A stretch of DNA of 35,086 nucleotides from an uncultured Roseiflexus sp. (GCA_937935075.1 CALGYB010000179.1:1-35086), one strand, 5' to 3'; shown: positions 1 to 35,086, counted from the first letter of the stretch. Notes: generated from the sequence alone by a model not told the origin. A program made the numbers and translations.

Positions 1-116
1 CGCCTGAGCCGGTCGAAGCGACGAAGGCCCGCTCCTCGTCGCTCACATCGCTTGGATAGGGTTGACGTGTCATACTGAAATCATACCACGTGTATCTCTG
101 AAGTGCATAACAGGCT
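1..116 (-). mobile_element. Transposon end (IS5-family-like), left copy, incomplete
   Basis: Read on the minus strand, the segment begins with AGCCTGTTATGCACTTCAG next to a CTAG at 117-120. An ATG at 73-71 opens a peptide MTRQPYPSDVSDEERAFVA, which resembles the N-terminus of IS5-family transposases as I remember them. After residue 19 the reading changes to STGSG, which does not look like the usual transposase continuation, so this is probably a derivative or remnant. The same sequence recurs inverted at 34952-35086, with one base different over the shared length. It ends the solute-binding protein gene at 117. The rest of the element lies outside the window. The family assignment is from memory. 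Confidence 0.6.
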
Positions 117-701
117 CTAGTCGTCCCACGTCCAGTTTTCGTCCGGGTAGGGAACGCCTGCTTCATCAAAGCAATCCTTGTTGTAGTAGAGCAGACGCAA
201 GTCGAGGTCGCGCTGCAACCCATAGATTCCGCCATTGACCGTCGCGCGCTCGATCAGGGTGGGCCAATAGTCGTTCAGATCGTACCCGCTGCGCTCAATC
301 CACGGCGTCAGATTTTCCAGCACCCCCTCGCTGGCATACTGGTTGAAGTCCTGTCCGAGAAACATCACATCAGGCAAAGCCGTGAGGTCGCCGCTGGCGA
401 CGATGGTTTTGAGTTTGGTATGGTAGCCATCCCACGGCGTGTGCTCAATGACGATTTTAATCGAGGGATTGTCCTTCATGTAGGCGTCGGCGACTGCCTG
501 GTGACTCGCCAGTTCTTCCGGACTGCCCAAGACTGACCAGCGAAGGGTGACGGTCTGCTGGGCGGCATCCGGGGTGCTCCCGCCGCCGACCTGTGGCGGT
601 GCAGCCGGCGCACCGCCACAGGCCGCCAGAAGAACCACAAGGACGATGAGCAGTGTGTGCTTGAGTTGGTTCTTGGAGAGACTCCTTTGTGCTTCAGTCA
701 T
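117..701 (-). pseudogene. Truncated extracellular solute-binding lipoprotein (family 1, sugar ABC type)
   Basis: The 194-residue product starts with a lipoprotein signal (hydrophobic stretch 16-27, lipobox LAAC with Cys28), followed by an Ala/Pro/Gly linker and the start of a family-1 solute-binding domain (LRWSVLGSPEELASHQAVADAY, then EHTPWDGYHTKLKTIVASG). These proteins capture sugars outside the membrane for an ABC importer and are usually about 400-450 residues long. Here the frame stops at WTWDD followed by a TAG formed at the junction with the transposon end, so roughly half the protein is missing. Its ATG overlaps the TGA of the upstream ATPase gene (ATGA, 698-701), which implies translational coupling to the cobalamin-type transporter although the protein family is sugar-type. 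No cognate sugar permease is visible. Confidence 0.8.
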
Positions 702-1726
702 CTGTGTACCTGGCTCTGCTGCACCAGCATCGCCACCTCACGCAGCGATCCAACCCGCTGCGGCGTGGCGCCGTCGATGTGCACCTCCCAGCATGGATGA
801 CGGGTATCACCGTCAACGACTACCCGCAGCGACGCCGGTTCGTCGCTGCTGACGACCAGACACCCGGCGCGCTCCAGGGCGCGGGAGGTCCACGCGCCGA
901 CCAGTCCGTCGCCGACCAGCGCCACACGATGGCGGGCTGGCGGATGAATGTGGAATTGTCCCTGGTGGCGGTCAAACGTAATCCCCTCGCCAGCGAAGGC
1001 GGTCTCGAAGGCGCCGCCAAGCACGAGGTCCTCCGGCGCGCCTGTGTGCATCACCCCGCCCGGCGCCATGAGCCAGATCGCGTCGGCGCTGCGCAGCGCC
1101 AGGTCCAGGTCGTGGGTCGAAAGCAGCAGCGCGCGGTTGGTCTCGCGCGCCAGGCGGCGCAGCAGGCGCATCATCTCTACCCGGCGCGGCAGGTCGAGGA
1201 AAGCGGTCGGCTCGTCGAGGATCATTACCAGCGGCTCCTGCGCCAGCGCCCGCGCCACCATCACCCGCTGGCGCTCGCCATCGCTCAGTTCATGCACCGG
1301 CCGCGACGCTAAGTTCACTGCGTCCACCGCTTCCAGCGCCCAACGCACCACCTCCTCGTCACGCGGCGTCAGCCGTCCGGTCCAGTCGGTATGGGGATGA
1401 CGCCCTAACGCCACGAGGGCATAGGCGGTCAGTTGCCCCACCTCGATCCGTTCCGTCAGCACGACGCTGAGACGCCGGGCGACTTCCCGTGCGCTGAGGG
1501 TAGCGAGGTCGACCCCGTCGAGGAATACTCGCCCGGCCAGCGGCGGCTGCATGCCCACCAGCGTGCGCAGCAGGGTGGACTTGCCGACGCCATTTGGTCC
1601 CAGCAGGCACACCACCTCTCCAGCGTGAAGCGCCAGGTTCAAATCGGCGGCAATGACCCGTCGTGGACCACGCCGGGGCGCATAGCCAATGCTCAGATTC
1701 CCGGTTGCCAGCACGGTCGCACTCAT
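698..1726 (-). CDS. btuD: ABC transporter ATP-binding protein, cobalamin/iron-siderophore type
   Basis: This 342-residue ATPase would power corrinoid import on the cytoplasmic face of the membrane. Visible motifs are Walker A GPNGVGKST, the signature LSDGERQRVMVARALAQEP, Walker B VMILDEP and the switch histidine in STHDLDLA. After the usual ~250-residue FecE/BtuD-like domain comes a ~90-residue tail (HRVALVGDGLVGAWTSRALER...), an extension I associate with some corrinoid/heme ABC ATPases. The ATG at 1726 overlaps the permease stop (ATGA), which fixes the start although the frame stays open upstream to 2200. The stop overlaps the ATG of the truncated binding protein. Iron-chelate import is the alternative, but the riboswitch at 5421-5541 upstream favours cobalamin. 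Confidence 0.85.
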   Translation of the reverse strand: MSATVLATGNLSIGYAPRRGPRRVIAADLNLALHAGEVVCLLGPNGVGKSTLLRTLVGMQPPLAGRVFLDGVDLATLSAREVARRLSVVLTERIEVGQLTAYALVALGRHPHTDWTGRLTPRDEEVVRWALEAVDAVNLASRPVHELSDGERQRVMVARALAQEPLVMILDEPTAFLDLPRRVEMMRLLRRLARETNRALLLSTHDLDLALRSADAIWLMAPGGVMHTGAPEDLVLGGAFETAFAGEGITFDRHQGQFHIHPPARHRVALVGDGLVGAWTSRALERAGCLVVSSDEPASLRVVVDGDTRHPCWEVHIDGATPQRVGSLREVAMLVQQSQVHR

Positions 1727-2823
1727 ACGCCGAACGTCCCTCGCCCAACCCCGCGACGCAGGATGATCCAGACCACGGTTGGCGCGCCGATTAGCGCCGT
1801 GATGGCATTCAGCGGCAGCACCACATTCGTGCCGGGCGCCTGAGCCGCCAGGTCGGCCAAGAGAGCGGCAGCGGCGCCAACCAGGGCGCACGCGGGGATG
1901 AGGACGCGGTGATCGGCGCTGCGCAGCAATGCCCGGCAGAGATGTGGAATGGCGATGCCCAGGAAGGCAATCGGTCCGCAGAAAGCCGTCACTGCCCCGG
2001 CGAGCACGGCGCCGCTGGCGACAATCCCCACCCGCGCCCGGCGGATGTCCAGTCCCATACTGCGGGCATAGGCTTCGCCCAGCAGCAGCGCGTTGAGCGC
2101 CTTGGTCAACACCAGCGCCAGCAGCAGGCCGGCAAGGATCGTTGGCGCCAGCACACGCATCTGGGTCCAGGTCACCCCGCCGAAACTGCCGAAACTCCAC
2201 GCAACATACGCATGAATGCGCTCGGCAATGCTGAAGTAAAGCAGCAGACTGACGACCGCACTGGTCAGGTAGCCGATCATCAACCCGAGAATAAGCAACG
2301 TCACGCTACTCTGCACCCGCCGGGCAAGCGTGAGCACCAGGATGAGGACGGCGCCAGCGCCGAGGCTGGCAGCCACGACCAGGCTCAGATTGCCGAGCAG
2401 ACCAGCGACGGCAAGCAGGGTGTTGTTGGCAGCGCCCACGCTCAGCACCACCAGGGCGACTCCCAGGCTGGCGCCTGAACTGACGCCAAGCACAAAGGGG
2501 TCGGCCAGCGGATTGCGGAAGAGGGTCTGCATCTGCAAGCCGCTGACTCCCAAAGCGGCGCCGGCCAGCGTGGCGGTCAGCGCCTTTGGAAGCCGGAAGT
2601 CGACAATGATCGTTCTCCACGTCGCGCGTTCCGCCTCACCGCCGAGCAGGATCGTCAGCACCTGCTCCAGGGGGATGCGGACCGACCCGAAACTCAGGCT
2701 GAGCAGAAAGGCGCCAGCGACCACGCCGAACATCACGACCAGCGCCAGGGGGCGCAGCCCTAGACGCGGCCATGGGGAGACGGCTGCGGTTGATTCGACG
2801 ATTGGTTGGGTTGTTTCTGCCAT
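1723..2823 (-). CDS. btuC: ABC transporter permease, FecCD/BtuC family
   Basis: The product has 366 residues, normal for the FecCD family, with about ten hydrophobic segments. Family landmarks include VRIPLEQVLTILLGGE near the N-terminus, the RLPKALTATLAGAALGVSG segment and FRNPLADPFVLGVSSGASLG, followed by FCGPIAFLGIAIPHLCR in the C-terminal half. It forms the membrane channel with the ATPase that follows. The start at 2823 has a strong ribosome site (GAGGAG, about 6 bases upstream). The frame remains open to 3054, but that stretch does not resemble the family and runs antisense-like through the ferredoxin gene. The stop overlaps the next ATG by four bases. Together with the binding protein at 3259-4563 it makes a complete importer. 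Confidence 0.87.
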   Translation of the reverse strand: MAETTQPIVESTAAVSPWPRLGLRPLALVVMFGVVAGAFLLSLSFGSVRIPLEQVLTILLGGEAERATWRTIIVDFRLPKALTATLAGAALGVSGLQMQTLFRNPLADPFVLGVSSGASLGVALVVLSVGAANNTLLAVAGLLGNLSLVVAASLGAGAVLILVLTLARRVQSSVTLLILGLMIGYLTSAVVSLLLYFSIAERIHAYVAWSFGSFGGVTWTQMRVLAPTILAGLLLALVLTKALNALLLGEAYARSMGLDIRRARVGIVASGAVLAGAVTAFCGPIAFLGIAIPHLCRALLRSADHRVLIPACALVGAAAALLADLAAQAPGTNVVLPLNAITALIGAPTVVWIILRRGVGRGTFGV

Positions 2824-2899
2824 GAGCAACTCCTCGGTTATATGCACGTTATGGTCAGATTGGGGCGCCACATGAGGCGCACCTACGGCGCTGATGTCG

Positions 2900-3250
2900 T
2901 CAGCCGCGCATATGACCGTCTTCTTCACTCTGCAAGCGGTGAAACATGTGCTCTGCCACCGGGCGGTTCTGTCCAAGATGCTCGCGCACAATGCGTTCGA
3001 GCACCGCTTCATCCACATGGTGGTACCAGACGCCGTCGGGGTACACCACCACAATCGGACCGCCGACGCACACTCCCAGGCACGGCGTCGTTCCCCGTTT
3101 GACCCGCCGGGGATTGTCGTAATTGCCCAGCATGCCGAGCAGGCGCGCCAGGCGAGCGTACAGATGCGCCGCTTTCCCTGACGGGTCGCAATACTGCCCG
3201 GTGCAGATAAAGATATGGCGCGCGTAGGGATTCATATGAGGCTTGTGCAT
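2900..3250 (-). CDS. Thioredoxin-fold [2Fe-2S] ferredoxin
   Basis: The 116-residue product has four cysteines in the pattern CX4C (16 and 21) and CX3C (57 and 61, in [11 protein letters not shown]), the arrangement seen in thioredoxin-like [2Fe-2S] ferredoxins and the NuoE subunit of complex I. The second part ([28 protein letters not shown]) is typical of the small stand-alone family members. It is a soluble cytoplasmic electron carrier. The gene starts 8 bases after the binding-protein stop with GGGGAG just ahead of the ATG, and sits 76 bases before the permease, so it is inside the corrinoid transport operon. Such ferredoxins are known near cobalamin genes; a role in reducing the imported corrinoid is an inference. 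An in-frame ATG at codon 6 is a possible alternative start. Confidence 0.82.
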
Positions 3251-3258
3251 AGTCTCCC

Positions 3259-4563
3259 CTACGGCTCGAGTTTCTGGTAGAAATACAACTCGTGATCGGG
3301 CAGCAATTCGGGGTGAAAAATCTTGATCAGGTCCGCCAGCACGAGATGCGGATTCGTCACGCCGCTCTCCCAGTAGTCGTTGCCGCCGTTCTCGTTCAAA
3401 CGCTTGTTGTTATTGAACACGTTCCCTTTCTGGAACGCGGCAAACTGCGTGAACCGCTCGTCTTCCGCCTTGCCATCGGCGAGGCTCTGCCACATCCCAG
3501 GGTTGAGCCAGAAATCGGCGTCGCGGGCGCGCTCGAAGACCTCCTCGAAACTCAACGCCAGGCTGCCGGTCGACGTATCGTCCGCCCAGAGATACGTCGC
3601 GCCGGCATCCGCCAGTAGTTGCGCAACATAACTCTTGCCGCCCGATACATACCACGTCCCACGGAACGGCGTTCCGCCGAAGACGGTCGGCTTATTGGCG
3701 ACATTGCGCGCTTTCGCAGCCATCTCCTTGTACCGGCGCGCAATCGTGTCATACACCTCGGTCGCCTTTGCTTCGCGGTTGAAGAACGCTCCGGTGAACT
3801 TGATCCACTCGGCGCGCCCAAGCGGCGAGGTCTCCATGTACTCGCTATTCAACACCACCTTCAGACCGGCTTCGAGCAGTTTGGGATGCGCGTCGAATTC
3901 CGGGTTGCCGACGCCATAGGTCATAATCAGGTCGGGCTGGAGATCGAGCGCCTGCTCGACATTCACTTGACCGCCGCCGCCGATCTCGACCAGTTCGCCG
4001 GCATCGATCTTCTTGCGCACGTCGGGGTTGTTAATGTACAGGAAACTATCGACACCAACCAGTTTGTCGAGGAGTCCGAGTTCACTCAGGTGCGGCAACT
4101 GAGTGGTGGACATGGCAACAATGCTTTTCACCGGCACTTCGATCACCAGCGCATCGCCGACATCGTCCGGCGGCGGCGTGCCGCACTGCACCAGCACATA
4201 GCGAAATTGCACATCGGCATCGCGCCACGGGTTGAGCACCGTAATCACTTTGTAGTTGTTGAAATACTCGATGGTCCAGCCGACCGAGTCGCTCAACGAG
4301 ACTTTTTCGGGGAAGTAATCAATCTCCGGATCGTAGTCGGTGACGCACCCTTCCGCCAGATTGACGGTCGGAACCTCAAGAACCGCGACCGTCGGCGCAA
4401 TGGTCGGCTCAACCGTGGGCACAGCGGTTGGCGCCGCAGTTGGCGCAACCGTCGGCGCTGCCGAAACACCGGCGGGTGACGGCGCTGCGGTTTGCGGGCT
4501 ACCACACGCGATCAGCGCGATTGTCAGCAGCAACAGCGTTATCCAGCGGAGCAATCGTGGCAT
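3259..4563 (-). CDS. btuF: ABC transporter substrate-binding lipoprotein, cobalamin/iron type
   Basis: The 434-residue lipoprotein has a short signal peptide with lipobox LIAC (Cys20), a Pro/Thr/Ala linker around residues 30-60, and a periplasmic-binding domain of the FecB/BtuF type. Landmarks are [40 protein letters not shown] and the C-terminal [20 protein letters not shown]. It would capture the ligand outside and hand it to the permease encoded next in the operon. The ATG at 4563 is chosen because AGGAGG lies 6 bases upstream; an ATG two codons earlier would touch that ribosome site. The frame is open to 4614. Cobalamin is inferred from the riboswitch about 850 bases upstream; a siderophore ligand cannot be excluded from sequence alone. 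Confidence 0.83.
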
Positions 4564-4756
4564 GTTCATCCTCCTGGTGTTCAGAGCATCTTCGTATCGG
4601 CGCAGAAATGGCATTGACGACGTGGGCGCAATTCAGGGACAATTCGCACATGCCGGCTTTGCATCCCACAGCCCGCAATCGCCGCTGCCAGGCATGGCAG
4701 CCATTCCATGGCCGAGATCGACGTGCATGACAGCAGGCTGTCAGCGTTATCCTAAC
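4564..4756. other. Leader between dispersed repeat and btuF-like gene, with two hairpins
   Basis: No gene is seen here. Two inverted repeats are present: CTGCCA/TGGCAG with a 4-base loop at 4685-4700, and the near-perfect TGACAGC/GCTGTCA with a 2-base loop at 4728-4743. Neither is followed by a T-run on the minus strand, so simple terminators are unlikely. They may be folded parts of the leader or remnants of mobile repeats. Confidence 0.4.
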
Positions 4757-5022
4757 TTGCGGTCAGTCAGACCAGATGTTCGAGCGCCCGGTTCGCAAGG
4801 CGTAACGATCCACAACGCGCTTTGGCGGTCATGGACGCATGACTGCGCCCTGGCGTCAGCAGCCCCAACGGGGCTTGCACGTGCGGTGCGCGCCGTCGAA
4901 CCGTCTGCGGTGCGCGCCGTCGAACTGCCTGCAGTGAGCATGGTCGAACTGCGTCCTCAGCGAGGGCTTTCGCCCGCAGCGCCCCGGCAGTATGGTACGA
5001 ATGACCGCGCATGAGTATTAGT
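4757..5022 (+). repeat. Dispersed intergenic repeat, copy 1
   Basis: This copy begins TTGCGGTCAGTCAGAC and ends near CGCGCATGAGTATTAG. It shares with copies at 18434-18627, 31675-31900 and 31921-32109 a left block (CGGTTCGCAAGGCGTAACGA) and, with copies 2 and 4, a central block with AGCCCC/GGGGCT and a right block (AGGGCTTTCGCCCGCAG). This copy carries an extra direct repeat in the middle (GTGCGCGCCGTCGAAC type units at about 4880-4930). It separates the riboswitch and two small ORFs from the binding-protein gene. Its last bases supply the stop codon of the 68-residue ORF. Confidence 0.75.
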
Positions 5023-5224
5023 CCTGCGATTCACGGATACCTGGCGTCGGCTGGCTCAAGAGACGGCAAAGCCAGTTCAGCCGGGCATACTCGCGGCTCA
5101 ACCGTTCCACCAGGCTCCAGCCATACGATGTAGGCAACCAGGCCAGCAGCTCGATCTCGTGCTCGATCTGAAGCAGGCGCTCCTGACATAGCGCCAGTTC
5201 GCGGTACAGGTCATCGTCATTCAT
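5018..5224 (-). CDS. Small hypothetical protein downstream of cobalamin riboswitch
   Basis: The 68-residue product starts MNDDDLYRELALCQERLLQ and is rich in Leu, Glu and Arg with amphipathic helices (LLQIEHEIELLAWL, then SLVERLSREYARLNWLCRLL). I do not recognise the family. GGAGGT lies 10 bases before the ATG at 5224. The stop (TAA) lies inside the edge of the dispersed repeat, so the natural C-terminus may have been altered. The preceding ORF ends in the overlap ATGAATGA, so the two could be translationally coupled. The composition looks more natural than that of its neighbour. It may be a small soluble protein of the cobalamin regulon or a relic. Confidence 0.42.
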   Translation of the reverse strand: MNDDDLYRELALCQERLLQIEHEIELLAWLPTSYGWSLVERLSREYARLNWLCRLLSQPTPGIRESQD

Positions 5225-5381
5225 ATGCGCCGAGACCTCCGCCGCTCGTCTGCCAATGGTCTGAACGCAGGCGAGAGCGCATCGGTCGCCGGTGCATCGT
5301 CCAACAACGAATAACCCCGGTCTCTTCCGAGAACCGGGGTAACATGACCTGCCCAGGACGTGAAAAGGGGGCATCAGACAT
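5217..5381 (-). CDS. Possible 54-residue ORF directly controlled by the cobalamin riboswitch
   Basis: The ATG at 5381 is the first start codon after the cobalamin aptamer and has an excellent ribosome site (GGGAGGAG). A small hairpin (CCCT/AGGG) directly abuts that site, as expected for translational control. The product begins MSDAPFSRPGQVMLPRF and then becomes Arg-rich without recognisable domains. A strong hairpin (5314-5340) lies inside the frame. It could be a leader peptide, the stump of a lost cobalamin-regulated gene, or noncoding. The strong start signal is the only good evidence. Confidence 0.33.
   Translation of the reverse strand: MSDAPFSRPGQVMLPRFSEETGVIRCWTMHRRPMRSRLRSDHWQTSGGGLGAYE
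5314..5340 (-). terminator. GC-rich hairpin in the riboswitch expression region
   Basis: ACCCCGGT pairs perfectly with ACCGGGGT, and the stem extends through CTC/GAG closed by a GGAA tetraloop (one unpaired T). On the minus strand it is followed by TATTCGTTGTTGG, which is only moderately T-rich. It is a plausible transcription terminator or attenuator acting after the cobalamin aptamer, but it could also be a stable structure without terminator function. Confidence 0.5.
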
Positions 5382-5420
5382 GTTCTCCTCCCTGACTCGA
5401 GAAGGGTCGAACACATTCAG

Positions 5421-5541
5421 CATCGCGGCAGGCATCCTGGCTTCCGGCAATGATCGCCGGTTACAGTTGCGGCACAGCGCTGGACTTGCACCAGCTTCCA
5501 CCTTTACGCCCTGGCATCCGGGCCTGCGGGTCACCGCGATG
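5421..5541 (-). promoter_or_regulatory. Cobalamin (B12) riboswitch aptamer
   Basis: Read on the minus strand, the region contains the conserved B12-box core: GGTGCAAGTCCAGCGCTG, then GCCGCAACTGTAACCGG, then GAAGCCAGGATGCCTGCC. The outer P1 stem is visible as CATCGCGG (complement of 5534-5541) pairing with CCGCGATG (complement of 5421-5428), giving exact aptamer boundaries. An internal hairpin CCGGCGATCATTGCCGG is also present. Such aptamers bind adenosyl- or methylcobalamin and switch off transport or synthesis genes. A small hairpin followed by GGGAGGAG and an ATG lies 40 bases downstream, which suggests translational control, with a possible terminator hairpin further on. The regulated genes are probably the small ORFs and the corrinoid importer downstream. 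Confidence 0.93.
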
Positions 5542-5624
5542 GTATTCACTTGTGAAGCCTTGAAAATTGTCAGGATGATAGCACATCTTCAGCAAAGGTG
5601 CAAGCAAGGTGAAGGGGGCGTCGA

Positions 5625-7427
5625 TCATCGATGCTGCCGATCTCCCCTCTCCTGCCTGACGACGAGAGGCGTGAATGATTTGAACGGCGCAGTGGTCACT
5701 TCAACGCTCAAACTATTGCCAAACGCGCTACACACGAGGTCATTGCAGGCGCGAAGACGGATGGCGTAGCGACCGCGCTCAAGGAGGATCGTGTTGTTGG
5801 CGACCATGAGCGCCCACGTCGCGCCATCGTCTCGCTGCGCTTCGGCTTCGTACCACACTGCGCCGGCGACCGGATTGAACGATAGATGCACAAGGGGGCC
5901 GCCATTCTTGCTGCTCAGCCCAACGAGGGTTGGCGGATCGAGCCGGTTGCCCGGCGCCGTTCCTCCATACTCAAATGCGCCCAGATCGCATGCGCTTACC
6001 CGTGCTGCTCCTCGTTGATCGAACGATGGACAATCGGCGCCGGCATCGATTGCCGGGCTGCCGGCGAGTAACGCAAGGGTTGGCAACGGGCCGCCATGGT
6101 CAGCAACAGCCGCCTCAAGCCGCGGATCGGCCCTTGTGATACCACTTATGCAGTCGCGGCCTTCGGGACTTTGCAGATTGCGACTGCCGCGAAACGCGCC
6201 GAAACACTGCACCGAGTCGTGGACGCTACCAAGTTGGTTACCGGCGACGATCACATTACGCAACTCGACATCAGCGCCATTGCTTGACGTATTGTAGATG
6301 CCGCCGCCGAGCCGATCGGCGTAGTTATACGCAACGGTAACATTTATGACCGTAGCCTGCCCGCCGTTGAAATAGAGACCGCCGCCGCCGCCTTTATCGG
6401 CGTTTTGCGCATCGGCGCGATTACCAACCACCGTGAGATTGGTCAGCGTCGAGCGATTCCAGCCGGAATGGAAGGTGCTCTGTGCGATCACAATCGCCCC
6501 GCCAGCATCTTCCGAGCGGTTGTTGACAAACGTCGAGTCGCGCAGGGTGAGCGGACCATTGTGATGCATCAAAGCGCCGCCGCTTGCCCGATTATTACTG
6601 TTGAGATAGACAGTGTTGTCGGCAAAAAAGCTACGCTCGACTTCAGAGCGATCGGGGTAGTAGAGGTATGAGTAGACTGCACCGCCAAAATTGCGCGCTT
6701 TGTTCCCGGTAAAAATACTATCACGGATAATAATCTGCCCGCCTATGCCTTGTTGACCGGCGCCATCATTATAGATCGCGCCGCCGAAGCCGAAATTAGC
6801 CACAACGCCGCCAATTGAACTATCGTTGTTACGGAATGTCGAACGCAAGACCGTGATTGGACACCGCAAATTGTAGATGGCGCCGCCATTGATGCCGCGA
6901 TTCTGCTCGAAGAGGCTATCCTCGATGTGGAGTTTGCCAAAATGCATGGAGATGGCGCCACCGCCTTCTTCATCAGTACCAGCAGTGCTATCGTTATTGC
7001 GAAAGATGCTGTTGTAGATGAAGACCTGTGAGTTCAGACCGGCGGAACGAATAGCCCCACCCTCAACACTCCGGCCATCGATCAGAGTCAGATTGCGGAT
7101 TGTCAGCGTTGTGTCGTAGAGCCAGATGATGCGAGTACGTCCGCCGCCGCTCAGCGTCACCCGGCCGCCTTGCTGCGGACCGCCGCCATCGATCTCGGTA
7201 TTCTGACGCAATTCCAATTGACTTGAGAGGGTGATCGTCACGGGTTGAGGACCGCAATTGAACGTAACCAGCCCGCCGCCAGCGACAGCGGCACGAAGCG
7301 CGGCTTCGGTGCAACTCGCCGGCGTGCCGTCGCCGACCACGCCAGCGGCGCGAACCGGTGTCACTGTCCAGGCGAAACAGATGCCGAGGATAGTCAGCCA
7401 ACGCACCGGAGATGATAGATGTTTCAT
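5625..7427 (-). CDS. Secreted parallel beta-helix protein with choice-of-anchor-Q-type region
   Basis: The 600-residue product has a cleavable signal peptide (hydrophobic core about residues 10-18, likely cleavage after VRA). It then has repeated right-handed beta-helix turns of the form ...GGAIYN...TVLRSTFRNND..., typical of pectin-lyase-like surface proteins. Near residue 440-470 the segment GSPAIDAGADC...CDLGAFEYGG matches the 'choice-of-anchor Q' region. A ~90-residue fibronectin-III-like domain follows (PPTLVGLSS...WYEAEAQRDDGATW). It probably acts outside the cell in adhesion or polysaccharide binding; no catalytic residues are evident. The start at 7427 is chosen because the signal peptide begins there and AGGGGTG lies 5 bases upstream; the frame is open to 7478. 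Its 3' end precedes the riboswitch by about 80 bases. Confidence 0.82.
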   Translation of the reverse strand: MKHLSSPVRWLTILGICFAWTVTPVRAAGVVGDGTPASCTEAALRAAVAGGGLVTFNCGPQPVTITLSSQLELRQNTEIDGGGPQQGGRVTLSGGGRTRIIWLYDTTLTIRNLTLIDGRSVEGGAIRSAGLNSQVFIYNSIFRNNDSTAGTDEEGGGAISMHFGKLHIEDSLFEQNRGINGGAIYNLRCPITVLRSTFRNNDSSIGGVVANFGFGGAIYNDGAGQQGIGGQIIIRDSIFTGNKARNFGGAVYSYLYYPDRSEVERSFFADNTVYLNSNNRASGGALMHHNGPLTLRDSTFVNNRSEDAGGAIVIAQSTFHSGWNRSTLTNLTVVGNRADAQNADKGGGGGLYFNGGQATVINVTVAYNYADRLGGGIYNTSSNGADVELRNVIVAGNQLGSVHDSVQCFGAFRGSRNLQSPEGRDCISGITRADPRLEAAVADHGGPLPTLALLAGSPAIDAGADCPSFDQRGAARVSACDLGAFEYGGTAPGNRLDPPTLVGLSSKNGGPLVHLSFNPVAGAVWYEAEAQRDDGATWALMVANNTILLERGRYAIRLRACNDLVCSAFGNSLSVEVTTAPFKSFTPLVVRQERGDRQHR

Positions 7428-7532
7428 TTTTTCACCCCTGTACGACGGTGATACGATGGAACGCCATTCATCCTGCAAGGTAAAGGATCGGTCAGGGGTG
7501 ATCTACATGACTTTTGGGCTACATGGGTAATA

Positions 7533-7559
7533 CTGGCGGCATACCAGGAAGACCGCCAG
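7533..7559. other. Hairpin in the divergent region between beta-helix gene and toxin-antitoxin pair
   Basis: CTGGCGG and CCGCCAG form a 7-base-pair inverted repeat with a 13-base loop. It lies between divergent genes, so it may be an operator or a leader structure. Nothing else clear is seen in this ~200-base gap apart from AT-richer sequence near 7585-7610 that could hold a promoter for the plus-strand genes. Confidence 0.3.
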
Positions 7560-7630
7560 CAGCCGCCCTGTTCACCTCCTCAACCCTATGCTATGCTATC
7601 ATGGCGCTATGATTATCGGGAGGATCAGCA

Positions 7631-7867
7631 TTGCAATCCGAAGGACTCCTTGCTTCGCCGAAACCTGATGCTGCCCGGACCCCGCTCATTGATGATGCAA
7701 CGCTCGATGCGCTGCTGCTCACCGCAGGACTTCAGGAGACGCCTGAAGACATTCCAGAGTCACTGGAGCCGCTCTCAGAAGTCGCCCTCGATGCGCTATG
7801 GAGGCGCATTCCTGATGGCACACCGCTTTCGCAGATCGTGATCGAGGATCGTGAGGAGCGTTTCTAG
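7631..7867 (+). CDS. Putative antitoxin of a VapBC-type pair
   Basis: The 78-residue acidic protein begins at a TTG codon with GGGAGG 7 bases upstream; no in-frame ATG exists. The C-terminal segment LWRRIPDGTPLSQIVIEDREERF resembles small antitoxins that I associate with PIN-domain toxins in Chloroflexota and Cyanobacteria, but no classical ribbon-helix-helix or AbrB fold is obvious. Its TAG stop shares one base with the GTG start of the following PIN-domain gene, the tight coupling expected of an antitoxin-toxin operon. It should neutralise the toxin by direct binding and may autoregulate the operon. The functional call relies mainly on gene context. Confidence 0.6.
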   Translation: MQSEGLLASPKPDAARTPLIDDATLDALLLTAGLQETPEDIPESLEPLSEVALDALWRRIPDGTPLSQIVIEDREERF

Positions 7868-8296
7868 TGGCGATTTTCTACGCGGATAGCAGTGTTCTGG
7901 TTAAGCGCCATATTCAGGAACAAGGCTCAGTATGGTTCCGGTATCTGACTGCACCTTGTGCAGGCAATCGAATTGAGACGGCGCGTTTGAGCCTGATTGA
8001 AGTGATCAGTGCGCTGAATCGGCGGGTGCGGGAAGGAACGTTGCCACCGACGGTCTATGCCGCTGTGCGCGATGATTTTCTGGCTTGCTGTCGATGCCGC
8101 TATCGAAATCGTGCCGATGACGGGTGATGTGCTCCGCCGGGCGCAATACCTTCTCGAACACCATCCTCTGCGCGCTTATGATGCGCTCCATCTGGCTTCG
8201 GCGCTGGAGGTGCACATCCGCCTTACGAGCGCCGGACTGCCGCCGCTCACCTTTCTGGCTGCCGATGACGGCTTGCTCGGCGCTGCAACGGCTTAA
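7867..8296 (+). pseudogene. VapC-like PIN-domain toxin, frameshifted
   Basis: Frame one starts at GTG 7867 (MAIFYADSSVLVKRHIQEQGS) and carries the first acidic residue of a PIN nuclease plus the Glu of SLIEVISALNRR. It runs to TGA at 8125-8127. The remainder of the domain (DAAIEIVPMTGDVLRRAQYLL...LRAYDALHLASALE) is in another frame to 8296, with the change near 8085-8095, where one extra base (or two missing bases) after DDFLAC would reconcile the frames. The joined product would be about 143 residues, the usual PIN toxin length. VapC proteins are ribonucleases that cleave tRNA or rRNA. Either the toxin is inactivated or a sequencing indel is present. Confidence 0.8.
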
Positions 8297-8336
8297 GGCT
8301 TGCCCGTTGATAATCCAAATCGCTATCCCATCGGGT

Positions 8337-9215
8337 TCAAAACAGCGTCAGTTGCTCGCCCGCATCGACGGCGCTCTCCCACGGCAGCGGCGGCACGCCG
8401 GGCGTCCCGTCGAGACGGCGTTGCAGCGCCCGACAGAGCAGCGGCGACTCACGCTCTACCGGGCAGTGCATAAAGAAAAACACTGTCGTGTCGTCGGCAA
8501 TCCATGCGCGCACACGTGTTGCCCATTCGTCGAGCAGCGGGTCGTTCCGCGCCACGTCCGGGTGGCCAATGTACCGCACCAGCGCGAAGGAGGCGCTGCG
8601 CAGCGGATGAAGCGGCACATCAGGCTTGTTGTCGCGCGCGCGACGCAGGTCCTCCTCCGCACCCGGCAGTGGTCCCAGGTCGAGCGGACGCACATCCATC
8701 AGCACCCGCCCGACGCCATACCGTTCCAGCAACGCCATCAACGCCGCTTCTTCCTGGGGCGCGTACCAGCCCGAATGGCGCACTTCGACCGCCAGCCGAT
8801 GCGTGGGGTTCCACGCCGCCAGCCACACAGCAAGGTCGTCCATCTGATGAGGTGAATACCCTGGCGGCAACTGGAGAAAGAATGGACCCAACCGTTCGCC
8901 GAGTGGCGCCACACGCTGCACAAAGGCTTCGGTCTCGCGCAGCCGTGCCGCCAGTGATCCCTGATGGCTGATGTCTCGCGGGAGTTTGAAGCAGAAGCGG
9001 AACGATGGGGGCGTTTCGTCCGCCCATCGTTGCACCGTCTCAGCCGACGGGATGGCGTAAAAGGTCGTGTTGCCCTCAACAGTCGTCAGACGGCGGCTGT
9101 AGAGGCGCAGGTAATCGGCGCTGCGGCTGCCGCGCGGGAAGAGAACGCCAGACCAGGAAGGATGCGCCCAGACAGCGCAGCCGAGGTAGAAACGCGGCTG
9201 ACTCGCGGAGGTCAT
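8337..9215 (-). CDS. DUF72 (YecE-like) protein
   Basis: The 292-residue product begins with the family's characteristic FYLGCAVWAHPSWSGVLFP and continues with YSRRLTTVEGNTTFYAIPSAETVQRWADETP and FRFCFKLPRDISH, then FFLQLPPG and LAVEVRHSGWY. DUF72 proteins adopt a TIM-barrel-like fold; their reaction is not established to my knowledge. The protein is presumably cytoplasmic. The ATG comes three bases after the amidase stop (TGA, gcc, ATG), so the two genes form an operon with coupled translation. Length and motifs are normal for the family, with no sign of damage. Confidence 0.88.
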   Translation of the reverse strand: MTSASQPRFYLGCAVWAHPSWSGVLFPRGSRSADYLRLYSRRLTTVEGNTTFYAIPSAETVQRWADETPPSFRFCFKLPRDISHQGSLAARLRETEAFVQRVAPLGERLGPFFLQLPPGYSPHQMDDLAVWLAAWNPTHRLAVEVRHSGWYAPQEEAALMALLERYGVGRVLMDVRPLDLGPLPGAEEDLRRARDNKPDVPLHPLRSASFALVRYIGHPDVARNDPLLDEWATRVRAWIADDTTVFFFMHCPVERESPLLCRALQRRLDGTPGVPPLPWESAVDAGEQLTLF

Positions 9216-9218
9216 GGC

Positions 9219-10610
9219 TCAACATCCTGGCGGCGTCTGGCGATGCCACAACGTTGCGCGCTCAAACGCCCTGCCGGCGCGCAGCGCGCGTCCTTCGCGC
9301 CACGGCGCCGCCACGATCTGCAACCCGATCGGCAACCCGGCGGCGCTCATGCCGCACGGCAGTGAAAGCGCCGGCAGTCCGGCAAGGTTGAACGGCGCGG
9401 TGCAGCGGGTCAGTTGGCGCGCCGCCTCGATAGCATCCATCCCCTCGATGACCGGCGCTGTGATCGGCGTTGCAGGGGTCAACAACAGGTCGAATCGCTC
9501 GAAGAGGCGCTCCAGTTGACGCCGCCACTCGCTCTGAAAGCGACGCGCCAGGATGTACTCAGTGGACGTAAACGCCGCGCCGCGTTCCAGGCGCGTCCGC
9601 ACGTCGGCGCCGAACTTCTCCGGGTTGTTCCACAGCCGGTCGCGGTGGAACGCAGCGGCGTCGCTGGTCGTCATCAGAGCGTTCATCTGCGCCGCCTCTT
9701 GCCCGCGTCCGAGATCGATGCGTTCAATGTGCGCTCCCAATTCCTCGAACACTGTAGCAGCCTGGCGCACTGCGGAGAGAACTTCCGGGTCAGCCTGACC
9801 AAAGTGGGCATCGTCCGCCAGCGCGATGCGCCATCCCGCCACCCCCGCGTCGATGTCGGCGAGCAGGTCGTCAACCGGCGCCGCGACACTCACCGGATCG
9901 TCCGGGTCGTACCCGGCGATTGCCTGCAACAGCAGCGCCGTGTCGGTCACGGTGCGCGCCATGGGACCGGCATGGTCGAGGTTCCAGCTCAGCGGAACGA
10001 CCCCTTGCAGGCTGACCCGCCCAAACGTTGGTTTGAAGCCGACAATGCCGCAGAGAGACGCCGGGATGCGAATACTGCCGCCGGTATCGCTCCCCAGCGC
10101 TCCCATACAGAGACCCGCCGCCAGCGCCGCTGCTGCGCCGCCGGAGGAGCCGCCGGTGATGCGCGTCGTATCCCAGGGGTTGCGGGAAGGACCGTAGTGC
10201 GGGTTGATGTTGGTGACGCCCAGCGCCCATTCATGCATGTTCAGTTTGCCGATCAACACGGCGCCTGCCTGGTAGAGAAGCGTCACTGCGCGTGCATCCG
10301 CATCCGGCACACGGTCGGCAAAGAAGGTCGAACCGGCAGTGGTGCGGATGCCGGCGGTATCATACAGGTCTTTCAGCGCAATCGGAATGCCATGCAGCAG
10401 ACCGCGTTGCACGCCGCGCGCCAGTTCGTCATCGGCGGCGCGCGCCTGCGCCAGCGCATGATCAGCGGAGACTGTGATGAAGCTGTTGAAATGGGCGTCA
10501 TGAGCGTTGATACGGCTCAGATGCGCTTCAGTCAGCTCGACCGCCGAAATGTCGCGGCGCGCCAGCAGATTGGCGGCGTCAACAATGGTGAGCCGGAAAA
10601 GGTCGGACAT
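9219..10610 (-). CDS. Amidase signature enzyme (GatA/AtzF-like)
   Basis: The 463-residue enzyme has the amidase signature: catalytic Lys in GIPIALKDLYDTAG, the Ser-rich loop TGGSSGGAAAALAAG and the nucleophile loop GSDTGGSIRIPAS, followed by GFKPTFGRVS. These enzymes hydrolyse carboxamides; GatA relatives act in Glu-tRNA(Gln) amidotransfer. No gatB or gatC is adjacent, and the coupled DUF72 gene does not suggest a substrate, so I call it a stand-alone amidase. GGGAG lies 7 bases before the ATG. It is soluble and cytoplasmic, with no signal peptide. Confidence 0.88.
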   Translation of the reverse strand: MSDLFRLTIVDAANLLARRDISAVELTEAHLSRINAHDAHFNSFITVSADHALAQARAADDELARGVQRGLLHGIPIALKDLYDTAGIRTTAGSTFFADRVPDADARAVTLLYQAGAVLIGKLNMHEWALGVTNINPHYGPSRNPWDTTRITGGSSGGAAAALAAGLCMGALGSDTGGSIRIPASLCGIVGFKPTFGRVSLQGVVPLSWNLDHAGPMARTVTDTALLLQAIAGYDPDDPVSVAAPVDDLLADIDAGVAGWRIALADDAHFGQADPEVLSAVRQAATVFEELGAHIERIDLGRGQEAAQMNALMTTSDAAAFHRDRLWNNPEKFGADVRTRLERGAAFTSTEYILARRFQSEWRRQLERLFERFDLLLTPATPITAPVIEGMDAIEAARQLTRCTAPFNLAGLPALSLPCGMSAAGLPIGLQIVAAPWREGRALRAGRAFERATLWHRQTPPGC

Positions 10611-10651
10611 CTCTGGTCTCCCTATTTATTCTCAATGCGCGAAACGCATGA

Positions 10652-11431
10652 TCATCGCCTCGGACACAACCGCATCCAGACGCCACTTCCCAGCAATACT
10701 GCCGCCAGTGCCGCCAATGCGCCCCACGGAACGCCAGCGCCGCCGGTGCGCGGCAATGCCGCCGGGACGTCAGCGCCGCCGGTCGATGTACCCGTTCCAC
10801 CAGTCCCGGTCCCCCCAGTCTGTGCAGGCGGCGCCGCCGCAACCACCGGATTGAAGGGATCACGGCGCGAACCGCGCAGCAACATATGGACGCGACGCTC
10901 CTCTTCGAGTTCAGCGCGCAGGCGTGCAAGTTCGGCAGCGACATCGTCTTCTGCGAGGCGCGCCGTGGCATACGCCGCAGCAGGCGGCGCCGACACTTCT
11001 TGCAGCAACGTCGTCTCCGGCGCTACCTGCATGCTGACAGGTTCCTGTTCTGGATGATGCGATGCGCTTTTCAGTCGTTCAATCTCTGCAAGATCGGACC
11101 GCCGCACCGTCTCGAGTCCAGCAATGCGCTCTTCGCGTTCACTCAGTTGCTGGCGAACCTGCGCCGGTTCAGCGCGTGCGTTATCGAGCGCGGCCTGCAG
11201 GATCGCAACCTCACTTGCGCGTTGCTGCGCCAGGGTTGCCGTCGCCGTCAGATCGTTCTGGAGGCGTGCTGTTTCGGTGCGACACTGTTCGAGGTCGCTG
11301 CGCAACGCTGCGCTTTCGCCCGTCGCAGCGTGGATGATGCGCGTCCGCCTGCGCCAATAGTTCCAGTCGATAATCCACTCCGCCACCCAACCAGCGATGA
11401 ACCCCAGCAGAACGCCTGTCCAGAAACTCAT
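10652..11431 (-). CDS. Coiled-coil membrane protein with LPXTG-like C-terminal anchor
   Basis: The 259-residue product starts with a hydrophobic, glycine-rich helix (residues 2-23) followed by WRRRTR. It continues with a long heptad-rich coiled coil (about 35-125, ending near LAEIERLKSAS) and a second helical stretch (AELARLRAELEEERRVH). A Gly/Thr linker follows, then LPRTGGAG, a hydrophobic segment (GALAALAAVLLGSGVW) and a basic end. LPxTG-hydrophobic-basic is the sorting signal used by sortases in other bacteria. The positive charges after the first helix would put the middle of the protein inside the cell, which conflicts with sortase anchoring, so topology is uncertain. AGGAGAAGGGG lies before the ATG. 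The function is unknown; the family is not recognised. Confidence 0.7.
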   Translation of the reverse strand: MSFWTGVLLGFIAGWVAEWIIDWNYWRRRTRIIHAATGESAALRSDLEQCRTETARLQNDLTATATLAQQRASEVAILQAALDNARAEPAQVRQQLSEREERIAGLETVRRSDLAEIERLKSASHHPEQEPVSMQVAPETTLLQEVSAPPAAAYATARLAEDDVAAELARLRAELEEERRVHMLLRGSRRDPFNPVVAAAPPAQTGGTGTGGTGTSTGGADVPAALPRTGGAGVPWGALAALAAVLLGSGVWMRLCPRR

Positions 11432-11580
11432 ACCCCTTCTCCTTTCTGCTCAGGAGCAAGAGAACCAGCGCCAGCGCAGCATATGAGCCTATCAAAGCCG
11501 CCGGCAAGATCGGGTTCATATCCACACAACAAGGCGCGTGGTTGGTAGCAGACGGGTTGGCGCTATTGTTCAGGAAGACG

Positions 11581-13797
11581 CTATGTCTCGGGACGAAATC
11601 CAAGCAACCGCAGACCGTTCAACGTCACGAGGAGCGACGTTCCCATATCGGCGAACACCGCCATCCACATGGTGCTCCATCCTGCTGCGACAATCGCCAG
11701 AAACACCACTTTCACGGCGATGCTGAAGGCAACATTGAGCATAATGGTTCGTCGCGCGGCGCGCGCCAGTGCGAAGACGAACGGCAAACGGCGCAGGTCA
11801 CTGCTCATCAGCGTCACATCGGCGGTTTCCATTGCCTGATTTGCGCCGCCATGCGCCGCCCCCACCGCAATGCCGACGGTCGCCGATGCGAGAGCCGGCG
11901 TATCATTGATGCCATCACCGACCATTGCCACTGCGCCATAGGTGTTGCGAAGACCTTCGACCGCCTGCGCCTTTTGTTCAGGCAGCACTTCCGCGCGTAC
12001 ATCGTCGATGCCAACGTCGGCAGCGATGGCATACGCCGCCTCCCGGCGGTCGCCGGTCAGCATAATGACATGTCTGATGCCCGCCTTACGGAGTTGCGCG
12101 ACCGCCTCGCGGCTCTCAGGACGCACGGCGTCAGCGACGCTCAGCATACCGGCAAACACTCCATCGACACTGACCATCAACGGCGTTCGTCCGGCGTTTG
12201 CGTCCTGTTCTGCGCGGCGACAGAAGGCAGGGGGATGGGGTGCTATTTCATCGAAGTAGCGGTGGCTGCCGATCACAACCGTGCGTCCTTCGACCTTGCC
12301 GGCAATGCCATGCCCTGGCAGAGCGGTGACTGCCGCCGCAGCCGGCGCAGTCTGAGCGAGACCCCACGCGCGCGCTGCGTCAACGATGGCATGCGCCAGA
12401 GGGTGCTCGGAACGCCGCTCGACGGCGCAGGCGAGTTCGAGCAGCGTGTCGCATGCATCACACCTGACGGAGTCGCTCTGTTCCGCTTCACGGCAATCGA
12501 CCGAGCGCACTCTCACGAGGGTTGGTTTGCCGGTGGTCAGGGTGCCGGTTTTATCGAATGCAACGGCACGTATCGCGCCAAGCGCTTCAAGCGCCGCGCC
12601 GCCTTTGATCAGCACACCGGCGCGCGCGGCGGCGCTCAACGCACTGACCACGCTGACCGGCGTGCTGATGACCAGCGCACAGGGGCAGGCGACCACCAGG
12701 AGCGCCAGACTGCGGTAGAACCAGCCGGTCTCGTCCGGCGACGGGTTCCAGAATGGTTGACCAAACAGAAGCGGCGGAACAGCGGCAGTCAGCGCCGCAA
12801 TACCAACAACCGCAGGCGTATACCAGCCCGCAAAGCGGTCGATCAGGCGCTGAACGGGCGCCCGGCGATCCTGCGCTTGCTGCACCAGACGAATCATGCG
12901 GCTGATAGTATTTTCACTTGCCAGATGCGTCACAACCACCTCGATCGCGCCTTCGCCATTGATGCTGCCGGCATACACCTCCGCGCCCGGCGTTTTGGCG
13001 ACCGGGACGCTCTCGCCGGTGATCGGCGCCTGGTTGACGTGGGTGGCGCCGCTGCGCACCACGCCATCCATCGGCACGCGCTCACCTGGACGCACAACGA
13101 TCACATCCCCGACCGCCAGTTCAGCAACCGGTACACGCGTCTCATACCCATCACGCAGGCGCAGCGCCGTTTCGGGAACCAGGGTCATGAGCGAGTGAAT
13201 AGCATCCCGTGCGCGCGATGCGGTGAACCCTTCGATTGCTTCGCCAATCGCAAACAGGACCATGACCAGCGCCGCCTCGACATGCGCGCCGATGATGACG
13301 GCGCCGGCCGCAGCGATGGTCATCAGGGCATTGATCGAGATCGTTCGGCTGACCGTAAGCGAGCGCCAGGCGCTGCGTGCGATTGGCAAACCGGCGGCGA
13401 TCAGTGCGGCAAACGCAAGTGCATCGATCCAGATCGCGCGCCAGCCAAGGAGTTCATGCAGCACGACGACTGGAGCGATCAGGACAGCGCCGATCAATGC
13501 CAGGCGTGTATCGAGGCGTTGCCACATGAACCGGACGAACGACACCGACGCGCCGGGAGTCGTCGGTTTTGCGCCGGCGTCCTCCAGCAGCATCGCCTCA
13601 TACCCCATCGAGCGCACATACGCGATGATTACGTCGGGTTCAATAGCGCCGCGCACGCGGAGCCGACCGGTCGTGGCGTTCAGTTCACACGCCTCAACGC
13701 CATCGAGCCGGGCGACGCTCACTTCGATAGTCTGCGCACAATGAGCGCAATCAATGCCGTGAACAGTGAAGATGTGATCGCGTGTCTGTGTCTGCAT
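11581..13797 (-). CDS. Heavy-metal P1B-type ATPase (ZntA/CadA-like)
   Basis: The 738-residue pump has an N-terminal heavy-metal-associated domain with CAHC (17-20), several membrane helices, the actuator motif ITGESVPVAK, the transmembrane CPC in VVACPCALVIST, the phosphorylated Asp in FDKTGTLT, the SEHPLAHAI nucleotide-binding motif and the hinge MVGDGINDTPAL. The last helices contain the Asp of VFADMGTSLLVTLNGLRLL, typical of Zn/Cd/Pb exporters rather than copper pumps. It exports toxic divalent metals across the cytoplasmic membrane. The ATG at 13797 directly abuts heptamers of the GGGAACC type and has no clear ribosome site. The chromate transporter lies upstream on the same strand, separated only by a heptamer array, suggesting a metal-resistance group. 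A cysteine-containing insertion (RSVDCREAEQSDSVRCDACD) follows the phosphorylation motif. Confidence 0.92.
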   Translation of the reverse strand: MQTQTRDHIFTVHGIDCAHCAQTIEVSVARLDGVEACELNATTGRLRVRGAIEPDVIIAYVRSMGYEAMLLEDAGAKPTTPGASVSFVRFMWQRLDTRLALIGAVLIAPVVVLHELLGWRAIWIDALAFAALIAAGLPIARSAWRSLTVSRTISINALMTIAAAGAVIIGAHVEAALVMVLFAIGEAIEGFTASRARDAIHSLMTLVPETALRLRDGYETRVPVAELAVGDVIVVRPGERVPMDGVVRSGATHVNQAPITGESVPVAKTPGAEVYAGSINGEGAIEVVVTHLASENTISRMIRLVQQAQDRRAPVQRLIDRFAGWYTPAVVGIAALTAAVPPLLFGQPFWNPSPDETGWFYRSLALLVVACPCALVISTPVSVVSALSAAARAGVLIKGGAALEALGAIRAVAFDKTGTLTTGKPTLVRVRSVDCREAEQSDSVRCDACDTLLELACAVERRSEHPLAHAIVDAARAWGLAQTAPAAAAVTALPGHGIAGKVEGRTVVIGSHRYFDEIAPHPPAFCRRAEQDANAGRTPLMVSVDGVFAGMLSVADAVRPESREAVAQLRKAGIRHVIMLTGDRREAAYAIAADVGIDDVRAEVLPEQKAQAVEGLRNTYGAVAMVGDGINDTPALASATVGIAVGAAHGGANQAMETADVTLMSSDLRRLPFVFALARAARRTIMLNVAFSIAVKVVFLAIVAAGWSTMWMAVFADMGTSLLVTLNGLRLLGFRPET

Positions 13798-13823
13798 TGG
13801 TTCCCGGTTCTCAGTTCTCGTAA

Positions 13824-13963
13824 CTCTACCCTCTACCCTCTGACCTCTACCCTCTGACCTCTACCCTCTGACCTCTACCCTCTGACCTCTACCCTCTGAC
13901 CTCTACCCTCTACCCTCTGACCTCTACCCTCTGACCTCTACCCTCTGACCTCTACCCTCTACC
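13824..13963. repeat. Heptamer array: 20 units of CTCTACC/CTCTGAC
   Basis: Twenty 7-base units follow each other without a single indel: 12 are CTCTACC and 8 are CTCTGAC, largely alternating, with three CTCTACC doublets. It fills nearly the whole gap between chrA and the metal ATPase. The last unit overlaps the end of chrA: its TAC, read on the minus strand, forms the chrA stop codon (TAG at 13961-13959). On the other side, less regular heptamers (GGTTCTC, AGTTCTC) run to the ATPase start. There are no spacers, so it is not a CRISPR array. Confidence 0.95.
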
Positions 13964-15173
13964 CCCCTACCCTCCAACCAACCCCCGCAGCAACAACGAC
14001 GACCAGCCAGGGCGGCCATTTCCACACGACGAGCATGCCAAAGCATCCCAGCGCGAGGGCAACGTCGAGCGGCGTCATGATAGCACTAGTCATGACCGGC
14101 GTGTAGAGGGTGGCAAGAAGGATGCCAACCACCGCAGCATTGATGCCGCGCAGCGCCGCCTGCGCTTCTTCCCGGCTCCGCAACCAGTTCCAGAACGGGA
14201 GCGCGCCGATTACCAGGAACCAAGCCGGCAGAAAGATCGCCAGCAGCCCCAGCATTCCTCCAACCCATCCGTTGGGCGTTGGCGTTTGAACAGCCCCCAG
14301 ATATGCCGCAAATGTAAAAAGCGGACCGGGCACAGCCTGCGCCATGCCATATCCAGCGACGAACTGCGCATCGCTGACCCATCCAGGCGGCGTGACCCCG
14401 GCATGGAGCAGCGGCAGAACGACATGCCCGCCGCCGAAGACCAGCGCGCCGGCGCGGTAGAAACTGTCGAAGAGTGCGAGCGCATGGAACGGGAATGCCG
14501 TGCGCGCCAGCGGCAGCGCAATGAGCAGTCCAAAGAACGCGATCCAGCACCCGACAGCCAGGCGGCGATCAAATGACGCCAGCCGCGCTGGCGCTGCCGC
14601 TGGCGCGCCGCTGCGCAACACCCGCCAGCCGATCATTCCGCCAGCGACAATAATCACGATCTGCGCCAGCGCATTGCTCCAGACCAGCAACGCCACCGCT
14701 GCAAGAATCGCGATCGTTGCGCGTTTGCGGTCGGGGCAGAGCGCGCGCGCCATACCCCACGCCGCCTGCGCCACGACCGCCGCAGCAACGACCTTCAAAC
14801 CGTGCAGCGCCGCTGTGTCTGCACCGAGTGATGCAACGCCGTATGCCGCTGCAATCATCAGCAGCGCCGATGGGAGGGTGAACCCCAGCCATGCCGCCAA
14901 GCCGCCTGGCAGACCGGCACGCATCACGCCGATCGCAATGCCTATCTGGCTGCTCGCCGGACCTGGTAGAAACTGGCAAAGCGCCACCAGATCGGCGTAG
15001 GTGCGATCATCGAGCCAGCGCCGCCGAACGACGAACTCTTCGCGAAAATATCCCAGATGCGCGATCGGTCCGCCGAACGATGTCAATCCCAGGCGCGTGA
15101 ACACGGCCAGCACCTCGATGATCGCCCCCGCGGCGCTGTGGCTGGCTGTACCGTCTCTTTCACAACATGTCAT
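13959..15173 (-). CDS. chrA: Chromate transporter ChrA
   Basis: The 404-residue membrane protein contains both halves of the CHR family: the N-terminal motif LTSFGGPIAHLGYFREEFV with CQFLPGPASSQ, and the C-terminal equivalent GALVFGGGHVVLPLL with GYGMAQAVPGPLFTFAAYLG. About ten to twelve hydrophobic segments are visible. The family exports chromate, with a possible link to sulfate. Two-domain ChrA proteins are usually close to 400 residues, so this one is complete. The ATG at 15173 overlaps the stop of the coiled-coil/SH3 gene (ATGA), which supports this start despite a poor ribosome site. The C-terminus (RVGG) and stop run into the heptamer array, so the array has shaped or trimmed the end of the protein. 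Confidence 0.92.
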   Translation of the reverse strand: MTCCERDGTASHSAAGAIIEVLAVFTRLGLTSFGGPIAHLGYFREEFVVRRRWLDDRTYADLVALCQFLPGPASSQIGIAIGVMRAGLPGGLAAWLGFTLPSALLMIAAAYGVASLGADTAALHGLKVVAAAVVAQAAWGMARALCPDRKRATIAILAAVALLVWSNALAQIVIIVAGGMIGWRVLRSGAPAAAPARLASFDRRLAVGCWIAFFGLLIALPLARTAFPFHALALFDSFYRAGALVFGGGHVVLPLLHAGVTPPGWVSDAQFVAGYGMAQAVPGPLFTFAAYLGAVQTPTPNGWVGGMLGLLAIFLPAWFLVIGALPFWNWLRSREEAQAALRGINAAVVGILLATLYTPVMTSAIMTPLDVALALGCFGMLVVWKWPPWLVVVVAAGVGWRVGG

Positions 15174-15784
15174 TCAGGAGCGGTCACCAGTTCTTCACCG
15201 GCAACCCATCCCTCGCGGCCATCGGCGGCGCGGATGCGCCACCAGTGATAACCGTCGGCGGCGACCGGTCCTTCGAGCAGGGTCAGTTGCGTGCCCGGCG
15301 CCAGACCGTCATGCACCTGTGAGTTGAGACCGGGGGCGCTGCGGCGACGAAGGTTCTTGCCCCCTGCCTTCTGCACCCAGGCGGTTGCGCCGACTGCCAG
15401 ACCCGGCTTGCCGCTTGCCAGTTCTGCAACGGCAGCGCCGACACTCTTCGCCTGTTCTTCCATGGCAGCCTTTTCCTTCGCCAGTTGCCCGATCTGCGCT
15501 TCAAGTTCACGGACACGCGCATTTGCGTCTTTCAGTGCATCCTGAGTGGCAGAAAGCGCAAGTTGTTCTGCGCTTGCAGCGCCTTTCGCAGCATCCGCCT
15601 GCTTCTGAGCCTCAGCCAGTTGCATCGTCAACTGATCGATTTCGGAAGTGCGCTGGTTCAGTTGCTTCTGAAGCTCGTATATGCGATCGCTGAGGTTCTT
15701 GATCGTCTCGCCGAGTTTGTGCTGCTCCGCCTTCTCTTCCTCTTCCTTCTTCTTATCCTTGCCGAACAACTGACCGAGACCCAT
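15170..15784 (-). CDS. Coiled-coil protein with C-terminal SH3-like domain
   Basis: The 204-residue product starts MGLGQLFGKDKKKEEEEKAEQ, a short amphipathic and then highly charged head. It continues as a coiled coil (about residues 22-115, with IYELQKQLNQRTSEIDQLTMQLAEAQKQ and ARVRELEAQIGQLAKEKAAMEE). The C-terminal ~75 residues (NLRRRSAPGLNSQVHDGLAPGTQLTLLEGP...YHWWRIRAADGREGWVAGEELV) match a bacterial SH3 (SH3b) fold. SH3b domains often bind peptidoglycan, but no signal peptide is visible, so the site of action is unclear. AAGGAG lies 7 bases before the ATG at 15784; the frame is open further upstream, but without family-like sequence. The stop overlaps the ATG of chrA. Confidence 0.8.
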   Translation of the reverse strand: MGLGQLFGKDKKKEEEEKAEQHKLGETIKNLSDRIYELQKQLNQRTSEIDQLTMQLAEAQKQADAAKGAASAEQLALSATQDALKDANARVRELEAQIGQLAKEKAAMEEQAKSVGAAVAELASGKPGLAVGATAWVQKAGGKNLRRRSAPGLNSQVHDGLAPGTQLTLLEGPVAADGYHWWRIRAADGREGWVAGEELVTAPE

Positions 15785-15848
15785 GAGGGCGCTCCTTTCA
15801 TTGGCGCTGGCGTCACAAGGCGCCAGCCAGCAGATGTGCGAATCGCGC

Positions 15849-18185
15849 TTACGCTCCGCCTCGAGCCTGATTGCAGGCGCGCCAGACTTTTTCAGGGCGC
15901 AGCGGCATGTCGATGTGCCGTACCCCGAGATGTTTGAGCGCATCAACGACTGCATTGACAATGGCCGGCGTCGAGCCGATCGTCGCGGCTTCACCGATCC
16001 CCTTCGCACCCAGCGGGTTGTGCGGCGTTGGCGTGACCGTCTGCTCGACGACAAACGCAGGCAGATCATCGGCGCGGGGAAGAGTATAGTCCATAAGTGA
16101 CCCACTGAGCAACTGTCCATTTTCGTCGTACACGACTTCCTCGAACAGCGCCTGTGCGATGCCCTGCGCCAGACCGCCATGCACCTGACCGGCGACAATC
16201 AGCGGGCTGATGCGCGGACCGCAATCATCGACGCTTACGTAGTCGCGGACGGTCACAACGCCGGTGTCGGGATCGACTTCCACAACCGCCAGATGTGCGC
16301 CGAAGGGATAGATCAATGCTGGCGGCTTGAAGAAATCGGTCGCTTCCAGTCCCGGATCAATATCATCAGGCAGATCATCGGAATAGGCGCGTTCGGCGAT
16401 CTGCGCCAGTGTCAGACTGCTGTCGGGCGCGCCTTTGACGTGATAGCGCCCCTCGTCGAACACCACATCATCGAGCGCCGCTTCGAGCATATGCGCAGCG
16501 ATCCGGCGCGCCTTCTCGCGGACCTGCGCAATCGCGCGCACAAGCGAACCGCCGCCAACCGCCAGGCTGCGGCTGCCCATCGTCCCATTGCCCATCGGCG
16601 TTGTCGCTGTATCGCCGCTGCGCACAATGACCTTCTCGAAATCAGCGCCGAGTTGGTCCGCAACGATCTGTGCAAAGGTCGTTGCAGTCCCCTGACCATG
16701 TGGCGAAATGCCGCTCATGACGGTGACCGTCCCCGAAGGTTCGACACGCACATGCGCGCTTTCATACGGACCGAAGCCGCACATCTCGACGTAACAGGCG
16801 ATGCCGATGCCCAGCAACGGCACACGCTCACCGGCAGCGCGCGCGACAAGGCGTTGCTGCTGTTCGGCGCGCAGGTCGGCATAGCGGCCCACTTCCAGCG
16901 CCTTGCTCAACGCCTTGTCGTAGTCGCCGCTGTCGTAGGTCGGACCGACGGGCGTTTTGTAGGGGAACGCATCGGGTGGAATGAAATTGCGCCGGCGCAC
17001 CTCGACGGGATCAAGACCCAATTCGAGCGCAATCGCGTCCATCAAACGCTCGATATAGTACGCGGCTTCTGGGCGGCCCGCGCCACGGTAGGCGGCAACC
17101 GGCGTGGTGTTGGTGTAAACGCAGGTAATTTCGTAATCGACAGCAGGAATGCGGTACACCCCCACAGCCATCTGTCCTGTCAGATTCGGGATGCCTGCCG
17201 ACACCGGGTACGCGCCGAGGTCGGCAACAACGCGAGCACGCAGCGCCGTAATGACGCCATCAGCAGTCACCGCCGCTTCATACTCCGCAACCTGCGCCCG
17301 CCCGTGAGTCGTCGCCTGCATGTGCTCCAGGCGCGTTTCGACCCAGCGCAGCGGCATGCCCAGGCGCCGGGTGAGCGCCGCCAGCGCCGCCTCTTCGGGA
17401 TAGACGCCGATCTTGACGCCAAACCCGCCGCCAACATCGGGAGCGATCACACGGATCTGATTTTCCGCCATGCCCAACATCTTTGCCAGGTCGCGCCGGA
17501 TCCAGTGCGCCGCCTGTGTGCTGGTCCAGACGGTCAACCCCTCCGTCATCGGATCGAGCGCCGTCAGTACGGCGCGCCCTTCCATCGGCACACCCGACAG
17601 ACGCTGGCTGACCATGCGCAACATCACAACTCGATGCGCGCAGGCGAATGCCGTTTCGACATCGCCGCGCTTACGACGCCACACATGGTCGATATTGCTC
17701 TGCGATCCCTCAAACAGCAGCGGCGCATCAGGACGGAGCGCCTGTTCCATGCTGGCAACCGCCGGAAGCGGCTGCCAGTCGACCACAACCGCCGCCGCAC
17801 CGTCCTCTGCCGCCGCCGGGCTGACGGCGATGACCGCTGCGACAATTTCACCCACATGTCGCACCTTGCCGACCGAGATGGGATAGTGTGAGTATTTCGG
17901 CGGCGCCTCTCCCGCCACATCTGCTCCTTCGCCGCCTTCGAACAGCATCTCGGTGTATGCACCTCGCAGGTCCTCGCCGGTCACAACCGTCGTGACGCCC
18001 GGGAGACGCAGCGCCGCCGACGGGTCGATAGCGCCAATCCGGGCATGCGGGTACGGACTGCGGACAAATGCGACATGCTGCATACCAGGCAGCGACATAT
18101 CGCCAACGTAGCGTCCCGCGCCGGAAATCAGGCGCGGATCCTCCCTGCGACGCACCTCCGCGCCGATCAGTGATGCGTAAGCCAT
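15849..18185 (-). CDS. Molybdenum hydroxylase large subunit (xanthine dehydrogenase/CoxL form II-like)
   Basis: The 778-residue protein is a Mo-cofactor-binding large subunit. It begins with the ald/xan a/b hammerhead domain (DPRLISGAGRYVGDM...VAFVRSPYPHARI) and has the cofactor region PDVGGGFGVKIGVYPEE. The active-site loop is AYRGAGR, the signature of form II CoxL-like proteins rather than the AYXCSFR of true CO dehydrogenase. The GHGQGT-equivalent SPHGQGTATTFAQIVADQLG and the catalytic Glu in GAKGIGEA are present. Such enzymes hydroxylate aldehydes, purines or other N-heterocycles, normally with FAD (CoxM) and [2Fe-2S] (CoxS) subunits, neither of which is encoded in the window. GAGGGT lies just before the ATG. 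The substrate cannot be told. Confidence 0.9.
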   Translation of the reverse strand: MAYASLIGAEVRRREDPRLISGAGRYVGDMSLPGMQHVAFVRSPYPHARIGAIDPSAALRLPGVTTVVTGEDLRGAYTEMLFEGGEGADVAGEAPPKYSHYPISVGKVRHVGEIVAAVIAVSPAAAEDGAAAVVVDWQPLPAVASMEQALRPDAPLLFEGSQSNIDHVWRRKRGDVETAFACAHRVVMLRMVSQRLSGVPMEGRAVLTALDPMTEGLTVWTSTQAAHWIRRDLAKMLGMAENQIRVIAPDVGGGFGVKIGVYPEEAALAALTRRLGMPLRWVETRLEHMQATTHGRAQVAEYEAAVTADGVITALRARVVADLGAYPVSAGIPNLTGQMAVGVYRIPAVDYEITCVYTNTTPVAAYRGAGRPEAAYYIERLMDAIALELGLDPVEVRRRNFIPPDAFPYKTPVGPTYDSGDYDKALSKALEVGRYADLRAEQQQRLVARAAGERVPLLGIGIACYVEMCGFGPYESAHVRVEPSGTVTVMSGISPHGQGTATTFAQIVADQLGADFEKVIVRSGDTATTPMGNGTMGSRSLAVGGGSLVRAIAQVREKARRIAAHMLEAALDDVVFDEGRYHVKGAPDSSLTLAQIAERAYSDDLPDDIDPGLEATDFFKPPALIYPFGAHLAVVEVDPDTGVVTVRDYVSVDDCGPRISPLIVAGQVHGGLAQGIAQALFEEVVYDENGQLLSGSLMDYTLPRADDLPAFVVEQTVTPTPHNPLGAKGIGEAATIGSTPAIVNAVVDALKHLGVRHIDMPLRPEKVWRACNQARGGA

Positions 18186-18229
18186 AAGACCCTCAGTTCT
18201 GGAACTCGGAGAGCGGATCGTTCATATAC

Positions 18230-18256
18230 AGTATAGCAAAAGTAGCAGGGTGGCAA
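18230..18256 (-). promoter_or_regulatory. Candidate promoter of the molybdenum hydroxylase gene
   Basis: On the minus strand, TGCTATACT forms an extended -10 (TATACT at 18235-18230) and TTGCCA lies 15 bases upstream. The spacing is short, but the extended TG compensates. It is about 45 bases before the start codon at 18185. This is a sequence-pattern prediction only. Confidence 0.45.
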
Positions 18257-18433
18257 TTATGATACAATTGTTTGGAAGGGAGACGCACGGCGATAAGCAA
18301 GAGAGTGATAGGCGGAAGGTTGTGCGTTGCGCGTTGAATGTTGAACGTGGGACGTGAAACGGCAACGATTGGAGAGGGTGCAGGCGGTAAGGCGAACCCG
18401 ATCCGGTTCCTGGTTCTCAGTTCTCGGTTCTCC

Positions 18434-18627
18434 TTGCGGTCAGTCAGACAGGATATTCGAGCGTCCGGTTCGCAAGACGTACCGATCCACAACGCGCGTT
18501 GGCGGTCATGGACGCATGACCACGTAATGGCATCAGCAGCCCCAGTGGGGCTTTCACTTGCCTCAGCGAGGGCTTTCGCCCGCAGCGCCCCGGCAGTATG
18601 GCACGAATGATCGCACATGAGTATCAG
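18434..18627 (+). repeat. Dispersed intergenic repeat, copy 2
   Basis: This copy begins TTGCGGTCAGTCAGAC and ends CGCACATGAGTATCAG. The interior has the AGCCCC AGT GGGGCT hairpin followed by TTT and the AGGGCTTTCGCCCGCAG block, close to copies 1 and 4. It is preceded by 7-base units (GGTTCCT, GGTTCTC, AGTTCTC, GGTTCTC from about 18407) and by a further 7-periodic stretch around 18320-18365 (CGTTGAA, TGTTGAA, CGTGGGA, CGTGAAA). It is followed by AGTTCTT and GGTTCTA, whose final A is the first base of the next gene's ATG. No gene is seen from 18257 to 18638. Confidence 0.75.
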
Positions 18628-18638
18628 TTCTTGGTTCT

Positions 18639-19055
18639 ATGACAACACCAGATTTATCTCAACTCACACACGGCGGTCTGGCAGACCGGCTCGGCATTCA
18701 GATAGCGGAATTGACGCCACAGCGAGTCATCGCCACCATGCCGGTGACGCCCGACCATCATCAACCGCTCGGGTATCTCCACGGCGGCGCGTCGGTTGCG
18801 CTCGCCGAAACCGTTGCCAGCATCGGCGCATTTTTCAATTGCCCGCCGGGAAAGGCGACGTTCGGACTTGAGATCAACGCCAATCACATTCGCCCGAAGC
18901 GCGACGGCGTAGTGACGGCGATCGGTGCGCCGCTGCACATCGGCAAATCGACGCAGGTGTGGGAGGTCCGCATCGTCGATGAGCAGGAACGCCTGATCTG
19001 CATTTCCCGCTGCACGATTGCGGTGGTTGACCTGACGCAAGCCATGGAACGGTGA
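18639..19055 (+). CDS. Hotdog-fold thioesterase (PaaI/YdiI-like)
   Basis: The 138-residue product has the hotdog thioesterase pattern [21 protein letters not shown], with HGG and the downstream acidic residue used in acyl-CoA hydrolysis by the PaaI/YdiI/MenI group, and a typical C-terminal strand region ([29 protein letters not shown]). It probably hydrolyses an aromatic or hydroxyacyl-CoA thioester in the cytoplasm; the substrate cannot be told. The ATG follows directly on the end of the dispersed repeat and heptamers, and no ribosome site is visible, so a leaderless transcript is possible. The next gene (dtd) begins 10 bases after the stop. Confidence 0.88.
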
Positions 19056-19065
19056 TCCACAGGTT

Positions 19066-19536
19066 ATGAGGGCAGTTATCCAACGTGTCAGTGAAGCCTC
19101 CGTCACCGTTGAGGGCAGGGTCGTCGGCGCAATCGGACGCGGGCTGCTAATCCTGCTCGGCGTCGGCATCGGTGACAGCGAGGCGGAAGCGAAACTGCTG
19201 GCAGAGAAGAGCGCCAATCTGCGCATTTTCGCCGATGACGAAGGGCGTTTCAATCGTTCATTGCTCGACATTGGCGGCGAGGCGCTGGTCGTCTCGCAAT
19301 TTACGCTCTACGCCGACACCCGGCGCGGACGCCGCCCTGGTTTTTCCGACGCTGCACCGCCGGAGATCGCCGCACCACTCGTCGAAGCCTTTACCAGCGA
19401 ACTTCGGCGCCTGGGAATTGCTGTCAGCACCGGACAGTTCGGCGCAATGATGCAGGTCGCACTGGTGAACGACGGCCCGGTGACTATTCTGCTCGACAGC
19501 GCCATTTTCCGTGAACCGCGCAACCGGCACGAATGA
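19066..19536 (+). CDS. dtd: D-aminoacyl-tRNA deacylase
   Basis: The 156-residue protein begins [33 protein letters not shown] and contains the two family motifs SQFTLYAD (catalytic region) and [12 protein letters not shown], which brings the Gly-cisPro of this family. Dtd removes D-amino acids (and glycine) wrongly attached to tRNAs, a translation quality-control step in the cytoplasm. Length is normal. The gene lies in a short operon: 10 bases after the hotdog gene, and its TGA overlaps the ATG of the next small gene. Confidence 0.96.
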
Positions 19537-19778
19537 TGAACCCTTCCCCTGACGACGAACCGCTCGAGCAACTCGCCAATGCCCTGGTGCAACGCGGACT
19601 GGCGGCGCCAGCCCGTATCTTCTTCGATGTTCTTGCACCGCTTGGATTCCTCGCCAGCCAGATGACGCTCTTCGTCCGTCCATTCGTTCCAGGAGACCGC
19701 TGGACGCGCTATGTTGACGCCTTATCCGACACACGCGGATGGGAGCAGTTGCGCGATATTCTGAACCGTGACTGTTGA
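19533..19778 (+). CDS. Small hypothetical protein downstream of dtd
   Basis: The 81-residue product ([20 protein letters not shown]...) has an acidic head and a hydrophobic middle ([26 protein letters not shown]) that could lie on or in the membrane, then a helical end ([19 protein letters not shown]). I do not recognise a named family. Its ATG overlaps the dtd stop, which supports real translation; a second ATG one codon later is equally possible. The stop codon (19776-19778) lies within the -35 box of the promoter for the next operon. Confidence 0.7.
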
Positions 19779-19803
19779 CAAACGATTTGATTTGAATTAC
19801 ACT
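19775..19803 (+). promoter_or_regulatory. Near-consensus sigma-70 promoter of the LPxWL/GlmL-like operon
   Basis: TTGACA (19775-19780) is a perfect -35, followed after exactly 17 bases by TACACT (19798-19803), a good -10. The predicted transcription start is near 19810, about 45 bases before the GTG at 19854. The -35 box overlaps the stop codon of the preceding small gene. It indicates that the following five genes can be transcribed separately from dtd. Confidence 0.8.
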
Positions 19804-19853
19804 CAAAGCCAGCACAGCGCACGACTGTGTAAAGAATTGTGCGGAGGCGGTTC

Positions 19854-20618
19854 GTGGATCTCCCCCTTCAGACGCTTGCCCTGCTGCTCATCGTTTTTAT
19901 TGTCATTATTCTGACACTCCTCTACCACGCGCGCGCGCTCGACCGGCGGCGCACCTTCAGTCGTCGTCCGCTGCCCGCGTTCGAGGCGTTGCGGCGCGGG
20001 TTGGGGAGTGGCGCCGAAACCGGTCGCGCGCTTCATCTCTCGCCAGGGAGTGGCGCCATTGGCTCGCGCGCGACAACAGCGGAAACGATCGCGGGGTTGC
20101 TTGCTGCAGAGCGCACTGCTACTGAGGCTGCTCTTAGCGGCATCCCGATCATCGCCAGTTCTGGCGACGCCGTGGCTCATCTCGCGCTGCGCGGCACGTT
20201 GCGCCAGGCATATCAGCGCGCCGGCCTCGGTCAGGATTACGACGCCGGGAACGTGCAATTGCTGGCACAGCAAGACCCGATGGCATATGCTTCGGGGGTC
20301 GTCACGCTGTACGGGAGACAACGCTTCGAAGCCAGCCAGCTGATCGGCAGTTTCGGGTATGAAGCGCTGCTGGCGACTGAGACGGGAGCGCAATCCGGCA
20401 TCCCGCAAGTTGCCGGCGCTACCACATCGACTGCGCTGCCGCTTATCTACCTGTCTGCTGACGGAACGCTGATCGGCGAGGAGATCTACGCTGCCGAAGC
20501 CTATCTCTCACGCGCACCCGAAGCGCAGGGACGTCTGCTAACCCACGATGCGCTGCGCACGGTCGCAATCGTCGCTATCATCGTGCTGGCGCTCTGGCAA
20601 TCGCTGATTGGCTTGTGA
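19854..20618 (+). CDS. Membrane protein, DUF6754-like
   Basis: The 254-residue product has an N-terminal membrane helix (residues 5-25, TLALLLIVFIVIILTLLYHA), a soluble region of about 190 residues and a C-terminal helix (TVAIVAIIVLALWQSLIGL) at the very end. The middle (HLSPGSGAIGSRATTAETIAGL...EEIYAAEAYLSRAPEAQGRLLTHD) resembles what I remember as DUF6754, an uncharacterised family in Chloroflexota. The GTG at 19854 is chosen because GGAGG lies 6 bases before it; an in-frame GTG at 19839 would add five residues but overlies no ribosome site. The stop overlaps a GTG of the next frame. It is first in the five-gene unit driven by the promoter at 19775. Biochemical function unknown. Confidence 0.78.
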   Translation: MDLPLQTLALLLIVFIVIILTLLYHARALDRRRTFSRRPLPAFEALRRGLGSGAETGRALHLSPGSGAIGSRATTAETIAGLLAAERTATEAALSGIPIIASSGDAVAHLALRGTLRQAYQRAGLGQDYDAGNVQLLAQQDPMAYASGVVTLYGRQRFEASQLIGSFGYEALLATETGAQSGIPQVAGATTSTALPLIYLSADGTLIGEEIYAAEAYLSRAPEAQGRLLTHDALRTVAIVAIIVLALWQSLIGL

Positions 20619-20632
20619 AGCGGGAAGGATCG

Positions 20633-21304
20633 ATGACCTTTCTACGCGATCCAAAACGTCTGATCGCCACCCTGATCGCCGGAGTGGCCGGTTTGCTGGT
20701 GTTGCTCGACTTTGCTGGACCTCTGCCGGTCATCAGTTCTCTCGCGCAGATAACGCTCGATTGGGCTGCGTTGATTGGGGCGCTGGCGCTGGTGATCGGG
20801 CTGCTGAATGTGACCGGCAGCCACATTGGTCGTGTGGCGCGACGCAGCGCCGACTGGGGGTATAGTCTGATACTGCTTGCGGCGATGGTAATGGTTATTT
20901 TTGCAGGAACGCTCTTCCCATTGCAAAATCCGGATGGCAGTCTGACCTTTCCATCAAGCCTGATTGAGCAACCGGTGCGACTGGTGTTCAGCGCGGTTTA
21001 TACGCCGCTTGCAAGTTCGTTGCTTGCATTGCTGACATTCTTCGGCCTGAGCGCAGCACTGCGCGCCGTGCGCCGCCGTACAACGGATGCGCTGGTCATT
21101 GTTGCTGTGGCGCTGGTGGCGTTGCTTGCCGCCTCGTTGCCGCAACTGGAACGCGCGCCGGCGGTTGCCGACGGGGTGCGCTGGTTTTCAGATTATGTCG
21201 TGCTTGCCGGTGCGCGCGGTTTGCTGATCGGGGCGGCCATTGGCGCGCTGGTCGCAGGAGTACGGGTATTGCTCGGGTTCGACCAACCATATCTGGATCG
21301 ATGA
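20633..21304 (+). CDS. Polytopic membrane protein of unknown function
   Basis: The 223-residue protein has about six hydrophobic helices (LIATLIAGVAGLLVLLDF, WAALIGALALVIGLLNV, SLILLAAMVMVIFAG, LASSLLALLTFFGLSAAL, ALVIVAVALVALLAA and GLLIGAAIGALVAGVRVLL). The RVARRSADWGYSLILL segment would lie in the cytoplasm. I do not recognise a named family. An ATG at 20633 with AAGGA just upstream is preferred; an alternative GTG at 20615 overlaps the previous stop (GTGA) and would add six residues. It is second in the GlmL-like operon. No catalytic motif is evident, so a structural or partner role for the neighbouring membrane proteins is the only inference possible. Confidence 0.78.
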   Translation: MTFLRDPKRLIATLIAGVAGLLVLLDFAGPLPVISSLAQITLDWAALIGALALVIGLLNVTGSHIGRVARRSADWGYSLILLAAMVMVIFAGTLFPLQNPDGSLTFPSSLIEQPVRLVFSAVYTPLASSLLALLTFFGLSAALRAVRRRTTDALVIVAVALVALLAASLPQLERAPAVADGVRWFSDYVVLAGARGLLIGAAIGALVAGVRVLLGFDQPYLDR

Positions 21305-21364
21305 GGGGATGGACGCGCTCTCATCAGTGATGATCTCAATCGTGGCGGTTCATCATCGCAAGAC

Positions 21365-24052
21365 ATGCTGGCGTCCAGGGAGCAGGTGTTGAGCCGGTCA
21401 AATCGTAATCCACATTTGCCGCCATGGCTCCAGGATGTGCCGCTGCCGCCAAAGCCGCTGGAGCCGGGACAGGACACAGGCGATACGCCGTTATTCTCCG
21501 GCTTGCCGGAGTGGCTGCGTGATGAAGACGAGACGGAACAGGCGACCACACCTTCGTGGTTACGTCCGGCGCCAGACATCACGCCAGAAGACGATGCTTC
21601 GGCGCCTCCCTGGACGCCCGTTTCCGATCAAACTCCAACAGCGCCTTTCGATGCTTCTGCGTCGCCTGAGGAGTCGCCACCCTCCTGGCTCCAATCGCTG
21701 CGCGAATCCATCACAATGCCGGACACGCCCGAATCCGAAGAGACTGCTTCGGAACCAGCGCCGTTGACCGGAGTATCGGATGCTGGACTCGAGTCTCGAT
21801 TGTCTGCCGGCAGCGGTGAGATGGACACACCTCCGTGGCTGGCAGATGAACGTCTTGAACAGCACATCGACGAGTCGCCTGCTGGTCGCGCTGAAGCGCA
21901 TACCAGCGGTGATCTTCCGTCCTGGTCTGGCGGTATCGTCGATGAGTCGAGTGAAGCGGTTGATCTCCCGGCGTGGCTACGGGAATTGCCGGTTACTGAT
22001 AGTACGTTGCAGATGCCTCCATCTGCTTCCGCTGCGCCCCCGTCCGGGCGACCCGCCGGGGCGCCCCTACCGCCGCCCGCCGCGCCCCTACCGCCCGCCG
22101 CGCCCGAACCGCCTGGCGGCGACTTGCCCGATTGGTTGCGCGACATCGCCGCCGAAACGCCCGCCGGGGCGCCCCTGCCGCCCGCCGCGCCCCTACCGCC
22201 CGCTACGCCCGAAACGCCCGCCGGTGATCTGCCCGATTGGTTGCGCGACATCGCCGCCGAAACGCCCGCCGGGGCGCCCCTGCCGCCCGCCGCGCCCGCC
22301 GCGCCCGAACCGCCTGGTGGCGACTTGCCCGATTGGTTGCGCGACATCGCCGCCGAAACGCCCGCCGCGCCCCTGCCGCCCGCCGCGCCCGAACCGCTTG
22401 GTGGCGACTTGCCCGATTGGTTGCGCGATGTCGCTGCCGAAACGCCCGACGGGGCGCCCCTGCCGCCCGCCGCGCCCGCCGCGCCCGAACCGCCTGGCGG
22501 CGACTTGCCCGATTGGTTGCGCGATGTCGCCGCCGAAACGCCCGCCGGGGCGCCCCTGCCGCCCGCCGCGCCTGCCGCGCCCGAACCGCCTGGCGGCGAC
22601 TTGCCCGATTGGTTGCGCGACATCACCGCCGAAACGCCCGCCGGGGCGCCCCTGCCGCCCGCCGCGCCCGCCGCGCCCGAACCGCTGGCCAGCGATCTGC
22701 CCGACTGGCTTCAAACACCCGCGCCATCATCACAGGAAACGCCGCCCTGGCTCGAAGATGAGCACGGGCGACCGATCCCCACCGGCGCCACAGGCGATGC
22801 AGGATTGCCAGATTGGCTGCGAGGTGCTGAGATCACGGCGCCTGGTGTGCGTGATGGACGATCTCAGACAACAGAACCCGCAACGTCTCAAACCTCGAGT
22901 GACTTGCTCAGCGGCATGGATCTGCCCGAGTGGCTGCGTGTCGAGCCAGAACCCAAACCGGAACCGACGCCGGTCGGTGCGCGCAATCTGGACTGGCTGA
23001 AGCGTCTCGGCAGCGCCGCCGAGGACGAGGTGAGCGTAGGATCGGCGGTTGCAGCACCAAAACTCGCACCGCCTCCTGCGCCGCAACGCACCGAAGAACA
23101 GATCAAAGCGCTGAGTCTGTTGAGGCATCTGGCGGAGGAACCAGTTCCTGCCGCTGCACCGCTGCCTGCGCCGGAGCGAGGAAGTACGTTGCAGCGCATC
23201 GGGATCGAGCGCCTGCTCTCGATTGCTCTGTTGATATTCGTCATTATTGCCGTTGTATTTCCGGGGATCGCCCCGTTTCTCGAGACGCCTCCAGCCATTC
23301 CCGCCATAGCCCAGGCACACGAGCAGATTGCCTCGCTCGGTGAGAACGATGTGGTCCTCATCGGCTACGAATGGGACGCCAGGCGCGTCGGTGAACTGCG
23401 ACCACTCGAGCGCGCAGTCATCGGACAACTGATCGCCCAGAAAGTCAAACTTGTGTTGGTGAGCACCGATCCCCAGGGAACCTTGCTTCAGTTCGATCTG
23501 CTCGATGCCTTGCGAGAAGCTGGTTACCGGCAGCAAGGCGAGGGATACCTCCTGCTGGGATACAAACCTGGCGGCGAAATAGCGCTGCGAGCGTTAGGAC
23601 GCGATTTTCAGACCGTGTTGCGCAGTGATTATCGTGGGGACGATGCAACCGGCAGCGCGTTGATCGCCGGTATCGACACGGGTCGCCCAATTGCGAGTCT
23701 GAATGACCTCTCGCTCATTATCGTTCTGGCAGACGACACGCCCGATGTGCAGGGATGGATGGAACAGGTGTACCCACAGGCGCAGACAGGCGACCGTCCG
23801 GTATCGCTGGTATTCCTGCTGCCAGAAGAGGCTGCCCCCATCGTTCAGCCATATATGCGTCAGCCAGGCGTCGCCGCTATCGCCGGGCAACGCGGCGCGC
23901 TGGCGTATACGGCGCTTACTCAGGGCAGCAACATGCCAGGAGTCGCTGAAACGGCAACACGGCAGCGACTGACCATTCTTTTGTTTGTGGTCGTGCTCGT
24001 GTCCGGTCTGGTCATCAGCGGCATTGACGCAGCACGCAGGAGGCGTTCGTGA
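21365..24052 (+). CDS. LPxWL-motif repeat protein with two membrane helices
   Basis: The 895-residue protein has a ~605-residue acidic, proline-rich N-terminal part holding about 19 copies of a short motif of the form [L/T/P]P.WL: LPPWLQD, LPEWLRD, TPSWLRP, PPSWLQS, TPPWLAD, LPAWLRE, a block of seven LPDWL units, TPPWLED, LPDWLRG, LPEWLRV and lastly LDWLKRL. A membrane helix follows (about 613-636), then a ~230-residue globular domain (EQIASLGENDVVLIGYEWDARRVGEL...), a second helix (about 867-887) and a basic RRRRS end. The predicted layout is motif region inside and globular domain outside. The ATG at 21365 is the only plausible start in frame, with a poor ribosome site. The stop overlaps the GTG of the next gene. 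Function unknown; the motifs suggest a docking scaffold. Confidence 0.85.
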   Translation: MLASREQVLSRSNRNPHLPPWLQDVPLPPKPLEPGQDTGDTPLFSGLPEWLRDEDETEQATTPSWLRPAPDITPEDDASAPPWTPVSDQTPTAPFDASASPEESPPSWLQSLRESITMPDTPESEETASEPAPLTGVSDAGLESRLSAGSGEMDTPPWLADERLEQHIDESPAGRAEAHTSGDLPSWSGGIVDESSEAVDLPAWLRELPVTDSTLQMPPSASAAPPSGRPAGAPLPPPAAPLPPAAPEPPGGDLPDWLRDIAAETPAGAPLPPAAPLPPATPETPAGDLPDWLRDIAAETPAGAPLPPAAPAAPEPPGGDLPDWLRDIAAETPAAPLPPAAPEPLGGDLPDWLRDVAAETPDGAPLPPAAPAAPEPPGGDLPDWLRDVAAETPAGAPLPPAAPAAPEPPGGDLPDWLRDITAETPAGAPLPPAAPAAPEPLASDLPDWLQTPAPSSQETPPWLEDEHGRPIPTGATGDAGLPDWLRGAEITAPGVRDGRSQTTEPATSQTSSDLLSGMDLPEWLRVEPEPKPEPTPVGARNLDWLKRLGSAAEDEVSVGSAVAAPKLAPPPAPQRTEEQIKALSLLRHLAEEPVPAAAPLPAPERGSTLQRIGIERLLSIALLIFVIIAVVFPGIAPFLETPPAIPAIAQAHEQIASLGENDVVLIGYEWDARRVGELRPLERAVIGQLIAQKVKLVLVSTDPQGTLLQFDLLDALREAGYRQQGEGYLLLGYKPGGEIALRALGRDFQTVLRSDYRGDDATGSALIAGIDTGRPIASLNDLSLIIVLADDTPDVQGWMEQVYPQAQTGDRPVSLVFLLPEEAAPIVQPYMRQPGVAAIAGQRGALAYTALTQGSNMPGVAETATRQRLTILLFVVVLVSGLVISGIDAARRRRS
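22121..22714 (+). repeat. 96-bp in-frame tandem repeat encoding GDLPDWLRD...PAAPEPPG units
   Basis: The codons for DLPDWL begin at about 22121, 22226, 22322, 22406, 22502, 22598 and 22694. Spacing is 105, 96, 84, 96, 96 and 96 bases, always a multiple of three, so the 32-residue unit expands and contracts in frame. The DNA of neighbouring units is nearly identical, which implies recent duplication or homogenisation. The high G+C opens long false ORFs in other frames here. Confidence 0.93.
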
Positions 24053-24696
24053 GTCAGGATGTCATCGTCAACATCGTCGCCGCATTGTTGACGCTCATGG
24101 TGTTGAGCAGGGTGGCAGGCGATAATCCGTTGTTTCGGGTTGCGCAGTATCTGTTCGTTGGCACTTCCCTCGGGCTGGCATTTGTTGTGGCGTACCATCA
24201 GGTGCTGCGCCCGGCGGCGCTGGCGCTCCTCAGCGGCTCGACGACTGCGGTGTGGCTCTACGGCGTGCCGTTCCTGCTTGGCGTGTCGCTCCTGCCGCGT
24301 ATCACGGGCGATCAGCGATCGTCGTGGCTGGCAAACATTCCCCTGGCGCTGGTCTTCGGCGTCGGTGGGGCGCTGGCAATCGGCGGCGCCATCGTTGGCA
24401 CGCTGCTGCCACAAATCCGCGACACGGCGCGCCCTCTGTCCGGAGGCACAGGTGAGATTGCCGGGGTCGTCGTGCTGGCAATCGGTACGGTCGTAACCCT
24501 GGCATCCTTCTACTACACGGCGCCGCCGGAAAGCCGCGGCGGGCGCATCGTCAAAGGCGCAGCCGCCATTGGTCACTGGCTGGTTATGGTCGCCTTCGGC
24601 TTTTTCTTCGCCGGTGCGTTGCAAAGTTATCTGAGCGCGCTGGTCGAACGGGTGAACTTTGTTCTGGCAACGGTGCGCAGTTTGTTTGGCGCGTAG
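24049..24696 (+). CDS. Polytopic membrane protein of unknown function
   Basis: The 215-residue protein has about six hydrophobic segments (IVNIVAALLTLMVLS, VAQYLFVGTSLGLAFVVAYH, AVWLYGVPFLLGVSLLP, IPLALVFGVGGALAIGGAIVG, IAGVVVLAIGTVVTLASFYY and WLVMVAFGFFFAGAL). A conserved-looking junction is GDNPLFRVAQYLFVGTSLG. I do not recognise a named family. It starts at GTG 24049, overlapping the TGA of the LPxWL gene (GTGA), and ends 21 bases before the ASKHA-type gene, so it is an integral member of the same operon. It probably forms part of a membrane complex with the other products. Confidence 0.8.
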   Translation: MSQDVIVNIVAALLTLMVLSRVAGDNPLFRVAQYLFVGTSLGLAFVVAYHQVLRPAALALLSGSTTAVWLYGVPFLLGVSLLPRITGDQRSSWLANIPLALVFGVGGALAIGGAIVGTLLPQIRDTARPLSGGTGEIAGVVVLAIGTVVTLASFYYTAPPESRGGRIVKGAAAIGHWLVMVAFGFFFAGALQSYLSALVERVNFVLATVRSLFGA

Positions 24697-24717
24697 GAAA
24701 AGGAAATCAGGCGCAGC

Positions 24718-26751
24718 ATGTCCGTCCCGATCACATTGCATGCCTTTCTGGTTGCCGATGTCGGCAGCACAATGACCCACGTCTGGCTGGTTGACGCTGT
24801 CGATGGTGAAACCCGACTCATCGGCCATGCCGAAGCTCCCAGCAGCGTTCCTGCGACAGGAGACGCAACTGCCGCCATTATCGAAGCCACACAGCGCATC
24901 GAAGAACAAACCGGCCGCCGTTTGATCGACAACAACACGCTGGTGACGCCGAAACAGGCGGAGGGTGATGGGGTTGACGGCATTCTTGTCTGTAGCAGTG
25001 CGGCAGGCGTGATGAGCCTGATCATCGCGGCGGTCGCTGGCGATATTTCGGCGCGGAGCGCGCAACGCGCCGTGCGCGCAACGTATACCCGCGTCCTCCA
25101 GACTATCACGCTTGACGATGCAGTTCGCCAGGAGCAGGTCGGAGTCATGGCAGACTCGGGCCTGACCTGGATCGAACGTCAGGTACAGACGTTGCTCGGC
25201 GTGCGGGCCGATGGTGTGGTGATTGTCGGCGGGATCGAAGGCGGCGCACAGGACGCGCTCATACGCCTCGCCCACATCGTCGGACTGGTGTCGCGGAGCG
25301 TCCAGATTGGCGCGCAGGGAGAGCAAACCCACAACATCGCCCAACGCCCGATCATTTTCGCAGGAAATAGTCAGGCGCGCGATGGAGTTGCAGCGGCGCT
25401 GGCCGATCACCCTGATCTTACCATGGTCGATAATATTCGACCGGCCCTGGAAGTCGAGCGCCTCGATCCGGTGCGCCGTGAAATTGTGCGCGTATACAAC
25501 GAGCAGATTGTCGCTCGCTTCGCTCGAACATCCGGCCTCCAGCAACTGTCGCGTTCTCCCTTGCGCACCACGTGCGACGCCGCCGGCATCATAGCCCGAT
25601 TCGTCGCTGAGACGGCTCAGTGTAACATTCTGATGATCGATATCGGTTCGTTGCACACCACGGCGCATCTGTGCAGCCAGGGACGCTACAGTCCGGTCGT
25701 TTTGGGCGGCGTCGGCGTCGGATATGGCATTGGCGCCCTGCTGGCGCAGCGCGGCGTCGATGCCATTCGCCACTGGCTGCCCTTCCCGATCAGCGAGCGC
25801 GATCTGATACACTGGCTCCTTAACAAGATGCTACGCCCACATGTTCCTCCCCTGACCCGCGAAGAACTGTTGATCGAGCACGCTGTGGCGCGTGAGGCGC
25901 TTTCGTGCGTGCTGGAGGCGCTGCTGGACGAGCGACCCGATGCCAGGTATGACCGCGTCTTTGTGGGCGGCGGCGTGTTGCGTCATGCGCCGCATCCCGG
26001 GTTGATCGCGTTGACCGTGCTCGATGCGTTGCAGCCGACATCGAAAGAGAACGCCATGGCGCTCGATCTGCACCTCGATAGCCTGGGGTTGACACCCGCC
26101 TGCGGCACGCTTGCCTTGTCCGAAGCCGACGCAGCACTGACCCTGTTCGAGCGCGATCTGATGGGCAACACCCCGCTGGCAACGGTCGTTACGACGCTCG
26201 GCGAAGGACGATCGGGGGAAATGGCCGTCGAAGCCGAATTGCGGGTGGAAGGCGGAGCGACCCACACCGTGCGCGTTGCTCACGGTGAGATCGCACGTTT
26301 GAGCCTTTCCCCTGATCGGTATGGCACCTTGACGCTGCGACCGGCTGCCGGTGTACGGATTGGACGAAACGCACCGGGCGCCGAGGTCGCATCGGAACTC
26401 GCAGGTATTCGCGGCAGCGCCCTTGGCGTGGTGATCGATGCACGCGGAAGACCGCTGCGCCTGCCGGATGAGCCGCAAGCGCGGCAGCAGGCGCTCTGGT
26501 CGTGGTTGATGGCGCTTGGGGTCGAGCGCGAACCGTTACCCTACCCGGCGCTCGATACCGTTGTCGAAGCGCCGCCTCCGGTTCTGTCGTCCGCAAAGAG
26601 CGAGCCACGCGGCAGCCGCACGTCACAACTTCGCCTCGACGAGCGCCCGGCAACGGAAACGCCCGAAGACAGCATCGAGCAAGACCTGGCAAAACTACGA
26701 CAGACGGTCGAGACCCCGCAGAAAAAACGGGGCCTGTTCCGCCGGAATTGA
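24718..26751 (+). CDS. Glutamate mutase L (GlmL/MutL)-family ASKHA ATPase-like protein
   Basis: The 677-residue protein opens with the ASKHA phosphate-1 motif in FLVADVGSTMTHVWLVD. It has family blocks VCSSAAGVMSLIIAAVAGDISARSA, VVIVGGIEGGAQD, IIFAGNSQARDGV, a second phosphate-type motif MIDIGSLHTTAHL and the late glycine-rich YDRVFVGGGVLRHAPHPG. This family was named for a protein encoded beside adenosylcobalamin-dependent glutamate mutase, but no mutase subunits (mutE/mutS) are in the window. The C-terminus adds a ~75-residue linker with a helix (SIEQDLAKLRQTVETP) and a basic tail (KKRGLFRRN) that could contact membrane lipids. It is last in the membrane-protein operon, convergent with the cyclophilin gene only two bases away. 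Probably cytoplasmic; a role as an actin-like or chaperone-like partner of the membrane proteins is inferred. Confidence 0.85.
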   Translation: MSVPITLHAFLVADVGSTMTHVWLVDAVDGETRLIGHAEAPSSVPATGDATAAIIEATQRIEEQTGRRLIDNNTLVTPKQAEGDGVDGILVCSSAAGVMSLIIAAVAGDISARSAQRAVRATYTRVLQTITLDDAVRQEQVGVMADSGLTWIERQVQTLLGVRADGVVIVGGIEGGAQDALIRLAHIVGLVSRSVQIGAQGEQTHNIAQRPIIFAGNSQARDGVAAALADHPDLTMVDNIRPALEVERLDPVRREIVRVYNEQIVARFARTSGLQQLSRSPLRTTCDAAGIIARFVAETAQCNILMIDIGSLHTTAHLCSQGRYSPVVLGGVGVGYGIGALLAQRGVDAIRHWLPFPISERDLIHWLLNKMLRPHVPPLTREELLIEHAVAREALSCVLEALLDERPDARYDRVFVGGGVLRHAPHPGLIALTVLDALQPTSKENAMALDLHLDSLGLTPACGTLALSEADAALTLFERDLMGNTPLATVVTTLGEGRSGEMAVEAELRVEGGATHTVRVAHGEIARLSLSPDRYGTLTLRPAAGVRIGRNAPGAEVASELAGIRGSALGVVIDARGRPLRLPDEPQARQQALWSWLMALGVEREPLPYPALDTVVEAPPPVLSSAKSEPRGSRTSQLRLDERPATETPEDSIEQDLAKLRQTVETPQKKRGLFRRN

Positions 26752-26753
26752 CC

Positions 26754-27500
26754 TTACCGCTCGGTAATGGTCACCCGCAACATCTGCTCGCCCGGCGTGG
26801 TTGGATTTTCGTCCGGGTTGCGCAACGGAATGCCGTTGACGATTTCCTGACCTTCGATCACTTCGCCAAAAATGGTGTACTGACCATTAAGATGCGGCGC
26901 CGGTGCAGTGGTGATGAAGAACTGCGATCCGGCGCTGTTGGGCATAGGGGTGCGCGCCATTGCGACAAGTCCGGGTCGATCAAAGATCATATCGGGCGTA
27001 AATTCATCCTTGATCGTGTACCCCGGTCCTCCCGTACCGGTTCCGGTCGGATCGCCCCCTTGCGCCATGAAATCGGGCAGCACCCGGTGCCACGTGACGC
27101 CGTCGTAGAACCCTTCACGCGCCAGGAAGACGAAGTTGTTGACTGTTTCCGGCGCGAGATCGGGCCGTAACCGGATGACAATATCGCCGCGCGGGGTCGT
27201 GATCGTCGCAAGATAGGTCCGCGATGGATCGATGGTCATCGGCGGCGGCGCGGTATAGAACCCATTGCGCGCCGCAACGTCCGCCGGCAGGGAACCGCGA
27301 GCGCCGCCCGTCACCGGCGTCGCCGCAGCAAACGGCGCAGCCGTCGGCTCGATGACCTGCGGCCTGCCGCTGGACTGCGCGAGCATCAAGCCCAGGACGA
27401 CGAGCACTGCGATAACCGCGACGGCCGCGATGATCCCCGCAGGCGAGACGCCCTGCGGCGCGGGTTGCTGGACTTTCTTGTTCCGTGATGCCTGACTCAC
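26754..27500 (-). CDS. Membrane-anchored peptidyl-prolyl isomerase (cyclophilin type)
   Basis: The 248-residue product has a basic N-terminus, one membrane helix (about 20-42, IIAAVAVIAVLVVLGLMLA), a Pro/Ala linker and a cyclophilin domain from about residue 90. Domain landmarks are PRGDIVIRLRPDLAPETVNNFVFLAREGFYDG, TWHRVLPDFMAQGGDPTGTGTGGPGY, NSAGSQFFITTAPAPHLNGQYTIFGEV. It would assist folding of exported proteins on the outer side of the membrane. The GTG at 27500 is chosen because GGAGGA lies 5 bases upstream; an ATG five codons earlier would overlap that site. It is a single gene convergent with the ASKHA gene and divergent from fni. Confidence 0.9.
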   Translation of the reverse strand: MSQASRNKKVQQPAPQGVSPAGIIAAVAVIAVLVVLGLMLAQSSGRPQVIEPTAAPFAAATPVTGGARGSLPADVAARNGFYTAPPPMTIDPSRTYLATITTPRGDIVIRLRPDLAPETVNNFVFLAREGFYDGVTWHRVLPDFMAQGGDPTGTGTGGPGYTIKDEFTPDMIFDRPGLVAMARTPMPNSAGSQFFITTAPAPHLNGQYTIFGEVIEGQEIVNGIPLRNPDENPTTPGEQMLRVTITER

Positions 27501-27783
27501 ACCTCTCCTCCATTCCATATCCACAGGTATGCATTTCACACCACAGAGGCACAGAGAACGCAGAGAGAACCGCCTTCCCCCTTCGGACCTGCAACCTGCA
27601 ACATGCTCACCAGCACACCGCCGTGCGCCCCTACCTGCACCCTTCGCACGTGGAACGTGCAACGTTGTGCAACCCTTCAGTTACAGCCGTTACAGTGCAC
27701 CGGCTCTACGTGCACCCTGCCACCCCTCGCGCCTGGTCGGCATTTCGTGTCATGTCGCCGTCCATCCCGACACCCTGCCACCC
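27501..27783. other. Non-coding region upstream of cyclophilin gene with 7-periodic fragments
   Basis: No gene is supported. The stretch holds short 7-base periodicities (CCTGCAA CCTGCAA near 27592-27606, CGTGGAA CGTGCAA near 27648-27663), a CACAGAGGCACAGAGAACGC segment of a kind I have seen as a dispersed repeat, and a direct repeat of CACCCTGCCACCCCTCGCGC at about 27713 and 27769. Short ORFs here have unnatural composition. Confidence 0.5.
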
Positions 27784-27874
27784 CTCGCGCCTCTCACCTC
27801 GCGCCTCGCGCCTCTCACCTCGCGCCTCGCGCCTCTCACCTCGCGCCTCGCGCCTCTCACCTCGCGCCTCGCGC
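27784..27874. repeat. Heptamer array: 13 units of CTCGCGC/CTCTCAC
   Basis: Thirteen 7-base units are in perfect register, in the order A B A A B A A B A A B A A, with A = CTCGCGC and B = CTCTCAC. This gives a 21-base higher-order unit repeated four times, then one extra A. It lies about 120 bases upstream of fni in the divergent region shared with the cyclophilin gene. Confidence 0.95.
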
Positions 27875-27961
27875 CTGGTCTCTCAGACAGTCGGCTATTA
27901 TAGCGCATCGGTGCGATGTTTCAGCCAGTACACATCCGCTATACGACGGGTGAAGTAAATC

Positions 27962-27970
27962 TGGTATCAT
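27962..27970 (+). promoter_or_regulatory. Candidate extended -10 promoter of fni
   Basis: TGGTATCAT (TG at 27962-27963, TATCAT at 27965-27970) matches the extended -10 pattern 28 bases before the fni start. No convincing -35 box is seen. Prediction by pattern only. Confidence 0.35.
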
Positions 27971-27997
27971 GGCAATTACACATCTGTGAGGAATGAT

Positions 27998-29035
27998 ATG
28001 AGCGAATCTGAGCAGACGAGCAGCCGCAAACTCGACCATGTGCGCATTGTGTTGGGTGAAGATGTTGCCGCCAAAGGGGTGACGACCGGTTTCGCCGCTT
28101 ACCGTATGCCGCATGAAGCTGCGCCAGAACTTGATCTTGCCGACATCGACGCCAGCCTGACGTTTCTTGGCAAGCGGATGCGCGCGCCGCTGCTCATCAG
28201 TTCGATGACCGGCGGAGCGCGGGACGTGGCGCGCATCAACCTGGCGCTGGCCGAGGCTGCCGAAACGCTTGGGCTGGCGATGGGGGTCGGTTCGCAACGT
28301 GCAGCGCTGGCCGATCCGCGTCTAGCGGATACGTACCGTGTTCGACACGTTGCGCCAACGATTCCGCTCCTGGCAAATCTGGGCGCTGTGCAGCTCAATT
28401 ATGGCTTTGGCGTTGATGAATGCCGCCGCGCAGTCGAGATGATCGAGGCGGATGCGCTGGTGTTGCACTTCAATGCGTTGCAGGAAGCCGTTCAGCCTGA
28501 AGGGAATACGAATTTCAAAGGGTTGCTGCGCCGGATCGAAGAAGTATGCACCCGCCTCGACGTTCCGGTGATCGCCAAGGAAGTCGGCAACGGGATCGGC
28601 GCGGCGACGGCGCGCCGTCTGGTCGACGTGGGAGTAAAAATCATCGACGTTGCCGGCGCCGGCGGCACCAGTTGGAGTGAAGTCGAACGCTTCCGCCACA
28701 CAACCGAACGCGGCGCGCAGGTGGCGGCAGCATTCGCCGGGTGGGGCATTCCCACAACCGAAGCCATCCGTCAGGTGCGCGCCGCGCTTCCCGATATCAC
28801 GATCATCGGCAGCGGCGGCGTGCGCAGCGGCGTTGACGTGGCGAAGGCCATCGCACTTGGCGCCAATCTTGCTGCTACCGCGAAACCGGCGCTCGTTCCG
28901 GCAGTTGATGAACGCGGCGCAGAAGCGGTCATCGAGAGTTTGCAGCGTTATATCGATGAACTGCGCATTGCCATGTTCTGCACCGGTTGCGGCGACCTGT
29001 CGGCGCTGCAGCGACTGCAACTCGAACGGATCTGA
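27998..29035 (+). CDS. fni: Type 2 isopentenyl-diphosphate isomerase
   Basis: The 345-residue enzyme interconverts IPP and DMAPP using FMN and Mg2+, feeding isoprenoid (carotenoid, quinone, bacteriochlorophyll tail) synthesis. Landmarks are the N-terminal [64 protein letters not shown], the [11 protein letters not shown] strand, the [10 protein letters not shown] loop and [20 protein letters not shown] for phosphate binding. The ATG at 27998 has GAGGA about 6 bases upstream; an earlier in-frame GTG is unlikely. recF begins 26 bases after its stop, so the pair may be co-transcribed. Length is normal. Confidence 0.96.
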
Positions 29036-29061
29036 GCGCTGCGCGCCCGGTGGTCGCCGCC

Positions 29062-30246
29062 ATGTATGTGACATACCTCAGTCTGCGTGACTTCCGCAAC
29101 TATGAACGGCTCGATCTGCGGATTGAACCGGGAGTGACGCTGCTCTACGGTCCCAATGCAGCCGGGAAAACGACGGTGCTGGAGGCGATTTACTTCCTGG
29201 CGACCACGCGTTCACCGCGCGCCGGCGCTGATCGCGAACTGGTGCGCTTCGAGGCGCAGGGAGATATTGGCGTTCCGCCGTTCGCCCGGCTGATGTGCGA
29301 AGTTGTGCGCGCCGACGGGCATGTGCGCCTCGAGGTTGTCGTGCAGCGCCGCGCCGAAGAGGAGGCGACGACCGGCACGGCGCCAACAATCAAAACGGTG
29401 CGGGTCGACCGGAAAGCGGTGCGCGCCCTCGATCTGGTCGGCAATCTGCGCGTGGTGCTGTTCACTCCCGCCGATATTGCGCTGGTGACCGGCGCACCCG
29501 CCGAGCGGCGCCGCTATCTCGATGTGACCCTCTCGCAGATCGATGGGCGCTATGTGCGCACCCTGGCGCACTACCAGAAGATCGTGCAGCAGCGCAACAG
29601 TCTGCTGCGCGCCTGGCGCGAGGGGCGACGTCCGTTGCGCTATGCCGACGATGAACTGGAGTTCTGGAACCGCGAACTGGCGATGGCGGGCGCGTATCTG
29701 CTGCGTGAACGGCTGCTCGCCGTCGTTGACCTCAATGCGCTGGCGGGACCGCTCTACTGCCGGATGTCGGGCGGCGATACCATGCTGACGCTGACCTACC
29801 AGAGCAGCGTGGCAGGCATTGATCCGACTGCCGATAGCCGCGCGATTGAGCAGGCATTTCTGATGCACCTGGCGCGCCTGCGTGACGACGAGATTGGACG
29901 CGGGCAAACGTTGATCGGTCCGCATCGCGACGATCTGCTGATCACGGCGGGCGGCATTCCCATCGGTGCGTATGGTTCGCGCGGGCAGCAACGCAGCGCC
30001 ACACTTGCGCTCAAACTCGGCGAGGCGGAATTGATGCGCATGCGCACCGGCGATGCGCCGGTTCTGTTGCTCGACGACCTGCTCTCCGAACTCGATGCCG
30101 AGCGACGAGCGCATGTGCTGGGCGTCCTGGAACGTCCCGACCAGCAAACTATCGTGACTGCCACCGGAACCGACGACTTCGACCTCGATTTCCTCAGACG
30201 CACACGCCGCTGGCGTGTCGAGAGCGGGCATCTGTATCCGGCGTGA
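29062..30246 (+). CDS. recF: DNA replication and repair protein RecF
   Basis: The 394-residue protein binds gapped DNA and loads RecA with RecO and RecR. It has the N-terminal [19 protein letters not shown], Walker [41 protein letters not shown], the signature [22 protein letters not shown] and Walker [17 protein letters not shown], all typical of RecF. Length is close to the family norm. It follows fni by 26 bases; no dnaA, dnaN or gyrB lies beside it, so it is not in the classic origin cluster. The stop codon TGA at 30244-30246 lies inside the first unit of a heptamer array (GTGAGGT), so the array begins exactly at the gene end. Confidence 0.95.
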
Positions 30247-30361
30247 GGTGTGAGGCGTGAGGCGTGAGGTGTGAGGCGTGAGGCGTGAGGCGTGAGGTGT
30301 GAGGCGTGAGGCGTGAGGCACGAGGCACGAGGCAAGAGGCACGAGGCAAGAGGCAAGAGGG
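30243..30361. repeat. Heptamer array: 17 units of GTGAGGC type
   Basis: Seventeen 7-base units in perfect register. The first eleven are GTGAGGC or GTGAGGT, then ACGAGGC, ACGAGGC, AAGAGGC, ACGAGGC, AAGAGGC and a final AAGAGGG. The units drift along the array, as expected from slippage with mutation at the edges. The first unit supplies the recF stop codon. The array is, on the other strand, of the same type as the one at 32213-32331, so the two flank the radical SAM gene in inverted orientation. Confidence 0.95.
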
Positions 30362-30380
30362 TATGAAGGTGTGTGCGGAA

Positions 30381-30430
30381 GTTGAGCTGTTGCAGTGCAA
30401 CGGCTCAACCCACCGCAACGGCGCCGTTGC
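30381..30430. terminator. Two palindromes between convergent recF and radical SAM genes
   Basis: The first is a 29-base symmetrical element: GTTGAGC and GCTCAAC outside, GTTGCA and TGCAAC inside, separated by a single central G with one T/G mismatch on each side (30381-30409). The second is the perfect palindrome GCAACGGCGCCGTTGC at 30415-30430. They lie in the convergent gap and may act as bidirectional terminators. No T-run follows either on either strand, so Rho-independent termination of the standard kind is not assured. Confidence 0.42.
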
Positions 30431-30442
30431 AGGCACAACGGG

Positions 30443-31546
30443 TCACGCGAGTGACCCCACAATTCGCACCGGCACGATCCGTCCATTCCATCGGCCTGGC
30501 GTGGCGTCGAACCGTCCCGGCAGCGGACGACCGCAGTGTGCACACCGGCCCGCAGCGTCGAGCCGCCAGCGTTTCAGGCGATGCCAGTCACGCTCAATGA
30601 CGCGCGCACCACAACCGGCGCAGTATGTCGCCTGCCCATCAGCATCGTAGACATTCCCGGTGTACACATAGCGCAGACCGGCGGCAAGCGCCTGCTCGCG
30701 GGCGCGTTTCAGTGTTGCAGCCGGCGTCGGCGGCGTATCGAGCATGCGATAGTCGGGATGGAACGCCGTAAAATGGAGTGGGACATCAGGACCAAGTTCA
30801 TTGACGAACCAGTCGCACAGGCGTGCAATATCATCCGGCGCGTCGTTGGCGCCAGGGATGATCAGGTTGGTCACTTCCAGCCAGACATTGGTTTCGCGGC
30901 GCAACCAGCGGAGCGTATCGAGCACCGTCGCCAGCGAGCCGAGACACAACTTCCGGTAGAACTCCTCGCTGAACCCTTTGAGGTCGATATTGGCGGCATC
31001 GATATGCTCGAAGAACGCAGGTCGCGCCTGCGGTGAAATATACCCCGCCGACACAACGACCGTCGCCAGCCCGCGCTCATGCGCTGCGCGCGCGCAATCG
31101 ATCGCATACTCGGCGAAAATAACCGGGTCGTTGTAGGTGAAAGCAACGCTGCGACACCCTGCAGCAAGTGCAGCCTCTGCAACCTCCTCCGGCGTCGCGC
31201 GCGCGTCGAGCAACGCCGTCTCGCGCGCTTTGGAGATCGACCAGTTCTGGCAGAAACGGCACCCTAGGTTGCACCCGGCGGTCCCGAACGATAAGACGCC
31301 CGTGCCCGGAAGAAAATGGAAGAGCGGCTTTTTTTCGATTGGATCGGCGCAGAAACCGGATGCGCGGCCATACGAGGTCAGGACGATCCCCTCGTCACGC
31401 GCCGCACGCACAAAGCAGAAACCGTGCTGTCCGGGGCGCAACGTGCAGCCGCGCGGGCAGAGATCGCACTGGAAACGGCCATCGGCGGTGCGGTGCCACC
31501 ACTCGCCGAGAACGACGCCAGGCTCAAGGATGGTGCGTTCGTTCAT
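30443..31546 (-). CDS. amrS: Radical SAM enzyme of the AmmeMemoRadiSam type (PflA-like)
   Basis: The 367-residue protein has the radical SAM motif CNLGCRFC (CX3CX2C) in FGTAGCNLGCRFCQNWSISK, which binds a [4Fe-4S] cluster to cleave S-adenosylmethionine. Before it is a CDLCPRGC...GFCFVR cysteine block, and at the end a YCAGCG...CAHCG zinc-ribbon-like pair. This layout matches the AmmeMemoRadiSam system radical SAM protein (relative of pyruvate formate-lyase activating enzymes). The partners AmrA (AMMECR1) and AmrB (Memo) are not in the window. GAGGAGGT lies 4 bases before the ATG. The substrate is unknown. It is monocistronic, convergent with recF. Confidence 0.85.
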   Translation of the reverse strand: MNERTILEPGVVLGEWWHRTADGRFQCDLCPRGCTLRPGQHGFCFVRAARDEGIVLTSYGRASGFCADPIEKKPLFHFLPGTGVLSFGTAGCNLGCRFCQNWSISKARETALLDARATPEEVAEAALAAGCRSVAFTYNDPVIFAEYAIDCARAAHERGLATVVVSAGYISPQARPAFFEHIDAANIDLKGFSEEFYRKLCLGSLATVLDTLRWLRRETNVWLEVTNLIIPGANDAPDDIARLCDWFVNELGPDVPLHFTAFHPDYRMLDTPPTPAATLKRAREQALAAGLRYVYTGNVYDADGQATYCAGCGARVIERDWHRLKRWRLDAAGRCAHCGRPLPGRFDATPGRWNGRIVPVRIVGSLA

Positions 31547-31606
31547 GGCGACCTCCTCTTGTGAAATGCCGTCACCTGAGAGTCTACACCTTTTTGGGGG
31601 AGAATC

Positions 31607-31676
31607 AAGAACCCAGAACCGAGAACCGAGAGCCGAGAACCGAGAACCAGGAACCAGGAACCCAGAACCGAGAACT
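31607..31676. repeat. Heptamer array: 10 units of GAGAACC type
   Basis: Ten 7-base units in register with consensus (G/C)AGAACC; variants are AAGAACC, GAGAGCC, AGGAACC and the last GAGAACT. The array sits upstream of the radical SAM gene and runs straight into dispersed repeat copy 3. Shorter runs of the same unit border the other copies (31909-31920 and 32118-32138). Confidence 0.9.
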
Positions 31677-31900
31677 GATGCTCATGCGCGGTCATTTGTA
31701 CACTGAATGATTTTTGCGAACATAATCCGGTATCACCCGGTGAAGACCTCGCAGGCGGGCTTTGCAGCAGTAGCCCGCGGCTTTAGCTGCCGGGCGGACT
31801 GATGCCGGGGTGCGGTCAGCGTCCGCAACTGCCGGTGCGCGTGGTGGATCGTTACGCCTTGCGAACCGGGCGCTCGAACATCTTGTCTGACTGACCGCAA
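31675..31900 (-). repeat. Dispersed intergenic repeat, copy 3 (different interior)
   Basis: The ends match the other copies: CTGATGCTCATGCGCGGTC on one side and GTCTGACTGACCGCAA on the other, with the CGTTACGCCTTGCGAACCGG block. The interior is different: it contains GCAGGCGGGCTTTGCAGCAG and TAGCCCGCGGCTTTAGCTGC instead of the AGCCCC/GGGGCT block. This modular exchange suggests a family of elements rather than one fixed repeat. It is followed in direct orientation by copy 4. Confidence 0.7.
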
Positions 31901-31920
31901 GGTAGTATGAGAACCAAGAA

Positions 31921-32109
31921 CTGATACTCATGTGCGATCATTCGTGCCATACTGCCGGGGCGCTGCGGGCGAAAGCCCTCGCTGAGGCAAGTGAAAGCCC
32001 CGCTGGGGCTGCTGATGCCAATGCACAGTCATGCGCCCACGACCGCAAACGCGCGTTTCGTTACGCCTTGCTGACTGGGCGCTCGAACATTTTGTCTGAC
32101 TGACCGCAA
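31921..32109 (-). repeat. Dispersed intergenic repeat, copy 4
   Basis: This copy runs from CTGATACTCATGTGCGATC to GTCTGACTGACCGCAA and is closest to copy 2 (inverted relative to it). The interior carries AGCCCTCGCTGAGG and AAGCCCCGCTGGGGCT. Both copies 3 and 4 are followed by GGTAGTATGAGAACCAAGAA, so the tandem may have arisen by duplication including a flank. The whole stretch 31547-32434 has no supported gene. Confidence 0.75.
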
Positions 32110-32212
32110 GGTAGTATGAGAACCAAGAACCGGGAACCATGGCGGGGTCTGGGGTTATTAAGGGTTAGGGGTTACCTTCCGCCTGCGCACATGCCGCCTG
32201 CCGCCCTCTCAT

Positions 32213-32331
32213 CTCACGCCCCTCGCCTCGCGCCTCGCGCCTCGCGCCCCTCGCCTCACGCCTCACACCTCGCACCTCACGCCTCACGCCTCGCACCTCA
32301 CGCCCCTCGCCTCACGCCTCACGCCTCACGC
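32213..32331. repeat. Heptamer array: 17 units of CTCACGC type
   Basis: Seventeen 7-base units in perfect register: CTCACGC is commonest, with CTCGCGC, CTCACAC, CTCGCAC and CCCTCGC variants. It lies about 100 bases upstream of the oxidoreductase gene and is of the inverse-complement type of the array after recF. Confidence 0.92.
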
Positions 32332-32378
32332 CCCTCCGCGCACCTTTCCCGCGCGCAACGTGCAACGCGCACTATTCA

Positions 32379-32387
32379 TGGTACACT
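32379..32387 (+). promoter_or_regulatory. Candidate extended -10 promoter of the oxidoreductase gene
   Basis: TGGTACACT gives an extended -10 (TG, one base, TACACT at 32382-32387), the same hexamer as in the promoter at 19798. It is 47 bases before the ATG. No good -35 box is visible. Confidence 0.4.
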
Positions 32388-32434
32388 ACCGATTGTCACG
32401 CACCCGGCTCACATTGCAGGAGAGAAAGCACATT

Positions 32435-33415
32435 ATGCGTGCCGTTCGTTTCGCCTCTTTTGGGGAACCCACCGATGTTCTGACGGTCGAAACCATTCCC
32501 GCCCCGCAACCGGGTCCTGGTCAGGTGCTGGTGCGGGTGCAGGCTCGCCCGATCAATCCCTCCGACCTGTTTGTCATTCGCGGGTTGTACGGTACGTTAC
32601 CGCGACTGCCCGCCGTTCCCGGCTTCGAAGGCGTCGGCGTGATCGTCGGCGTCGGCGAAGGGGTGACCGACCGCACCATCGGGGAACGGGTCATTCCGAT
32701 GGGCGCGGCGGGACTCTGGCAGGAGTATGTGGTCGTTCCCGCCGCCAGAACCATTCCGGTTCCCGCTTCAATCGGCGACCAGCAGGCTGCGACAGCGCTG
32801 GTCAATCCGGCGACCGCCTGGCTGATGCTCACTGAGACGCTACGGGTTGAACCCGGTGAGTGGGTGCTGCAAAACGCCGCCAATTCCGTCGTCGGGCGGC
32901 ACGTCATCCGGCTGGGGCGACGCCTCGGCTTCCGCACGATCAACGTCGTGCGACGGCGTGAGGTTATCGATGACCTGCGCGCACTGGGAGCAGATGAACT
33001 GATCTGCGAGCAAGACGAGAATGTGGTTGCACGGGTGCATGCCCTCACAGGCGGAAAAGGGGTGCGCTACGCGCTCGACTCGGTCGGCGGCGCAAGCGGG
33101 TCGCGTCTGGCAGCATCGCTCGGCGCCGGTGGGACGATGCTCGTCTATGGCGCCATTGCCGGCGAGCCGCTTACCCTCCATCCGGGAATGCTGCTGTTCC
33201 GCAGCGCCTCGATCCGCGGTTGGTGGCTGTCGCACTGGTTTCAGACCGCCACGCCAGACCAGGTGCAGACCCTCTTCACTACGCTGTTCGGGTTGATCGC
33301 CGATAGCACGCTGGAAACGCTCATTGCAGCCGAGTATGACCTCGCCGATGTGCGAGAAGCGGTCATTGCCGCTGAACAAAGGACCCGTCCTGGAAAAGTG
33401 CTGCTGGTGGGGTAG
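32435..33415 (+). CDS. MDR-family oxidoreductase, 2-enoyl thioester reductase-like
   Basis: The 326-residue protein belongs to the zinc-free medium-chain dehydrogenase/reductase group. Evidence is the N-terminal MRAVRFASFGEPTDVL, the substrate-region INPSDLFVIRGLYG, PGFEGVGVIVGVGEGV and the cofactor region WVLQNAANSVVGRHVIRLGRRLGFRTINVVRR. The NAANSVVGR segment resembles the NA.NS.VG motif of mitochondrial-type trans-2-enoyl thioester reductases, which reduce enoyl-CoA/ACP with NADPH; quinone oxidoreductase is the alternative. Catalytic zinc cysteines are absent. GGAGAG lies about 10 bases before the ATG at 32435; the frame is open to 32360, but that part is leader. It is a single gene. Confidence 0.86.
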   Translation: MRAVRFASFGEPTDVLTVETIPAPQPGPGQVLVRVQARPINPSDLFVIRGLYGTLPRLPAVPGFEGVGVIVGVGEGVTDRTIGERVIPMGAAGLWQEYVVVPAARTIPVPASIGDQQAATALVNPATAWLMLTETLRVEPGEWVLQNAANSVVGRHVIRLGRRLGFRTINVVRRREVIDDLRALGADELICEQDENVVARVHALTGGKGVRYALDSVGGASGSRLAASLGAGGTMLVYGAIAGEPLTLHPGMLLFRSASIRGWWLSHWFQTATPDQVQTLFTTLFGLIADSTLETLIAAEYDLADVREAVIAAEQRTRPGKVLLVG

Positions 33416-33457
33416 TTCGCAGGCGACGGCAGTGCATACAAAATGGCCGTTTGATCG

Positions 33458-33463
33458 TATAAT
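33458..33463 (+). promoter_or_regulatory. Candidate -10 box of the glycosyltransferase gene
   Basis: TATAAT is a perfect -10 hexamer. The hexamer 17 bases upstream (CATACA, 33435-33440) matches the -35 consensus in half its positions. It would give a leader of about 130 bases before the ATG at 33600. Confidence 0.45.
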
Positions 33464-33492
33464 GTCGGGGAATATAGCGCACAGAGGCGCAG

Positions 33493-33570
33493 GAGGGATG
33501 CGGCAACCGCATCCCTCTTGATGTCTGACGGTATTTGCCTACGGAGAAGCGCCAGGTACGCGCTTCCGTA
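33493..33570 (+). promoter_or_regulatory. Structured leader of the glycosyltransferase gene (two hairpins)
   Basis: The first hairpin is perfect over 11 base pairs: GAGGGATGCGG, loop CAA, CCGCATCCCTC (33493-33517), followed by TTGATG. The second pairs TACGGAGAAGCGC with GCGCTTCCGTA (33540-33570) with a two-base bulge. The ribosome site AGGAG lies about 15 bases after the second stem. Alternatively the first hairpin terminates the upstream oxidoreductase transcript, although its T-run is weak. No known riboswitch core was recognised. Confidence 0.5.
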
Positions 33571-33599
33571 CATATCACAGGTTTCAGGAGAACAATTGC

Positions 33600-34865
33600 A
33601 TGCGCATCGCAACACTCAGCGTTCATAGCAGCCCCCTCGCACGCCTGGGAGGCAAGGAGGCGGGAGGAATGAACGTCTATGTTCGTGAATTGAGCCGCGA
33701 GTTTGGACGGCGTGGCATCCTGGTCGACATCTTCACCCGCGCTCAGGAACGCAACACGCCGCCGGTTGTCCAGATCGACCGGGGGGTGCGGTTGATCTCT
33801 GTGCGCGCCGGTCCTCCCGCGCCATACGATAAGAATCGTCTGCTGGACTATCTTCCGGAGTTCGTTGGCCGGGTGCGCTGTTTTGCCGATAGCGAGGACC
33901 TGCATTACGACATCATCCACAGCCACTACTGGGTCTCTGGCGAAGCGGCGCTGGCGCTGCGTCGCAGTTGGGGCGCACCCATTGTTCACATGTTCCACAC
34001 CCTTGGCGCAGTGAAGAATCAGGTGGCGCGCGGCACAGAGGAACATGAGACCGGACGACGGGTTGCCGTCGAGGGACGCATTCTGCGCGAGGCCGACGCG
34101 ATCGTGGCGGCGACGCCGCTTGACCGGGCGCAGATGGTCTGGCACTATAGCGCCGATATGGCGAAGATCAGGGTGACGCCGGCCGGGGTCGATCTACGCC
34201 GCTTTCAGCCACGCGATCTGTCGGCGGCGCGTGCAGCGCTCGATCTGCCGCCGCCGCCGCACCGTGTCATCCTGCTGGTGGCGCGCATCGAGCCGCTCAA
34301 AGGCATCGACACGCTGATCGAAGCCAGCGCGCTCTTGCTGCAACGCCGCCCTGAATGGCGCGGCGCACTGACGACGCTGATCGTCGGCGGTGGAAGTGAA
34401 GAGGAACGCGCGTCCTGGAATGTCGAGCAACGCCGCCTCGACACGATCCGTCGGCGGCTCGGCGTGGCTGATGTCGTCCACTTCGCCGGAGCGCAACCGC
34501 AGGATCGTCTGCCACTGTACTACGCCGCCGCCGATGTCGTCACCATGCCGTCGCACTATGAGTCGTTCGGGATGGCGGCGCTCGAAGCGCTGGCGTGCGG
34601 CACACCGGTTATCGCTACGAATGCAGGAGGTCCGGCATTCATTGTCGAAGATGGCGTTAGCGGGTTGTTGACCTCGCCGGGCAACCCGACGATGCTGGCA
34701 AACCATCTCGAGCGCCTGTTGCAGAACAACGCGGAACGCGCCGCGATGGGCGCAGCCGCGCGCGAACGCGCATTGCAGTTCGGCTGGGAACACGTCGCCT
34801 GCGATATTCTTAGCATCTACCGCGATCTCCTCCAGCCGTGCAGCGTCCGGGCGCGGGTCGGGTAA
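33600..34865 (+). CDS. GT4-family glycosyltransferase (MshA/sucrose-phosphate-synthase-like)
   Basis: The 421-residue GT-B enzyme starts MRIATLSVHSSPLARLGGKEAGGMNVYVRELSREFGRRG, the glycine-rich donor/acceptor loop shared by MshA and sucrose-phosphate synthases, followed by HSHYWVSGEAALAL and the C-terminal GT4 motif HYESFGMAALEALACGTPVIATNAGG, in which the EX7E pair binds the nucleotide sugar. LLVARIEPLKGIDTLIEA is the usual linker strand of the second Rossmann domain. It is cytoplasmic and retaining; the product could be a disaccharide, a glycolipid or a thiol-glycoside, and cannot be decided here. AGGAG lies 9 bases before the ATG. No partner phosphatase gene is visible. Confidence 0.88.
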   Translation: MRIATLSVHSSPLARLGGKEAGGMNVYVRELSREFGRRGILVDIFTRAQERNTPPVVQIDRGVRLISVRAGPPAPYDKNRLLDYLPEFVGRVRCFADSEDLHYDIIHSHYWVSGEAALALRRSWGAPIVHMFHTLGAVKNQVARGTEEHETGRRVAVEGRILREADAIVAATPLDRAQMVWHYSADMAKIRVTPAGVDLRRFQPRDLSAARAALDLPPPPHRVILLVARIEPLKGIDTLIEASALLLQRRPEWRGALTTLIVGGGSEEERASWNVEQRRLDTIRRRLGVADVVHFAGAQPQDRLPLYYAAADVVTMPSHYESFGMAALEALACGTPVIATNAGGPAFIVEDGVSGLLTSPGNPTMLANHLERLLQNNAERAAMGAAARERALQFGWEHVACDILSIYRDLLQPCSVRARVG

Positions 34866-34867
34866 GG

Positions 34868-34947
34868 CGGGAACGTTGCATGTTGAACGTGGAACGTGGA
34901 ACGTGGCACAGGGTGACAGGTGGCAGGTGCGAAGGTTGAAGCAACCC
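34868..34947. repeat. Short heptamer run of GTGGAAC type after the glycosyltransferase
   Basis: GTTGAAC, GTGGAAC, GTGGAAC and GTGGCAC follow each other in 7-base register around 34882-34909, continuing less regularly to the transposon end. It is another small member of the heptamer class seen throughout the window. No gene is present. Confidence 0.55.
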
Positions 34948-35086
34948 CTAGAGCCTGTTATGCACTTCAGAGATACACGTGGTATGATTTCAGCATGACA
35001 CGTCAACCCTATCCAAGCGATGTGAGCGACGAGGAGCGGGCCTTCGTCGCTTCGACCGGCTCAGGCGCCGCGCTCCCTCCCTGACC
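34948..35086 (+). mobile_element. Transposon end (IS5-family-like), right copy, incomplete
   Basis: The element starts at CTAG (34948-34951) with AGCCTGTTATGCACTTCAG and carries an ATG at 34995 for a 29-residue peptide MTRQPYPSDVSDEERAFVA then STGSGAALPP and a TGA at 35082-35084. The first 19 residues resemble an IS5-type transposase N-terminus, but the frame then leaves it, so the copy is a remnant or a non-autonomous derivative. It is the inverted twin of 1-116, differing by one base just before the ATG. The other end is beyond the window. Confidence 0.6.

Follow-up and report, generated by a model that had tools for sequence, protein, structure and literature searches.

We analysed a 35,086-nucleotide stretch of DNA (the window) from an uncultured Roseiflexus sp. 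(GCA_937935075.1 CALGYB010000179.1:1-35086), whose genome assembly comprises 4.85 Mb in 220 contigs. The window contains five ORFs, here called P1 to P5, that all run in one direction on the plus strand from 19839 to 26751. The original prediction described a five-gene membrane operon with its first gene at 19854. The five co-directional ORFs were found and belong to a conserved cluster, but P1 starts slightly upstream, at a GTG at 19839, and two members of the cluster, P0 and P6, had been missed. P1 (19839..20618) is a DUF6754 protein with an N-terminal transmembrane (TM) helix, a cytoplasmic Rossmann-like domain and a C-terminal TM helix, as predicted from a match to PF20539 and an AF2 model. 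It is followed by P2 (20615..21304), a membrane protein for which six TM helices are predicted, and by P3 (21365..24052), which is predicted to consist of a cytoplasmic, proline-rich acidic arm carrying LPxWL motifs (approximately residues 1-607), a TM helix, an extracytoplasmic domain and a second TM helix. P4 (24049..24696) is a membrane protein with five to six predicted TM helices, and P5 (24718..26751) is a long MutL-type ASKHA protein, identified from its match to PF13941, its AF2 model and its conservation. P5 is present as a single copy in this genome and its closest named relative, with 82% identity, is in a Roseiflexus MAG. Touching or overlapping ends had been proposed for genes 1-2 and 3-4. 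P3 and P4 do overlap, by 4 bases, whereas the 4-base overlap of P1 and P2 depends on a P2 start at the GTG at 20615; the alternative start suggested by alignment, an ATG at 20633 used by several relatives, leaves a gap of 14 bases after P1.

Between the end of dtd (19536) and P1 is a further ORF on the plus strand, P0 (19533..19778), recognised by reading the DNA and by its HMM relatives. Its ATG overlaps the stop codon of dtd and it encodes a small protein of 81 aa with the motif P-L-x-F-L-x-S-Q. Searching the examined loci with an HMM grown from P0 gave relatives at 58 places (E down to 3e-39), with 49 located upstream of P1 and 9 upstream of P5, the latter all outside Chloroflexota. P0 is conserved across the same phyla as the membrane cassette and tracks the membrane module, being absent in 15/15 genomes that do not have that module; it was not detected in one genome (G176), though the module is present there. 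The stop codon of P0 overlaps the sequence TTGACA-17-TACACT (19775..19803, plus strand) that had been put forward as a near-consensus promoter. The site is present, but its significance is doubtful. Because the region has 4 near-consensus sites versus 2.0 +/- 1.4 in shuffled sequence, it says little about where the operon begins.

The assignment of P1 as a DUF6754-like protein was borne out by its match to PF20539 (E 1.2e-37, 129.9 bits, gathering score 27). The AF2 model (pLDDT 94.1, pTM 0.87) predicts a Rossmann-like domain flanked by the two TM helices, and this domain contains a conserved glycine-rich loop. Among 88 homologues the mean count of K+R is 4.1 after the first TM helix versus 1.1 before it, a trend that by the positive-inside rule would place the P1 domain at the inner face of the membrane. 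The nearest solved folds are a sirtuin (Z 11.0), RCK domains (Z 9-10) and transhydrogenase domain III (Z 9.6). These neighbours and the glycine-rich loop would fit a signalling complex of P1-P4 that senses nucleotides or NAD, with P1 as the sensor and P5 and P6 as effectors. We consider this very improbable. A Rossmann-like fold is by itself no proof of ligand binding, and a Foldseek search with the P1 model returned no match below E 0.001.

P2 and P4 are polytopic, as had been expected, with five to six predicted TM helices each. Both contain highly conserved polar residues (H70, S84 and R201 in P2; T15, S20, N26 and Q122 in P4), and Q122 is invariant. Neither these two proteins nor P3 had a Pfam match over the cut-off, and a PDB sequence search with profiles of P1, P3, P4 and P5 gave nothing significant. 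A possible origin of P1/P3 or P2/P4 as ancient duplicates was unsupported, with profile comparison probabilities of <=2%; despite this low probability the P1-P3 profile alignment is colinear along its whole length.

P3 had been described as a scaffold with LPxWL motifs and a large cytoplasmic-looking arm, and this description holds. The first 600 residues contain 12 LPxWL motifs; 2000 shuffles of the arm gave a mean of 0.04 and a maximum of 3. Tandem DNA repeats inside the gene (22052..22708, plus strand), with main periods of 84-105, encode repeated LPDWLRD units. The two TM helices bracket the extracytoplasmic-looking domain and the charge pattern is the reverse of that of P1, a trend suggesting that the P3 domain is at the outer face. 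The arm is a feature of one phylum. It is found in 39/46 P3 proteins from Chloroflexota, 31/46 of which have an N-terminal zinc-ribbon pattern, and in 0/24 from outside Chloroflexota, where P3 is short (244-459 aa). WL motifs are also present in the tail of P5 from Herpetosiphon. We considered the arm as an essential dock for P5 and dropped this idea, since P3 proteins outside Chloroflexota do not contain it. Thus, binding of WL motifs by P5 is not the core mechanism.

We next turn to P5, which had been predicted to be an ASKHA protein with a basic tail, related to GlmL/MutL and encoded away from any mutase. P5 matches Pfam MutL (PF13941) across its ASKHA region (E 5.8e-58, 197.2 bits, gathering score 27) and ends in KKRGLFRRN. 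It differs from GlmL in several ways. P5 scored 58.0 bits with the GlmL model NF040745 (cut-off 475) and 47.9 bits with glmL_fam, TIGR01319 (cut-off 204), whereas a true GlmL used as a control (L034) scored 569 and 445 bits. For a glutamate mutase accessory, the mutase subunit GlmE would be expected in the genome, usually adjacent to it. We found no match to GlmE in the whole genome of the window (G000), and GlmE was over the cut-off in 0/30 genomes with the cluster. By comparison, GlmE is present in 3/6 control genomes (G089, G176 and G178), which were picked for having the highest MutL scores and closer GlmL homologues, and the coordinates show that it adjoins GlmL in G089 and G176. P5 also contains a beta-rich C-terminal domain (approximately residues 486-600) between the ASKHA region (approximately 1-481) and the basic tail. 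D574, R576 and W596 of this domain are invariant among the homologues aligned, and 3/4 mutase-type sequences have only gaps across it. The absence of GlmE from the cluster genomes tested, GlmL scores far under the cut-offs and the extra domain led us to reject a role for P5 as a glutamate-mutase accessory, and its linkage to membrane genes is a further difference from GlmL. The C-terminal domain did not match the barrel of P6 when considered as a copy of it.

A related explanation gives P5 the role proposed for GlmL, that of an ATP-dependent reactivase or chaperone, but with some other cobalamin or radical enzyme as its client and the membrane proteins as the anchor of that enzyme. Membership of P5 in Pfam MutL is consistent with this, as are the B12-binding radical SAM genes near the cassette at two loci (L142 and L177) and a diol dehydratase reactivase (2d0o, Z 11.4) among the folds matched by P5. 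An unrooted maximum-likelihood tree also fits, since there the mutase-type sequences group as a single clade (100/100) nested beside P5 proteins from outside Chloroflexota. We nonetheless regard a reactivase as quite unlikely given the lack of GlmE over the cut-off in the 30 cluster genomes, the conserved C-terminal domain that most mutase-type GlmL proteins do not have, and the lack of any enzyme family that recurs beside the cassette across phyla. Activators of 2-hydroxyacyl-CoA dehydratase and benzoyl-CoA reductase contain cysteines that bind a [4Fe-4S] cluster. An iron-sulphur activator of this type was rejected for P5 because the best cysteine column is occupied in 41% of homologues.

An actin/Hsp70-like fold that contains two phosphate motifs plus an adenosine motif is common to proteins of the ASKHA superfamily; in the PilM/FtsA subfamily, subdomain 1C replaces 1B. 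Based on its AF2 model (pTM 0.83), P5 is a member of this superfamily with a predicted nucleotide site, and the conserved positions of its ASKHA region include D14-x-G16 with T20, D308-x-G310 and G418. An analogy to PilM and its membrane partners was part of the original prediction. Structural comparison with VIA-align placed FtsA first among solved folds (Z 15.0) and gave Z 13.2 for PilM, and P3 has a PilN-like layout. This lends the analogy some support, but the folds do not decide for these two proteins, since kinases, activators and carboxylase subunits are close behind, within 2-3 Z units, and rmsd is large (4-9 A). The best Foldseek E-value (1.4e-9) was to the acetone carboxylase beta subunit/hydantoinase A type, which resembles P5 in having an ASKHA fold with additional domains; however, the cluster does not encode the carboxylase partner subunits. 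P5 resembles FtsA of the divisome in its fold and, in members from Chloroflexia, in its basic C-terminal tail. It differs in its large C-terminal domain and in the lack of an FtsZ-like partner in the cluster, and a basic tail is not a family-wide feature of P5. Similarly, PilMNOP, the inner-membrane platform of the type IV pilus with its PilN and PilO partners, has a gene for a cytoplasmic ASKHA protein, PilM, beside one for PilN, a protein with the order tail, TM helix and outside domain predicted for P3. By contrast with PilN, P3 has a second TM helix, and its repeat arm is much longer in Chloroflexota and missing in other phyla. The cluster also encodes four further protein families, and P1-P4 have no Pfam match to pilus proteins.

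We examined gene neighbourhoods to determine how widely this arrangement occurs. DUF6754 is present in 67/301 Chloroflexota genomes sampled. In 53 of these it shares a contig with a MutL-like gene, which in 53/53 cases is downstream on the same strand at a distance of 2.2-6.3 kb. The two genes are on separate contigs in 12 genomes, fitting assembly breaks at repeats. MutL matches and a P5 profile together located P5 in 66/67 DUF6754 genomes; with this profile, one genome (G105) contained P5 only as two partial matches, one of them on the DUF6754 contig, and another, an assembly of 700 contigs (G295), gave no match. Gene maps of representative loci showed the order P1, P2 (six TM), P3 (two TM), P4 (six TM) and P5 wherever a simple ORF picker called the genes. 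A scan of named genomes found 239 DUF6754 relatives, and the best 80 of 239, which we examined, include sequences from WOR-3, Bacillota, Cloacimonadota, Elusimicrobia, Planctomycetota, Latescibacterota, Eisenbacteria, Armatimonadetes and Zipacnadia, where names of phyla other than Chloroflexota are taken from record titles and are mostly MAG labels. Two archaeal MAG contigs, which may be mis-binned, are also among these 80. MAGs from at least 8 bacterial phyla besides Chloroflexota thus contain this membrane cassette, lacking the LPxWL arm and often adjoining a MutL-like gene. Outside Chloroflexota the genes P1-P2-P3-P4 are kept together, in some cases as tandem copies, and three loci (L137, L159 and L176) have the contiguous order P0-P5-P6-P1-P2-P3-P4. 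This recurrence across Chloroflexota and other phyla led us to reject a strain-specific cluster. Clustering of neighbouring genes showed that the widespread companions are P0-P6 only, plus dtd, mainly in Chloroflexota; no enzyme family, substrate-linked gene or pathway gene recurred beside the cassette across phyla. We also compared P0-P6 with known anti-phage defence systems and no PADLOC model matched.

The tandem duplication of cassettes, which is also seen with paralogous transporters, raises the question of whether P2 and P4 form the path of an active transporter or flippase driven by ATP hydrolysis by P5. Their polytopic nature and conserved polar residues, together with the domains on both faces of the membrane, would be suitable for this. 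ASKHA ATPases are not known to power any transporter, which counts against such a role. The P1-P4 cassette is away from P5 in some records, and the neighbour clustering revealed no recurrent substrate-linked gene. We therefore rate a transporter as unlikely.

The second missed gene, P6, encodes a protein of approximately 310-430 aa that begins with a barrel-sandwich region and ends with a KOW domain whose profile matches SPT5 (E 2e-10). It was found in 17/18 genomes tested, that of the window among them, and is directly after P5 in most lineages outside Chloroflexia. The P6 gene of the window's genome is on a separate contig (C90). In Chloroflexia, P6 is located near the ATP synthase operon, where it adjoins genes for a response regulator and a hybrid histidine kinase, and this two-component neighbourhood is the other observation that would fit the sensing complex considered above for P1. 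Taken with the genes in the window, P0-P6 make up a set of about seven genes in many phyla, five for a putative small membrane complex and two for its cytoplasmic partners, of which the ATPase usually carries the annotation of a glutamate-mutase helper. A second group of Chloroflexota families contains a long MutL without DUF6754. Neither P4 (0/15) nor P0 (0/15) was found in these genomes. In these reduced loci, P5 mostly adjoins P6 and a soluble WL-motif protein, several of which have an N-terminal zinc ribbon; in the Chloroflexota that have DUF6754, the WL/zinc-ribbon arm is instead fused to the membrane protein P3. Because the reduced loci keep P5, the WL protein and P6 without P4 or P0, there seem to be two modules, one of the membrane (P0-P4) and one of the cytoplasm (P5, P6 and the WL/zinc-ribbon arm). 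P5 persists where the membrane module is missing, so some of its function does not depend on that module.

Two ASKHA proteins, FtsA and PilM, are known to bind bitopic partners, FtsN and PilN respectively, by way of the partner's cytoplasmic tail (PMC7613929). P3 of Chloroflexota resembles these partners in having what appears to be a cytoplasmic tail of the FtsN/PilN type, greatly enlarged. We favour, with a little more credence than doubt, a model in which P5, together with P6, is a nucleotide-controlled cytoplasmic ASKHA platform for an undescribed envelope-spanning complex formed by P0-P4. According to this model, P0-P4 would be the membrane module of a conserved envelope complex, with the Rossmann-like domain of P1 at the inner face, the P3 domain at the outer face and most of the TM helices provided by P2 and P4. 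P5 and P6, the latter encoded elsewhere in this genome, would form the cytoplasmic module. P5 most likely acts in the manner of FtsA and PilM, such that its nucleotide state would set how tightly it holds partners or short linear motifs at the inner face and would thereby control the assembly or activity of the complex. In Chloroflexota, P3 would have gained the long LPxWL arm, in many cases preceded by a zinc ribbon at the N-terminus, and this arm is probably a multivalent docking site; the likely binders of its WL motifs are P5 or P6.

In a literature search that was thin in subscription journals, we found no paper that names DUF6754, describes the P0-P6 set or joins GlmL with ASKHA. What is new is the gene set and its membrane module, since the ASKHA ATPase fold is well known. 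More broadly, and tentatively, with somewhat less than even confidence, we propose that the roughly seven proteins of the set form an undescribed envelope machine that an ASKHA ATPase drives in at least 9 bacterial phyla, and that the ATPase family is older than the mutase-linked GlmL/Or-4 proteins, which would be one specialised branch of it and not its source. In many lineages, a family named for the accessory of one enzyme is part of a conserved, putative membrane system, and this gives DUF6754 and several unannotated families provisional partners at once. The stable gene order makes direct tests possible in cultured Herpetosiphon, Roseiflexus and Chloroflexus. If P5 does act like FtsA and PilM, it would be another independent envelope platform built on the actin fold.

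The gene list of the original prediction lacked a small gene, P0 (19533-19778), that lies between dtd and the DUF6754 gene P1 and encodes a protein 81 aa long; P0 is kept in several phyla. Immediately 5' of the P0-P5 cluster is dtd (19066-19536), encoding a D-Tyr-tRNA deacylase, and a family matched to it by length occurs at 18 of the examined loci, chiefly in Chloroflexota. Another neighbor of the cluster is a 778-aa ORF on the minus strand (15849-18185) whose product, judged by eye, looks like a xanthine/CO dehydrogenase large subunit. Outside the likely genes there are short tandem repeats at approximately 27790-27900 and 30300-30420, and ORF translations of both contain HASRLTP/PRASHLA-like runs.

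The DUF6754 protein of Cloacimonadota MAGs reaches 955 aa through a long additional N-terminal part (L142:2480-5347). The P1-P4 cassette is doubled within one locus, in tandem or divergently, at L135, L136, L138, L144, and L145; at L145, P1 and P3 alone were called twice. On another contig of the window's own genome, a homologue of the barrel-sandwich and KOW protein P6 (L182:6013-7269) adjoins a hybrid histidine kinase, a pairing that recurs in other Chloroflexia next to the ATP synthase operon.

In one genome, G176 (L098), a P1-P5 locus coexists with a true GlmL-GlmE pair encoded separately from it, so this genome offers a natural comparison.
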